Shown here: piece by piece, positions 1-59,172 of the stretch
Layout: each line of letters opens with the position of its first letter
Numbering within the stretch: position 1 is the stretch's first letter
Assembly: GCA_902581005.1 (NCBI GenBank)
Contig: CACHMT010000008.1
Span: 1-59,172, forward strand
Direction of reading: 5' to 3'
DNA from: an uncultured Alphaproteobacteria bacterium
GTDB taxonomy: Bacteria; Pseudomonadota; Alphaproteobacteria; Rhodobacterales; Rhodobacteraceae
Length of the DNA: 59,172 nt
The notes under the pieces: generated by a model
Told to the model about the DNA's origin: nothing
Databases searched by the model: none
The model's input: only the letters and a program-made list of their open reading frames with translations
Position numbers and translations under genes: made by a program

Positions 1-2
1 AT

Positions 3-38
3 ATTCCTGAAGTGACCGAAGTTAGACCTGTAGCTTGA
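3..38 (+). CDS. NifU-family Fe-S protein, C-terminal end only
   Basis: Only the last 11 codons are inside the window. They read IPEVTEVRPVA and then TGA. This ending matches the usual C-terminus of the alphaproteobacterial NifU/NfuA Fe-S carrier proteins. A NifU-type gene directly before tsaB and rimI is a familiar alphaproteobacterial order, which supports the call. The active CxxC motif lies outside the window, so identification rests on a very short peptide plus context. Confidence 0.55.
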   Translation: MPEVTEVRPVA

Positions 39-49
39 GAAATAAGGCC

Positions 50-705
50 ATGAACACGCTCGCCGTAGACCTTACTACCTCAGATATAAAATTTGGGCTT
101 GATATTCGTAATGTGTTTTCTGACTATAAAAATGTAGACCAACCAGATTTTGATAAAATTTTTTTTTTCTCTCAGATTTTTTAAATAAAAATAATTTAAA
201 GATACATGAAATTAAAAGAATTGTGGTCTGTACTGGGCCTGGAAATTTTAACGGGATTAGGGCATCAATATCTGCTATGAAGGGTGTCTGTTGTTCCTTA
301 CCTATTCAACTAATAGGTGTAAACAAGTTTCAAGCTCTATCAAAAATCTATAAGTCCGCTTTAATTTCCCTAAAATATAGAGGTAATAAAATTTACTGGT
401 GCATATTGAAAGATGAAGAGCCTATTTTTATATCCTCTTCAGAAATAGAAGATATTAAAACCTTCGACGATCACTCTGACTTAGTAGTTGTTGGATATAA
501 AGCGGAGGAAATAGCAAAAAGTATTAAAGTAAGAAAATTTATCGAACAAAATGAGATATCTATCCGAGATTTACTTAATTTCTCAAGAAAAGTGGTAAGT
601 TCCGAAAAATTTTTACCAAAGCCTTTATACATATCACCTGGTCAGTCTTTATTCGCCAAATATAAAGGACCGAAAATACTCGATAAACCATTAGATGTCA
701 GCTGA
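50..705 (+). CDS. tsaB: tRNA threonylcarbamoyladenosine biosynthesis protein TsaB, interrupted by an apparent frameshift
   Basis: TsaB partners TsaD and TsaE to make t6A37 on ANN-reading tRNAs in the cytoplasm. The ATG at 50, 11 bases after the preceding stop, begins MNTLAVDLTTS, the expected first strand of the ASKHA fold. That frame ends at TAA 182-184. The rest of the protein, including the family motif GPGNFNGIR from about 235, is in another frame (codons in phase with 223) and stops at 705. The two halves meet at a run of ten T (159-168). One more T, or two fewer, would give a single protein of ordinary TsaB length (about 220 residues). Possible causes are a sequencing or assembly indel, slippage on the T tract, or a real mutation. 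The identity is firm; its intactness is not. Confidence 0.82.
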
Positions 706-1114
706 GGAATATTTTAATCTCTATAAGAAATGTGTAGACATAGAGTCAATTCAGTTCTCTTTGGAAGATTTCAAACGATTTCAGAGGTCTAAAAATATCA
801 AGATCGAAAAGGAGCAAAATGCCATAGCTATACTAGGTCTTACCGATCGCGAGGTAGAGATATACTTTATTGGCGTTGCAGAAAGTTTCCGAGGTAGAGG
901 ATTAGGGAAAAAGTTACTTAAGAGTATTATAAGCTTTTCCAAATATTATGCAGCCGACTTTATAATTCTTGAAGTAGGAATTAATAACATCCCAGCAAAA
1001 AATATGTATCTTTCGTTAAATTTTATAGAATACGGATTTCGAAAAAATTATTACAGAAACATTTCAGGTATACGAGAGGATGCAATAATAATGAAACTGA
1101 ATTTAAAAACTTAA
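695..1114 (+). CDS. rimI: RimI-type GNAT protein N-acetyltransferase
   Basis: A 139-residue GNAT-fold protein, the usual RimI size. RimI acetylates the N-terminal Ala of ribosomal protein S18. The acetyl-CoA pyrophosphate loop is visible as RGRGLGKKLL near residues 66-75. It is followed by the conserved N..A..MY..L.F segment near residues 97-110. It overlaps the end of tsaB by 11 bases, so translational coupling is likely, and the nifU-tsaB-rimI order agrees with the call. Its stop codon shares the TTAA at 1111-1114 with the convergent permease gene. Substrate assignment is by family and context only. Confidence 0.85.
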   Translation: MSAEEYFNLYKKCVDIESIQFSLEDFKRFQRSKNIKIEKEQNAIAILGLTDREVEIYFIGVAESFRGRGLGKKLLKSIISFSKYYAADFIILEVGINNIPAKNMYLSLNFIEYGFRKNYYRNISGIREDAIIMKLNLKT

Positions 1115-2085
1115 CCCTCTTTGCTATAGGGAACGCCTATGGCTCCTGGTGCCCTTGCTTTTCCAATAAAACCAGCCAACAAGACTACAGTGAGAACATA
1201 AGGTAATGCCTGCATTACTTGCACTGGAACTTCCCCAATCCACATTAACTCGACTCCCTCTAGCCTTACCCCTAATGCCTCTAAAAATCCGAACAAAAGG
1301 CACGCAAATAAAGTTGGAATTGGGTTCCATTTACCAAAAATCATTGCTGCTAACGCGATATAACCTTTACCGGCAGACATCTCTCTTCCAAATCCCGCAC
1401 CATGAGCAATCGATAAATAAGCTCCTGCAAGTCCGCATAACATTCCGGCAATTAAAATAGATTGATATCGCAGTTTAATTACTGAAATCCCTGCAGTATC
1501 AACTGCTTCGGGTTTCTCCCCTACAGCCCTTAGTCGAAGACCAAACCTAGTTTTAAAAATTACATAGTAAGTGAAAAAAACGGCTAAAACTGAAAGGTAA
1601 ACTAGAATATTATGGCCTGAAATTACTTCAACAAATAGATCCCCCAAAACTGGAACATAACTCATCTCATCAAGAAAAGGAAACTCAATAGGCATAAATC
1701 TTTGTTCTGATGCTAAAGGCGGCGTTTGACCACCTCTAGAGAACAGAGCTATTCCTAAGGTTATTGTCAAGCCTGATGCTAGAATATTTATAGCTAAACC
1801 ACTTATGACTTGGTCACCTCTATTTGTAATACAAGCGAACCCATGTATAAAAGACGCACCACATGAAGCTAAAATAGCAGCAAATAATCCTAAAATTGGC
1901 GACCCAGTCAAGAATGTCGCTGTTGCAGCTACAAAAGCAGATAGCAGCATCTTGCCCTCTAATCCAATATCTATGATACCACTTCTCTCAGAAAAAATAC
2001 CCGCCATCGCACAAAATATTAGTGGTGTTGCAATCCTAATAGTGGAGTCAAGCAAGGAGATTATAAGTTGAAAACTTTCAGGCAC
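1111..2085 (-). CDS. BMP-type nucleoside ABC transporter, permease 2
   Basis: Inner-membrane permease of 324 residues with many hydrophobic segments and the BPD_transp_2 (RbsC/LivH-like) character of the YufQ/NupQ family. The segment GIFSERSGIIDIGLEGKML near residues 29-47 is typical of this group. It is the last gene of a four-gene minus-strand operon (substrate-binding protein, ATPase, permease, permease). Its start overlaps the upstream permease gene by 8 bases. The family imports nucleosides or related purine compounds; the substrate cannot be read from this sequence. The gene ends against rimI with a shared TTAA. Confidence 0.9.
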   Translation of the reverse strand: MPESFQLIISLLDSTIRIATPLIFCAMAGIFSERSGIIDIGLEGKMLLSAFVAATATFLTGSPILGLFAAILASCGASFIHGFACITNRGDQVISGLAINILASGLTITLGIALFSRGGQTPPLASEQRFMPIEFPFLDEMSYVPVLGDLFVEVISGHNILVYLSVLAVFFTYYVIFKTRFGLRLRAVGEKPEAVDTAGISVIKLRYQSILIAGMLCGLAGAYLSIAHGAGFGREMSAGKGYIALAAMIFGKWNPIPTLFACLLFGFLEALGVRLEGVELMWIGEVPVQVMQALPYVLTVVLLAGFIGKARAPGAIGVPYSKEG

Positions 2086-3190
2086 TACTATAATTCCCGT
2101 AATACTTTAGGTAAGCTCTCTCCACTAAAGGGTTTAACATATAAGCTAGCGCTCCAGAAAAAAGTATTATTAAACCTTGAATAAGCAAAACCATTTCCCT
2201 TGTTATTGATGAAAACTCAAAGTCTAATTCCGTTCCACCTTGGTACAAAGCTCCGAATAAAAGACTAGCCAGAAATATACCAAAAGGATGATTTCTTCCC
2301 ATCAAGGCAACTGCTATACCAGTAAAGCCATATCCCGCCGTAAAACCCAAAAGCAGCTTATTGTGCACTCCCAACAGTTCATTAATTGCAACCAGACCAG
2401 CAAGACCTCCAGAAATAGCCATGACAATTATAATTGTAGATGATACTTTAATACCAGCATATATGGCTGCTGTTTCCGAGTGACCAAGAGATCTCACCTC
2501 ATAACCAAACTTTGTTCTCCATACTAAAAACCAAAAACCAACCGAGACAGTTAGAGCGACTATAAAAGAGAGATTTAAGGGGGACATAGCTATATCTAAT
2601 CCCAGATATTTTGCCAATATGTGTATTTGCACCAACCCCACACCTGATGCAAAGTCTCTTGTCTCAGGAGACATCTGTCCAGGTTCTATTATTACATTAA
2701 CCAACAAATACACCATCAGTGCTGCTGCGATAAAGTTGAACATAATTGTTGTTATCACAATATGACTACCTCTTTTCGCTTGAAGGTATCCTGGAATTAT
2801 ACCCCAAATAGCCCCAAAAATAACTGATCCCAAAATAGCTAATATCGTAACTAAAAAACCGACAACATGCTGATCAAAAACCAAGCATACTAGACCCACC
2901 CCAAGTCCACCTACATATGCCTGTCCTTCACCACCGATATTGAAGAGCCGAGCATGAAATGCTAGAGCAACTGCAAGTCCGGTGAATATAAAGTTAGTTG
3001 TATAATAAAGCGTGTACCCTATTGCCCCAGGGTAATAGAAAGCGCCTTTTATCATGACAGAAATTGCTCTAAAAGGATTTTCTCCAATAAACAAAATAAA
3101 TAATCCAGACACACAAAAAGCTAGAAACAAATTCATCAGTGGTATTAAGCCTACCGAGAGCCATTTAGGAATAATATTACTATCACTCAT
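2078..3190 (-). CDS. BMP-type nucleoside ABC transporter, permease 1
   Basis: Inner-membrane permease of 370 residues, the YufP/NupP-type partner of the following permease. It has a long first membrane segment (about residues 14-36) and then FTGLAVALAFHARLFNIGGEG near residues 69-89, which holds the family's conserved FNIGGEGQ signature. The two different permeases are expected to form a heterodimeric channel with the upstream two-domain ATPase. The gap to the ATPase gene is only 9 bases, so the genes are very likely co-transcribed. Confidence 0.9.
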   Translation of the reverse strand: MSDSNIIPKWLSVGLIPLMNLFLAFCVSGLFILFIGENPFRAISVMIKGAFYYPGAIGYTLYYTTNFIFTGLAVALAFHARLFNIGGEGQAYVGGLGVGLVCLVFDQHVVGFLVTILAILGSVIFGAIWGIIPGYLQAKRGSHIVITTIMFNFIAAALMVYLLVNVIIEPGQMSPETRDFASGVGLVQIHILAKYLGLDIAMSPLNLSFIVALTVSVGFWFLVWRTKFGYEVRSLGHSETAAIYAGIKVSSTIIIVMAISGGLAGLVAINELLGVHNKLLLGFTAGYGFTGIAVALMGRNHPFGIFLASLLFGALYQGGTELDFEFSSITREMVLLIQGLIILFSGALAYMLNPLVERAYLKYYGNYSSA

Positions 3191-3199
3191 TCTAACCTC

Positions 3200-4777
3200 T
3201 TAAACTTTTTCGAGACCTGACATCATTTTTCCAAGGTCTAACTCAGTTGCATCGGAACTATTAGTTTCTCCGACGATACTGCCTTGGTTCATAACTATAA
3301 TTCTATCAGATAAAGACATAATTTCGTCTAGCTCAACTGAAACAAGCAAGATAGCTGTACCTTTACTTTTCAACTTCATTAAATCTTCATATATTCTTTC
3401 AATTGCTCCTATATCCACTCCTCTAGTAGGTTGGCCAACTAAAAGGATTTTTGGATTACTTTCTATCTCTCTTGCCAAGACCAACTTTTGCTGATTTCCA
3501 CCAGATAACTTGCTTGAAGAAATTGAAGAGCTTCTAGGTCTTACATCAAAATTTTCAACAAGGTCATCCACAAAATTAAATATTTTCCTTTTATCCATCA
3601 GAAAACCACTAGAATACTCCTCATTCCGATGGTAACCCAATATGCTATTTTCATAATTATAAAAAGGTAATACCAAACCTCTTTTGTGTCTATCCTCGGG
3701 CACATGAGCAACGCCAAACTCTCTTGCCTTTTTTGAATTCCAATCTTGGTATGGCAGGATTGTTTTATCATTAACCGTAATTTTCCCTCTCTGAAGAGTC
3801 TCTATACCCGAAAGAATATCCAAAAGTTCCGATTGTCCATTGCCAGCTACTCCTGCAATTCCTAATATCTCTCCTTGCCTTAAATCGAATGAAATATCTT
3901 TCAGCACATTGACACCATCTTTGCTTTCATGGCTAACGTTTTTTACCTCAAGAACTGGGTTCCCTACCTTTAAAGTAGGCTTTTTAATTGATAACAGCAC
4001 TTTTCTGCCAACCATATTTTCAGCCAACTCTTCAGGTGATGTTTTTTCTGTAGAAAAATTTGCAACAACCTTTCCGCCTCGCATCACCGATACTGTATCA
4101 GTAATACTCATGATCTCTTTAAGTTTATGTGTTATCAAAACTATGGTGACCCCTTGTTCCCTTAAAGATCTCAGAATATCAAATAAACCAATAGTCTCTT
4201 GCGGAGTTAGGACACCTGTTGGCTCGTCTAAAATTAGAATTTTAGCTCCTCTGTTGAGAGCTTTTAAAATTTCTACCCGCTGTTGCATTCCGACCGGGGT
4301 TTCTGATATTATCGCTTCAAAGTCAACATCAAGCCCATAATTTTCTGATAAACCTCTCAATCTATCAAGAACAAACTCCTCCCCACTTTGCAAAAACATG
4401 CTTCCTTCATTACCAAGCATTGCATTCTCTAAAACAGTAAAGGTCGGAACCAACATGAAATGCTGATGCACCATACCAATTCCTAGAGCTATAGATTTTT
4501 CTGGAGAGTTCACGTCAACTGCTTGACCATTTAAAAAAATCATTCCACTGTCCGGCTTATACAAACCGAATAAAATATTCATTAAAGTTGATTTGCCAGC
4601 ACCGTTCTCTCCAACTATTCCATGGATAGTACCTGTGCTGACTTTAAGGTTTACGTCACTGTTAGCTACAACATGACCAAACCTTTTAGTAATATTTTTT
4701 AGCTCAATTGCTAATTTAGTGGAGGAAGGCAATGATTCGATTGTCTCACTGCCTTCCTTGTTTTCAATATTTTTCAT
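3200..4777 (-). CDS. BMP-type nucleoside ABC transporter, tandem ATP-binding protein
   Basis: A 525-residue protein with two ABC domains in one chain, as in RbsA/MglA/YufO. The first domain (about 25-260) has Walker A GENGAGKST and Walker B ILILDEPTGVLTP, and an unusual signature region (TPVGMQQRVEI). The second domain (about 275-515) has a degenerate Walker A, GVAGNGQSE, and the signature LSGGNQQKLVLARE. That pattern is normal for this family. It energises import by the two downstream permeases, with substrate delivered by the BMP protein encoded just upstream (12-base gap). Confidence 0.93.
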   Translation of the reverse strand: MKNIENKEGSETIESLPSSTKLAIELKNITKRFGHVVANSDVNLKVSTGTIHGIVGENGAGKSTLMNILFGLYKPDSGMIFLNGQAVDVNSPEKSIALGIGMVHQHFMLVPTFTVLENAMLGNEGSMFLQSGEEFVLDRLRGLSENYGLDVDFEAIISETPVGMQQRVEILKALNRGAKILILDEPTGVLTPQETIGLFDILRSLREQGVTIVLITHKLKEIMSITDTVSVMRGGKVVANFSTEKTSPEELAENMVGRKVLLSIKKPTLKVGNPVLEVKNVSHESKDGVNVLKDISFDLRQGEILGIAGVAGNGQSELLDILSGIETLQRGKITVNDKTILPYQDWNSKKAREFGVAHVPEDRHKRGLVLPFYNYENSILGYHRNEEYSSGFLMDKRKIFNFVDDLVENFDVRPRSSSISSSKLSGGNQQKLVLAREIESNPKILLVGQPTRGVDIGAIERIYEDLMKLKSKGTAILLVSVELDEIMSLSDRIIVMNQGSIVGETNSSDATELDLGKMMSGLEKV

Positions 4778-4789
4778 TAGAAGTTAATT

Positions 4790-5788
4790 CTATGATGGGC
4801 AGTTATTATCGCTCATATAGTCGTGAACTTTTATCGATCCACTCTTAACTTTGTCTGACAAACCGTTTATTGTTGACTTCATTACATCAGTGATAAGGGG
4901 CTTGTTATATTCATCAAATGCCCAACCAACTCCATCTTCAGCTAGTCCTAGTACCTTGACTCCACTCGTGAAGTTGCCTGACTTAACGTCCATGAAGGTT
5001 TCATAAGTGGCTAAATCAACCCTTTTAAGCATTGAAGTTAGCATGGTACCTGGATGCATGTAGTTTTGATTACTATCAACACCTATTGCCAGTTTGCCTG
5101 AGTCTGCGGCGGCTTGATATACTCCCGCTCCAGTACCTCCAGCAGCTGCGTAAACGACATCGGCTCCACGATCAAATTGGGATTTTGCAAGCTCTGATCC
5201 CTTTGCTGGATCATTCCATGCCGCAGGCGTTGTTCCCGTCATATTTTGATATACTTCTACCTTTGAATTAACCGCCTTTGCTCCCTGAACATATCCACAG
5301 GCAAACTTTCTAATCAAAGGAATGTCCATTCCTCCTACGAAACCAACTTTACCAGTTTTAGAAGCCATAGCAGCTAATGCACCGACCAAAAAGGATCCTT
5401 CATGTTCCTTAAAAACGTATTGGCGCATATTAGCGTTGTCTAACCACCCAACATCGATGATCGAAAACTTTGTATTTGGAAACTCTTTTGCAACTTTATC
5501 ACAAGCATCAGCTTGTGCAAAACCAACGCAAACAATAACGTTCGCTCCTCTCTGTGCCATTTTTCGCATTCCCTGCTCACGCTGAGCTTCATTCGTAACC
5601 TCAAACTCCATAACTTTGATACCGGTTTCTTTTGTGAAACGTTGAGCTCCGTTGTAAACGCTTTCATTAAACGATTTATCAAATTTTCCACCCATATCAT
5701 ATATTACTGCAGGCTTTATATCTGCAGAAAGTATAGAGGCAGAGAACGCGATAATCGCTACGGTAAATAGCTGAATAAATTTACGCAT
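4790..5788 (-). CDS. BMP-family ABC transporter substrate-binding protein
   Basis: Periplasmic binding protein of 332 residues. It has an N-terminal signal peptide (about residues 1-22, cleavage near SILSA) and no lipobox Cys. The mature start continues into DMGGKFDKSFNES, the hallmark of the Bmp/PnrA/Med family, whose known members bind purine nucleosides. It is the first gene of the transporter operon and has a strong ribosome binding site (AGGGAGA) just before the ATG. The start is preceded by about 150 bases containing a palindrome (5854-5869) that may control the operon. The exact ligand is unknown. Confidence 0.92.
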   Translation of the reverse strand: MRKFIQLFTVAIIAFSASILSADIKPAVIYDMGGKFDKSFNESVYNGAQRFTKETGIKVMEFEVTNEAQREQGMRKMAQRGANVIVCVGFAQADACDKVAKEFPNTKFSIIDVGWLDNANMRQYVFKEHEGSFLVGALAAMASKTGKVGFVGGMDIPLIRKFACGYVQGAKAVNSKVEVYQNMTGTTPAAWNDPAKGSELAKSQFDRGADVVYAAAGGTGAGVYQAAADSGKLAIGVDSNQNYMHPGTMLTSMLKRVDLATYETFMDVKSGNFTSGVKVLGLAEDGVGWAFDEYNKPLITDVMKSTINGLSDKVKSGSIKVHDYMSDNNCPS

Positions 5789-5853
5789 CTAATTCTCCCT
5801 AATAATTTTTTAAAAAAAGTAATGACTTGTATTATAACTATAATATAACACTC

Positions 5854-5869
5854 TAACGGTATACCATTA
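5854..5869. promoter_or_regulatory. Palindromic operator candidate before the BMP transporter operon
   Basis: TAACGGTATACCATTA is a near-perfect inverted repeat around the central GGTATACC, with one mismatched base pair. FadR/FCD-type GntR repressors often bind TGGTnnnACCA-like palindromes, so this is a plausible operator. On the minus strand a TATAAT-like -10 lies at 5831-5836, which places the matching -35 region inside the palindrome. A bound repressor would then block the promoter. No GntR gene is present in the window. The palindrome is seen directly; the regulator type is inferred. Confidence 0.45.
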
Positions 5870-5938
5870 ACTTAAAGTTTTAAACCATAAATGTTAAATA
5901 AAACTACCATCAAACTGATAAGCTGAAAAAGTTATTCT

Positions 5939-6859
5939 ATGCAGATTTTTCTACCAATAGCTGATGTGCCTGTAGATTTGTTTGTTCTTCTTATACTTGG
6001 CGCAGCCGTAGGTTTTCTATCCGGTGTTTTTGGCATTGGAGGGGGATTTCTTATGACCCCACTCTTAATATTCCTTGGAATTCCCGCCGCCGTTGCTGTT
6101 GCAACCGAAGCGAACCAAATAGCAGCATCTTCTTTTTCTGGTGTCTTAGCGCATCTAAAAAGAAGAGCGGTAGATTTCAAGATGGGAAATATTCTAGTCG
6201 TCGGTGGCCTACTTGGTTCCGCGGTCGGTGTTGAAGTTTTTAGAATAGTCAAAAGTTATGGGCAAATAGACTTGTTTGTTTCTCTTTGCTACATTTTATT
6301 TCTTGGTAGCATAGGAACTCTTATGTTTCTTGAGAGCTTATCTACGATTCAAAGAAGTCGAAAGTCTGTAAACACTTTCAATCATAAGAAAAAGCATAAC
6401 TGGATTCATGGGCTACCATTTAAGACCAGATTTAAAAGTTCCAACTTATACATTAGTGCAATCCCTCCTGTTGTTATCGGTTTTATTATAGGTATTTTAG
6501 CATCGATAATGGGCGTAGGCGGAGGTTTCATACTGATACCTGCAATGATTTACATTTTAGGTATGCCCACTAAAGTAGTAATCGGCACTTCACTCTATCA
6601 GATAACTTTCATAACAGCCTTTACCACCTTCATGCACGCTACGCAGAATAAAACTGTCGATCTTTTACTTGCTTTGATTTTGATTGTTGGAGGCGTTTTA
6701 GGCGCACAACTTGGAGCAAGAGTTACGGTTAAACTGAAGGCTGAAGAAATTAGAATTCTTTTAGCAATAATTGTTCTTTTGGTCTGTCTAAAGCTTGCCT
6801 TAGATTTAATGATGACGCCTAACGATTTATTTTCAATAACGTATAGTAATGAGTCATGA
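5939..6859 (+). CDS. TSUP (TauE/SafE) family sulfite/sulfonate-type exporter
   Basis: Integral membrane protein of 306 residues with the internal repeat characteristic of the TSUP family. GVFGIGGGFLMTPLL near residues 29-43 is echoed by SIMGVGGGFILIPAM near 190-204. Family members move sulfite, sulfoacetate or other small organic anions across the inner membrane. The start at 5939 has little visible Shine-Dalgarno sequence but sits at the expected N-terminal end. The stop overlaps the next gene by ATGA. This TSUP plus TIGR02186 pair recurs in alphaproteobacteria, suggesting a joint role; the transported substrate is not evident. Confidence 0.88.
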   Translation: MQIFLPIADVPVDLFVLLILGAAVGFLSGVFGIGGGFLMTPLLIFLGIPAAVAVATEANQIAASSFSGVLAHLKRRAVDFKMGNILVVGGLLGSAVGVEVFRIVKSYGQIDLFVSLCYILFLGSIGTLMFLESLSTIQRSRKSVNTFNHKKKHNWIHGLPFKTRFKSSNLYISAIPPVVIGFIIGILASIMGVGGGFILIPAMIYILGMPTKVVIGTSLYQITFITAFTTFMHATQNKTVDLLLALILIVGGVLGAQLGARVTVKLKAEEIRILLAIIVLLVCLKLALDLMMTPNDLFSITYSNES

Positions 6860-7605
6860 GAGCGCTCATCTTTAGTGTTATTTTTATATTTTCAATGTCT
6901 TCATTCTCTTTGGGCGCAGTAATTTCTGATATCGATAAGACTGATATCGAATTGTCCACACGATTTGATGGAACAAGTCTTTTAGTTTTTGGGGCGCTTT
7001 CACCGGAAAATGATAACACATCCTTATTAGTCGAAGTTATTGGTCCTTCAACATCAGTCGATATCACAAAAAAAGTTCAAATCTGGGGGATTTGGGTTAA
7101 CAAGAAAATTGCGCAGTTTCAAGATATACCAAGTTTTTACAAAATAAGTATTTCCAATCCTGAACATCCGATTTTGAAAGAAATCGAATACCAGAAATTG
7201 AAATCCATTTTTTATGACTTTCTAGAAACAAACTCTACACCAGAAGATGACAATGGAGTGGAGCAATATTACCATGAGCTTACTAGATTAAAGAAAAAGC
7301 TTGGTAAGTTGAGTATTTTCGAAGAAAAAATAAATATAATCGATAAAAAATTGTTCTCATACAAAGTGACCCTTCCCAAAAAAATTCATCCAGGCAAATA
7401 TAAAATTAAAATGACATTAATCGATCAACAAGGAATCGAGCTAAGTAAGTCTGAGCAAAGCGTCAAAGTGTCAAAAGTTGGTGTACAAGAGTTTTTGTCA
7501 TCGAATTCAAAGAATAATCCAGTTTTTTACGGATTATTTTCAGTAATAATCGCTCTATTTCTAGGGTTTTCCGCAGCTCAGTTATTTCGTTGGTTGTACA
7601 GGTAG
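6856..7605 (+). CDS. TIGR02186 / Alph_Pro_TM family protein
   Basis: A 249-residue protein with an N-terminal signal peptide (about residues 1-20) and one C-terminal membrane helix (about 225-245) followed by RWLYR. Most of the protein should therefore be periplasmic and anchored at its C-terminus. The layout, and the coupling to a TSUP transporter through a 4-base overlap, match the uncharacterised alphaproteobacterial TIGR02186 family. It may be an accessory or sensing partner of the transporter, but no function is established. Confidence 0.82.
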   Translation: MRALIFSVIFIFSMSSFSLGAVISDIDKTDIELSTRFDGTSLLVFGALSPENDNTSLLVEVIGPSTSVDITKKVQIWGIWVNKKIAQFQDIPSFYKISISNPEHPILKEIEYQKLKSIFYDFLETNSTPEDDNGVEQYYHELTRLKKKLGKLSIFEEKINIIDKKLFSYKVTLPKKIHPGKYKIKMTLIDQQGIELSKSEQSVKVSKVGVQEFLSSNSKNNPVFYGLFSVIIALFLGFSAAQLFRWLYR

Positions 7606-7610
7606 TTTTA

Positions 7611-8885
7611 CTAAATGCTAATGCTAGCGTGCCTAGCATCCTCGATTGTCCTCAAACCTGTTTTTGGAGCACCAACCAAAACAGCCATATTTCCCGGTTT
7701 ATGAAGATTATCCATCATTTTGGTGTGCGCACTTGGTATCTTATGCCAAGGAAATACTTCCGACATACAGGGGTCTATACGCCTATCTAACATCAGTTGA
7801 TTAGCTGCACTTGCTTGAAAAAGATTGGCAAAATGGCTACCCTGAACTCTTTTTTGATTCATCCACAAATATCTTGCGTCAAAAGTAAGATTATAACCCG
7901 TGGTTCCGGCACATATCACAACTATACCCCCTTTTTTTACAACAAAGACAGATACTGGGAACGTACTTTCTCCAGGATGTTCAAAAACCATATCAACATT
8001 AACACCTTTACCGAGAATATCCCAAATTGCTTTCCCAAACTTTCTGGCTTCTCCCATCCACGTACGGAATTCTGCGCTATTAACAGTCGGCATTTGACCC
8101 CAACAATTAAAATCTTTTCTGTTAATCACTCCTTTTGCGCCTAAACCCAATACAAAGTCTCTTTTATCTTCGTCGGATATAACCCCTATTGCATTAGCGC
8201 CCGCAGTGTTTATCAATTGAATTGCATATGAGCCTAACCCTCCAGACGCCCCCCAAACCAATACATTTTGACCTGGCCTTAACTCATGTGGCGCATGACC
8301 AAAAAGCATTCTATACGCAGTGGCAAGGGTTAAAGTATAACATGCCGCTTCCTCCCAAGTTAGATGTTTGGGCCGTGACATGAGTTGTTGCGATTGTACA
8401 GCTGTAAATTGACTAAATGATCCATCAGGTGTTTCATATCCCCAAATGCGTTGACTTGGAGAATACATAGGGTCACCACCATTGCATTGCTCATCATCTC
8501 CATCATCTTGATTGCAATGAATTACCACTTCATCGCCAACCTTCCAGCGGTTTACTTTTTCACCCACCGCCCAAACTATTCCAGATGCATCTGAACCAGC
8601 AATATGATAATCAGCTTTATGAACATCAAAGGGAGAAATAGGTTCGCCTAGACCAGCCCAAATTCCATTATAATTTACACCAGCAGCCATAACGAAAACT
8701 AACACCTCATTACTATCAACCTTGGGGGTATCTACCTGTTCAATTTGGAAACTTTTTTCTGGAACACCATGTCTTTCTCGTCTTATAGCCCATGCATACA
8801 TTTTTTCTGGAACTTGGCCTAGTTGGGGTATCTCACCCACTTCATAAATATTTTTTGCTTTTACTTCAGGCATTGCATTATCCAT
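7611..8885 (-). CDS. ccr: Crotonyl-CoA carboxylase/reductase
   Basis: Cytoplasmic MDR-family enzyme of 424 residues, close to the usual Ccr length. It reductively carboxylates crotonyl-CoA with NADPH and CO2 to ethylmalonyl-CoA, the key step of the ethylmalonyl-CoA pathway. The N-terminal ELYEVGE-like segment (NIYEVGEIPQLG), the NADPH-binding VWGASGGLGSYA and the C-terminal HKMMDNL-type segment (HTKMMDNLH) fit Ccr. It is distinguished from plain quinone reductases by its length and by the divergent ecm next door. No good ribosome binding site is seen before the ATG at 8885. Confidence 0.95.
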   Translation of the reverse strand: MDNAMPEVKAKNIYEVGEIPQLGQVPEKMYAWAIRRERHGVPEKSFQIEQVDTPKVDSNEVLVFVMAAGVNYNGIWAGLGEPISPFDVHKADYHIAGSDASGIVWAVGEKVNRWKVGDEVVIHCNQDDGDDEQCNGGDPMYSPSQRIWGYETPDGSFSQFTAVQSQQLMSRPKHLTWEEAACYTLTLATAYRMLFGHAPHELRPGQNVLVWGASGGLGSYAIQLINTAGANAIGVISDEDKRDFVLGLGAKGVINRKDFNCWGQMPTVNSAEFRTWMGEARKFGKAIWDILGKGVNVDMVFEHPGESTFPVSVFVVKKGGIVVICAGTTGYNLTFDARYLWMNQKRVQGSHFANLFQASAANQLMLDRRIDPCMSEVFPWHKIPSAHTKMMDNLHKPGNMAVLVGAPKTGLRTIEDARHASISI

Positions 8886-8944
8886 TTTTTTGATTTTTTA
8901 TGAATGATTCTTGGTTCTATTTCAACTCATATTTACCCTATGTG

Positions 8945-8973
8945 ATTAGATCCCTACATTTTCAAAAGTCCAA
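8945..8973 (-). promoter_or_regulatory. Predicted sigma-70 promoter for ccr
   Basis: Read on the minus strand, TTGGAC and TCTAAT are separated by exactly 17 bases, a good match to the bacterial -35/-10 consensus. It lies about 60 bases before the ccr start, in the 164-base region between the divergent ccr and ecm genes. Transcription start was not measured. Confidence 0.45.
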
Positions 8974-9049
8974 GTATTAAATCTAAGCAGTGTTTCTAAT
9001 AAGAAGATTTGACTTGAAAAAATGTTTTTCTTCAATAAAAGACGGTAGT

Positions 9050-10999
9050 ATGAATTCTAAGCCTTGGATATTTAGAACTTATGCGGGCCATAGTTCGGCT
9101 TCAGCAAGCAACAAGCTCTTCAGAGATAATCTAAGTAAGGGCCAAACTGGCCTTTCAGTTGCTTTTGATCTACCAACCCAGACGGGTTATGATAGTGATC
9201 ACCAGCTAGCTAGGGGAGAAGTTGGAAAAGTTGGCGTTCCAGTCAATCATCTGGGCGATATGCAAACACTTTTCAACGACATTCCTATTGATAAAATGAA
9301 CACTTCAATGACAATAAATGCGACGGCACCGTGGCTTTTAGCTCTCTATATAGCCTTAGCAGAGAATCAAGACCTAAAAGTTAATGCATTGCAGGGCACT
9401 GTCCAGAATGACATCATTAAAGAATACTTGAGTAGAGGAACCTACATATTCCCACCAGAGGATAGTTTAAATTTAATCGCTGATGTCACAGAATATTGCT
9501 ACAGAAATATTCCGAAGTGGAACCCTATTAATATTTGTTCGTATCATCTCCAGGAAGCTGGGGCAACGATTGAAGAGGAGGTGGCCTTTGCAATTTCGAC
9601 TGCAACAGCAGTATTGGATAAAATTCGCCTTCGAGTGTCTGCTAAAGAGTTTCCCTTCATAGTAGGAAGGGTATCCTTTTTTGTTAATGCGGGAATAAAG
9701 TTTATTGGTGAAATCTGTAAAATGCGCGCCTTTGTGGACTTATGGAATGAAATATGTCTCACCAAATATGGTGTGAAAGAAGAAAAACTGAGACGGTTTA
9801 GGTATGGTGTACAGGTAAACAGTTTAGGGCTAACTGAACAACAACCTGAAAATAATGTTTACCGAATATTGCTCGAATTATTAGCTGTAACCCTCTCAAA
9901 AAATGCTAGAGCAAGAGCAATACAGCTTCCTGCTTGGAATGAAGCGATGGGACTTCCAAGGCCATGGGATCAGCAATGGTCTCTAAGAATGCAGCAAGTC
10001 TTAGCCTATGAAACAGACATTTTAGAGTATGAAGATATATTTGATCAAAACCCAATTATAGATAAAAAGGTTAAACAGATACTTGAACAAGTTAAAATAA
10101 AGGTAGCGAAAATTGACAAAATGGGCGGAACAGTAGCGGCCCTAGACTATATGAAAAGGGCTCTCGTTTCATCTAATGCAGAAAGGTTATCTAAAATTGA
10201 AAGTGGTAAAACAATCGTTGTTGGAGTTAATAAATTTACTACTTCTGAAAAAAGTGGCCTTTCCTCAGGGGACAGCAATAATGTACAGGTGGTTGATAAA
10301 GAAATAGAGAAAATTCAAATTTCGTCTCTTTTAGAGTGGAGATCGAGAAGAAATAATGATTTGGTTGAAAAGGCTAAAGAACAGCTAAAGAATGCAGCCA
10401 GAGAAAAAATAAATATAATGCCAGCGTCTATCGAAGCAGCAAAAGCAGGGGTTACTACAGGCGAATGGGCTGATACGATGAGAGAAGTGTTTGGAGAATT
10501 TAGAGCGCCAACAGGAGTGACTGTTTCAAAATCTTTAGACAGCGAAAGCCTACCTATGCTTCAAAAGAGAGTAAAAGAAGTAGCTAAAAAGCTTAAAAGA
10601 AATATTAAACTCTTAATAGGAAAGCCCGGCCTTGATGGACATTCAAATGGTGCTGAGCAAATCGCAATGAGGGCAAAGGAAGCTGGATTTGATGTTGTTT
10701 ACCAAGGAATTCGACTTACACCAAACCAAATAGTCAACTCTGCTTTAGAAGAGTCCGTTCACATTATTGGGTTATCAATACTGTCTGGGAGCCATCTAGA
10801 GATTTTAGAAGATCTTACAAACTTATTGAAAACAAAAAATATGACAAAAATACCAGTAATAGTAGGAGGCATTATACCTGAAAAAGATTTCGAAATTATT
10901 CGGAAAATGGGTGTGAAAAAAGTCTACACACCGAAAGACTATGATCTTAATACGATAATATCAGATATGTCGGATTTTGTTGAGCAGAGCGCTGCTTAG
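9050..10999 (+). CDS. ecm: Ethylmalonyl-CoA mutase, B12-dependent
   Basis: Converts (2R)-ethylmalonyl-CoA to methylsuccinyl-CoA. From the ATG at 9050 it has 649 residues and begins MNSKPWIFRTYAGHSSA, as in MeaA/Ecm proteins. An in-frame GTG at 8990 would add 20 non-conserved residues and is not preferred. The catalytic TIM-barrel domain starts with the family block LSVAFDLPTQTGYDSDH. The C-terminal B12 domain shows DxHxxG at residues 529-534 (His531 is the expected base-off cobalt ligand), followed by SILSG and a GG turn. It is divergent from ccr, the preceding pathway step, which separates it from methylmalonyl-CoA mutase. Confidence 0.94.
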   Translation: MNSKPWIFRTYAGHSSASASNKLFRDNLSKGQTGLSVAFDLPTQTGYDSDHQLARGEVGKVGVPVNHLGDMQTLFNDIPIDKMNTSMTINATAPWLLALYIALAENQDLKVNALQGTVQNDIIKEYLSRGTYIFPPEDSLNLIADVTEYCYRNIPKWNPINICSYHLQEAGATIEEEVAFAISTATAVLDKIRLRVSAKEFPFIVGRVSFFVNAGIKFIGEICKMRAFVDLWNEICLTKYGVKEEKLRRFRYGVQVNSLGLTEQQPENNVYRILLELLAVTLSKNARARAIQLPAWNEAMGLPRPWDQQWSLRMQQVLAYETDILEYEDIFDQNPIIDKKVKQILEQVKIKVAKIDKMGGTVAALDYMKRALVSSNAERLSKIESGKTIVVGVNKFTTSEKSGLSSGDSNNVQVVDKEIEKIQISSLLEWRSRRNNDLVEKAKEQLKNAAREKINIMPASIEAAKAGVTTGEWADTMREVFGEFRAPTGVTVSKSLDSESLPMLQKRVKEVAKKLKRNIKLLIGKPGLDGHSNGAEQIAMRAKEAGFDVVYQGIRLTPNQIVNSALEESVHIIGLSILSGSHLEILEDLTNLLKTKNMTKIPVIVGGIIPEKDFEIIRKMGVKKVYTPKDYDLNTIISDMSDFVEQSAA

Positions 11000-11012
11000 T
11001 TTACAACCTATC

Positions 11013-11789
11013 TTAGTTGTTCTGCAAATGTAACTTTTTTATCTCTGCTATAACTTTTGCAGGGTTTAAGCCCTTCGGACATGCCTTTGCACAATTCATT
11101 ATCGTGTGGCACCTATACAGTTTAAAAGAGTCGTTTAGGTCATCTAGCCTGGCTTTTCTATCCTGATCTCTGCTGTCGATAATCCATCGATATGCATGCA
11201 ACAATGCAGCTGGGCCTAAATATTTATCTCCATTCCACCAATAGCTTGGACAAGAAGTTGAACAGCAAGCACACATTACACATTCATAGAGTCCATCGAG
11301 TTCTTTTCTATCTTCCTCAGATTGCAACCATTCCTCATTCGGTTCGTCTGTAAAAGTTTCCAACCATGGTTTTATACTAGCATGTTGCTTGTAAAATTGA
11401 TTTAAGTCCGGAACCAAATCTTTGATTACTGGCAGATGAGGTAAAGGGTAAATGTTAATTGGTCCCTTAAATTCCTTCATTCCTTTAAGGCATGCAAGCG
11501 TATTGACCCCCCCAATATTCATTGAGCAAGAGCCACATATACCTTCTCTACAAGAGCGCCTAAAAGTTAATGTTGGATCTATCTCGTTTTTTATTTTTAT
11601 CAGCGCGTCCAATATCATTGGACCGCACTTATCAAGATCTACAAAAAAGGTATCTAAACGAGGGTTTTCGCTATCTTCTGGGTTGTATCGATATATTCTA
11701 ACTTCTTGTACATTTTCTGCGTCCGAAGGCTTTTCCCATGTAATACCTTCCATTACTCTAGAGTTTTTTGGTAATCTTAATTCCACCAT
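11013..11789 (-). CDS. sdhB: Succinate dehydrogenase iron-sulfur subunit
   Basis: A 258-residue complex II subunit. The N-terminal 2Fe-2S ferredoxin domain has the ligand block CREGICGSC near residues 80-88 and a later Cys. The C-terminal domain carries [17 protein letters not shown] and [14 protein letters not shown], the ligands for the 4Fe-4S and 3Fe-4S clusters. It passes electrons from the flavin of SdhA to ubiquinone. It is last in the order sdhC-sdhD-sdhA-sdhB, 3 bases after sdhA. Confidence 0.97.
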
Positions 11790-11792
11790 TTT

Positions 11793-13601
11793 TTAATAAA
11801 CCCTTGCTTTAGGTTTGATCTTTGCTGTATCTATTCCGCCATCCTTTATGTCACTTAGAGGTTTAGTAATTACATCCCTGTAGCTAACACTCACAAAACC
11901 ATTTTCCGATATCTTGGCTAGTGAGTGTACTCGCCAATTTTCATCATCCCTATCAGGATGGTCTTCCTGTGCATGAGCTCCTCTACTTTCTTTACGAGCC
12001 TCAGCGGAAACAATTGTTGCCAAAGCATTTGGCATTAAATTCGTAAGTTCCAATGTCTCCATTAAATCAGTGTTCCATATCATTGATTTATCGGTAACAT
12101 TTACGTAGTCTATGCCGGCGGCTATATCACCCATTTTTTCACAACCGTCTGATAAAGTCTTGTCTGACCTGAAAACCGCAGCGTCAGACTGCATCGTTTT
12201 TTGCATTTTCAATCTTAACTCAGCCGTAGGAGTTGTCCCCTTGGAAAATCTAAGTCGATCTAACCTGCCAATTGCTTGATCAACAGAGTTCTTATTTAAG
12301 GGCCTATTGCTTTCTTTCTTATCTACGACTTTAGCTGCCTTGATCGCGGCTGCTCTTCCAAAAACAACTAGGTCTATTAAGCTATTTGATCCTAAGCGAT
12401 TAGCTCCATGGACTGAAGCGCATCCCGCTTCACCAACAGCCATTAGTCCCGGCAATATTTTGTTTTGATCTTTTTCGTCAGGACTTATTACCTCGCCCCA
12501 ATAGTTTGTCGGGATACCACCCATATTGTAATGCACAGTTGGTAAAACTGGTATAGGATCCTTGTTTACATCGACCCCTGCAAAAATTCTGGCACTTTCC
12601 GATATGCCTGGGAGCCTTTCAGCTAATGTTTCAGGTGGAAGATGATTAAGATGCAAGAAGATGTGGTCTTTCTCTGATCCAACTCCGCGACCATCTCTTA
12701 TTTCCATTGTCATACATCTAGATACAACGTCCCTGCTAGCAAGGTCCTTGTAGGTTGGAGCATATCTCTCCATAAATCTTTCGCCATCAGAGTTAGTAAG
12801 ATATCCTCCTTCACCTCTAGCACCCTCGGTAATGAGACATCCAGCCCCATAAATCCCAGTAGGGTGAAATTGTACAAATTCCATGTCTTGAAGAGGTAAT
12901 CCTTGTCTCGCAACCATTCCATTCCCGTCACCAGTGCAGGAATGCGCGGATGTCGCAGAAAAATATGCTCTACCATATCCCCCAGTTGCTAAAACCACCA
13001 TCTTCGCATTAAACCTGTGTAGAGTTCCATCATCCAATTTCCACGCTATGATACCCTGACAAACACCATCTTCTGTCATTATTAAATCGATTGCAAAGTA
13101 CTCTATGAAAAACTCGGCATTGTTTTTTAATGATTGGCCGTAAAGAGTGTGTAGAATTGCGTGACCGGTACGATCAGCTGCGGCACAAGTTCGTTGCACA
13201 GGAGGTCCTTCACCAAATTCTGTAGTGTGTCCACCAAAGGGCCTTTGATAAATCTTGCCTTCCTCCGTTCTAGAAAATGGCACTCCATAATGTTCTAGCT
13301 CATAAACAGCTTTTGGCGCCTCCTTTGCGAGATATTCCATTGCATCACTGTCTCCTAGCCAATCTGACCCTTTTACCGTATCATACATATGCCAATGCCA
13401 ATGATCTGGTCCCATATTTGATAGCGATGCGGCAATTCCCCCTTGGGCAGCCACTGTGTGACTTCTGGTCGGAAATAGCTTAGTTACACAGGCGGTTTTT
13501 AGGCCTTGCTCAGCCATCCCAAGAGTTGCTCTCAACCCGGCACCGCCAGCTCCTACCACTACTACGTCATAGACGTGGTCTGTGATTTCATATGAATTCA
13601 T
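11793..13601 (-). CDS. sdhA: Succinate dehydrogenase flavoprotein subunit
   Basis: A 602-residue catalytic subunit oxidising succinate to fumarate. It has an N-terminal dinucleotide-binding GAGGAGLRA (about residues 17-25). His48 in [10 protein letters not shown] is the residue that carries covalent FAD. The substrate-site block [21 protein letters not shown] lies near residues 247-267, and the capping and C-terminal domains are complete. The start overlaps sdhD by 4 bases. Full family length with no anomaly seen. Confidence 0.97.
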
Positions 13602-13927
13602 AAAACACCTACTAAAACCAATTTTCCAAGACTAATTAAGCTCACAATAAAGAGTAAGCTACAGAATATTATATTTAAATTAATCCACAGTCTCTTATAA
13701 ACATAGTCTTCAATAATAACTTGTAAACCCTGTTGAAGATGAAAAATTGTCGCTGTAATAAATGTCAACATCAGTAAAGAATTTAAGGGTGTAGATAATG
13801 AACTAGCAACTTGTTCGAATGGCATTCCAAAACTTTTACTGAAAAATGTAACAAACCAGATTGTAAGCGGGACTAGTACAATGGAACTAATCCTCGAATA
13901 TTTCCAATGTTTAATCCCGTCTGTCAT
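13598..13927 (-). CDS. sdhD: Succinate dehydrogenase hydrophobic anchor subunit
   Basis: A short 109-residue membrane protein with three hydrophobic segments (about 14-32, 48-70 and 84-105). It contains [14 protein letters not shown] (about 63-76), which corresponds to the conserved haem/ubiquinone-site region of SdhD. It anchors SdhAB to the inner membrane with SdhC. It follows sdhC with no gap and overlaps sdhA by 4 bases. Sequence conservation in this family is low, so the call also leans on position. Confidence 0.92.
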
Positions 13928-14302
13928 TTAACTGACGAAAAATAAAAGAGTTAGAAATGTAAGGAGAAATGAGCAAGTCACTGCTACCCATCCGCTGATT
14001 GTAACAGACTTTAAGCTGTACCCATAACCCATATCCCAATATAGATGGCGTAGTCCTGTACAAAAATGATACCAAAGCGCCCAAAGTGAGCAAACTAGAA
14101 CTGATATAATCAATGGGTTATTTAAAAAAATGTTAAAACTTTTGAATGTAAATTCACCCATAGCTAAAGATGCCAGCCAGAATACGACGAGTACTGTTGA
14201 CGCTGTTAGACCAGCACCAGTAATACGATGGAAGATTGATAACACAGACGTTATCTGTGGTTTGTACACCGTCAAGTGAGGAGATAGAGGTCTATTGTCC
14301 AT
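13928..14302 (-). CDS. sdhC: Succinate dehydrogenase cytochrome b556 subunit
   Basis: A 124-residue membrane anchor with three predicted helices. It begins RPLSPHLTVYKPQITSVLS and then HRITGAG (about residues 26-32), the standard SdhC signature. HFCTGLRHLYWDMGYG near residues 84-99 provides the likely haem ligand His. It is the first gene of the sdhCDAB block, with a candidate promoter between it and the upstream mch gene. Confidence 0.95.
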   Translation of the reverse strand: MDNRPLSPHLTVYKPQITSVLSIFHRITGAGLTASTVLVVFWLASLAMGEFTFKSFNIFLNNPLIISVLVCSLWALWYHFCTGLRHLYWDMGYGYSLKSVTISGWVAVTCSFLLTFLTLLFFVS

Positions 14303-14333
14303 GGTTTTAAAATCCTAGCTACCGATTGGCTTT

Positions 14334-14361
14334 AATATATATCTAAAAAATTTTTGTGCAA
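14334..14361 (-). promoter_or_regulatory. Predicted promoter for sdhCDAB
   Basis: Minus-strand TTGCAC and TATATT are separated by 16 bases, about 30 bases before the sdhC ATG. If used, it gives sdhCDAB its own transcript in addition to read-through from mcl2-mch. It is a consensus match only. Confidence 0.38.
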
Positions 14362-14374
14362 GTGGGGTACCCAG

Positions 14375-15427
14375 TTACAGTTCTCTAGGAACTAATACCC
14401 AGTAATCAAAATCTAAAACTGTAGTTGGTAAATATCTCCCATCATCACTCTTTACTTTCATACTATGGTTTTTTTCTTTTGTACCCACACTTCTTAGTCT
14501 TAGAGCTGCTATGTTCCGAACATTAAGATCGACCTTTTCCAAAACTTCTGACCAGCAATATATGGTATCCTCAGCAAATGCTGGATTAGCATGGGTACCA
14601 CCGTTAATACCCACGATCAATTGCGCGTTTTCTAGGCCGTTAAAACTTAATGCTCTAACCAAAGATATTATGTGGCCTCCATAAATTAGTCTCTTTTTAT
14701 CCTCACGAGCATTGATATCAAAATGCACTTTAGAATTATTTTGCCATAATCGGGTTGCGAAAAGATGATCCGCTTCACATATGGTGTTCCCATCAATGTG
14801 ATCAATCAGTTCACCTACTTGATAATCAATAAAGCTTTTTTTTGATCCTGCTGCATTTGAATCATATTTTGTAAAATCAAGCTGCTCAGGAACATTTAGC
14901 TCGCTTCCATCTAATGAAGTCTTCAGATGGGGTATATTCGAGGGAGTGTCTTCGACACCAACAAATCTCTTCTTTACCATCACCCATCTTTTGTATTCTA
15001 AAATGGTTTCTCCAGTTGAATTTTGTCCTTTTGTCTTCACATAGACAATTCCTGTTTTTCGGTTTGAGTTTTGCTTAAGACCGATGATCTCGGATTTAAC
15101 TGATAATGTTTCTCCAGCAAAAACCGTATTAGCAAATTTACCCTCTGCATAACCAAGATTAGCCACTGCATTAATTGATATATCTGGTACTGTTTTACCA
15201 AAGACAGTATGAAAAACGATTAAATCATCCAGAGGACGATCTTTTAATCCGCAATTTTTAGCAAATTCTGCTGAGGATTGAATAGCAAACCTCGTCGGGT
15301 ATATAGAAATATAAAGAGACGCGTCTGCTTCTGTCAGTGTCCTGGGAGTAGCGTGCGCAATAATATCGCCCACAGCATAATCTTCAAAAAAACGGCCTAA
15401 GTTAGTATCAAAATCGCTCAAATTCAA
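14375..15427 (-). CDS. mch: Mesaconyl-CoA hydratase (MaoC family)
   Basis: A 350-residue double-hotdog protein that hydrates mesaconyl-C1-CoA to beta-methylmalyl-CoA in the ethylmalonyl-CoA pathway. The opening GRFFEDYAVGDIIAHATPRT (about residues 11-30) and the length, about twice a single MaoC domain, are typical of Mch. The second hotdog begins near SFIDYQVGELIDH (about 198-210). It overlaps mcl2 by 4 bases and sits 72 bases before sdhC. The company of ccr, ecm and a malyl-CoA lyase homologue supports this over other MaoC hydratases. Confidence 0.9.
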   Translation of the reverse strand: MNLSDFDTNLGRFFEDYAVGDIIAHATPRTLTEADASLYISIYPTRFAIQSSAEFAKNCGLKDRPLDDLIVFHTVFGKTVPDISINAVANLGYAEGKFANTVFAGETLSVKSEIIGLKQNSNRKTGIVYVKTKGQNSTGETILEYKRWVMVKKRFVGVEDTPSNIPHLKTSLDGSELNVPEQLDFTKYDSNAAGSKKSFIDYQVGELIDHIDGNTICEADHLFATRLWQNNSKVHFDINAREDKKRLIYGGHIISLVRALSFNGLENAQLIVGINGGTHANPAFAEDTIYCWSEVLEKVDLNVRNIAALRLRSVGTKEKNHSMKVKSDDGRYLPTTVLDFDYWVLVPREL

Positions 15428-16299
15428 CTCATACTCTGGATCATTTTCATTTTACTTATTAATGCAAGGGACTGCTTTACGTGTAATTCTTCAACTAGAA
15501 CACCGTCAACAGTTGTTACACCACTTTTTTCTTCTTTAGCTTTTTCATAGGCCTCGATTATTTTATTTGCCATATCAATTTCTTTTTCAGTAGGAGAAAA
15601 TATAATATTTGTTATGTCTATCTGGTTAGGATGAATAAGAGTTTTACCATCATACCCCATGTTTTTGCCTTCTTTAGCCTCAGAGCATAAACCGTCTTCA
15701 TCTGATATCCCATTAAATACTCCATCCAACGTAATAACGTTGTATGCCTTCGCTGTTAATATAATTGAGCCAAGAGCATACAACAGCCCTGCTCGACCAG
15801 TTTGTTTAGGAAGAACGAGCTCTTTTGCAAGGTCATTAGTTCCTACAACTATCCCACCGATGTTAGAAAATTCTTCCAAAATCTTACCCAAGTTCAACAC
15901 GCATTTTGGGGTTTCAGCCATTATCCAAATCTCAGGAGGCTTTTTAAAATTCAGCTCTCCGAGCCTTTTCTGAATCAACAACATATCAGAAACCTCCGAA
16001 ACTTTTGGGAATAGAATACCATCGGTCCCACTTTTTTGAAGACACTCCAGGTCCATATTCGCCCAGACTGTATCCATTGAATTTATTCTGGTGAGAATCT
16101 TTTTTCCCCTGTAATCGGCTTTTTCTTTCGATAATACACGTAAAATCAAATTCCTCGCTTGCTCCTTTTTTTCAGGCGAAACAGCATCCTCCATATCGAA
16201 TATAAAAAGGTCTGCCGATAAAGACTTCGCCTTTTCAAGCGCTCTCTCGTTTGAGCCCGGCATATACAAGGCGGATCGATGTGGATAAAATTCTGACAT
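15424..16299 (-). CDS. mcl2: CitE-like CoA ester lyase, probable (3S)-malyl-CoA thioesterase (Mcl2 type)
   Basis: A 291-residue HpcH/HpaI aldolase-fold protein. HRSALYMPGSNERALEKA (about 7-24) and FDMEDAVSPEKK (about 34-45) are CitE/Mcl signatures. The latter holds acidic residues used for Mg2+ and CoA ester binding. The N-terminus resembles Mcl2, which hydrolyses (3S)-malyl-CoA to malate and CoA, more than Mcl1, which cleaves beta-methylmalyl-CoA and opens with a longer, different sequence. It overlaps mch by 4 bases and diverges from mdh, whose substrate is the malate it would make. Mcl1 and citramalyl-CoA lyase remain alternatives. Confidence 0.78.
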   Translation of the reverse strand: MSEFYPHRSALYMPGSNERALEKAKSLSADLFIFDMEDAVSPEKKEQARNLILRVLSKEKADYRGKKILTRINSMDTVWANMDLECLQKSGTDGILFPKVSEVSDMLLIQKRLGELNFKKPPEIWIMAETPKCVLNLGKILEEFSNIGGIVVGTNDLAKELVLPKQTGRAGLLYALGSIILTAKAYNVITLDGVFNGISDEDGLCSEAKEGKNMGYDGKTLIHPNQIDITNIIFSPTEKEIDMANKIIEAYEKAKEEKSGVTTVDGVLVEELHVKQSLALISKMKMIQSMS

Positions 16300-16387
16300 A
16301 ACTCTAGGTCCTCACAAATATCTCAATAATATATAATCTAATATTTCAATAAATAAGTTTGAAATTCATAAAAAATTATTTTACTTT

Positions 16388-16416
16388 TTGACTCAAGCTT
16401 TATCTACAAATATTTC
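16388..16416 (+). promoter_or_regulatory. Predicted promoter for the mdh-suc operon
   Basis: TTGACT (16388-16393) and TATTTC (16411-16416) are separated by exactly 17 bases, about 60 bases upstream of the mdh ATG. The 176 bases between mcl2 and mdh are otherwise AT-rich with no other recognisable element. Confidence 0.42.
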
Positions 16417-16445
16417 GAATTTATTTTCCATTAGATCAAAGATAA

Positions 16446-17444
<999 letters not shown>

Positions 17445-17464
17445 ATTGTAAAGAAGGGGGGCAA

Positions 17465-18667
17465 ATGAATATACACGAATTTCAGGGAAAATCATTGCTT
17501 AGTCAATTCGATATTCCAGTTCAGCCTGGAATAGTCTTAGATTTACAGAGTACTTTATCTTCTCTCAAAACACTTTCCGAACAAGCAGGTGAAGAACCTT
17601 TATTTGCGGTAAAAGCACAGATCCATGCAGGAGGGCGCGGAAAGGGTAAATTTAAAGAAAAAGATGCCGGTGATGGTGGGGGTGTTAGAATTTCTAAAAA
17701 TGCTAATGATGCGCTTGAGCAAGCGCATAAAATGTTGGGTAAAACGCTAGTTACAAAACAAACTGGGGATGGTGGTAAAACGGTTAACAAAGTCTACGTC
17801 GAACTAGGATGTAGTATAGTTAAAGAATTTTACCTGGCGCTTTTGGTTGATCGGTCTTCCAGTTCTGTGTCGTTTGTATGCTCTAGAAAAGGCGGCATGG
17901 ATATTGAAAAGGTAGCCGAGGAAAATCCAACTGATATTGTGACAATTATTGTTGATCCCGCCGAAGGGTTTTCTGACCACCATGGGAGAAAAATAGCATT
18001 TGCTTTGGACTTAAAGGATGCTGCTTTTAAGCAATGCGTTAAAATGACACGAAACCTCTACAATCTTTTTATCGAGAAAAATTGCGATATGATTGAAATT
18101 AATCCTTTAATAATGACCAAAGATAATTCCTTAATTTGTCTCGATTGCAAGATGAGCTTTGACGGCAATGCTCTTTTCAAAAACAAGGATTTAGAAACTT
18201 TAAGGGACATTACTGAAGAAGATCCAAAAGAGTTAGAAGCATCAAAATATGATCTCAATTATATATCGTTAGATGGAGAGATTGGTTGCATGGTAAATGG
18301 TGCCGGATTAGCTATGGCAACTATGGATATAATTAAACTGAATGGTTCCGAGCCAGCGAACTTTCTGGATGTCGGTGGGGGAGCGACAAAGGAAAAGGTT
18401 ACAGAAGCATTTAAAATAATCACATCGGATAAGAATGTAAAAGGAATATTAGTTAACATCTTTGGTGGAATAATGCGTTGCGATGTGATTGCTGAAGGAG
18501 TGGTTCAAGCTACTAAAGAAGTAGGATTAAAAGTTCCACTGGTAGTAAGGCTTGAAGGAACAAATGTCGATGAAGGAAAAAAGATTATAGAGCAAAGTGG
18601 CTTAAACGTAATCACTGCGGACAATTTAAATGATGCCGCGGCTAGAATAGTTGCGCAGATAAAGTAA
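17465..18667 (+). CDS. sucC: Succinyl-CoA synthetase (ADP/GDP-forming), beta subunit
   Basis: A 400-residue subunit that carries the ATP-grasp nucleotide site and part of the CoA site. It starts [15 protein letters not shown] and has the nucleotide-binding [11 protein letters not shown] (about 51-61). Near its C-terminus is the conserved [19 protein letters not shown] (about 326-344). A strong AAGGGGGG site precedes the ATG. It lies 20 bases after mdh and 7 before sucD, as in an operon. Confidence 0.97.
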
Positions 18668-18674
18668 GCTAAAT

Positions 18675-19562
18675 ATGAGTATTTATATAAATTCAGATAC
18701 TAAAGTTATTTGCCAAGGTCTTACAGGAAGCCAAGGTTCCTTCCATACAGAACAGGCTATAAAGTATGGAACAAAAATGGTAGGGGGAGTTACCCCTGGA
18801 AAAGGTGGAGGAACTCACCTAGACCTTCCCATGTTCAATTCTGTGGAGGAAGCGAAGATAGCTACAGGGGCCAACGCAAGCGCAATCTATGTACCACCAC
18901 CCTTCGCCGCTGATGCAATATTAGAGGCAGTTGATGCCGAAATCGATTTAATAGTTTGCATCACAGAAGGCATACCTATTTTAGACATGATGAGAGTAAA
19001 GGCAGTTTTATCACGATCAAAATCAATTTTAATAGGGCCAAATTGTCCAGGCGTAATAACACCGGGGCAATGCAAGATTGGGATAATGCCAGGGCATATT
19101 CATAAAAAAGGAACTGTAGGTGTTGTCTCGCGATCTGGAACACTAACTTATGAGGCTGTTGATCAAACAACAAAAATTGGATTAGGTCAATCGTCTTGTA
19201 TTGGTATAGGAGGTGACCCTATTAAAGGAACAGAATTCATCGATGTAATTGATAAGTTTTTAAGCGATGATGAAACACAATCTATTATAATGATAGGAGA
19301 GATCGGTGGCAGCGCTGAGGAAGAAACTTGCGAATTTTTAATAAAGGAGCGCAAAAAGGGAAGATCAAAACCGATTGCGGGTTTCATTGCTGGAAGAACA
19401 GCTCCCAAGGGAAGAAGAATGGGGCATGCTGGAGCTATAGTAGCGGGAGGTATGGGTGCCGCTGAAGATAAAATGGAAGCAATGAAAAAAGCTGGGGTTA
19501 TTGTTTCAGATAGTCCAGCCACTTTAGGAGAAGCCGTACAAGCAGCAATTCAAAAAAATTAG
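18675..19562 (+). CDS. sucD: Succinyl-CoA synthetase, alpha subunit
   Basis: A 295-residue subunit binding CoA and carrying the phosphohistidine. The CoA site shows [14 protein letters not shown] (about residues 15-28). The active-site His is at residue 251 in RRMGHAGAI. It catalyses substrate-level phosphorylation together with SucC, directly upstream. No anomaly is seen. Confidence 0.97.
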
Positions 19563-19628
19563 CCAAACATACTAGAAAATGCCGGTAAGTACTGTAATAT
19601 TGATGAATGAATTATGTAGTAAATAACC

Positions 19629-22604
19629 ATGAATAAAATGGACTCTAAAAACTCTAAAAAAGCGGAAGACATCCTTAATGGAGGAAACTCTAGGTATCTT
19701 GAGTATCTACAAAATATGTATCTTAAAGACCCTAAATCGGTAGATCAATCATGGTCATCTTTTTTTAAAACAAGCGATACTTCAGCTGAGAAAGCATCAT
19801 GGTCCAGAAGTGATTGGCCTGTAGATCAAAAGCAAGATTTTGGTATACAAGATAATAGCTTTTGGAGTTCACAATCTACAGAAGCATTAGAAGAAAAAAT
19901 TTTAGCATATTCGGAAAAATCTGATTTCTTCAAAAGTACAGATAACTTGAAAGAAAAAGTGATAGATAGTTTAAGAGCTCTTATGATTATTAGAGCTTTC
20001 AGAATAAGAGGCCATTTAAAAGCAAAGCTTGACCCACTTGAAATCAATAGCCTTTCATATCATCCGGAACTGGATCCGAAAAACTATGGTTTTTCTGAAG
20101 AAGATATGGAGAGAGATATATATATTGATAATGTATTGGGATTGGAAGTTGCTTCAATGAGTGAGATTATGTCTCTACTTGAAAGAACCTATTGTGGAAC
20201 CTTTGCCCTTCAGTATATGCATATTTCAAACCCGGAACAGTCAGCTTGGCTGAAGGAACGTATTGAAGGACTGGGTAAAGAAATACAATTCACAGAAGAG
20301 GGACGAAAAGCTATATTAAACAAGCTAATAGAAGCTGAAGGGTTTGAAAAATTTCTTCACGTTAAATATACAGGAACAAAAAGGTTTGGATTGGATGGGG
20401 GAGAATCCCTAATTCCTGCTATGGAGCAAATAATAAAGAGAGGCGGAAATTTAGGAGTTAAGGAGATTGTTATAGGTATGCCTCACAGAGGAAGATTATC
20501 AATACTAGCTAATGTGATGAGCAAGCCTTTTAAAGCGATTTTTAACGAGTTCCAAGGTGGGAGCTATAAACCCGAAGATGTTGATGGCTCCGGTGATGTA
20601 AAATATCATTTGGGTGCTTCGTCTGACCGAGAGTTTGATGGTAACAAAGTGCATTTATCTCTAACGGCCAATCCTTCTCACTTAGAGGCTGTTAATCCCG
20701 TCGTATTAGGAAAAGTAAGGGCAAAGCAAGAGCAGCTCAACGATAAAGAAAGAGAAAAGGTTCTACCTGTTTTGCTTCATGGGGATGCAGCTTTTGCAGG
20801 CCAAGGTATCGTTGCTGAATGCTTTGGTCTTTCCGGTCTGAAAGGACATCGCACAGGCGGCACTATCCATATCGTCGTCAATAATCAAATTGGTTTCACG
20901 ACCGCACCTCTCTATTCAAGGTCATCACCATACCCAACAGATATTGCGCTGATGGTGGAAGCACCAATTTTCCATGTTAATGGCGATGATCCGGAAGCGG
21001 TAGTTCACGCTGCGAAAGTGGCCACAGAGTTCAGACAAAAATTTAAGAAAGACGTTGTGATTGATATTTTTTGCTACCGACGTTTTGGGCATAATGAAGG
21101 TGATGAGCCTATGTTTACCCAACCTATCATGTACAAAAAAATTAAAACCCATCCGACCGCTCTTGAATTATACGCCAGAAAGCTGGAGGCAGAAGGAATA
21201 CTAAGAGATGGTGAGTTGAACAAGTTAAAATCAAATTTTCAAAGCTTTTTAAATGACGAGTTTGAAGCAGGAAAAAACTACAAACCGAATAAGGCTGACT
21301 GGCTTGATGGAAGGTGGTCAGGGCTTACTAAGCGACCGGACAACTACGAAAGGGGAAAAACCTCCATAAAGAAGGATGTGTTTAAAAAAATATCGAAGGT
21401 ACTAACAACCGTCCCAAATAATTTCAATATACACAAAACAGTGTCCAGAATGATAGAAAATAAAAAGGATACCTTAAACAAAGGAAGAGGTATTGACTGG
21501 GCAACGGCTGAAGCGCTTGCATTTGGCTCTTTGTTAAATGAGGGGTTTTCGGTTAGGCTGTCTGGCCAAGATTCGAAAAGAGGTACTTTTTCCCAGCGGC
21601 ATTCCGCAATTATAGATCAAGAGACTGAAGAACGTTTCTATCCTCTTTACAATATAACACAAAATTCTATTGAGTTTGGTGTGTCTAAAATAGGTGGCAA
21701 ATTGGATATTAGTCAAAAAACCCAATTTGAGGTGATTGACTCCATGTTATCCGAGTACGCTGTCTTGGGTTATGAGTATGGGTACTCTCTTGCGGAACCG
21801 AATTGCTTAACTCTGTGGGAAGCTCAGTTTGGAGATTTTGTCAATGGGGCACAGATTATGATAGATCAATTTATATCCTCAGGAGAAAAAAAATGGTTGA
21901 GAATGTCTGGGCTTGTAATGCTACTTCCTCACGGTTATGAAGGTCAAGGGCCAGAGCACTCTTCTGCTAGATTAGAAAGATTTCTTCAGGCATGTGCAGA
22001 AGAAAATTGGATAGTGGCTAATGTTTCGACTCCGGCAAACTATTTCCATATTTTGAGACGGCAAATGCATAGGCATTTTCGAAAACCGCTTGTCATAATG
22101 ACACCAAAATCATTGCTGAGAAATAAACTAGCAGTAAGTTCATTGAAAGATTTTACAAATGGCTCGAGTTTCCACAGAATTCTCAAAGATGATGCCGAAA
22201 CATCGAGTGACTTTAAGCTTACTGAAGACAGTAAAATTAAAAAAGTAGTTATATGCTCGGGAAAAATTTACTACGAGCTATTTTTGGAAAGAAACAAGAG
22301 AAATCTAAAAGATGTGTATTTACTTAGACTCGAACAGTTGTATCCTTTTCCCTCACAATCGATGATTAAGGAGTTATCACGTTTTGAAAACGCGAAAATA
22401 GCTTGGTGCCAAGAAGAGCCACGGAACCAGGGAGGATGGTTTTTCGTAGATCCAATACTGGAGATGATTTTAGGTCATGTAGGCCATAACTCTGGCAGGG
22501 CTGATTATGCTGGACGACAGTCCGCTGCTTCACCAGCAACCGGTTTAGCAAAGCAGCACATTGAACAGCAGGAAAAACTGATTGATCAAGCTTTAGAGGT
22601 TTAA
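19629..22604 (+). CDS. sucA: 2-oxoglutarate dehydrogenase E1 component
   Basis: A 991-residue thiamine-diphosphate enzyme, normal for SucA. The N-terminal E2-binding region reads [20 protein letters not shown] (about 23-42). The core contains [16 protein letters not shown], the ThDP/Mg2+ site GDAAFAGQG and the histidine-rich [13 protein letters not shown] late segment, [10 protein letters not shown], is also typical. It decarboxylates 2-oxoglutarate and passes succinyl groups to SucB. It starts 66 bases after sucD. The first ATG (19629) and a second one three codons later are both possible because no clear ribosome binding site is seen. Confidence 0.97.
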
Positions 22605-22626
22605 GGCGTTACTTAAGGGGGTTATA

Positions 22627-23790
22627 ATGATAGAGTTGAAAGTTCCTACATTAGGTGAAAGTGTAACCGAGGCAACTGTTGGAACTTGGTTCAAGAAGGC
22701 CGGCGACAACGTAGCAGTTGATGAAATGATATGCGAACTCGAAACAGATAAAGTCACTATCGAAGTACCAAGTACTATAGACGGTGTTGTGTCAAAAATT
22801 ATAGTCAAGGAAGGGGAGACAGTAGAGTTAGATGCAATACTAGCTATATTAGAGGAACGCGCAGCAGAAGCAGACAAGAATGAAATATCACATAATAAAA
22901 CCGGCGAAAAAAATATTGCTGAAGAAACGAAAAGTGTAAAAAATGCTCCCTCTGCAGAAAAGATCATGAAGGAAAAAAATATTGATCCGAGCTCCTTGAA
23001 AGGCTCTGGCAGAGACGGTCGGATTATGAAAGAGGACGTCATGAGCTTGCCAAATAATCAAAATATAAAGACAAGCCTAACGCCTTCAATGGGATCAGAA
23101 GAAAAAGTAAAAATGACGAGATTAAGACAAACAATAGCTCGAAGGCTTAAAGAATCTCAAAATACTGCTGCGATGCTGACAACATACAATGAAGCAGATA
23201 TGACAGCTATTCTAAGAATAAGAAGTGAATTTAAGGATCAATTCTTGTCAAAACACGGGGTTAAACTAGGGTTTATGTCATTTTTTGTAAAAGCTTGCTG
23301 TAAAGCTCTAGAAGAAGTACCCGAGGTTAATGCCCAAATAGATGGGGACTACATAATATACAAAAAATACGTAAATATGGGAGTAGCGGTAGGAACAGAT
23401 AACGGTTTAGTTGTACCGGTTTTAAAAAATGCTGATGCCATGAGCTTTTCTGATATAGAAAAGGAAATTAATAAGATGGGCTTACTAGCAAGAGATGGCA
23501 AGCTATCTATGGCAGATATGACTGGTGGAACTTTCACTATATCTAACGGCGGTATATATGGATCTCTGATGTCCTCGCCTATTCTAAATTCACCTGAGTC
23601 AGGTATACTTGGAATGCATAAAATTCAAGAAAGACCGATGGCTATTGATGGAAAAATTGAGATACGGCCTATGATGTATCTTGCCCTGAGTTATGACCAT
23701 CGTATTGTAGATGGAAAGGGTGCTGTTACATTTCTAGTCAGGGTAAAAGAAAACTTGGAAGATCCACGTCGATTGTTGATTGATCTATAA
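22627..23790 (+). CDS. sucB: 2-oxoglutarate dehydrogenase E2 component (dihydrolipoyl succinyltransferase)
   Basis: A 387-residue core subunit. The lipoyl domain (about 1-77) carries the lipoylated Lys42 in [14 protein letters not shown] short linker leads to an E1/E3-binding domain (about 105-138), and the catalytic domain runs to the end. The catalytic His358 and Asp362 lie in [11 protein letters not shown]. The linkers are shorter than in many homologues. A strong AAGGGGG precedes the ATG. It follows sucA by 22 bases and is followed by lpdA. Confidence 0.96.
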
Positions 23791-23811
23791 ATTTTAAATT
23801 AAGGATTTCAA

Positions 23812-25200
23812 ATGGAAAAATTCGATGCGATAGTTATTGGCAGTGGCCCAGGCGGATATGTGTGTGCGATAAAACTTGCGCAGCTCGGAATAAAAGTTGC
23901 TTGTGTTGAAGGGAATACTTCACTTGGAGGTACTTGTTTAAATGTAGGATGTATTCCATCAAAAGCACTACTAAATGCTTCCCACAACTATCACAACTCA
24001 TTAGAAAATTTTTCTAAAATGGGAATAGAGGTAGATCCACCCGTTGTGAATTGGAGTAAAATGCTCAGCTATAAAGAGAGTATGATAAAAGATAATACTA
24101 AGGGGATAGAGTACCTATTTAAAAAAAATAAAATTACTTTAATAAATGGTTGGGCAAGCTTTATCGATCAAAATACAATCAGTGTTGATAATAAAAATTT
24201 TAAGGCTAACTATTTCGTTATTGCTACTGGCGCCGAAGCTTCCAATTTAAAGAACATTGAATTTGACGAACAAATGATCGTGTCTTCAACCGGTGCATTG
24301 GAATTAAAGAAAATCCCAAAAAAAATGATAATTGTTGGTGCAGGTGTTATTGGTTTGGAAATGGGTTCGATATACAGTCGACTTGGGACCGAAGTAACGG
24401 TTGTGGAATTCTTTGATAAAGTTTTAAATGGAATGGACCATGATATATCAAAAAACTTTAAATCTATATTGCAAAAACAGGGTTTTAAGTTCCACTTGAA
24501 TAGCTCTGTTTCGACGATAACAAAAGAAAAAAAAGGCGTGAAAGTTACTTTTAAGCAAGTAGCGTCCGATGATCAAAAAGAATTATCTGCGGATGTCGTT
24601 TTAGTGGCTACGGGAAGAAAACCTTTTACTAAAAACCTCAAACTTGAAAACATCGGAGTGGAGTTGAACCCTAAAGGGCAAATTGAAACTGATAGCAATT
24701 GGAGAACTACTGCAAAAAATATATTTGCTATAGGTGATGTGACATCAGGACCAATGCTAGCTCACAAAGCAGAAGAAGAAGGTATAGCCGTTGCTGAAAT
24801 AGTCGCGGGACAAGCTGGACACGTGAATTTTCAAGTAATACCGAGCGTTGTTTATACTGATCCAGAGGTTGCTTCGGTTGGCAAAACAGAAAATGAATTA
24901 AAGGAAGAAGGTATACAAGTAAAAGTTGGAAAATTTTCATTTATGGGTAATGGCCGTGCAAAGACAGTTTTTTCTAGTAACGGTTTTGTAAAAATAATAG
25001 CTGACTCAAATAATGATAGAATTCTAGGAGCTCACATTATAGGGCCTGCTGCCGGTGATCTTATCCATGAAGTATGCATGGCGATGGAATTTGGTGCGAG
25101 CACCGAAGATTTAGCAAGGACGTGCCATGCACACCCAACTTTTTCAGAGGCCGTACGCGAGGCTGCACTTGCTTGCGGGCTTGGTGCAATTCACTCTTAA
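23812..25200 (+). CDS. lpdA: Dihydrolipoyl dehydrogenase (E3)
   Basis: A 462-residue FAD flavoprotein that reoxidises lipoyl groups with NAD+. It has the FAD fold GSGPGGY (10-16), the redox disulfide Cys42-Cys47 in [13 protein letters not shown], a second dinucleotide site [11 protein letters not shown] (about 175-185) and the C-terminal His-Glu pair in HAHPTFSEA. Its position after sucAB marks it as the E3 of the 2-oxoglutarate complex. It may also serve pyruvate dehydrogenase or the glycine cleavage system. Confidence 0.96.
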
Positions 25201-25288
25201 TATTTAAAACTCTGTATTTAATTTCTTGCAAATCATTTAACAAACATTTATCAACATCCAAGGCAATAAACAGCTAGGAGAGAAGGTA

Positions 25289-25633
25289 ATGGCAAAAGAA
25301 GAATGGGGGACAAAAAGAATTTGTCCAGAGACTGGTAAACGCTTTTATGATCTTAATAATAGTCCTGTGATAAGCCCTTATACCGGCAAAGAACTTATAC
25401 TTGATAAATCTTCATCTGAAAAAACTAAGGTAACAAAAAAAAGCGAAGAAAATATAAATGATGGAAAGTTTGAGGAGTCAGAAGAGTTATTGACTATGGA
25501 GGATGATCTCATATTAGATGAGGGGGAAGATTCATCCGAATTAGATGATGAGCTTTTAGAAGAGGACGATCAGGATACAGTTCCATTGGAAGAGATTACC
25601 GATGTAGCGTCTTCAGACAGCGAAGAAAACTAA
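25289..25633 (+). CDS. TIGR02300 family protein
   Basis: A 114-residue protein of unknown function from a family found in alphaproteobacteria. The conserved N-terminal part reads AKEEWGTKRICPETGKRFYD and then N-x-x-PV-SPYTG. Many homologues carry two CxxC pairs here, whereas this one keeps only the first Cys (CPETG). It may therefore not bind zinc in the usual way. Residues from about 65 on are strongly acidic and low in complexity. The ribosome binding site AGGAG is clear. Confidence 0.82.
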   Translation: MAKEEWGTKRICPETGKRFYDLNNSPVISPYTGKELILDKSSSEKTKVTKKSEENINDGKFEESEELLTMEDDLILDEGEDSSELDDELLEEDDQDTVPLEEITDVASSDSEEN

Positions 25634-25678
25634 TTTTAAACTAATTGTTTTAGTGTTAAACTTTGACAAAAAGAAAAA

Positions 25679-25753
<75 letters not shown>

Positions 25754-25754
<1 letters not shown>

Positions 25755-26068
25755 TGAATAAAATGAAACAAGCGCGTTTTGAAAAAGTAGAGCTCAATCA
25801 AATTTTACAACTTTATGGTGTAATGGTATCACAGGGGCTATGGAAAGATTACAGCATCTCTTTTTTGAAAGAATTTGTGGTTTTTTCTGTTTACAGAAAA
25901 AATTCTGATTGGGCTCTCTTTAGTATTAAGAAAACACCCAAAAATTCAAAATACGGAAGATTGTATTCCTTAGTAGCAATGGATGGAAGGATACTAAAAT
26001 GCTCCAATGATTTAAAATCCACTCTTAGAGTATTAAGACATAAAGAACTTAAACTGAATTTAGTCTAG
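25754..26068 (+). CDS. DUF2794 family protein
   Basis: A 104-residue alphaproteobacterial protein of unknown function. The conserved core runs from LNQILQLYGVMVSQGLWKDY (about 13-32) through AVFSV-like FVVFSVYRK to a C-terminal STLRVLRHKELKL. The ATG at 25754 uses the last A of the upstream tRNA; a second in-frame ATG at 25763 (MKQARFEKVE) avoids the overlap. Starts further upstream would lie inside the tRNA and are rejected. Processing of the tRNA 3' end would leave this message with almost no leader. Confidence 0.82.
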
Positions 26069-26077
26069 GAACAAATA

Positions 26078-27664
26078 ATGCGAGACTTTCAAAAACCTGA
26101 ACGCTCTGAAGTATTTTCATCAAACGGAATGATAGCTACTTCTCACCCTCTAGCTGCTAAAATAGGGCTTGATGCTATGAGTAAAGGAGGAAATGCAATC
26201 GATGCAGCTATTACTAGTGCCCTTATGCTGGTTTTATGTGAACCACAGTCTACTGGACTCTTTGGCGATGCATTTGCAATTATTAAATCAAAAAAAACTA
26301 AACGCATTATTGGTTTAAATGGGTCTGGCAGGTCACCAATAAATCTGTCTAGTGACACTTTGCTGTCAGAAAGTATGGAAAAGGTTCCTTTAAACAGCGC
26401 CCACTCTGTTACTGTTCCAGGTGCAGTATCACTATTTGAAGAGGTTGCGAATAAATTTGGTAATTTAGGTTTAAAAGAGCTATGTACCCAACCAATAAAA
26501 TATGCTGAAGAAGGTGTGGTAGTCAGCCCCCGTGTTGCGTTTGACTGGGAGACTCACAGAGAAAAGCTCATTGGATCCTCTGAGAAATTTTATCTTAATT
26601 CTGGGAATCCATATAGAGCTGGTTCTTTATTTAGGGCACCTATGCAGGCGGAAGTATTAAGACAAATAGCAGCTCAGGGCTCAAAGGGATTTTATCAGTC
26701 GGATATTACAATTGATCTTGTGAATTCTTTAAGGGAGTTAGGCGGAGTACATACCCTTGCTGATTTCGAAGATGTTAGTGTTCAATATGTCGATCCAATA
26801 TATGCAGAACTTAAAGATGGAAGTACATTAATCGAGTTGCCTCCAAATGGACAGGGTATAACTGCTATAATGATGAAAAAATTAATGGAATTATGTCATA
26901 TTGAGCGATTTAAAGCTGACTCGTTTGAAAGAGTTCATTTAGAGGCCGAAATAGCAAAAATAGCATATTCTGCGAGAAATAATTTTATTGGAGATCCAGA
27001 TTTTACAAAAATTAAACAAAATATATTTACAGATGAAACATATTTAAAACAATTATCTAAAGAGATCTCTTTAGGAGAATTATTTAGCGACAATCTCGAA
27101 GACGATTTTTTTATGCGAAATAAAGATACTGTCTTAATATGTGCAGCTGATAATGAGGGAAACGCTATATCTCTTATTTTCTCAACTTTCCATGCATTTG
27201 GTTCAGGCTTATGCTCTAGAAAGTATGGACTGCTTTTTCATAATCGTGGAGCTGGCTTTACTTTAAAGAAAAATCACCCAAATGAATTATTAGGTGGCAA
27301 AAGACCCTTACATACAATAATCCCTGCTATTCTGGAAGAAAAAAACGGGAGCATAATGCCATTTGGGGTTATGGGTGGGCAATACCAAGCTAATGGCCAT
27401 GCAAGAATTCTCAGTAATATAAAAGACTATGGCATGGAATTTCAAGAGTCCTTAAACTTCCCTAGAAGCTTTTATTTTGATGGTGTATTGAACTTGGAGA
27501 GAGGTTACCCAAAAGCTACAAGAGAAAAACTATACGAAATGGGTTATAAAATAGAGGATGCAACTATCCCCCTAGGAGGTGCGCAATTGGTACGATTTGA
27601 CTCTTCTGGTGTACTTATAGGGGCATCGGACCCTAGAAAAGACGGATGTGCTCTGGGATATTAG
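26078..27664 (+). CDS. Gamma-glutamyltransferase-like Ntn hydrolase
   Basis: A 528-residue gamma-glutamyltransferase-family protein, expected to self-cleave into large and small subunits. The candidate N-terminal nucleophile of the small subunit is Thr351 in NKDTVLICAAD. Classical enzymes have Thr-Thr-His here, whereas YwrD-like members have Thr-Val. No signal peptide is visible, so it is probably cytoplasmic. The late segment PLHTIIPAIL and the glycine-rich GVMGGQYQANGH fit the family. Substrates may be glutathione or another gamma-glutamyl or acylated compound. Confidence 0.85.
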   Translation: MRDFQKPERSEVFSSNGMIATSHPLAAKIGLDAMSKGGNAIDAAITSALMLVLCEPQSTGLFGDAFAIIKSKKTKRIIGLNGSGRSPINLSSDTLLSESMEKVPLNSAHSVTVPGAVSLFEEVANKFGNLGLKELCTQPIKYAEEGVVVSPRVAFDWETHREKLIGSSEKFYLNSGNPYRAGSLFRAPMQAEVLRQIAAQGSKGFYQSDITIDLVNSLRELGGVHTLADFEDVSVQYVDPIYAELKDGSTLIELPPNGQGITAIMMKKLMELCHIERFKADSFERVHLEAEIAKIAYSARNNFIGDPDFTKIKQNIFTDETYLKQLSKEISLGELFSDNLEDDFFMRNKDTVLICAADNEGNAISLIFSTFHAFGSGLCSRKYGLLFHNRGAGFTLKKNHPNELLGGKRPLHTIIPAILEEKNGSIMPFGVMGGQYQANGHARILSNIKDYGMEFQESLNFPRSFYFDGVLNLERGYPKATREKLYEMGYKIEDATIPLGGAQLVRFDSSGVLIGASDPRKDGCALGY

Positions 27665-27671
27665 TTAGCCA

Positions 27672-27998
27672 TTAATGCATTATATCGGATAAAAGATATC
27701 TCCCCTCGGACAAGCTGCCGAATAGTTGCTTAACCTCAGGGTGCCCGATTGGTTCTCCACTGTCATCGTAGAGTAAGTTTTGTTCAGACACGTAGGCGAT
27801 ATAATAGCTTGAATCGTTCTCAGCCAAGAGATGGTAAAATGGTTGATCTTTTTTAGGTCGATGATTTTCTGGGATAGAGTTCCACCATTCTTCCGTATTA
27901 TCAAAAGTGGGATCTACATCAAATATAACTCCTCTAAAGGGATGTATTCGATGCTTCACAACCTCGCCTATTGAAAATTTTGCATTTCTGTTAATCAT
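27672..27998 (-). CDS. hspQ: Heat shock protein HspQ
   Basis: A 108-residue protein of the HspQ/YccV hemimethylated-DNA-binding-like family. In E. coli HspQ is a specificity factor for Lon protease and binds hemimethylated DNA. The conserved blocks KFSIGEVVKHRIHPFRGVIF (about 7-26), then the DP-x-F motif and QPFYHLLAE (about 52-60), are clear. It is convergent with the gamma-glutamyltransferase-like gene, with a 7-base gap and no terminator seen between them. Confidence 0.92.
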   Translation of the reverse strand: MINRNAKFSIGEVVKHRIHPFRGVIFDVDPTFDNTEEWWNSIPENHRPKKDQPFYHLLAENDSSYYIAYVSEQNLLYDDSGEPIGHPEVKQLFGSLSEGRYLLSDIMH

Positions 27999-28109
27999 TT
28001 CTAACCTTTTTGACCAAAACCTTTGACTTTTAAATAATCGAATTTAAAAAAGTTGCAAGTGGTACAATTAATAATAAATTAACTAGCAATCCAAATACAA
28101 TAACTTTCT

Positions 28110-28685
28110 ATGCTTAAAAAAACTTTTTTCATTTTTATTGTTTTCAATTACCTCATCATATCTGGCTGTATGAATGTTCCAAAGAATCAGGGAGACGCAT
28201 GCTCAATAATAAAGCAGAAGAAAAGCTGGAGATCTGCGTTAAAGAAAACTGAAAGAAAATGGGGGGTCAGCCCAGGTATGCAACTTGCATTTATAAAAAC
28301 AGAATCTAATTTCAGACCGACTGCTCGCACTCAAAGGAAGTATTTTCTCGGGCTCATTCCCTCAGGTAGGATTTCATCAGCCTACGGATATTCTCAAGCA
28401 CTTGATGGAACGTGGAAAGAATACAAAAAAAGCACTGGACACAAATACCATAGAAGATCTAATTTCGCACACTCAACAAACTTTATCGGATGGTATATAA
28501 ATAAATCTAATAGATTATTAGGAATATCAAAAAGTAATGCATATCTTCAATATCTTGCCTATCACCAAGGTCAGGCAGGATTTAAAACAGGAGCCTACAA
28601 AACTAAAAAAGCTCTGTTAGAAGTGGCAAAAAAAACAGCACTTAGTAAAAAAATATTCGATAGGCAACTTAAAAAGTGTATGTAG
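28110..28685 (+). CDS. Lytic transglycosylase-like SLT-domain lipoprotein
   Basis: A 191-residue protein with a lipoprotein signal (hydrophobic residues about 5-18, lipobox ISGC with Cys20). It should be anchored in the outer membrane. The SLT-type fold is indicated by LAFIKTESNFRPTA (about 59-72), whose Glu is the expected catalytic acid. The AYGYSQALDGTWKEYKK segment (about 91-107) and the later YLAYHQGQAGF also fit. It would cleave peptidoglycan glycan strands. It is not part of the atp operon, because a promoter lies in the gap. Confidence 0.82.
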   Translation: MLKKTFFIFIVFNYLIISGCMNVPKNQGDACSIIKQKKSWRSALKKTERKWGVSPGMQLAFIKTESNFRPTARTQRKYFLGLIPSGRISSAYGYSQALDGTWKEYKKSTGHKYHRRSNFAHSTNFIGWYINKSNRLLGISKSNAYLQYLAYHQGQAGFKTGAYKTKKALLEVAKKTALSKKIFDRQLKKCM

Positions 28686-28699
28686 CTCTTAAATTAGGG

Positions 28700-28726
28700 T
28701 TGACTAGACTTACATGTGTTTATAAC
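28700..28726 (+). promoter_or_regulatory. Predicted promoter of the F0 ATP synthase operon
   Basis: TTGACT (28700-28705) and TATAAC (28721-28726) are separated by 15 bases, shorter than optimal. They lie between the SLT lipoprotein stop and the atpI ATG at 28763. The position supports the downstream atpI start over the longer reading frame at 28676. Confidence 0.38.
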
Positions 28727-28762
28727 GTTCATTTAGTTAAAAAAAACAAAGAAAAATTTATA

Positions 28763-29056
28763 ATGAAGGAATCCTCCAAAAAAGACAATTTGGATCAACT
28801 GGATAAAAAAATAGAGGAATTTAAGTCTAAAAAAGAGGAAAATAGACCCAAACGGCTGAAAGTTCAAAACGACGGATGGAGAATGGTAATTGAGCTTGTG
28901 ACAGGAATGGTTTTAGGGGTGAGCTTAGGAATGGCACTTGATTATATTGTAGGGAGTGAACCTATATTTTTGATAGTATTTTCTCTACTTGGCTTTATGG
29001 CTGGAGTTAAAACAATGATAGCTACAGCAAAAAAAATGAATGAAACAAATAACTGA
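28763..29056 (+). CDS. atpI: ATP synthase protein I (AtpI/AtpZ type)
   Basis: A 97-residue protein with a charged N-terminal half and two membrane helices (about 41-62 and 66-88). The glycine-rich first helix (VTGMVLGVSLGMALDYIVG) is typical of AtpI, an assembly factor for the c-ring. It is first in atpI-atpB-atpE-atpF'-atpF. The ATG at 28763 is preferred because the longer frame from 28676 runs back into the previous gene and over the predicted promoter. Sequence conservation is modest, so position helps the call. Confidence 0.85.
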   Translation: MKESSKKDNLDQLDKKIEEFKSKKEENRPKRLKVQNDGWRMVIELVTGMVLGVSLGMALDYIVGSEPIFLIVFSLLGFMAGVKTMIATAKKMNETNN

Positions 29057-29070
29057 TGATACATAAATAG

Positions 29071-29814
29071 ATGGAAAAACAATCGGCTTTTAATATTCAC
29101 CCTATGGATCAATTCATTATCGACCCTATTCTTACAGGAGACAGCTTGGAATGGTATTCTTTTACAAACCAAGCGTTATGGATGCTGATAAGTCTGGTGT
29201 CGATCTCATTCGTCTTTATTTACGGATCGCGAAAGCATCAGTTAGTGCCTGGTCGGCTACAATCTATTGCCGAGCTACTGTATTTCTTCATTAGAGATAT
29301 GATTATCGATATTGCAGGACAGGAAGGGCTGAGATACTTCCCTTATATATTTACACTTTTTATTCTAATATTGTTTGGGAACGTTCTAGGGCTATTACCT
29401 TATAGTTTTACCTACACCAGCCATATCGCCGTAACGGGGTTTCTTGCACTTTCCGTATTTATTGCTGTTACAATAATCGGATTTGTGAAAAATGGGCTTG
29501 GATTTTTGAGCCTGTTTTGGATAAGTAGTGCCCCTTTAGCTTTAAGGCCAATACTTCTTATAATAGAAGTGATATCATATTTTGTAAGACCCGTGAGCCA
29601 CTCTATCAGACTCGCCGGTAACATGATGGCTGGACACGCAGTGATAAAGGTATTTGCAGGCTTTGCTGGAGCATTGGGATTAGGCGCAATAGCCCCTATA
29701 TTCGCGATTACAGCAGTTTACGGTCTAGAAATGCTTGTTGTAGTGATACAGGCGTATGTATTTACTATATTAACTTGTGTTTATTTGAATGATGCTTTGC
29801 ATCCAGGTCACTAA
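29071..29814 (+). CDS. atpB: ATP synthase F0 subunit a
   Basis: A 247-residue membrane protein with five or more helices that forms the proton half-channels beside the c-ring. The essential Arg is Arg180 in the conserved [12 protein letters not shown] (about 178-189). The C-terminal helix carries the family's [16 protein letters not shown]. It follows atpI by 14 bases and precedes atpE by 27. Confidence 0.97.
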
Positions 29815-29841
29815 TTATAATTTTTTTAAAGGAGCAATATT

Positions 29842-30081
29842 ATGGTTGATGGAAACTTAGTAGAAATGGGAAAGCTTATAGGAGCAGGTCTCGCCTGTAC
29901 AGGAATGGGCGGGGCAGCGATAGGAGTTGGACACGTTGTAGGAAATTTCCTTTCAGGAGCACTAAGAAACCCAAGCGCTGCTTCTGGTCAGACCGCAACA
30001 ATGTTTATCGGTATTGCATTTGCAGAAGCCTTAGGAATTTTTAGCTTTTTAGTAGCATTACTGCTCATGTACGCGATGTAA
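29842..30081 (+). CDS. atpE: ATP synthase F0 subunit c
   Basis: A 79-residue hairpin of two membrane helices, of which several copies form the rotor ring. The ion-binding carboxylate is Glu62 in AFAEALGIF. The first helix has the glycine-rich [10 protein letters not shown], and the polar loop has the conserved R-N-P (42-44). The absence of a Gln in the first helix suggests proton rather than sodium coupling. A strong AAGGAG precedes the ATG. Confidence 0.97.
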
Positions 30082-30098
30082 TTAAATATTAACTCTTA

Positions 30099-30569
30099 AT
30101 GGCTTCGACTTCAGATAACAGCGCGGTGGGGATGCCTCAACTGGATTTCTCCACCTTCCCTAACCAAATATTTTGGTTGGTTGTTTTTTGTGTGGTGTTG
30201 TTCGCTATTGTAAAGTTCTTTATCATTCCACGGATGGAGGATATTTTTGCAAATCGACGAAAAATTATTGATGGAAATATAGCGAAAGCAGAAGAAATTA
30301 GGCTAAGAGTGAATGAGATTGAGAAACAGATTGAGGAGGAACTTCAAAAAGCCAAGTCTCAATGCGATGAAATTATGAGTACTAGTGGAAACAACATTAA
30401 AGAACAAATGGCCTTAGCATTAGAGGATAGTAAAATCGCCACTACTCAACTTATAAGTGAAGCAGAAGGCAGGTTGAAAGAGCTTAGAGATGGTTCCGAG
30501 GCTGCAATTGAAAAAATATCAGAAGAATTAGCATCAGAAATAATTAGTAAGATTTCCAGAGGAAAGTAG
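30099..30569 (+). CDS. atpG: ATP synthase F0 subunit b' (second b-type subunit)
   Basis: A 156-residue peripheral stalk protein. It has a membrane helix at about residues 23-43 (the segment after PQLDFSTFPNQIFWLV) and then a long charged coiled coil. Having both b' and b in one operon is normal in alphaproteobacteria, where they form a heterodimeric stator. The PQLDFSTFPNQ opening marks b' rather than b. It lies 17 bases after atpE and 6 before atpF. Confidence 0.92.
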   Translation: MASTSDNSAVGMPQLDFSTFPNQIFWLVVFCVVLFAIVKFFIIPRMEDIFANRRKIIDGNIAKAEEIRLRVNEIEKQIEEELQKAKSQCDEIMSTSGNNIKEQMALALEDSKIATTQLISEAEGRLKELRDGSEAAIEKISEELASEIISKISRGK

Positions 30570-30575
30570 TTTTAA

Positions 30576-31184
30576 ATGAAAATATTCAGACAACTCACAT
30601 TGAAAATTAAATCTTTACAGATAACACTTCCAGCTTTCGCTCTTTCTTATGGGGTAAGTCATGCTGCTGGCTCAAAAAAAATGGTTAGTTTAGATAATAC
30701 AGATTTTGTTGTTTTAATTTCATTTTTGATATTTGTGGGCGTTTTGATCTATTTCAAAGTGCCTTCCATTGTTGGAGCTTTCTTAGATAAGAGATCAAAT
30801 GATATTCAGAGTGAGATTGAGAAGGCTGGTGAAATATTGGAAGAAGCAAAGAAAATTCTTTCCTCGATCGAGGCCGATCACATAAAAACAAGTGAAACGA
30901 TTGGACAAATGGTAGAAACTGCGAGATCTAGAGCAGGAGAAGAAGAAGAAAAGGCCAAAAAAAATATCGAAGAATTAAGGAGAAATAAGCTCATTTCTGC
31001 CGAGGGACAAGTAATGTCAAATGAAAGAAAAATTCTGGAGGAAATAGAAGGTCGCGCAATAGATTTGAGCATTGAAAAAGTGAAAGTGAAGCTATCCCAA
31101 AGCTTATCAAGTAGTGATTATGATGACCAATTTGATGCATCCATTCAGTCAATAGAAAAAGGTTTAAAGAAAGTTTACAGTTAG
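30576..31184 (+). CDS. atpF: ATP synthase F0 subunit b
   Basis: A 202-residue stator subunit. A hydrophobic, signal-peptide-like N-terminus (about 13-32) ends in SHAAGSKK. It is followed by the membrane helix VVLISFLIFVGVLIYF (about 44-60) and the conserved VPSIVGAFLDKR. The rest is a long coiled coil. The N-terminal extension resembles some other alphaproteobacterial AtpF proteins and may be cleaved. It is the last F0 gene; F1 genes are not in the window, as usual for this class. Confidence 0.93.
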   Translation: MKIFRQLTLKIKSLQITLPAFALSYGVSHAAGSKKMVSLDNTDFVVLISFLIFVGVLIYFKVPSIVGAFLDKRSNDIQSEIEKAGEILEEAKKILSSIEADHIKTSETIGQMVETARSRAGEEEEKAKKNIEELRRNKLISAEGQVMSNERKILEEIEGRAIDLSIEKVKVKLSQSLSSSDYDDQFDASIQSIEKGLKKVYS

Positions 31185-31252
31185 TGCATTTGGAATACTT
31201 TCTTAATTTTATTTAAGCCTACCATCCTCAAAAAAGAAAATAACAATCCCCA

Positions 31253-32242
31253 ATGATAGAAAGTAAAAAATACAGTGTGGCTGCGATAGGAAACGCAATG
31301 CTAGATCTCGTGTGCGAGGTGCCCGACCAGTTTCTTAGCCAAGAAGGAATTTCGAAAGGTGTTATGAATCTAGTCTCCAGGGAAAGATCAAATAATATTT
31401 TAAGATTAGTTCGACCAATCAAAGAGACTGCGGGAGGATCCGCAGCCAATACAATTTCAACTCTGGCAAAGCTAGGTTTAAAAACCGGTTATATAGGAAA
31501 AATTGCTGATGATCCTAAGGGTAAGGTATTCAAAAAAGATTTGCTAGACAACTCAATATTTTACAACACTGACTTTCTGGACAAAGACTATACTGAAGCA
31601 ACTGGTAAATGCATTGTTTTGATTACGCCTGATAAAGAAAGGACAATGAACACTTATCTTGGAGCTACAGAATTTCTCACCGATGTTGATATAGATGAAG
31701 AACTTATTGCCCAAAGTGAATGGTTGTATCTTGAAGGATATCGATTTGATGGGCAAAAGAGTAAAAAGGCTTTTTATAAAGCTATTGAAATTGCAAAAAA
31801 AAATAAAACAAAAATTGCAATTACCCTGTCTGATAAATTTTGTGTTGATCGACATCGTTCCGATTTTATTTATCTCTTGAGTGTGTCCGCAGACATGGTG
31901 TTTTGTAATGAAGACGAATTGAAATCGCTATATCAAATTGAGGATATTAAAAAGGCCAGAGAATTTATTGATGACTCCATAAGTTGCTTGGCCTGTACTT
32001 GTGCGGAAAAGGGTGCTTACTTATTTTATGGGTCATCTATAAGTGAAATTTCAACAAAAAAGGTCGCTGTAGTTGATACCACGGGAGCGGGAGATAGTTT
32101 TGCTGCAGGATTTTTATATGGACTTTCTAAAAATTTTACCTTTGACAAGTGTGCTACTTATGGAAATGTTATAGCTGGCGAAGTACTGAAAGTTTATGGC
32201 CCTAGGGTAGAAAAAGGCTTAAAGAACTTCGTTATTAGTTAG
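31253..32242 (+). CDS. PfkB-family kinase, adenosine-kinase-like
   Basis: A 329-residue ribokinase-fold enzyme. The N-terminal AAIGNAMLDLVCEV (about 9-22) and the GGSAANT block (about 61-67) form the sugar side. DTTGAGDSFAAGFLYGL (about 279-295) is the second PfkB signature, with the catalytic Asp and anion hole. Alphaproteobacterial proteins of this shape are commonly annotated adenosine kinase. Other sugars or nucleosides cannot be excluded. It stands alone after the atp operon and is convergent with an ABC ATPase gene 3 bases away. Confidence 0.82.
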   Translation: MIESKKYSVAAIGNAMLDLVCEVPDQFLSQEGISKGVMNLVSRERSNNILRLVRPIKETAGGSAANTISTLAKLGLKTGYIGKIADDPKGKVFKKDLLDNSIFYNTDFLDKDYTEATGKCIVLITPDKERTMNTYLGATEFLTDVDIDEELIAQSEWLYLEGYRFDGQKSKKAFYKAIEIAKKNKTKIAITLSDKFCVDRHRSDFIYLLSVSADMVFCNEDELKSLYQIEDIKKAREFIDDSISCLACTCAEKGAYLFYGSSISEISTKKVAVVDTTGAGDSFAAGFLYGLSKNFTFDKCATYGNVIAGEVLKVYGPRVEKGLKNFVIS

Positions 32243-32245
32243 TAG

Positions 32246-33193
32246 CTAATTATTCTTTGTTAATAGTCTGAAAACATCAGCTAAATCTGCTTCCTCTGTT
32301 GAAAGATCCATTATTGCCAGTCCCTGAGACCTTAAACTGTCAAGAAGTTGATCTGTTTTAATCTCATTTCTATTATAAGATATAGATAATCTTTGATTTT
32401 TATTTTCCTTTATACTTGCTTTATCGGGGAGGTTAATTTTCTTAAGATTACTATTGCTATATTTAATATTTATAACTTTTAGATTCACTCTAGCGAGCAA
32501 GTCACTTGTGTCATTACAAGCAATTAATTCGCCCTTATTTAAGATCGCGATTTTTTCACAAAGAGCTTCAGCTTCTTCTAAATAGTGGGTCGTCAAGATA
32601 ATCGTTGTTCCATTTGCATTTAAATGCTTCATATAATCCCACAACATTTCTCTTAGCTCAATATCTACTCCAGCTGTGGGCTCATCCAAGATCACTACCT
32701 TTGGTGCATGAACAAGAGCTTTACCAATAAGCAACCTCCTCCTCATTCCACCAGACAGAGATCTCATATAAGCATTAGACTTTGCTTCCAAACCAAGTCT
32801 TCTTAATAACTGGTTAATTTTTCTTTCTGACTTTCTTACGCCATAGAGACCTGCTTGTATATCTAGACTCTCATAGGGTGTTAAAAATGGATCAAAGTTT
32901 GTTTCCTGTGGAACTACCCCAATACTTCTCTTAAATTCTCTTACATTTATATCCTGATCGATGTCTCTTATTTTTACTATTCCAGATGTTTTAATTACTA
33001 GACCAGCTAAGATATTTATCAGAGTTGATTTGCCCGCACCGTTGGGTCCCAACAACCCAAAGAAGGAACCTTTTTTTACTTGTAAATTCAAGTTTCTAAG
33101 CGCAACTACTGGGGCATTTCCATCATAACCTTTATACACCTTTTTTAAATTTTTTACCTCTAGGCCAAACTCAATTAAATCTGTTTTCATCAT
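32246..33193 (-). CDS. ABC-2-type transporter ATP-binding protein, orphan
   Basis: A 315-residue ATPase with one ABC domain (about 9-240). It contains Walker A GPNGAGKST, the signature SLSGGMRRRL and Walker B VVILDEPTAGVD. A C-terminal extension of about 80 residues follows, as in CcmA/NodI/DrrA-type exporters. No partner permease is next to it, so it must work with one encoded elsewhere. The exported substrate is unknown. Confidence 0.88.
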   Translation of the reverse strand: MMKTDLIEFGLEVKNLKKVYKGYDGNAPVVALRNLNLQVKKGSFFGLLGPNGAGKSTLINILAGLVIKTSGIVKIRDIDQDINVREFKRSIGVVPQETNFDPFLTPYESLDIQAGLYGVRKSERKINQLLRRLGLEAKSNAYMRSLSGGMRRRLLIGKALVHAPKVVILDEPTAGVDIELREMLWDYMKHLNANGTTIILTTHYLEEAEALCEKIAILNKGELIACNDTSDLLARVNLKVINIKYSNSNLKKINLPDKASIKENKNQRLSISYNRNEIKTDQLLDSLRSQGLAIMDLSTEEADLADVFRLLTKNN

Positions 33194-33249
33194 ATTTATT
33201 CTTCATTTTTATAGTAGTATTAGACATAAAATATGTTATTTATTTTGTT

Positions 33250-33417
33250 ATGTCGAAAGAAGTTATAATCACGAACAAAATTGTTGTATCATGTAACGGT
33301 GACGATAGCAAAGGAAGCAATCACCCTAAAGTATGGCTAAAAATAAAAGAGCCAGAAAAGTTTATTGACTGCCCTTATTGCGAGCGGAGATTTTCATATC
33401 AACCATCAAAGGACTAG
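33250..33417 (+). CDS. Small zinc-finger protein, zf-CHCC (NDUFS6-like)
   Basis: A 55-residue protein read directly from the sequence, ATG 33250 to TAG 33415. It opens MSKEVIITNKIVVSCNGD and contains a Cys at 15, His25-Pro-Lys-Val (25-28) and Cys41-Pro-Tyr-Cys44 (CPYCERRF). This matches the zf-CHCC family, whose mitochondrial relative NDUFS6 binds zinc in complex I; the bacterial function is uncertain. It is separated from polA by only 3 bases, and the AAAGGA inside its last codons serves as the polA ribosome binding site. Confidence 0.85.
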   Translation: MSKEVIITNKIVVSCNGDDSKGSNHPKVWLKIKEPEKFIDCPYCERRFSYQPSKD

Positions 33418-33420
33418 ATT

Positions 33421-36186
33421 GTGAATGATCTTAACTCTGAGAAGCATCTTATTTTAGTAGATGGTTCAGGATTTATATTTAGAGCTTACCATGCTCTTCC
33501 ACCTCTTAGCAAGTCTGATGGAACACCTACGGGAGCTGTTTCAGGCTATTGCAACATGCTCTTTAAATTAATAAATGAACTAAAGGAATTTAAAGCTACT
33601 CATATTGCAGTCATATTTGACCATAAAGAAAAGACATTTAGATCCGATATTTATCCAGACTACAAAGCAAACAGACCTCCCGCTCCAGAAGACTTGGTGC
33701 CACAGTTTCAGTTAATAAGAGATGCTACCGAAGCATTTGGCTTTCTAGCGATAGAAAAGAAAGGATATGAAGCTGACGACATAATTGCAACACTGGCTAA
33801 GAACGCAACTGAGGAGGGTGCTATTGTAACAATCTTTTCATCAGACAAAGACTTGATGCAACTTGTTTCGGACGACATAAAAATGTATGACCCTATTAGA
33901 AATATTTTCATTGATGCTGATAGGGTACGAGAAAAGTTTGGCGTTTCGCCCGATAAGGTAATCGATGTACAAGCACTTATTGGTGATAAAGTCGATAATA
34001 TTCCAGGGGTACCCGGCGTCGGGGTAAAGACTGCTTCTAGCTTGATCTCAGAATTCAAAACTGTAGAAAACTTGGTGGAGAAATATGAGACAATAGATAA
34101 GGATAGAATAAAGAATTTGATTTCTGAAAACACCGATAAAATAATTTTGTCAAAAAAACTCGTTACCTTACTTAAAACAGTCGAAATTGACACAAATCTT
34201 CAAGATCTTGAGCTAGCAACCTTAAATCTCGACAAATTGCTAGTTTTCACAAAACTAATGGAACTGAATACATTATCAAAAAGAATATCGGCCCAATTAG
34301 AAGAATTCGCTTCGTCAAATATATCTAAAGACGACCAAAGAGAACTAATACCTTTAGAAAAATATGAAATAATAACAACTGAAGATGATCTTAATAGGTG
34401 GTGCGAAGAAATATTGAAACAAAAGTTTTTTGCAATCGATACTGAGACCACCTCCCTTAATACTCTTTCTGCTGAACTCGTAGGTATTTCCCTTTGTATC
34501 GGAATTGGTAAAGCGTGCTACATACCAATAGCACATCAGGCCAATCAACCTGAACATAGCGACTTAAAAGAGGGGCAACTGGATAGAGATATGGTCTTAA
34601 GAAGACTCCAGCCGCTCTTACTTGATGAAAGTATATTAAAAATCGGTCACAATATAAAATACGACATTAAGGTTTTGTACAAATATAAATGCTACGTAAA
34701 TTCTTTTGATGACACGATGTTAATGTCACACTGTATAAATGGTGGACGACAAAGACACAGCTTAGACGCAATAGCCAAGGATCTTCTAAATCATGAAACA
34801 ACAAAACTTAAAGATCTAATAGGGTCAGGAAAGAAAGAACTAAACTTTCAGAATGTTCCCATAAGTTTAGCAGCAGATTATGCAGCTGAAGATGCTGACA
34901 TGACTTTTCGAGCTTGGAAAATTTTAAAAAAAGAGCTTATCAAACAATCAGTTTATAGTGTTTATCAAAATATCGATAAGCCGATGGTCCCGGTTTTAAT
35001 TGATGCAGAGCTAAAGGGAATTACGGTTGACAAGGAGCAGTTACGAAGATTATCGCAATTTTTTGAAAAAACCCTAAGTGAATTGGAAACTAAAATATTT
35101 TCAATAGTGGGAGCTGAGTTCAACATTGCCTCTCCAAAACAGTTGGGTGAAGTTCTTTTTGAAAAGTTAAATTTGCCAGGTGGAAAAAAAAATAAATCCG
35201 GTGGTTTTCAAACGGGAGCAGATATACTGGAAGACTTGTCAGCGAAAGGTTTTGAGATTGCATCCTATCTTCTAGAATGGAGAAAGATGTCAAAATTGAA
35301 ATCCACTTATTCAGACTCGCTAATGTTGCATATAAATAATTTCACAGGTAGAGTGCACACGTCCTTTAATCTCGCAGGCACATCAACAGGTCGTCTGTCG
35401 TCCTCTGACCCAAATCTACAAAATATACCTATAAGAGATACAGAGGGCAAAAAAATCAGAGAAACCTTTATAGCCAAAAAAGGAGCTGAGCTATTAAGTC
35501 TCGACTATAACCAAATAGAACTGAGATTACTAGCTCACATAGCTGACGTAAAAGGCCTTAAGGATGCATTTAAAAATGATATTGATATTCACGCGAGCAC
35601 CGCATCCCAAATATTTAAGGTTGCTTTCAAAAAAGTGGATGCGTCTCTCAGAAGGAAAGCAAAGGCGATAAATTTTGGGATAATTTATGGCATTTCTGCA
35701 TTTGGCCTATCAAGAAATCTTAAAATTACTCGTACCGAAGCGCAAGAATTTATAGATGATTATTTCAGACAATTTCCTGAAATTAAAGACTACATGAAAA
35801 CTACGGTGGATACTGCAAAGAAAACTGGCTTTGTAACTACCTTGTTCAATAGAAAAATACACTTACCAAACATTGGTACCAAGGGTCCAATTGGTGGCTT
35901 TGCTGAACGAGCTGCTATAAATGCACCAATCCAAGGTAGTGCATCAGATATAATTAAAAGAGCTATGATTAAAATACATGAGTTTCTGAAGAGTTCTGAA
36001 ATAGACGCTCACCTTTTATTGCAAGTTCATGACGAACTAGTATTTGAAACTAATAAAGACGATATTAATAAAATACAAAATAGAGCCTCTGAAATTATGG
36101 AACAAGCGACACTACCATATTTAGATTTGGACGTACCCTTGAAGGTTGAAGGAGGGCATGCAATTAATTGGTATTTGGCTCACTAA
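33421..36186 (+). CDS. polA: DNA polymerase I
   Basis: A 921-residue three-domain enzyme for Okazaki fragment processing and repair. The 5' nuclease domain (about 1-290) has LVDGSGFIFRAYHAL. The 3'-5' exonuclease domain (about 325-510) keeps its acidic residues in AIDTETTSL and in the later YAAEDADMT, so proofreading should be intact. The polymerase domain has motif A DYNQIELRLLAH, motif B RRKAKAINFGIIYG and motif C QVHDELV. The start is GTG with a good AAAGGA. The last 23 bases overlap the convergent CinA-type gene. Confidence 0.97.
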   Translation: MNDLNSEKHLILVDGSGFIFRAYHALPPLSKSDGTPTGAVSGYCNMLFKLINELKEFKATHIAVIFDHKEKTFRSDIYPDYKANRPPAPEDLVPQFQLIRDATEAFGFLAIEKKGYEADDIIATLAKNATEEGAIVTIFSSDKDLMQLVSDDIKMYDPIRNIFIDADRVREKFGVSPDKVIDVQALIGDKVDNIPGVPGVGVKTASSLISEFKTVENLVEKYETIDKDRIKNLISENTDKIILSKKLVTLLKTVEIDTNLQDLELATLNLDKLLVFTKLMELNTLSKRISAQLEEFASSNISKDDQRELIPLEKYEIITTEDDLNRWCEEILKQKFFAIDTETTSLNTLSAELVGISLCIGIGKACYIPIAHQANQPEHSDLKEGQLDRDMVLRRLQPLLLDESILKIGHNIKYDIKVLYKYKCYVNSFDDTMLMSHCINGGRQRHSLDAIAKDLLNHETTKLKDLIGSGKKELNFQNVPISLAADYAAEDADMTFRAWKILKKELIKQSVYSVYQNIDKPMVPVLIDAELKGITVDKEQLRRLSQFFEKTLSELETKIFSIVGAEFNIASPKQLGEVLFEKLNLPGGKKNKSGGFQTGADILEDLSAKGFEIASYLLEWRKMSKLKSTYSDSLMLHINNFTGRVHTSFNLAGTSTGRLSSSDPNLQNIPIRDTEGKKIRETFIAKKGAELLSLDYNQIELRLLAHIADVKGLKDAFKNDIDIHASTASQIFKVAFKKVDASLRRKAKAINFGIIYGISAFGLSRNLKITRTEAQEFIDDYFRQFPEIKDYMKTTVDTAKKTGFVTTLFNRKIHLPNIGTKGPIGGFAERAAINAPIQGSASDIIKRAMIKIHEFLKSSEIDAHLLLQVHDELVFETNKDDINKIQNRASEIMEQATLPYLDLDVPLKVEGGHAINWYLAH

Positions 36187-36901
36187 AATCTAATAAAATT
36201 TCATTAAATACTTTATTTAGTAAAGTTTTGTCAGTATGACTCAGGACTATTTCTACTCCAAACACTCCTGAATTGTTAAAAGGATACGACCCAATAGAGA
36301 TATCTTTGTATCTATCTGCATACTGCCAAAGTCTTTCTGAGATTTCGCTTTCCCTCTTAAATATTTTTATGGTCTTTGAAAGAATTGGTTCAATAGGCTC
36401 TAGATCTAAACTTATTTCTTGTACCATTGCTTCAAAGATCTGAGGGACTCCAGCCATTACGAAAACGTTTTTAATTATGAAGCCAGGAGCTCCGGATATT
36501 TTATTTTTTATCAGCTTAGCTCCTTCAGGAATTCTTGCCATCCTCAGTCTTGCCGCGTTTAGGTCTTTTTTCCCATTTTTATAATTCATTGCGAGCAGCT
36601 CAACGGCATCATCCCTAACAAGCAAAGGAACATCAAAGCAACTTGCAATAGACTCAGCGGTTATATCATCATGGGTCGGTCCTATACCGCCACTAGTGAA
36701 GACATAATCTTTCAAAGAGGATTCACCTTTCACAACACTTTTTATAATGTTGTGGTTATCTGGAATAACCCTAACTTCCTGCAATAAAATGCCTCTTTCA
36801 ACTAATATTTTTGCTAGATAATTGGAATTTGTATCTTTAGTTCTACCAGAAAGAATTTCATTTCCGATGATAATAATTGAAGCTGTTTTCATTTTGGTCA
36901 C
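36164..36901 (-). CDS. CinA-type / molybdopterin-binding domain protein
   Basis: A 245-residue protein with the MoaB/MogA-like fold found at the N-terminus of CinA. Clear blocks are ASIIIIGNEILSGRTKDTN (about 7-25), TSGGIGPTHDD (about 68-78) and the late FVMAGVPQIFEAM (about 150-162). It lacks the C-terminal nicotinamide-mononucleotide deamidase domain of full CinA. That is common in alphaproteobacterial homologues, whose role is unclear. Its 3' end overlaps polA by 23 bases. Confidence 0.88.
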   Translation of the reverse strand: MTKMKTASIIIIGNEILSGRTKDTNSNYLAKILVERGILLQEVRVIPDNHNIIKSVVKGESSLKDYVFTSGGIGPTHDDITAESIASCFDVPLLVRDDAVELLAMNYKNGKKDLNAARLRMARIPEGAKLIKNKISGAPGFIIKNVFVMAGVPQIFEAMVQEISLDLEPIEPILSKTIKIFKRESEISERLWQYADRYKDISIGSYPFNNSGVFGVEIVLSHTDKTLLNKVFNEILLDFSEPNTN

Positions 36902-36989
36902 TAATTTGTCATGAATGATAAAGTTTCCTCTTTACTGAATAAAGAATGGATAATAATCATAAACTATAAAAAGAATTATTTCTAAGAAA

Positions 36990-37805
36990 ATGCATAAGAA
37001 TAAAGATGGAATATACATATACAACGAGGATGCTTATAAGGGCATTAAAAAAGCGTGTAAGCTTGCCTCAAAAACACTCGATATGATTGGTCAATTCATT
37101 GAACCCGGCGTCACTACTGAAGAGTTAGACAAAAAGTGTCATGATTTTATGTTGGCTCACAATTCGGTTCCTGCAACATTAGGATATCGAGGCTATCCAA
37201 AATCTTGTTGTATTTCTCTTAATCATGTTGTCTGCCACGGAATTCCTGGTAAAAAAAGACTCAAGAATGGCGATATTTTAAATATAGATGTTACTTGTAT
37301 TCTTGAAGGTTGGTATGGAGACACTAGCAGAATGTTCACCGTGGGTGACATTAGTTTAAAATCAAAAAGATTAATTGAGATAACCTATGATGCACTCCAA
37401 TTAGCAATAAACAACGTTAAACCTGGTAATAAGTTTGGCGATATTGGAGCAGTAATACAAGAGTATGTGGAAAAAAATAAGATGTCTGTTGTCAGAGATT
37501 TCTGTGGGCATGGAATTGGAAATGAATTTCATCAAGCGCCAAATGTTCTTCATTATGGTAATCACGGCTCTGGGCCCATGCTCGAAAGTGGCATGTGCTT
37601 TACAATTGAACCAATGGTAAATATTGGTCGACCAGAAACAAAAATTCTAAGTGATAACTGGACCGCGGTTACAAGGGATAAGTCGTTGTCAGCACAATTT
37701 GAACACACTTTATTTGTTAGAAAGGAAGGATGTGAAGTTCTAACTCAATCCTTAAACAATACTTACTTTCCTCAAGGTGCTAAATTGCGCCGCAGCAGTG
37801 CTTAA
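36990..37805 (+). CDS. map: Methionine aminopeptidase, type I
   Basis: A 271-residue metalloprotease removing the initiator Met from nascent proteins. The pita-bread fold metal ligands are visible: Asp in NIDVTC, Asp in GWYGDTSR, His in CGHGIGNEFH, Glu in TIEPMVN and Glu in AQFEHT. A second His for substrate binding lies in NHVVCHG. The length is normal. The last 26 bases overlap the 3' end of the convergent secA, so both C-termini are constrained by one stretch of DNA. Confidence 0.97.
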   Translation: MHKNKDGIYIYNEDAYKGIKKACKLASKTLDMIGQFIEPGVTTEELDKKCHDFMLAHNSVPATLGYRGYPKSCCISLNHVVCHGIPGKKRLKNGDILNIDVTCILEGWYGDTSRMFTVGDISLKSKRLIEITYDALQLAINNVKPGNKFGDIGAVIQEYVEKNKMSVVRDFCGHGIGNEFHQAPNVLHYGNHGSGPMLESGMCFTIEPMVNIGRPETKILSDNWTAVTRDKSLSAQFEHTLFVRKEGCEVLTQSLNNTYFPQGAKLRRSSA

Positions 37806-40422
37806 ATTTTTTCCCGGAACCACAAGGACAGGGACTATTTCTTCTAACTTTCTTGTTTGGAAAGGAATTAAATTCCTCTGACATCGTTTCATTATTTTTA
37901 ATTTCTGAACTAGCGTCCTGTTTGTCAAACGAAGTTATATCTTTTTCCGAAACAAACTTTGCAAAAAAAACTACTTTTATTGTTTCTCTCTTTATTTTTT
38001 CCAACAGGCTTTCAAACAATATAAATGCTTCTTGCTTATATTCATTTAGTGGATCTCGCTGAGCATATCCCCTAAAACCTATAACTGATCTCAAGTGATC
38101 TAATGTCGAAAGATGACGTGACCAACAGTGATCGATAACCTGGAGTAAGATTTGCTTTTGAAGCATTTTGAATGCTTGTTCCCCGACCTCAACTTGTTTG
38201 TGCTGTAAATTTTTTTGAACTTCCTTTAAGATGACATCTCTTATCTCTGTTTCTAATATTCCGTCTTTTTCAACATATTTACTTAATTGTATAGGTAGGT
38301 TAAATTGCTCTTTGAGCTTTTCCTCTAACCCATTTACATCCCATTGATCTACAAACGATCCCTCCGGGATGCTTTCAACGATAATATCTTCTACTACATC
38401 CATATAAATGTTTTCAAATATCTCTGAAACATCAGCTGTTTCCATTATGTTTCTTCTTTGAGAAAAAACCTCTTTCCGTTGAACATTTACTACATCATCA
38501 TATTTAAGGATATTCTTTCTTAGGTCAAAATTCCTAGCTTCAACTTTTCCTTGAGCCCGCTCAAGCGCTTTACTCACCCATGGGTGTGCAATGCTCTCAC
38601 CATCCTTTAAGCCTAATTTAGACAACATTCCATCAAGTTTATCTGACCCAAATATTCTCAACAAATCATCATCTAGACTTAGGAAAAAAGTCGTCTTTCC
38701 AGGATCACCCTGTCTACCAGATCGCCCTCTCAATTGATTATCTATTCTCCTACTTTCATGTCTCTCCGTAGCCAGAACATACAAACCCCCTGCTTTGACT
38801 ACTTGCTCCTTGTTCTTAAAAACTTGTTGCTCAATTTTGGTCTTCTTCTTATCAAAATCAGGGTCATCATCGTCAACCTTACCCTTTATTTGCATTTCAA
38901 CGTTACCACCAAGTTGTATATCTGTTCCTCTACCAGCCATATTTGTGGCTATCGTTACTGCTCCAGGAGTCCCAGCTAGTGAGATTATCTCTGCCTCTTT
39001 TTCATGGTATCTCGCATTAAGCACGTTGTGATTTATGTTTTCTTTTTTAAGGAATTTTGAAATTTCCTCTGATTTGTCAATTGATGTAGTGCCAACCAAT
39101 ATCGGTTGTCCCTTAGCATTAGATTTTTTAATCTCATTAATAACGGCTTTATACTTTTCCTCTTTAGTTCTATATACTTGATCATCTTCATCTACTCTGG
39201 AAATAGGCATATTTGTAGGGACTTCAACAACACCTAAACCATATATCTCCGCAAACTCATCAGCCTCTGTAATTGCTGTACCAGTCATTCCGGCCAGCTT
39301 TTCATAAAGCCGAAAATAGTTTTGAAAAGTGACAGACGCGAGAGTAGTGTTTTCTGGCTTAACACTTAATTTTTCTTTTGCCTCAATTGCTTGATGTAGA
39401 CCATTGGATAGGCGTCTACCAGACATCATTCTTCCAGTAAACTCATCAATTAAAATAACCTCTCCTCCTCTAACTATATAGTCGCTCTCTTTTCTAAATA
39501 GCTTGTTAGCAATTAAAGCTTGATTGACATGATGAACCAAGTCCGTGTTCTCTGGATCATATAGGTTAGATGTTGCCGTTAGAAGATCTTGTTCTCTAAG
39601 TAATGTTTCCATTAATTGGTTGCCACTATCAGTTAAACTTCCCGTCTTAGTTTTTTCATCTAACTCAAAGTCACTTACATCAAGTTGTGGAATAAGAGAA
39701 TTAACCTTTGTATACAGTTCTGACTTATCATTGGTTGGGCCAGAAATGATTAATGGTGTTCTTGCCTCATCAATTAGTATACTATCTACCTCGTCTACGA
39801 TAGCGTAATGGGGAGTTCTTTGACAAATCTCTGACAAGTCGGACTTCATATTGTCGCGTAAATAATCAAAGCCGAGTTCATTATTAGTGGCATATGTAAC
39901 ATCAGTAGCGTAGGCTTGTATTTTTTCGCTGTCCTCCATATCTGGAACTATTACACCCACGCTTATATCAAGAGAGGAGAATACTTTTCCCATCCATTCA
40001 GCATCACGTTTTGCCAAATAATCGTTAACTGTCACGAGATGTGCCCCTTTACCTTGAAGAGCATTTAAATACAATGGCAGAGTGGCAGTAAGCGTTTTAC
40101 CTTCTCCAGTTTTCATCTCGGCAATATATCCCCTGTGGAGAAAATAACCTCCTATTAATTGCACATCAAACGGGCGCAAGCCAATTGCTCTTTCCGATAC
40201 TTCTCTTACAACGGCAAACGCTTCAGGCAATATTAAGTCTAAATCTTGTCCGTTCTCTATTCTCTGGCGGAAATCACTAGTTTTTTGCCTTAAAAGATGA
40301 TCAGAGCTATTTTTCATCTCCTTCGACAAAGAATTAATCTTCTCAATGATGGGTTTTGCAGCTTTTAATAGCCTATCATTTGAATTTCCAAATATTTTTT
40401 TAAAAACTGAAATATTAATCAT
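37780..40422 (-). CDS. secA: Protein translocase ATPase SecA
   Basis: An 880-residue motor for Sec export. The DEAD-type motifs include MKTGEGKTLTA (Walker A, about 101-111), VDEVDSILIDEARTPLIISG and the second-domain ATNMAGRGTDIQLGG and GRSGRQGDPG. A C-terminal SEC-C zinc site CPCGSGKKFKHCC binds SecB or ribosomes. The length is typical. It diverges from the parvulin gene, an arrangement common in alphaproteobacteria. Confidence 0.98.
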   Translation of the reverse strand: MINISVFKKIFGNSNDRLLKAAKPIIEKINSLSKEMKNSSDHLLRQKTSDFRQRIENGQDLDLILPEAFAVVREVSERAIGLRPFDVQLIGGYFLHRGYIAEMKTGEGKTLTATLPLYLNALQGKGAHLVTVNDYLAKRDAEWMGKVFSSLDISVGVIVPDMEDSEKIQAYATDVTYATNNELGFDYLRDNMKSDLSEICQRTPHYAIVDEVDSILIDEARTPLIISGPTNDKSELYTKVNSLIPQLDVSDFELDEKTKTGSLTDSGNQLMETLLREQDLLTATSNLYDPENTDLVHHVNQALIANKLFRKESDYIVRGGEVILIDEFTGRMMSGRRLSNGLHQAIEAKEKLSVKPENTTLASVTFQNYFRLYEKLAGMTGTAITEADEFAEIYGLGVVEVPTNMPISRVDEDDQVYRTKEEKYKAVINEIKKSNAKGQPILVGTTSIDKSEEISKFLKKENINHNVLNARYHEKEAEIISLAGTPGAVTIATNMAGRGTDIQLGGNVEMQIKGKVDDDDPDFDKKKTKIEQQVFKNKEQVVKAGGLYVLATERHESRRIDNQLRGRSGRQGDPGKTTFFLSLDDDLLRIFGSDKLDGMLSKLGLKDGESIAHPWVSKALERAQGKVEARNFDLRKNILKYDDVVNVQRKEVFSQRRNIMETADVSEIFENIYMDVVEDIIVESIPEGSFVDQWDVNGLEEKLKEQFNLPIQLSKYVEKDGILETEIRDVILKEVQKNLQHKQVEVGEQAFKMLQKQILLQVIDHCWSRHLSTLDHLRSVIGFRGYAQRDPLNEYKQEAFILFESLLEKIKRETIKVVFFAKFVSEKDITSFDKQDASSEIKNNETMSEEFNSFPNKKVRRNSPCPCGSGKKFKHCCGAI

Positions 40423-40581
40423 TTTTTTTCCATTTATCTAAAGAAGATTTATATAGCTTTAATCCGAGCTTGGAAAGTATTAGATTTAGCGACTAATTAT
40501 TAACCAAATAAAAATTACTATACTAATCTATATATTTTTTGTATCAAAAGATCGTTACTCGAATAGATTTAAGGAATAGTT

Positions 40582-41448
40582 ATGAAACAAACATATTATC
40601 AATTTCTTGCTACTATCATAGCAATAACTTTTTTTATCCAGTCATCACAAGAGGTCTATTCACAGGAAGCTTTGTCAGCCGATACTCCATTTATAGAAGT
40701 AAATGGGAAGATAATAAAATTTGGTAGCGCCATTATCGCTTTTTCAAAGATTCAACAAAGCAACATGAATTTTGATAAGAACACAATTTTTTCTCAAATA
40801 GTTCAACAACTTGTTAATGAAGAATTATTGTCACAAAAAATTGATAAAGAAAATAAACTGACTTTATTGGCACTAGAACATGAAAAACGAAGTGCAAAAG
40901 CAGCTCAAATGGTATCAAAAATACTGAAAAACTTTCCAAATGATGAACTAGTTAAATCAGCATATAAAAATCTAACCAATGAATTCAAGGGATCGCTAGA
41001 ATATAATGCGTCACACATACTAGTAAAAGAAGAGAGCCAAGCGAAAACTATTCGAAAAGACATAAGCAATGGTAAAAATTTTGAAGCTTTAGCAAAAGAA
41101 CATTCTATTGGTCCATCGGGAAAAAATGGTGGAAATCTTAACTGGTTTGATTTGAATAGTATGGTACCTGAATTTTCAACCGCATTAATGGTCTTGTCCG
41201 AGGGAGATATAAGCCAACCCGTGCAGACGAAGTTCGGTTGGCACCTAATAAAATTGAATAAAACGAGAGAAAAAAAGATACCGGAATTCGAGGAAATAAA
41301 AGCTCAGCTAGTACAAAACCTGAGACAAAAAAAGATCAATGATTATTTAAACTCATTAAATGAAAACTCTAAAATAAATTTTGTTGGAAAAGATATCAAC
41401 CCAAACGAAATTACAAATATCAAACTTCTAGAAACACTGGATGAATAA
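40582..41448 (+). CDS. Periplasmic parvulin-type peptidyl-prolyl isomerase
   Basis: A 288-residue protein with a signal peptide (about residues 1-28). An N-terminal SurA-like helical region precedes a parvulin (PpiC) domain of about 90 residues. The latter starts at ASHILVKEESQA and ends at FGWHLIKLNKT. It is expected to help fold exported and outer-membrane proteins. It is divergent from secA and overlaps argJ by 8 bases. Confidence 0.9.
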   Translation: MKQTYYQFLATIIAITFFIQSSQEVYSQEALSADTPFIEVNGKIIKFGSAIIAFSKIQQSNMNFDKNTIFSQIVQQLVNEELLSQKIDKENKLTLLALEHEKRSAKAAQMVSKILKNFPNDELVKSAYKNLTNEFKGSLEYNASHILVKEESQAKTIRKDISNGKNFEALAKEHSIGPSGKNGGNLNWFDLNSMVPEFSTALMVLSEGDISQPVQTKFGWHLIKLNKTREKKIPEFEEIKAQLVQNLRQKKINDYLNSLNENSKINFVGKDINPNEITNIKLLETLDE

Positions 41449-42679
41449 GTCAGATAAACGATCTAATCAAAGTAGTAAGTCTTTTACTCTTGCTGGTTTA
41501 AAATTTGCGACTTGTTGCTCCAGAACAAAATATGAAAACAGAGATGACCTATTGCTAATTGTACTAGATCCTGGAAGCCATATTTGTGCTTGTTTCACTA
41601 CTTCAACAATGCCGTCAGCACCAGTTATTTGGTCAAAAAAAAATGTAAGAAAAAAACAAAATGCAAACCAGAAACTAGTTTTATTAGTAAATGCTGGTAT
41701 TGCCAATGCCTTCACGGGTAAACAAGGCCTAATAGCTTGCGAAAACAAAGTCCTCGCGCTATCTAGCCTTTTTCAATGTGACATAAACAATATTTTTCTT
41801 TCTTCAACCGGTGTAATAGGTGAGCAACTGCCATACCATAATATTATTAAACACTTCGATTTCTTACGAAACGAATTATCAAGTTCTGGCTTGGAGGCAG
41901 CTTCCAATGCGATATTAACAACTGATTTGAAACCAAAAACTTACACAAAAAAATTTAAAATTGACAATAAGATTTTTTCTATTTCTGCTATTGCGAAGGG
42001 TTCGGGGATGATTATGCCAAATATGGCAACTATGCTAGCTTTTATATTTACAGACTTTGCAATCGATAAAAAAACACTTTCGTTGATGACAAAAAAGGGT
42101 GTGCAAGAAAGTTTTAATAGAATATCAGTTGATGGCGATACTTCAACTTCTGACTCTGTTTTTGTAGCTACAACTAATAAAAAGTGCCTTGAACTTACAA
42201 AAGATAGGAAAGAAAAAGCTTTAGATATTTTTTACAATGAGCTTAAAGGCGCAATGATAGACCTAGCGAAAAAGATTGTAATGGATGGGGAAGGTGCAAC
42301 AAAATTTATTGCCGTTAGAGTAAAAAACGCAAAGGATATTAATCGTGCAAGAAGAATTTGTTTTTCAATTGCAAACTCTATTTTAGTAAAGACAGCAATT
42401 GCTGGTGAAGATGCTAATTGGGGTAGACTTATAATGGCAATTGGTAAGACACAGATTAAGTTGGAAATAACAAAAATAAAAATTTATCTACAAAATTTCT
42501 TGTTATGTAAAAATGGTCAAGGCGTAGAGGTAGTTGACGAATTACTTTTGTCAAAAGCTTTGAAAAAGAGAAACATAGATATTTTAGTTGATTTAGCAGA
42601 GGGAGATGAAGAATTTATCGTGTGGACATCGGATCTAACAGAGGAATATATAAAAATTAATGCGGATTATAGATCATGA
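41441..42679 (+). CDS. argJ: Bifunctional ornithine acetyltransferase / N-acetylglutamate synthase
   Basis: A 412-residue enzyme that recycles the acetyl group in arginine synthesis. It is made as one chain that cuts itself before the nucleophile Thr197, within KGSGMIMPNMATMLAF. The two resulting chains form the active enzyme. The start overlaps the parvulin gene by 8 bases and the end overlaps mutT by ATGA. The N-terminal part has SRTKYENRDDL in the position where homologues have a similar substrate-recognition segment. The bifunctional reading is by family. Confidence 0.94.
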   Translation: MNKSDKRSNQSSKSFTLAGLKFATCCSRTKYENRDDLLLIVLDPGSHICACFTTSTMPSAPVIWSKKNVRKKQNANQKLVLLVNAGIANAFTGKQGLIACENKVLALSSLFQCDINNIFLSSTGVIGEQLPYHNIIKHFDFLRNELSSSGLEAASNAILTTDLKPKTYTKKFKIDNKIFSISAIAKGSGMIMPNMATMLAFIFTDFAIDKKTLSLMTKKGVQESFNRISVDGDTSTSDSVFVATTNKKCLELTKDRKEKALDIFYNELKGAMIDLAKKIVMDGEGATKFIAVRVKNAKDINRARRICFSIANSILVKTAIAGEDANWGRLIMAIGKTQIKLEITKIKIYLQNFLLCKNGQGVEVVDELLLSKALKKRNIDILVDLAEGDEEFIVWTSDLTEEYIKINADYRS

Positions 42680-43083
42680 AAACACTGTTAGTTGCTTTGC
42701 TTGGCTTAATCAATGAAAACAATGAAGTTCTCATTTCATTGAGGAAAAATAGAAGTCAATATAACAATTTTTGGGAATTCCCTGGAGGAAAAGTCGAGGA
42801 AGGTGAAACTGTAAATCATGCTTTAGAAAGAGAAATTAAAGAAGAGCTAAATATAGATATTTCTAGCAACTGTGTTGCTCCTCTAACATTTGCAGTAGAT
42901 TACTGTAATACCCATCAAACAATTCTTATGCTTCATATTTGTCGAAAATGGCAAGGTAGTCCCGAGAGTCTTTTGGGTCAAAAGCTTCAATGGGTTAGGC
43001 CCATTAACTTGTTTGATTTTGAGATGCCCAGAGCAAATCTTTTTTTAAAATCGATTTTAAGAGATTGGATAACAACTCCCTAA
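42676..43083 (+). CDS. mutT: 8-oxo-dGTP diphosphatase (MutT, Nudix)
   Basis: A 135-residue Nudix hydrolase that removes oxidised dGTP from the nucleotide pool. The Nudix box is complete, from GGKVEEGE to REIKEELNI (about 38-60). The C-terminus (LQWVRPINLFDFEMPRAN) matches MutT rather than other Nudix enzymes. It is translationally coupled to argJ, a recurrent alphaproteobacterial arrangement. Its stop shares CTAA with the convergent glycosyltransferase gene. Confidence 0.93.
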   Translation: MKTLLVALLGLINENNEVLISLRKNRSQYNNFWEFPGGKVEEGETVNHALEREIKEELNIDISSNCVAPLTFAVDYCNTHQTILMLHICRKWQGSPESLLGQKLQWVRPINLFDFEMPRANLFLKSILRDWITTP

Positions 43084-44153
43084 AAAGAGGCCTTCATTCG
43101 ATAGTAGGTAAAAATATATAGAGCGAGTAACACCAAAAAAACTATGGCGGCATTCATAGTTACGTTATAAAAAATTAATGCCAGTAGACTGGGCGTAATG
43201 AACGCCGGTAAGATTAGGAAGGTTGAAAACGAATTGGCAAAAGTTGAGTTATCCTGAAAAAATTTAAAGTTCCTTATCTTATCAAAAACTAGCTGATGAA
43301 AATGCTCCCTGTCAGCTATTGAAGCTGCTTTTTTTTTGTATAGTCTTCTATAAATTGAGAAAACTGTTTCAACAACTGGCCAGAAAAAAATTAGTAGTAT
43401 TGACCAAGCCGTGATCTCGGGATTCCTTACTAGTAAAAGAATTGCAATCCAAGACAAACAATGGCCTTGAAAGTATGCTCCGCCATCTCCCAAAAAAATC
43501 TTTCCCCAAGGAAAGTTTAATAAAAAAAGCCCTAAAGAACTCATAAAGAAAACTAGACAAAGCAGAACAACCAAGGCGTCAGAGGTTAACCAGGCAATTA
43601 CAGTTAGGAAAAAGGACGTTGATAAAGAAATACCTAAGGATAAGCCATTTAATCCGTCTATTACATTAAATGAATGTGTAACACCTGTTGTTGCAAATAT
43701 CGTGAATAAAATAGCTAACGGAGATAATAAAAAAAGTTGGTCAACAAATAGAACATCTACTCTATTTAACCATGTTTTAAGTAGAATAATGGCTATGATG
43801 GACGAAATGGCAGCCCCTACCAACCGATAGACTGGTCTTACTTTGAAATGTAGATCGTCGAGCAAGCCAAATATGAGAACGGGTACTCCAGATAATATAA
43901 TATAACCCAGATAGTTACTGGAAAAATTATCTGAGTTATACCAAGCGTACACACAGCCCACCAATATGGCTATACCACCTATTCTAGGAGTGGAACCAAC
44001 ATGGCTTCTTTGAACTTCTACATCTCGTAGTCCGCGTGCGGAGTATTGATGATGAATTCGTCCTGATATAATTATCAAAATAGAGACTAGAAAGCTGCAA
44101 AAAAGGGCGTTGTCGTAACCTGACAAAAACCGTGTAATAGCTTCAAGCTCCAT
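43080..44153 (-). CDS. WecA/MraY-family polyprenyl-phosphate sugar-1-phosphate transferase
   Basis: A membrane protein with about ten helices. The conserved cytoplasmic motifs are LLDDLHFKVRP, SFNVIDGLNGLSLG (catalytic Asp) and FLGDGGAYFQGH. These place it in the WecA/MraY family, which starts glycan synthesis by loading a sugar phosphate onto undecaprenyl phosphate. The ATG at 44153 (357 residues) gives the usual short N-terminus. An in-frame ATG at 44213 would add 20 residues without hydrophobic character. It is the likely priming enzyme for the exopolysaccharide genes that follow. Confidence 0.87.
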   Translation of the reverse strand: MELEAITRFLSGYDNALFCSFLVSILIIISGRIHHQYSARGLRDVEVQRSHVGSTPRIGGIAILVGCVYAWYNSDNFSSNYLGYIILSGVPVLIFGLLDDLHFKVRPVYRLVGAAISSIIAIILLKTWLNRVDVLFVDQLFLLSPLAILFTIFATTGVTHSFNVIDGLNGLSLGISLSTSFFLTVIAWLTSDALVVLLCLVFFMSSLGLFLLNFPWGKIFLGDGGAYFQGHCLSWIAILLLVRNPEITAWSILLIFFWPVVETVFSIYRRLYKKKAASIADREHFHQLVFDKIRNFKFFQDNSTFANSFSTFLILPAFITPSLLALIFYNVTMNAAIVFLVLLALYIFTYYRMKASF

Positions 44154-44285
44154 TTTTTTTCCAGTTATAATTTCTCTATTGATTAATAGACATTTTTTAA
44201 AATTTATTTGCAAGAAATTGTTTGGGTTTACTGAAAAAATGATCGGGTTTACACTTATTATATCTTAGTCCGTACTGTAGGAGAA

Positions 44286-45014
44286 ATGTTGAGAATTCAT
44301 CTTTTAGATGTTTTGAGAGGGATCTCTGTTTCAGCTATGATCGTCTATCACTTTTTTTGGGATTTAGGCTACTTCGGATTTATTGAATTAGAAAACATAA
44401 CGCGAGGATTACCTCTGCTTTTTGCTCAATGCATAGGAGCAAGTTTTATCATTATCTCAGGTATATCTCTAAGGCTGGCTAGCTATTCCAGCAATTTCAG
44501 TGCAAAGTTCTTAAAGCGCTTGTTAGTTTTAGTGTTGATCTGCTTGGCGATAACTTCAATTACATTTTATTTAGATAAAAAAAGCTTTATTTTTTTTGGG
44601 ATACTACACTTTTTGGTAACATGCTCTCTTCTAGGCTTGCTTTTTGTAAAGATACAAAATAATAAAATTTTATTTATAGTATTTGTTTGTTCTTTAGTTG
44701 TTAGTGTGAGTAATATTAAATTTGATTTACCCAGCCACTTTTCTTGGCTAGGCTTAAATAGTGAAGTACCAATAACCAATGATTTTTATCCACTATTTCC
44801 ATGGGTCAGCTTTTACTTTTTTGGTTTGTGTGTTTCTAAGCACGTAGAAATATTTCTAACGCATAGAAATAGTAGTTGCCGAAATGACTACTCTAAATTT
44901 TTTACTATTTGCAAAGGGCTCCAGATTTTAGGAAGAAACTCACTGACTGTTTATATTTTGCATCAACCAATATTTTTTTCTTTATTCTTAATATTTATTC
45001 GAATAAGCTCTTGA
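44286..45014 (+). CDS. Integral membrane HGSNAT-type (DUF1624) acyltransferase
   Basis: A 242-residue protein with about seven hydrophobic segments. It begins LRIHLLDVLRGISVSAMIVY, then HFFWDLGYFGF, the signature of the heparan-alpha-glucosaminide N-acetyltransferase catalytic domain (DUF1624). A late SLTVYILHQPIFF also fits. Such proteins carry acetyl groups across the membrane to sugars. Between a glycan-priming transferase and a polyprenyl synthase, it may decorate an extracellular polysaccharide. Substrate unknown. Confidence 0.8.
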   Translation: MLRIHLLDVLRGISVSAMIVYHFFWDLGYFGFIELENITRGLPLLFAQCIGASFIIISGISLRLASYSSNFSAKFLKRLLVLVLICLAITSITFYLDKKSFIFFGILHFLVTCSLLGLLFVKIQNNKILFIVFVCSLVVSVSNIKFDLPSHFSWLGLNSEVPITNDFYPLFPWVSFYFFGLCVSKHVEIFLTHRNSSCRNDYSKFFTICKGLQILGRNSLTVYILHQPIFFSLFLIFIRISS

Positions 45015-45035
45015 AAATTTTTTGGATAGATTGAA

Positions 45036-45758
45036 ATGCATATAGGATTTATTTTAGATGGGAATGGAAGATGGGCCGCTAATAAGTCTTTACCTAGATC
45101 TATTGGTCATAAGAAAGGCGCTGAAAATGTCGAGAAAATTTTAAAAAGTTGTAGAGATCTTGGGATATCAAATATTACACTATATGCATTTTCAACAGAA
45201 AATTGGAGTAGACCAGTTTTTGAGATTAAAGCTTTAATGAAATTGTTTCATTATTACTTGAAGAAAAAACTTACAATGCTGTACGAAGAAAATGTGAAGG
45301 TTGTCATAATTGGTGACATAAACCCCTTCCCAAAAGTTATTAAAGATTACATTAAAAACTTGGAAAAACTTACTAAAAATAATGATGGTATGTTTTTAAA
45401 TTTGGCTATGAACTATGGAGGAAGATCTGAAATTGTAAGAGCTACTAAGGGAATAGTTAAAGCTGTTTCAGACGGAATAGTTAAAATTGAAGATTTAGAT
45501 GAAGACCTGTTCTCTAAGTACTTATATACCGATGGTCAAAAAGATCCAGACCTTATAATTAGGACGGCAGGAGAAAAAAGGCTTTCTAACTTTTTACTCT
45601 GGCAATCTGCATATAGCGAACTGTATTTCGTTGAAAAAAATTGGCCAGACTTCAATAAGTTTGATCTGATTGAGGCATTGAATCATTATAAGTCAAGAAA
45701 AAGAAAGTATGGCTCGATAGAAGCTAATGATAAGACCGAGAGAAAAAAGGTAAGCTGA
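45036..45758 (+). CDS. Cis-polyprenyl diphosphate synthase (UppS family)
   Basis: A 240-residue enzyme that extends farnesyl diphosphate to the long polyprenyl carrier. The active site is HIGFILDGNGRWA with Asp8. The later IRTAGEKRLSNFLLWQSAYSE (about 176-196) holds the IPP-binding Arg and Ser residues. It is not in the usual pyrH-frr-uppS-cdsA setting but inside an exopolysaccharide cluster. It may therefore be a second, dedicated copy; whether a housekeeping uppS exists cannot be seen here. The next gene starts on the base after its stop. Confidence 0.88.
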   Translation: MHIGFILDGNGRWAANKSLPRSIGHKKGAENVEKILKSCRDLGISNITLYAFSTENWSRPVFEIKALMKLFHYYLKKKLTMLYEENVKVVIIGDINPFPKVIKDYIKNLEKLTKNNDGMFLNLAMNYGGRSEIVRATKGIVKAVSDGIVKIEDLDEDLFSKYLYTDGQKDPDLIIRTAGEKRLSNFLLWQSAYSELYFVEKNWPDFNKFDLIEALNHYKSRKRKYGSIEANDKTERKKVS

Positions 45759-47882
45759 TTGTTTAGAAATCGGATTTGTATCTTTCTTAACTTGCTTATC
45801 TCGGTCCTCTTAACCACTATTAATGAAGTCAATGCCTCGGAAGGAATATATGAAACGCCGAGAATTCTTAACACTTATGGTATGCCTGGGAGTATTGACA
45901 CTCCTACAGCTGAGGTGTTCCCTGAAGGCCAGTTTTCAGTTTCATCCTCCATTTTTGGCGGCACAATCAGAACGAACCTCTCCTTTCAGGTAACAAATGG
46001 TGTGACGGTAAGCTTTAGGTACGCAAGAATACCAAGTGCTCGTGGTAATCACCGCGGGTACTTTTGGGATAGGAGCTTTGATATTCATTATTTGTTCAAT
46101 GAGCAAAAAAAATACCTCCCTTCAATAGCAATAGGTTTGCGGGACTTTATCGGTACAGGTCTTTATACCGGTGAGTACTTAGTTGCTACAAAAAATATAA
46201 CTCAAAATATAAAGATTTCCGGTGGGTTAGGGTGGGGTAGATTATCTGGAAAGAACAATAAAGCAAATATTTTTGGCTTAAGCAATGAACGTATTGCCTT
46301 TTCAACTGGATTTGGCGGAACATTACACTCAAACCATTTTTTTTCTGGTAGTAACTCCCCATTTTTTTCTTTGTCTTATGATTTAAGCCCAAGGCTCGAG
46401 ATTATTGCTGAAATATCTTCGGATGATTATGGTATGGAAGTTGCAACTTCGAGGGGGTTCAAACGAAGAAATGACGTCAATTTCGCTTTAAAATACGAAT
46501 TGGCGCAAGGATTTTCTCTGATGGGGAAGCTGATGCATGGTGATGCAATTGGCTTAAGTGGTACATTAGCGCTTAACCCCAGAAACAACCCCTATAAAAG
46601 TGGGATAGAACCGGCACCATTGCCACTATTAGGAAATAAAGCTCTTATAGAAACCCAGTCTCTAATGAAAAGTGATATTTTTTCTGAAAGTGCAGAGCTC
46701 TTAGAATTAGATGGCATCATTTTACTTACAATGAAGATAGAGAATAAGTTCGTGAATGTTGAAGTTTTTGATAGAAACTATCTAGATGTGTCACAAATGA
46801 TAGGTAGGGTGGCTAGAGTTTTATCTAAGACAGTTCCTTTAAGTGTAGAATTTTTTAAAATTAAGGTAGTTGACTACCAAGCCGGATATTCGGTTTCAAA
46901 AATAATAATTGAAAGAGAAAGTTTAAGAGAATTTGAATTGAAATTTGATGGTCCGGCTAGCCTTTGGAAGGATGTGCAAATCGAGAATGCATCAGCAGGA
47001 ATAAATTCATCTTTTACCCTGTCAGATAGTCCTACAACTTGGTCTTTCTATCCTGATGTTGATTTACTGCTTTTTGACCCCCACTTCCCTATAAACGGTA
47101 GCCTTGGATGGGAGGCTACGTTGTCTTACAGAATAAACAATTCGACTATAATCAATAGCTCGGTCAAACAACCTATACTTACAGCCCTTAACGAGATTAA
47201 ACGAGGTCCAAAATCTGGGCTCCCCAATGTCAGGTCTGATTTTATGTTCTACTACAGAGACATAAGTACACGACCATATATTAGTAGTCTAACAATTGAT
47301 CAATTTTACAAACCTTTCAAAAACATTTATGGACAGATAAATTTTGGTTACCTTGAAATGATGTATGCTGGGATAAGAGCAGAAGCAATTTGGAAGGATG
47401 CAAATAAGCCTTATGCCATTGGTTTAGACTTAGCAAGTATTAATAAGAGAAATACATATGGGGACTTTTCTATTCTTAGTAATAACTATTCAACTATAAT
47501 CGGATCAGTATATTACGATTTTCAGAGTGATTGGAATGTCCAATTGGATGCAGGGCGATATCTTGCAGGTGATTACGGGACGACATTTTCCTTATCAAGG
47601 AACTTCAATAACGGATGGGAGATTGGTGCGTATGCAACTTTAACTAACGTAAAGTTCTCTACTTTCGGTGAGGGTTCTTTTGATAAGGGAATTACTTTGA
47701 AAATACCTCTGTCTTGGTTTACAGGAAAAAAATCTCAGGCTTACTCAAAATCTGTTATCAGACCAATTACTGGGGATGGAGGAGCACGTCTTCATTTGGA
47801 TGATGACAAGTTTTTATATCGTAATATTGCGAGGTATGGCGAGAGAAGCTTTAATAAAAATTGGAAGAGAGTCTATCGATGA
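45759..47882 (+). CDS. yjbH: YjbH-domain exopolysaccharide outer-membrane protein
   Basis: A 707-residue protein with a TTG start directly after the previous TGA and a signal peptide (about 1-27, ending EVNAS). The mature start ETPRILNTYGMPGSIDTPTA is typical of YjbH/GfcD-type proteins. The C-terminal half is rich in alternating strands and aromatic residues, consistent with a beta-barrel (for example YYDFQSDWNVQLDAGRYLAG). In E. coli, yjbEFGH is an exopolysaccharide operon. Here YjbH is followed by YjbF- and YjbE-like genes. Confidence 0.86.
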   Translation: MFRNRICIFLNLLISVLLTTINEVNASEGIYETPRILNTYGMPGSIDTPTAEVFPEGQFSVSSSIFGGTIRTNLSFQVTNGVTVSFRYARIPSARGNHRGYFWDRSFDIHYLFNEQKKYLPSIAIGLRDFIGTGLYTGEYLVATKNITQNIKISGGLGWGRLSGKNNKANIFGLSNERIAFSTGFGGTLHSNHFFSGSNSPFFSLSYDLSPRLEIIAEISSDDYGMEVATSRGFKRRNDVNFALKYELAQGFSLMGKLMHGDAIGLSGTLALNPRNNPYKSGIEPAPLPLLGNKALIETQSLMKSDIFSESAELLELDGIILLTMKIENKFVNVEVFDRNYLDVSQMIGRVARVLSKTVPLSVEFFKIKVVDYQAGYSVSKIIIERESLREFELKFDGPASLWKDVQIENASAGINSSFTLSDSPTTWSFYPDVDLLLFDPHFPINGSLGWEATLSYRINNSTIINSSVKQPILTALNEIKRGPKSGLPNVRSDFMFYYRDISTRPYISSLTIDQFYKPFKNIYGQINFGYLEMMYAGIRAEAIWKDANKPYAIGLDLASINKRNTYGDFSILSNNYSTIIGSVYYDFQSDWNVQLDAGRYLAGDYGTTFSLSRNFNNGWEIGAYATLTNVKFSTFGEGSFDKGITLKIPLSWFTGKKSQAYSKSVIRPITGDGGARLHLDDDKFLYRNIARYGERSFNKNWKRVYR

Positions 47883-48571
47883 TGAGAACAATTTTTGTCC
47901 TTCTCTCTTTATTATGTTTATCTTGTTCCTCTGATAGCATTATTAGTTCCGAAAAAACCTTATTATACAAAATTTATAAAGATGTTATAAAGACGAAGCC
48001 TGCTTCTAGTCCATCAAAAGATATTAATGAAAAAATATTATATGACAAAGCATGGCTTTCTAAATTTAATTACCCCATAATATTACTTTCTTCACTGGAT
48101 GGTAAAAACACTGCTACCTTAGTTGCCCTAGGTAATTATAAGGATAAACTGACATGGGTTAGCGCAGATGGAATTAGCGTCAGCTTTTTAAACGGAATAT
48201 TAATAGCCACAAGGGGTTACTCAGAGGATTTAATGGAATCACAACACAATGATTTAAACACCTTATTTTCCAAAAACACAAAAAAGCGAATAAAAAAATA
48301 CAGATACCTAAATGGTGAAAATCAGTATAGAGAATTAACTTTTACTTGTACTGTTGTAGAAAAAACAAATACCCCTTCCTTTTTCTTAGACATGAAGCTT
48401 GAAACAACAAAATTTACTGAAACTTGTAAAGCAAGTACTACTGGCCATACTAACGAATATTACGTTCTACCCAATACAAGTATTGTCCTAAAATCAAAAC
48501 AGTGGATAAGTGAAACAAATGGATCCATAAATATATATAACTATTATGCTTTCCAAAATAACTTATTCTAG
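47882..48571 (+). CDS. yjbF: YjbF/GfcB family lipoprotein
   Basis: A 229-residue lipoprotein with a short hydrophobic signal and Cys15 at the end of LLCLSC as the lipidation site. The residue at -3 is an unusual Cys. The start is one of two tandem ATG codons (47879 or 47882) overlapping the yjbH stop. The body has a YjbF-like strand-rich sequence with RYLNGENQYRELTFTC (about 133-148). It probably pairs with YjbH in polysaccharide export or modification. Family assignment is from sequence feel plus position. Confidence 0.78.
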   Translation: MRTIFVLLSLLCLSCSSDSIISSEKTLLYKIYKDVIKTKPASSPSKDINEKILYDKAWLSKFNYPIILLSSLDGKNTATLVALGNYKDKLTWVSADGISVSFLNGILIATRGYSEDLMESQHNDLNTLFSKNTKKRIKKYRYLNGENQYRELTFTCTVVEKTNTPSFFLDMKLETTKFTETCKASTTGHTNEYYVLPNTSIVLKSKQWISETNGSINIYNYYAFQNNLF

Positions 48572-48703
48572 GTAGAAAGCTGTTGCGATTTTAACACACA
48601 ATAGATTCTGCAAAAATAAAAGATGGAATAAAAAAAAATATATTTTAAAATCATGGTTTATGTTGTATAAAAAATTATGCTAGCAAATCGTAGGAGTTAA
48701 CTA

Positions 48704-48940
48704 ATGCGTATTATTAAAATTTTAGCAACTTTAACTTTCATACTGTCATTGAGCTCTCCATCTTTTTCACAGAGCACAGCGGCAGGAGGAGCCAGTGGTA
48801 GTGCTGGCGCAGCTGGAGCATCAGCAGCATCAGCAGGTGCGGCTGGAGCAGCGGCGGCAGTATCAACTACAGTCGCAGTAGCTGCTGCGGCAGTGGCAGC
48901 AGTGGTTGTCGCTGTACAAGCAAGCACGAGCTCAACTTAA
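48704..48940 (+). CDS. Small secreted Ala/Gly/Ser-rich protein, YjbE-like
   Basis: A 78-residue protein with a clear signal peptide (about 1-22, SPSFSQ) and a mature part made almost only of Ala, Gly, Ser, Thr and Val. It resembles E. coli YjbE in size, composition and neighbourhood, being next to YjbH and YjbF homologues. Low complexity makes homology unprovable by eye. AGGAG precedes the ATG, and an intrinsic terminator follows. It is separated from yjbF by 132 bases, so it may have its own promoter and high expression. Confidence 0.65.
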   Translation: MRIIKILATLTFILSLSSPSFSQSTAAGGASGSAGAAGASAASAGAAGAAAAVSTTVAVAAAAVAAVVVAVQASTSST

Positions 48941-48958
48941 AAAAGTTAAAAAATAGCG

Positions 48959-48988
48959 AGGGACAAGTTTAAATACTTGTCCCTTTTT
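48959..48988 (+). terminator. Intrinsic terminator after the YjbE-like gene
   Basis: AGGGACAAGT and ACTTGTCCCT form a perfect 10-base-pair stem around a six-base loop, and the strand continues into five T. It closes the exopolysaccharide gene group. The 264 bases between this gene and the next (48941-49204) hold no gene that I can support. Confidence 0.88.
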
Positions 48989-49204
48989 CCATTTTGCGGT
49001 TTCCCAAAGGCACCTAGATCTATTCATCATGATTTTACTGAAGCGGAAACTTCATTTGTTTATAACTTAAATGGTCTTGCACAATCAACAGACAACCAAG
49101 TTTAATCGCTTTTCTGAATTGAAAAACAACAAATAAGAAATTTAAATAAGTGAAATTAGCTACACATAGGTAATAAATATACCTGTCACATTTTTTAGCC
49201 TACT

Positions 49205-49711
49205 TTATATGAAGGTTTTTATAATACTTATTTTTACGGTTTCCATCCCCGGATTATACTTCCAAATATCACCGCTTGATCTGTGATCATATCCTAACGA
49301 TATTCTCCAATCAGTATTTATTGAATATTCCAACTCTATGCCTGACCTAAACATAATCCATCCACCTAAATCTTCTTCGTTATTTTTTACATAAAATCCT
49401 GGGAAAAAATCAAAATTAAAGTTAAGTGCATGATTTAACTTAACTTTTCTAATAAATCCGTAACCTAACCAAAGTCCACCTTGATCCGTTAAAGATATTG
49501 ACCTTCCTCTTTGAAGAGGTCCAAATTTCTTTTTTTCATAAAAAGAATATTGAACCTCTTGACCAACGATTTTGTTCTGAAACTCTACAGCTGAAAAAGA
49601 ATGTTTTAAATAGCTTTCAGTTATACTTTCGGAAAATCCATTTTTAATTGGGTTTTCATAAGATAATATGGTTGAAATTGAAAATAATACTGCATATATC
49701 CCGCCCCACAT
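49205..49711 (-). CDS. PagL-like lipid A 3-O-deacylase / acyloxyacyl hydrolase family
   Basis: A 168-residue protein with a hydrophobic N-terminus and a strand-rich body, as expected for an eight-stranded outer-membrane barrel. The C-terminal DHRSSGDIWKYNPGMETVK contains His143, Ser145 and Glu157. This repeats the H-x-S and Glu (+14) spacing of the PagL catalytic triad (His126, Ser128, Glu140 in Pseudomonas aeruginosa). It would remove the 3-O acyl chain from lipid A. It is followed on the other strand by sugar-transfer genes that could also modify LPS. Confidence 0.75.
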   Translation of the reverse strand: MWGGIYAVLFSISTILSYENPIKNGFSESITESYLKHSFSAVEFQNKIVGQEVQYSFYEKKKFGPLQRGRSISLTDQGGLWLGYGFIRKVKLNHALNFNFDFFPGFYVKNNEEDLGGWIMFRSGIELEYSINTDWRISLGYDHRSSGDIWKYNPGMETVKISIIKTFI

Positions 49712-49799
49712 ACCTAACCTCCAGAAATGAGCTATGATAGCATTTTATCATTTACAAGAACACTATCGTTTTTTAAAAGTATGACAAAGGAGAATGTAA

Positions 49800-50894
49800 T
49801 TGAGTAATCCTACCCTTTCTGTCGTGATCCCAACCTATAATGAGAAAGACAATATTTCCAAAATATTGGAGAAGTTAAAGAAAGTATTAAAGAGTATTAC
49901 TCATGAAATTATATTTGTGGATGATAATAGTCCCGATGGAACCAGTGCAGTAATAAAAGATTGTATTAAGAACTCCTCGAAAATTCGCCTAATTCATAGA
50001 ATTGGAAGAAAAGGGCTGGCTGGAGCTGTTATCGAAGGGGTATTTGCTGCGAACGCTGACTTGGTTGCGGTGATGGACTGCGACTTACAGCATGATGAGT
50101 CTAAGCTTATAGATATGATCAATTTATTTTCCAAGAATAATTCACTTGATATTGTTATCGGGAGTAGGTTTACAGAAACAGGAGAAATTACTGAAAAAGC
50201 TTTCTCCAAAATGCGCAAATTAGGTAGTAAGGCCACAACTCTTATAATTAAGAAAGTACTGAACATAGAGTCTACCGATCCTTTATCAGGTTTCTTTATG
50301 GTAAAAAAAGAATCCTTTTTAAAGAGTTCAGAAAGTTTGCAAACTCAGGGGTTTAAAGTGCTTGCAGACTTTTTAGCAACATCCGGAAATAATATAGAGA
50401 TTAAGGAGATCGGATATAAATTTAAAAATAGAACCGCAGGCGAAAGCAAGATGAGTATATTAACCGCCTTGGAGTTGATTGGTCTAGTTTTGTCTCAGTT
50501 ACTAAAAGGCAGAGTATCTATAAGATTTATACTTTTCTGCATGGTTGGACTTAGTGGTATCTTTGTTCAATTATTAATTACTGGTCTCGCAATGCTGTTA
50601 ATTAACCAGTTCCCCACTTCACAAACATTAGGAATAGTTGCAGCAATGACATCAAACTATTTTCTGAATAACGTCACTACATTTCAGGAGCGAAAGTTAA
50701 AATCTCTAGACTTAATTAGAGGATTGTTTTCGTTTTACCTTATTTGTTCTCTAGGCGCGTTTACAAATATCGCTATCGCAACCTACGTTTTCGGTTTTTC
50801 ATCTAATTGGCTTATTTCAAGCTTTATTGGAGCTTGCTTCGGCGCAGTTTGGAATTTTACACTGACATCTATTTTCACTTGGAAGTCTAGGTGA
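49800..50894 (+). CDS. Polyprenyl-phosphate sugar synthase: GT2 domain fused to GtrA-like flippase domain
   Basis: A 364-residue fusion. Residues 1-230 are a DPM1/GtrB-type GT2 domain with SVVIPTYNEKDNI, EIIFVDDNSPDGT and the Asp-x-Asp-like MDCDLQHD (about 92-99). Residues about 235-360 are four membrane helices of the GtrA type, which helps flip polyprenyl-phosphate sugars. The start is TTG, supported by AAAGGAGA 7 bases upstream. The next gene is an ArnT-like GT39, which uses exactly such lipid-linked sugars, so the pair probably forms a transfer module. Confidence 0.87.
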   Translation: MSNPTLSVVIPTYNEKDNISKILEKLKKVLKSITHEIIFVDDNSPDGTSAVIKDCIKNSSKIRLIHRIGRKGLAGAVIEGVFAANADLVAVMDCDLQHDESKLIDMINLFSKNNSLDIVIGSRFTETGEITEKAFSKMRKLGSKATTLIIKKVLNIESTDPLSGFFMVKKESFLKSSESLQTQGFKVLADFLATSGNNIEIKEIGYKFKNRTAGESKMSILTALELIGLVLSQLLKGRVSIRFILFCMVGLSGIFVQLLITGLAMLLINQFPTSQTLGIVAAMTSNYFLNNVTTFQERKLKSLDLIRGLFSFYLICSLGAFTNIAIATYVFGFSSNWLISSFIGACFGAVWNFTLTSIFTWKSR

Positions 50895-50898
50895 GAAA

Positions 50899-52365
50899 AT
50901 GAAAAGCAAAGCATATAATCAAACTCACTTGCTTATATTTTTGTTCATTATTTTCTGTCTTACAAAACTTACAGTAGTAAAACATCTCCCCTTGATAAAC
51001 GATGAAGCTTATACGCTAACAATTAGTAGATACTTTTCTCTATCGTATTTTGATCATCCCCCATTTATGATGTGGATTTCATATTGTTTACATTTACTTG
51101 AAGTTTTTCAGTTACATATTTTTAGAGCTCCTTTCATTGGTTTTGGTCTATTAACAAGCTTCTTTCTATATAAAATCACATCGACATTTTATTCAAAGCA
51201 GGCTGGAACCGTTGCAGCAATTCTATATTTTATTTCTCCTTTTTTCTTTTTCTCAGGGGGTCTTTTTATTGTGCCAGATGCTTCTTTAAATTTCTCTGTC
51301 GCAGGTGCGACGTATATAGCAATAAGATTGATTTTTAATAAGGAAGATAATATCTATTTATGGCTTTCGCTAGGCCTACTATTATCAATAGCATTTCTAT
51401 CAAAATACCAAGCTTATCTTTTTGGAATAACTCTATTTATCGCTTTCGTTATATGGAGAAGAAATGTGCTATTCACAGTAAACTTTTATATTTCTGTATT
51501 AATTTCTATACTCGGATTGTTGCCCGTATTTCTTTGGAATATGGAGAATAACTTTGATAGCTTCAATTTTCATGGAAACAGAAGCTCATTCGGCTTTGAT
51601 CTTATTCACATTATTAACTCTATATTTGCGCAACTTTTCTTGTTGCTACCAACTACTGGTTTTTTAGTTATCAAAAGTTTATTGAAAAAAAAAAATTTCA
51701 TTACTAAAGATGAAAAATTTCTGATTCTCCTGTCTCTACCAACGATAATTATATTTAACATTTTAATTTTATTTTCCGATAACAGTTTTGCTCACTGGTC
51801 TATGGTTGGATGGATGTTATTGATTCCTGTTGCATCAAACCATCTTATCTTGATGAAATCATACAAACATCATCTGATAACTTTAAAAGTCGCTAGTGTT
51901 TTTTTAATCATCGTCATGATTTCGAGTATTTTAATTCATGCAAAAACAGGTTTCATCACTAGAAGCTTTGATCAGAAAATACCGAGATGGGATAATACTA
52001 GGGAGCTTCTGGATTGGGGACATATTGCGGACATTCTGACAAAAACTCTTCAGAAAAAAGAATTAGAGTCTTTAGCAACACTTAATTGGTATGACAGTGG
52101 ACAACTAACCGCGTCTTTTTATTACAACTACCGCGTGGGTGTAATCGGTCCAAATGGAAATCATTTTAAATATATTGATCTGACGAAAAGAAATTTTACT
52201 ACGCTAATTGATGTTCAACTTATTCACAGTAATGAGCATGGTGATTTATCGGAGAAAATTCTGCCCTATAATTATTATATAACTAACAAAGTTGATATAC
52301 CTTTTTATAGAGGCTTGCGCCAGTATGGAATTATCAGTGTAATTTCAATAGAAAAAATTCAATAA
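50899..52365 (+). CDS. ArnT-like GT39 glycosyltransferase
   Basis: A 488-residue integral membrane protein with about 12 hydrophobic segments. The first periplasmic loop holds INDEAYTLTISRYFSLSYFD (about 34-53), whose acidic residues are catalytic in GT39/ArnT enzymes, followed by HPPF. It would move a sugar from polyprenyl phosphate to lipid A, a glycan or a protein. It starts 4 bases after the GtrB-GtrA fusion. A second protein of the same family lies at the end of the window on the other strand. Confidence 0.85.
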   Translation: MKSKAYNQTHLLIFLFIIFCLTKLTVVKHLPLINDEAYTLTISRYFSLSYFDHPPFMMWISYCLHLLEVFQLHIFRAPFIGFGLLTSFFLYKITSTFYSKQAGTVAAILYFISPFFFFSGGLFIVPDASLNFSVAGATYIAIRLIFNKEDNIYLWLSLGLLLSIAFLSKYQAYLFGITLFIAFVIWRRNVLFTVNFYISVLISILGLLPVFLWNMENNFDSFNFHGNRSSFGFDLIHIINSIFAQLFLLLPTTGFLVIKSLLKKKNFITKDEKFLILLSLPTIIIFNILILFSDNSFAHWSMVGWMLLIPVASNHLILMKSYKHHLITLKVASVFLIIVMISSILIHAKTGFITRSFDQKIPRWDNTRELLDWGHIADILTKTLQKKELESLATLNWYDSGQLTASFYYNYRVGVIGPNGNHFKYIDLTKRNFTTLIDVQLIHSNEHGDLSEKILPYNYYITNKVDIPFYRGLRQYGIISVISIEKIQ

Positions 52366-52627
52366 ACATTTAGGCTTTTAATTAAACATAAATTAAAGCT
52401 TCCGTTATCAATACCTCTTATATTTTCTCTTCTTATTACTATCAACACTATCAACCATTATCGTCATAGATAGATAAGAAAAACTAACTATCTAAATAGC
52501 TTTTTTTAAATAGCGTTGTATAAAAAATTTTTGAAAGTACTAGATGCATAAGCGAACTAAAAACAGAGATTTCTAAATAAATCATATGATATTGAGTTTT
52601 CCAGCTGCTTGATATAAACATAGATCA
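52366..52627. other. Intergenic region before the ulosonic-acid-like operon
   Basis: 262 AT-rich bases without a supportable gene. A possible promoter, TTGAGT (52592-52597) and TATAAA (52613-52618) with 15 bases between, lies just before the ATG at 52628. If used, the message would be nearly leaderless, in line with the absence of a ribosome binding site there. An imperfect inverted repeat near 52372-52402 has no T tract and is not called a terminator. Confidence 0.3.
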
Positions 52628-53362
52628 ATGAAAAAAAAGTTAAAAACTATTTGTATCATTCCCGCTAGAGGTGGTTCTAAGGGATTACCAGGAAAGAATT
52701 TGCGAATTTTTAATGGAAAACCACTGATAGCCTGGCCGATTATAGCGGCTACGAACTGTAAGAGGATAGATAATGTAATCGTAACCACAGATAGCGAAGA
52801 AATTGCTATACAAGCAAAATTATATGGAGCTCAAGTTCCATCTTTAAGGCCACCTAATCTAGCCCAAGATAACACTACCACTGAAGCAACTTTAAGAGAT
52901 GCATTAGATAAATTTGAAAAGCTTACAAAACAACAATTCGATATATGTGTTTTCCTAACCTGCACAGACATTTTTAGAGATACCAATTGGCTTACTAATG
53001 CTATAAGGACGTTAGAGAAAAATGATGCTCTAGAGTCCGTTTTTGCTGCTCATTCAACTCACAAAAATTTCTGGCAAAGAAATAAGGATGGAAAATTGAA
53101 AAGAATTTCAAAAAAAATGAAAGTTTATTCGAGCAGACAGGAGAAAGAACCAATATATAGGGAAGATACAGGACTGGCGTGTGCTTCTAGATCTTATTTG
53201 TGGCGTAGTGGAAAGAGAATAGGGAATAACGTTGAAATAATAATTAATAATAACTTTGAAACATCAATAGATATTCATAATGAGTTTGATTTTTTCTTAG
53301 CAGAGAAAGCGCTTGAATATTTAAAAAAAAATAATCCCGAAAAGGTAAAACTATTCCTATGA
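52628..53362 (+). CDS. Acylneuraminate-type cytidylyltransferase (CMP-sugar synthetase)
   Basis: A 244-residue nucleotidyltransferase. The CTP-binding loop is intact as IIPARGGSKGLPGKN (about 9-23). VIVTTDSEEIA (about 49-59) and the later SLRPPNLAQDNTTT are typical of NeuA/PseF/KdsB relatives. It would couple CMP to a 2-keto-3-deoxy acid sugar. It is the first gene of a five-gene operon and overlaps the next by ATGA. The actual sugar is unknown; no NeuB or NeuC homologue is present. Confidence 0.85.
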   Translation: MKKKLKTICIIPARGGSKGLPGKNLRIFNGKPLIAWPIIAATNCKRIDNVIVTTDSEEIAIQAKLYGAQVPSLRPPNLAQDNTTTEATLRDALDKFEKLTKQQFDICVFLTCTDIFRDTNWLTNAIRTLEKNDALESVFAAHSTHKNFWQRNKDGKLKRISKKMKVYSSRQEKEPIYREDTGLACASRSYLWRSGKRIGNNVEIIINNNFETSIDIHNEFDFFLAEKALEYLKKNNPEKVKLFL

Positions 53363-54705
53363 ATATAAATGCTGAACCTTCACCTCCTCTGGTTTCAATA
53401 ATTATAAGAACAAAGAATGAGGAAAGATGGATAGACCATTGTTTGAGTGCTGTAGCTACGCAAAGCATAAAAGACTATGAAATTATATTGGTTGATAATA
53501 ACTCCGACGACAATTCCGTAAAAATCGCAAAAAAATACACAGACAAAATTATAAATGTAGCTCAATTTTATCCAGGCAAAGCTATAAATGAAGGTATCAG
53601 GGCTTCATCTGGTAAATTTGTCGTCATTATATCTGGACATTGTATTCCGAAAAATAATATGTGGCTTCAGAAATTAATTGAGCCGCTAGAAAACGATCAA
53701 ACCGGTTTACTTGCTGGTGTTTATGGCCGCCAAGAACCCTTATCTTCTACCTCGGCATTAGATAGAAGAGATCTTACTGTTGTTTTTGGGTTAGATGAAC
53801 GAACTCAGAGAAAGGATAGCTTTTTTCACAATGCCAACAGTGCATTAACACGAGATATGTGGAAGAAATTTCCGTTTGATGAAACCATCACTAATATCGA
53901 AGACAGATTATGGGGTTCCGAGGTTATAAAAAATGGATATCATATCTTTTACACACCTCATGCCTGCGTTTACCACCACCACGGTATAAATCATGGGGGA
54001 AAAGTTGACAGAGCTAAAAAGATTGTAAATATCATTGAAAATTTAGAGGGCGTACCGGCCTCCCTTTCAAAGCTGATAATAAATAAGCTGAATATAATCA
54101 GCATAGTTCCTATCAAAGGATTGCCGACTACTTTTGAGGGAAAAAACTTATTGGTCGAAAGTATAAAATACCTCAAGTCTTGTAATCTCATTTCAGAAAT
54201 TTACGTATCAACAGATAACGAAGATACTGCAAAGGTAGCTAGAGATAATGGTGCACTAGCCCCTTTTATAAGACCAATTGAACTTTCAGCTGAAAATGTA
54301 AGTTTGCCAGACGTATTAAAATATACTATTGAGGAAATAGAAAAAATTAGGAATGTTGATTTAGTAGTTATTGCAGAAGAGAATTATCCATTCCGACCAA
54401 CAGGATTACTTACCAAATTGATAAATAATATCATTGACGGTGGATACGACACAGTGTGTGCGTCAGTTATTGAACAGAGAAGTATCTGGTTAGACTCTAA
54501 GGATCAAATTAATGCGATTGGAGATACCAAAATGATGTCAAGAAGCATTAAACCTGAAAAAATACATATAAATTTATTTGGTTTGGGAGCGGTAACGTAT
54601 GTAGATAACATAAGAAAAAACACAATCTTGACCAATAATATAGGACTTTCCCCTGTTCCCAAATATCCATATTCGTTTCAAATTGATAACCGAGACCAAT
54701 CATGA
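53359..54705 (+). CDS. Fusion of GT2 glycosyltransferase and degenerate cytidylyltransferase domain
   Basis: A 448-residue two-domain protein. Residues about 8-215 are a GT2 domain with SIIIRTKNEERWIDHCL, EIILVDNNSDDNS and the acceptor-side TNIEDRLWG. Residues about 235-445 resemble a CMP-sugar synthetase: IYVSTDNEDTAKVARDNGA and APFIRPIELSAENV align with the standard pattern. The CTP loop has become VPIKGLPTTFEGKN and has lost most of the Arg-Gly-Gly-Ser-Lys part, so activity of that half is doubtful. It overlaps both neighbours by 4 bases. The domain pairing suggests activation and transfer of one sugar are physically linked. Confidence 0.78.
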   Translation: MNINAEPSPPLVSIIIRTKNEERWIDHCLSAVATQSIKDYEIILVDNNSDDNSVKIAKKYTDKIINVAQFYPGKAINEGIRASSGKFVVIISGHCIPKNNMWLQKLIEPLENDQTGLLAGVYGRQEPLSSTSALDRRDLTVVFGLDERTQRKDSFFHNANSALTRDMWKKFPFDETITNIEDRLWGSEVIKNGYHIFYTPHACVYHHHGINHGGKVDRAKKIVNIIENLEGVPASLSKLIINKLNIISIVPIKGLPTTFEGKNLLVESIKYLKSCNLISEIYVSTDNEDTAKVARDNGALAPFIRPIELSAENVSLPDVLKYTIEEIEKIRNVDLVVIAEENYPFRPTGLLTKLINNIIDGGYDTVCASVIEQRSIWLDSKDQINAIGDTKMMSRSIKPEKIHINLFGLGAVTYVDNIRKNTILTNNIGLSPVPKYPYSFQIDNRDQS

Positions 54706-55793
54706 ATAAAGAAAAGATAAAAATAGGCATTCTTGGATGCGGCCGCGTATGCGAACATTATATACAGAAAATATTAATATCAGAAAGAGTTGGCACCCTT
54801 TACCAAGTCATTGCTTGTTGTGACGTGGACAAAGAGAAAAGCACATATGTTGGAAATATATTTTCCTGTAGATCGTATAACAATATTGAAAAGTTTGTTA
54901 AGCACAAAGAAATGGAAGTAGTTCTTATACTCACCAAAAGTGGCCAACACTACGAACACTCAAAAATATGCATGTTGAATGGTTTGAATGTAATAGTAGA
55001 AAAACCATTATCCCTTAGAATAGAGCACGCAACCGATTTAATTAACATTTCATCTAAAACTGGGAAGTTTTGTTCCTCAATCTTTCAGAATAGGTTGAAC
55101 CCAGCGGTTGAAGTTACTAAAAATGCCTTTGAAAAAAACAGGTTTGGCAATTTAGTATCAGTATCTGTAAGACTTAGATGGTGTAGACTCCAAGAATATT
55201 ATAACGATGGTTGGCACGGAACTTGGGCACAGGATGGCGGAGTTACAAATCAGCAAGCTATTCATCATGTCGATGCTCTCACGTGGATATGTGGAAGCGC
55301 AAAATCTGTCAGTGCAATATCAGCTAAGAGAGCGAATGATTTACAAGCAGAGGACACACTGGTGGCAGCTATTGAGTTAGAAAATGGCGGTTTAGCAACC
55401 TTAGAGCTTACGACAGCCGCAAGACCAAAAGATCTTGAGGCATCAATAACTATTACGGGAACAAAAGGCGTCGTGCAAATTGGAGGAGTAGCTCTGAACA
55501 AGATTGAGCAGTGGAATTTTTCTGACTCCATTGATAGTGAAAAGGACATAACCAACCAATATTCTGAGGAAGTTGATAATGGTTATGGTATAAGTCATTA
55601 CAGACAACTCAAAAAGATTTATCAAACCTTCAGAAATGGTCAAATCGATAAAGTCCCATTCCTAGCAAAAGAATGTATTCATACCCTAAGACTTATACAC
55701 TCAATTTATGCTAGTGAGGCAAAAGGTCGAAAAATATATTTATCAGAACAGATAAGTAGCTCAAAGCTAGGAATAGAAAATGATACAAAATAA
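54702..55793 (+). CDS. Gfo/Idh/MocA-family oxidoreductase
   Basis: A 363-residue NAD(P)-dependent sugar dehydrogenase. The Rossmann start KIGILGCGRVCEHYIQK (about 6-22) and the conserved NVIVEKPLSL (about 96-105) are clear. A Gln-His-x-x-Asp-like segment (QQAIHHVDALTW, about 185-196) supplies the probable catalytic His. The C-terminal GFO domain is complete. In this operon it probably oxidises, reduces or epimerises a precursor of the activated sugar. It overlaps the DAHP-synthase-like gene by 14 bases. Confidence 0.85.
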   Translation: MNKEKIKIGILGCGRVCEHYIQKILISERVGTLYQVIACCDVDKEKSTYVGNIFSCRSYNNIEKFVKHKEMEVVLILTKSGQHYEHSKICMLNGLNVIVEKPLSLRIEHATDLINISSKTGKFCSSIFQNRLNPAVEVTKNAFEKNRFGNLVSVSVRLRWCRLQEYYNDGWHGTWAQDGGVTNQQAIHHVDALTWICGSAKSVSAISAKRANDLQAEDTLVAAIELENGGLATLELTTAARPKDLEASITITGTKGVVQIGGVALNKIEQWNFSDSIDSEKDITNQYSEEVDNGYGISHYRQLKKIYQTFRNGQIDKVPFLAKECIHTLRLIHSIYASEAKGRKIYLSEQISSSKLGIENDTK

Positions 55794-56673
55794 GGCTCCT
55801 GGAAAAGATGTCTCACTTGAAGATATGGCAGAAAAGTTCCCTTTAGCGTCAAAAAAAAATAATACACACTTTTCCAAGTTTGATATTGGCGGTATCACTT
55901 TCGGAGATAGTTTAATCCCTATTATGGCAGGGCCAAATATGGTTGAAAGTGAGAAACTTATTGTTGAAACGGCAATTAATGTTAAGAAAGCAGGAGCTCA
56001 TTTTTTGAGAGGTGGTGCTTTCAAGCCCTTGAGCTTTCCCTATAGATCCGATAAATATACTGAAACGCGTGAAGAAGGAATAGGGTGGCTGGGTGTTGCA
56101 AAAAAGGAAACTGGCCTGGGAATTATAACAGAAGTCATGGAAGAAAGGTACCTAGACCTAATTTGCGAAGTAACTGACATACTGCAAATTGGCTCAAGAA
56201 ATATGCAAAATTATCCATTGATTTCAGCAGCGGCAAAAACTAAAAAACCTTTGATGATAAAGAGACACTTTGGTGCATCACTGAGAGATTGGCTTGGTGC
56301 AGCTGAATATGCGCTTTATGAAGGTAACGAGAAAATTATCTTATGTGAGCGAGGTGTCACAGTTCCCCATACACATAGAGATTCATCTAGATTTTTATTA
56401 GACCTACAGGTTGTACCTGCTGCAAAAGAGATAACGCACTTACCAATAGCCGTGGACCCATCCCATGCTACCTTCTGGCGTCCGTGGGTTACACCAATGT
56501 CGCTCGCTAGTGTAGCCGCTGGCGCGGACAGTATAATGCTTGAGGTTCATCCTGATCCTGAAAATTCGGCTGTTGACCCCCTTCAACCCATAGATTTCGA
56601 TAGTTTTAAAAAGCTAATGCAAAGCATGGATAAAGTAGCCCATATTAATGGAAGACATATATTAAATGTTTAG
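55780..56673 (+). CDS. DAHP-synthase-like (type I beta) PEP aldolase with Cys-to-Asn metal-site change
   Basis: A 297-residue TIM barrel related to DAHP synthase, which joins PEP to erythrose 4-phosphate. There is a short N-terminal extension (1-45) and no ACT regulatory domain. Matching blocks are TEVMEERYLDLICEVTDIL, QIGSRNMQNYPL and VDPSHAT. Metal ligands His229, Glu255 and Asp266 are present, but the ligand Cys of GPC is Asn53 (GPNMVES). The acceptor motif KPRT reads Lys82-Pro-Leu-Ser (KPLSFPY). Both changes suggest a different metal need and aldose acceptor. It sits among CMP-sugar genes, so a role in an ulosonic acid pathway is inferred; plain aromatic synthesis is the alternative. Confidence 0.82.
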   Translation: MIQNKAPGKDVSLEDMAEKFPLASKKNNTHFSKFDIGGITFGDSLIPIMAGPNMVESEKLIVETAINVKKAGAHFLRGGAFKPLSFPYRSDKYTETREEGIGWLGVAKKETGLGIITEVMEERYLDLICEVTDILQIGSRNMQNYPLISAAAKTKKPLMIKRHFGASLRDWLGAAEYALYEGNEKIILCERGVTVPHTHRDSSRFLLDLQVVPAAKEITHLPIAVDPSHATFWRPWVTPMSLASVAAGADSIMLEVHPDPENSAVDPLQPIDFDSFKKLMQSMDKVAHINGRHILNV

Positions 56674-57556
56674 ACATCTTAATAAGATCATAGAAAATCA
56701 GATCAAGGAACCAAACTTAGACTTTTACAGTGTTATCGTTGGTACAAAGCCTTCTGTGGGAGCAAGATCTCCAAAATTATGGAACAAAGTTTACAAATTC
56801 GAAGAAAAAAAAGTCCGGATGATACCACTAGATGTTGATGAAGGGAAGATCGAACTGCTTTTCAACTACTTGAAGCAAGATAAGCATTGTTTGGGAGGCG
56901 CTGTTGCTGTTCCTTATAAGGAAACAGTATTTAATCTTATAAAAGATAATGTGGAGGTAGAGATAAAAGCTATTGGTGCTGTAAACTGTTTTTATCGCCC
57001 GCCATCTGGTTCTTTAATCGATGATTTTACAGGAACCAACACCGATGGTGAGGCAGCCTTAGAACCTATAAAAAGGCAACTCACAGAAAGTCAAAACCTA
57101 AATATAGGCCTTTTGGGGTTTGGTGGTGCAGGCAAAGCAATATTAGCTTTTCTTCTGAAGAATTATAAAAAAAGTCATAGTATAAAAGTATTTAATAGAA
57201 GTACCAATCACACAAATAATGCTAGAAAAATTGGAGTAGAGACATATTCACTTAACGATTTAGACTGCTATCTCCCAGATCTAGATTTAATGATCAATTC
57301 AACATCTGTAGGCCATATTGAAAATACTCAAAAAACTATAGTGTCTGCGCAGTTGCTTGCAAAAGCAAAAAAAACTATCGTTGTTTACGATATTATTTAC
57401 AATCCAATAAAAACCCCCTTGATCAAAAATAGCGAAGACTTAGGTTTGAAAACTATTAACGGGTTAAGCATGAATCTTTTTCAGGCTGTTCTCGCTTATC
57501 GTTACACAAATCCGACCAGCTTATCTTTAGAAGAGATATATAAAACTATGAATTAA
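56666..57556 (+). CDS. Shikimate-dehydrogenase-like oxidoreductase
   Basis: A 296-residue AroE-family protein. The catalytic Lys (VAVPYKE), Asn (GAVNC) and Asp (GTNTDG) are conserved, as is the NADP fold GLLGFGGAGKA with a following NRS. The N-terminal carboxylate-binding Ser-x-Ser-Pro of true AroE is altered to GARSPKLWN, keeping only the second Ser. It overlaps the DAHP-synthase-like gene by 8 bases and ends with a stop shared with the convergent GT39. It may reduce a 3-keto group of a sugar acid or cyclitol acid. Ordinary shikimate dehydrogenase is possible but less likely from context. Confidence 0.78.
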   Translation: MFRHLNKIIENQIKEPNLDFYSVIVGTKPSVGARSPKLWNKVYKFEEKKVRMIPLDVDEGKIELLFNYLKQDKHCLGGAVAVPYKETVFNLIKDNVEVEIKAIGAVNCFYRPPSGSLIDDFTGTNTDGEAALEPIKRQLTESQNLNIGLLGFGGAGKAILAFLLKNYKKSHSIKVFNRSTNHTNNARKIGVETYSLNDLDCYLPDLDLMINSTSVGHIENTQKTIVSAQLLAKAKKTIVVYDIIYNPIKTPLIKNSEDLGLKTINGLSMNLFQAVLAYRYTNPTSLSLEEIYKTMN

Positions 57557-59034
57557 TCAATCCTTGTTCCCAAAAAAACCTGATACTTTTTTATAAATTC
57601 ATTATTTGCATAGATATCTATATCTTGAATAAGCTCTATGGACTCAAAACTCGATGAAATCTTTTGTCCAATTGGGAAGTTATTATCAGTAAGTATTAAA
57701 GTTTTAGTTGCGAACTTTTTATCTTTACTTCTCCAGACATCAAACTGTGTCTTTCTTTTTTCCATTACCACATCAGCGTCATAGTCACCTGAGTGAAAAA
57801 TGTATAAAGAACCTAATCTATAGTCAGAAAAAATCACTTCTTCTATTCCTCGTTCTTTCTTTTCTTTGCGAACAGTCTCTATAATGGTATCCCAACCAAA
57901 CAAGATAGCTGTTTCTCTATCTGTTTTTCCAAAAAATGTGCCTATCGGAAAAATACTAATATTTAAAAATAAAACCAACGAAATTAGCATTCCATAGAAT
58001 ATATGAATATACTGCCACATTTTTGATTTTATAATTTGATTTAAGAATGGAATAAGTAAAACTATCGCCGGAGTTAGCCAGTAGTATAATACATTGGTAA
58101 AATATGACAAAACGGTACAGATAGTTATTGAGAAAACAAAGACAAACCTTCCCATTTTAATAAAGTTTGTTTTGCCATTACTATAGCTATCGAAAATAGA
58201 ACTATCCTTTAAATTAAATATAAAAATCGGGGAAAAAGCTAAAAGCACCCCCGAAAAAAAGCCCAGTAAATTTTTTAAAACTCTAGTGAGATCTTTTCCA
58301 TCATCCAATCTTTCTTTTAAATGAAAAGAAAAAGAAGCAAAATCATTGGTGAAGTTCCATAGAACAACAGGTGTTTGAATTAAAAAAATTATAAAAACTG
58401 ATACAATTATGTGCCCATATGAAGGGCCATTTAAATGTTTTTTATAGTACAGAATGTAAGTTAAAACTCCTGCACCAAGTAGGATAGAATTATATTTAGT
58501 GAGCAAAGCGAAAGAAAAAAAAAGTGATGCCAGGTACCAGTAATGAATTCCGTTACTGCCATTATTTCTTTCAAAATACAAAAAAAGACAGAAAGAGCTT
58601 AAGCATAACAAGGTAATTAGTAGATGATCAGGAAAAGAAATGGAAAAGAATATAGAAAATATTGGAAATGCCAAAAAAAGTATAACATATTTTAGATATA
58701 TATCGAAGTCTATTTTTCTAAACATGCGTTGTTGCCACACTATCATAATACTTAATAGAGTAGCTAGACTAACTAAGGGAAGTAATCGGATTACATAATA
58801 CTTATCATCAAATAAATATCCTACCAAAGCTTGGACCCATGCACTGAATGGCGGATGATCAAAATAAGAGAGTGCGATGTTCTTAGACCATAACCAATAG
58901 TATGCCTCATCAGGTAGTGGATTGGCGTATATAAAAAAAAGAACTTTTATTGTCATAAAAAATGACAAAGCAAAAAGCAAGAAAACACGCTCTGAAAGTC
59001 CAGTAATATCTTTAACAGGAGTTTTTTTTGTCAA
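57553..59034 (-). CDS. ArnT-like GT39 glycosyltransferase, second copy
   Basis: A 493-residue multi-spanning membrane protein. The first loop reads PLPDEAYYWLWSKNIALSYF (about 35-54) then DHPPFSAW, sharing the Asp-Glu-Ala-Tyr and Tyr-Phe-Asp-His-Pro-Pro-Phe pattern with the GT39 at 50899-52365. The two therefore look paralogous or at least close in family. It is convergent with the AroE-like gene. The last 138 bases of the window (59035-59172) hold no supportable gene. Confidence 0.85.
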   Translation of the reverse strand: MTKKTPVKDITGLSERVFLLFALSFFMTIKVLFFIYANPLPDEAYYWLWSKNIALSYFDHPPFSAWVQALVGYLFDDKYYVIRLLPLVSLATLLSIMIVWQQRMFRKIDFDIYLKYVILFLAFPIFSIFFSISFPDHLLITLLCLSSFCLFLYFERNNGSNGIHYWYLASLFFSFALLTKYNSILLGAGVLTYILYYKKHLNGPSYGHIIVSVFIIFLIQTPVVLWNFTNDFASFSFHLKERLDDGKDLTRVLKNLLGFFSGVLLAFSPIFIFNLKDSSIFDSYSNGKTNFIKMGRFVFVFSITICTVLSYFTNVLYYWLTPAIVLLIPFLNQIIKSKMWQYIHIFYGMLISLVLFLNISIFPIGTFFGKTDRETAILFGWDTIIETVRKEKKERGIEEVIFSDYRLGSLYIFHSGDYDADVVMEKRKTQFDVWRSKDKKFATKTLILTDNNFPIGQKISSSFESIELIQDIDIYANNEFIKKYQVFLGTRID

Positions 59035-59172
59035 ATTTTTTATTAGTCTCGTCTTAGCTTGTTGATGTTTCTTTGAACTCTAATTGATAACAAGAGCTTT
59101 TATTCGATCAGTCATCTTTTTACACCTTTTATAACTAGATAATAAACGTTTATTTTATTTGATCGATTTTGT

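Follow-up and report, generated by a model that had tools for sequence, protein, structure and literature searches.

Sequence analysis of the window, by which we mean the whole stretch of 59,172 nucleotides, led to five ORFs on the forward strand between positions 52,628 and 57,556, with successive overlaps of 4, 4, 14 and 8 bases, in agreement with an earlier note on this DNA that described five genes overlapping by 4 to 14 bases. The family names given there were also borne out by Pfam and profile matches, the Pfam assignments being, in order, CTP_transf_3, Glycos_transf_2, GFO_IDH_MocA, DAHP_synth_1 and Shikimate_dh_N/Shikimate_DH. The first ORF (52,628–53,362, +) encodes a 244 aa CMP-sugar synthetase, a PseF/NeuA-like cytidylyltransferase (PF02348, 87 bits), and the second (53,359–54,705, +) a 448 aa protein in which a GT2 domain (approximately residues 1–230; PF00535, 88.5 bits) is fused to a cytidylyltransferase-like domain (approximately 245–435). 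They are followed by a 363 aa Gfo/Idh/MocA dehydrogenase, probably of the WlbA type (54,702–55,793, +; PF01408/PF02894), a 297 aa PEP aldolase that forms a distinct subfamily of the DAHP synthase family (55,780–56,673, +) and a 296 aa AroE-like dehydrogenase (56,666–57,556, +), which scores 128 bits with TIGR00507 (cut-off 200.2).

The neighbouring genes support a surface-polysaccharide setting. Upstream on the same strand are YjbH and YjbF of exopolysaccharide or group 4 capsule systems (45,759–48,571; PF06082, 513 bits, and PF11102, 86 bits), a GT2-GtrA protein of the polyprenyl-phosphate sugar synthase type (49,800–50,894; PF00535 and PF04138) and an ArnT-like PMT_2 glycosyltransferase (50,899–52,365; PF13231, 56.6 bits), while a second ArnT-like PMT_2 glycosyltransferase is convergent with the operon (57,553–59,034, −; PF13231, 54.3 bits). 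PagL is also found among these glycan-related neighbours. There was no sign that the operon is viral or plasmid cargo. A scan of viral contigs with six peptide patterns found no relative, a plasmid search at E 1e-60 gave a single match with 41% identity, and a search of phage records at E 1e-20 yielded 10 unannotated matches, each below 60% identity. Nine of the 10 carry names of Listeria, Staphylococcus or Enterococcus phages, and we read the matches as probably ordinary DAHP synthases of the Bacillus subtilis type.

The aldolase passes the TIGR01361 cut-off (273.6 bits against 267.75) and its model is a TIM barrel (pLDDT 88.8), closest to the type I-beta DAHP synthases (1vs1, Foldseek E-value = 1.9e-32). 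It is alike in fold to these enzymes, known from Pyrococcus, Aeropyrum, Thermotoga and Bacillus, with 36–41% identity, and retains their PEP residues R77, K82, R140, K161 and R191 together with His229, Glu255 and Asp266. However, the metal-binding Cys is replaced by Asn53 and the E4P-binding Arg of the KPRT motif by Leu84, giving KPL(S/T), in all 53 aldolase sequences compared and in two further members from a separate draw. Apart from these, the subfamily is marked by AGPN, KPL[ST]FPYRS, new ETR and HTH inserts, a DPSHATFW tail and operon partners of its own, whereas a type I-beta relative from the same class that lies outside such a cluster has AGPC and KPRT intact. Residues R89, R97, R234, H197 and H199 are invariant or nearly so and could form a new phosphate- or carboxylate-binding site.

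According to PMC3052366, the Cys-to-Asn change is a mark of metal-free KDO8P synthases. PMC6362186 describes all DAHP synthases reported so far as metalloenzymes and R67/T68 of KPRT as contacting E4P in the T. maritima complex, but the same text calls the binding mode of E4P unclear and its docking did not use these two residues. The departures at the metal and E4P sites fit the earlier description of a DAHP-synthase relative. By contrast, the heptulosonate suggested there as product loses ground, since the invariant loss of the E4P-binding Arg does not favour a C7 product from E4P; still, the fold and the TIGR01361 score are DAHP-synthase-like, so that E4P may yet be used. Metal-independent KdsA likewise carries Asn for the metal Cys and its product would also be CMP-activated, but the aldolase reaches only 82.4 bits with the KdsA model TIGR01362 (cut-off 314) and has KPL instead of KANR. 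Its match to the NeuB family PF03102 is partial and far weaker than to the DAHP synthase models (26.4 bits on the protein, cut-off 22.1, and 21.3 bits, below the cut-off, in the whole-genome search), and the PseI equivalog model gives 22.7 bits (cut-off 340.25).

Concerning the activation and transfer genes, the separate CMP synthetase scores 122 bits with the PseF model TIGR03584, under the cut-off of 205.7, and its nucleotide-binding loop ARGGSKGLPGKN is intact. The loop ARxGSKxxxxKN is present in the 42 synthetase sequences compared, a set that excludes methyltransferase-fused synthetases, one of them (L061) reading ARTGST, and this protein is presumed to be the catalyst of CMP activation. 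The C-terminal half of the GT2 fusion received no Pfam call; its 52 bits to PseF and a model with the CMP-sugar-synthetase fold (6ifd, TM(target) 0.74 at 2.5 Å) uphold the earlier reading of a fused cytidylyltransferase as far as homology goes. The (A)RxGSKxxxxKN loop, however, is lost in 41 of 41 sequences, so the domain is probably not a second active cytidylyltransferase, and we rejected that role for it. In these 41 sequences, S-[GA]-H-C stands where a DxD would be expected in the GT2 domain.

For the AroE-like protein, columns were compared in 45 sequences against the ordinary AroE of the same genome, with ORFs shorter than 75% of the window gene dropped. Catalytic Lys85 and Asp127 are kept in all 45, and Asn107 and Gln273 are likewise retained. 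Ala33 replaces the first substrate-binding Ser throughout, with Ser35 kept; we take these positions to be S14 and S16 of E. coli AroE, its carboxylate-binding Ser pair. The best solved relatives of the Gfo/Idh/MocA protein are 3q2i and 3q2k (198 and 184 bits, the next one 56 bits), which we presume to be WlbA, the UDP-GlcNAcA 3-dehydrogenase; their database titles read only "dehydrogenase" and "oxidoreductase". The 198-bit match covers nearly the whole length and the WlbA active-site signatures EKP, QNR, W.R.QEYY and DGG are present, which points to a WlbA-type enzyme; unlike in WlbA systems, no WlbC/WbpE-type aminotransferase partner was recognised among the shared genes of the operon.

All five families were located by tblastn within 10 kb of the aldolase in 39 of 52 related loci, carried by the window genus, SAR11, Prochlorococcus, Marinomonas and Denitromonas, with the reservation that SAG records under the names Prochlorococcus or Pelagibacteraceae may in some cases include foreign contigs. 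The earlier note would have abandoned its pathway had the genes not co-occurred in relatives; they do, and the recurrence of the five families as a group in so many loci is more than chance. The 52 loci were collected in a single pattern-based scan that started from the window aldolase and so favours close relatives; among 398 Pseudomonadota genomes drawn evenly, the aldolase was found in 3, the window's own included. Gene order differs in several SAR11 loci with the set still complete, and the genes mostly share the strand of the aldolase (Gfo/Idh/MocA 43/43, AroE-like 43/44, CMP synthetase 43/45 and GT2 fusion 40/40 ORFs), with neighbouring pairs mostly spaced by −35 to +40 bases. Absences of shared genes, such as those for a phosphatase or for freeing a sugar, were judged by eye over families found in at least four loci, some of which were scanned.

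Among the 13 incomplete loci, eight have no more than 1.5 kb of sequence to one side of the aldolase (L035, L038, L050, L052, L066, L072, L081, L082). The GT2 fusion lies elsewhere in four genomes (L054, L068, L076 and L081, only its GT2 domain in L076) and was not found at E 1e-25 in seven of the 13. In Azospirillum (L076), GT2, pseudo-cytidylyltransferase and CMP synthetase are separate genes on the same contig, 17–20 kb away, and the two stretches searched gave no AroE-like or Gfo/Idh/MocA match. ORF calling missed genes in the G+C-rich loci L062, L068, L076 and L081; the five-family counts use tblastn. In five of the 39 complete loci the CMP synthetase is only a distant one (27–32%), and it is the member that tracks the other genes least well: outside the genus, its distances correlate with those of the aldolase at 0.11, or 0.22 when the main type alone is counted, whereas the other three reach 0.55–0.67, ORF pairs with fewer than 100 shared columns being left out.

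A plain explanation would be that the aldolase and the AroE-like protein are a diverged yet functional aromatic DAHP synthase and shikimate dehydrogenase that lie by chance inside a glycan cluster. The passed TIGR01361 cut-off speaks for it, as does the failure to see a second DAHP synthase in the window's own genome, which is 72.7% complete, or in the Thiotrichaceae host G071. The earlier note had proposed a search for a second DAHP synthase and AroE, and the outcome for the most part did not refute its pathway, with one gap: the own genome yielded only the AroE, an ordinary one separate from the operon, but 17 of the 22 genus genomes have a class II DAHP synthase, including 11 of the 16 that carry the cluster. 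This enzyme is present in all six genus genomes in which the cluster aldolase was not found. In addition, another candidate DAHP synthase was seen in 10 of the 11 distant hosts, of class II in six and a stronger PF00793 match in four (G063–G066), which by length and score we read as probable type I-alpha enzymes. With the invariant loss of the metal Cys and the E4P Arg, we set the ordinary aromatic role aside as very improbable.

A more serious alternative, though still an unlikely one, is that the CMP synthetase and the GT2 serve an ordinary nonulosonic acid made by the NeuB homologues encoded elsewhere in the genome, with the aldolase, the AroE-like and the Gfo/Idh/MocA protein making or modifying another component of the same glycan. 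The nonulosonic pathways (NeuB/LegI/PseI with NeuA/PseF) share the logic of PEP plus free aldose, CMP activation and transfer, and the operon likewise has a PseF-like synthetase, the very member with the weakest co-evolution with the aldolase. The claim that neither NeuB nor KDO8P synthase is present holds for the cluster, but the genome carries KdsA (contig C6) and two NeuB-family genes (C22 and C2, the only strong matches), so that the argument from NeuB absence is local and a different sugar could be the substrate of the CMP synthetase. At 10 of the 52 loci there is a family that was named NeuB-like by eye. On the other hand, 32 of the 39 complete loci lack that family in the stretch examined, the main-type CMP synthetase correlates with the Gfo/Idh/MocA protein and the GT2 fusion (0.63–0.66), and it is the first gene of the overlapping operon in the window. 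The operon also differs from nonulosonic pathways in having a DAHP-synthase relative in the place of NeuB and two dehydrogenases, and no aminotransferase or hydrolysing epimerase was recognised among its shared genes. Somewhat less probable again is a carbocyclic product, an aminoshikimate- or quinate-like decoration. The AHBA/aminoshikimate clusters combine relatives of DAHP synthase and AroE with a Gfo/Idh/MocA enzyme, as here; the aldolase and AroE-like genes adjoin in that order in 32 loci, and Lys85, Asp127, Asn107 and Gln273 are kept. However, no recurrent dehydroquinate synthase was recognised by eye among families in at least four loci (eight proteins scanned), nor a cyclase or aminotransferase; the E4P residue is lost, and the operon has a CMP synthetase and a GT2, CMP activation being a feature of ulosonic acids rather than cyclitols.

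We favour, as a reasonably probable reading, a pathway that makes a 3-deoxy-2-ulosonic acid, activates it with CMP and transfers it to a surface glycan; the acid would be neither Kdo nor, judged by the genes, a nonulosonic acid, and the aldose substrate and the product are those we infer below. The aldolase would join PEP to an aldose that is not E4P, using no divalent metal, as metal-independent KDO8P synthase does. No KdsC-like phosphatase was recognised among the genes common to the loci, in contrast to the KdsA route, and the aldose is for this reason more likely unphosphorylated, as for NeuB. The AroE-like and WlbA-like dehydrogenases would then adjust one ring carbon. A pyranose 2-ulosonic acid (a carbon bearing both OH and COOH, followed by CH2 and CHOH) would resemble quinate. 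The hydroxyl on which AroE and quinate enzymes act stands in a 1,3 relation to the carbon that bears the carboxyl group, and WlbA oxidises UDP-GlcNAcA at C3, likewise 1,3 to that carbon; the corresponding position here would be C4, the centre newly made by the aldol step. Oxidation and reduction at C4 would give the C4 epimer, one dehydrogenase alone a 4-keto sugar. The separate cytidylyltransferase would form the CMP-sugar and the GT2 domain, which has no DxD for binding metal and a diphosphate donor, would transfer it to a surface polysaccharide, while the fused pseudo-cytidylyltransferase domain may hold or pass on the CMP-sugar. Searches of openly licensed PMC papers gave no description of the five-gene set.

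Few ocean bacteria are as abundant as SAR11 and Prochlorococcus, whose surface sugars are recognised by phages; to our knowledge, little is known of these sugars. A bolder proposal, which we hold tentatively and consider rather less probable than the pathway itself, is that a metal-independent descendant of DAHP synthase makes a new class of CMP-activated 3-deoxy-2-ulosonic acid from an aldose that is not E4P, that a descendant of AroE edits the acid at C4 as though it were a heterocyclic quinate, and that the acid decorates the cell surface in SAR11, Prochlorococcus and further marine bacteria, among which the five genes spread as a cassette. A direct substrate screen is feasible, given five small proteins and a well-conserved aldolase (outside the genus, 60–78% identical to that of the window). 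The genes look like a pathway not matched to any described route, whose aldolase has diverged from the enzyme that opens aromatic amino acid synthesis. Such a PEP-aldolase subfamily, with altered metal and aldose sites, would add a third natural route to CMP-activated keto-acid sugars beside those of NeuB and KdsA, and would show the recruitment of shikimate-pathway enzymes to glycan synthesis.

The five ORFs at 52628-57556 all lie on the plus strand and overlap by 4, 4, 14 and 8 bases; coordinates and overlaps are as the earlier note had described them, and the families it named (CMP-sugar synthetase, GT2/cytidylyltransferase-like fusion, Gfo/Idh/MocA dehydrogenase, DAHP-synthase-family aldolase and AroE-like dehydrogenase) match the Pfam and NCBIfam results. 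The assembly is 1.53 Mb long in 68 contigs and 72.7% complete, the window being its contig C8. Genes for YjbH, YjbF, PagL, a GtrA-type GT2 and a PMT_2 protein are located upstream of the operon and a second PMT_2 gene downstream, neighbours which identify the setting as a surface-polysaccharide region.

Scanning GTDB species genomes with the window aldolase led to 52 loci. In 15 of them the aldolase is 79-96% identical to the window protein, and these were taken as the window's genus. The other 37 (66-78%) include Pelagibacter ubique HTCC9565, Marinomonas ostreistagni, Denitromonas iodatirespirans, Azospirillum halopraeferens, four Prochlorococcus records (MIT 9302 among them), a SAR324 MAG and Rhodospirillaceae MAGs. 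The conservation that the earlier note had proposed to look for was found, as 39 of the 52 loci have the complete set no more than 10 kb from the aldolase, five of them with a CMP synthetase of a distant type (27-32%). In eight of the 13 incomplete loci the sequence runs out less than 1.5 kb to one side of the aldolase, the others being L054, L056, L059, L068 and L076. At an E-value of 1e-25 the GT2 fusion was present in six of these 13 genomes (at the locus itself in L038 and L059, elsewhere in L054, L068 and L081, and as the GT2 domain only in L076), while the same search gave no fusion in the other seven. Azospirillum has the GT2, the cytidylyltransferase-like domain and the CMP synthetase as adjoining but distinct genes 17-20 kb from the aldolase, and no AroE-like or Gfo/Idh/MocA match was detected in the two stretches covered there.

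When 721 ORFs of these 52 loci were clustered, the five operon families proved to be the most widely shared (49, 44, 43, 40 and 38 loci). The three that follow (14, 11 and 11 loci) are all flanks of the window genus, and every further family occurs in at most 10 loci. Several SAR11 loci are re-ordered, with the Gfo/Idh/MocA, AroE-like and aldolase genes together and the other two apart, which argues for a set held together by selection rather than by simple common descent of the block. The aldolase directly neighbours the AroE-like gene in 32 loci and the Gfo/Idh/MocA gene in 36, which fits consecutive steps. Other genes accompany the module in places: a radical SAM/SPASM protein in 10 of the 52 loci (e.g., L063:6277-7194), a carbamoyltransferase in or near the cluster in four (L065:10885-12699, L046, L059, L080) and, assigned by eye, PEP-mutase/nucleotidyltransferase-like and TPP-binding decarboxylase-like proteins head to head with the aldolase (L054:854-2439), possibly phosphonate genes in SAR11. 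Transaldolase-like and GmhA-like sugar isomerase genes, also assigned by eye, adjoin the aldolase at L068:6679-9944 and are a possible hint of aldose supply.

Within the window genus, an aldolase of at least 79% identity was found in 16 of 22 genomes, and in none of 15 other family members or 24 members of the class. Among 398 evenly drawn Pseudomonadota genomes, three had a match at an E-value of 1e-70 or better, namely the own genome and two others at 73 and 62% identity. In the aldolase tree SAR11, other alphaproteobacteria and Prochlorococcus are intermixed, making horizontal transfer likely, although deep nodes are weakly supported and a single origin per group is also compatible with the tree.

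Alignment of the window aldolase with those of the 52 loci revealed that, in all 53 sequences, the metal-binding Cys (AGPC) is replaced by Asn (AGPN) and the Arg of KPRT by Leu (KPL[ST]FPYRS). By contrast, both AGPC and KPRT are intact in L021, an ordinary type I-beta relative from the class. Invariant additions are R89, E95-T96, H197-T198-H199, A230-T231-F232-W233 and W236; PEP-binding and remaining metal-site residues are kept (R77, K82, R140, K161, R191, H229, E255, D266). AGPN, KPLTFPY and HTH also occur in two members from the separate 398-genome draw. For KDO8P synthase, a published passage describes the Cys-to-Asn change as distinguishing metal-free from metal-dependent enzymes, with good activity needing more changes (PMC3052366). 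Passages on a Thermotoga DAHP synthase complex give R67 and T68 of KPRT as E4P contacts and describe all DAHP synthases reported so far as metalloenzymes (PMC6362186; also PMC6435475), but the former also calls the E4P binding mode unclear, its docking having bypassed R67/T68 (PMC6362186). The predicted structure has a pLDDT of 88.8, with its least confident parts, residues 1-10 aside, at 81-90 and 191-210, and is closest to type I-beta DAHP synthases. Because of the residue changes and this nearest fold, the aldolase is a DAHP-synthase descendant with both metal and aldose sites altered. Outside the genus (L046-L082) its median identity is 72%, versus 33-45% for its four partners, as if its reaction were constant and the other steps variable.

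A role as the usual aromatic-pathway enzyme is unlikely. The only other PF00793 match in the own genome is KdsA (392.6 bits to TIGR01362); the earlier note had proposed to check for a second AroE and DAHP synthase, and contig C1 carries an ordinary AroE, but no class II DAHP synthase was found in the 72.7% complete assembly. The latter enzyme occurs in 17 of the 22 genomes of the genus, comprising 11 of the 16 that carry the cluster and all six where the cluster gene was not found, as well as in six of 11 distant hosts. Four more distant hosts have a further PF00793 match (304-327 bits, versus 173-184 for the cluster gene), and a Thiotrichaceae MAG is the sole one of the 11 with neither.

The Gfo/Idh/MocA protein matches 3q2i (198 bits) and 3q2k (184 bits), which we take to be WlbA of Chromobacterium and Bordetella, the next solved relative scoring 56 bits. 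A study of these two WlbA enzymes is cited in PMC10622841 for the 3-dehydrogenase reaction in the UDP-ManNAc3NAcA route. EKP, QNR, W-R-QEYY and DGG are (near-)invariant in 43 family members. The AroE-like protein keeps Lys85, Asn107, Asp127, Tyr245 and Gln273 in 45 of 45 sequences and has Ala33 at the position of the first substrate-binding Ser of ordinary AroE, the residue roles being those of E. coli AroE. A sugar substrate is not odd for this fold, since 5-ketofructose reductase (7cok) is a solved AroE-family relative acting on a sugar.

The separate synthetase has an intact ARxGSK..KN loop, which is lost in 41 of 41 cytidylyltransferase-like domains fused to GT2. At the expected DxD-type motif, located by sequence position and locally weak alignments, all 41 GT2 domains carry S-[GA]-H-C. 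A CMP donor has one phosphate, and such a DxD loss would suit it; on general grounds, the pseudo-cytidylyltransferase domain might hold the CMP-sugar. One GT2 fusion homologue (G468:C328:912-2189) contains an in-frame TGA. Of the 41 loci whose synthetase ORF was clustered, eight have a second, distant type of the enzyme. An enolase-superfamily (MR_MLE) gene is present in five loci (L054:5917-7086, L057, L058, L063, L075), all of which fall among these eight; together they may mark a variant product or pathway. Additionally, an O-methyltransferase-like domain is joined to the synthetase in L060 (L060:2145-3893, by domain scan) and in L050, L051 and L055 (by clustering), a hint that some SAR11 make a methylated sugar.

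We propose that the aldolase would condense PEP with an aldose to a 2-keto-3-deoxy acid. Since no shared gene was recognised as a phosphatase and the KPRT Arg is lost, an unphosphorylated aldose is favoured. The ring form of the acid would resemble quinate. The AroE fold acts on a hydroxyl 1,3 to the carboxyl-bearing carbon, as WlbA does on UDP-GlcNAcA; in the ring-form acid the target of the AroE-like enzyme would be the C4 hydroxyl, and the AroE-like and WlbA-like pair could invert C4. Some room is left for a synthetase serving a nonulosonic acid instead. The earlier note had reasoned from the absence of NeuB, which holds for the operon but not for the genome, where two NeuB-family genes are present, and outside the genus synthetase distances follow those of the aldolase poorly (r 0.11; 0.22 for the main synthetase type alone). 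However, the main type follows the Gfo/Idh/MocA protein and the GT2 fusion at r 0.63-0.66. Full-text searches of openly licensed PMC papers listed none whose title or abstract opening describes the five-gene set. Our verdict is that the five genes form a real, conserved and probably mobile unit, likely a CMP-ulosonic-acid pathway, that includes a new aldolase subfamily.
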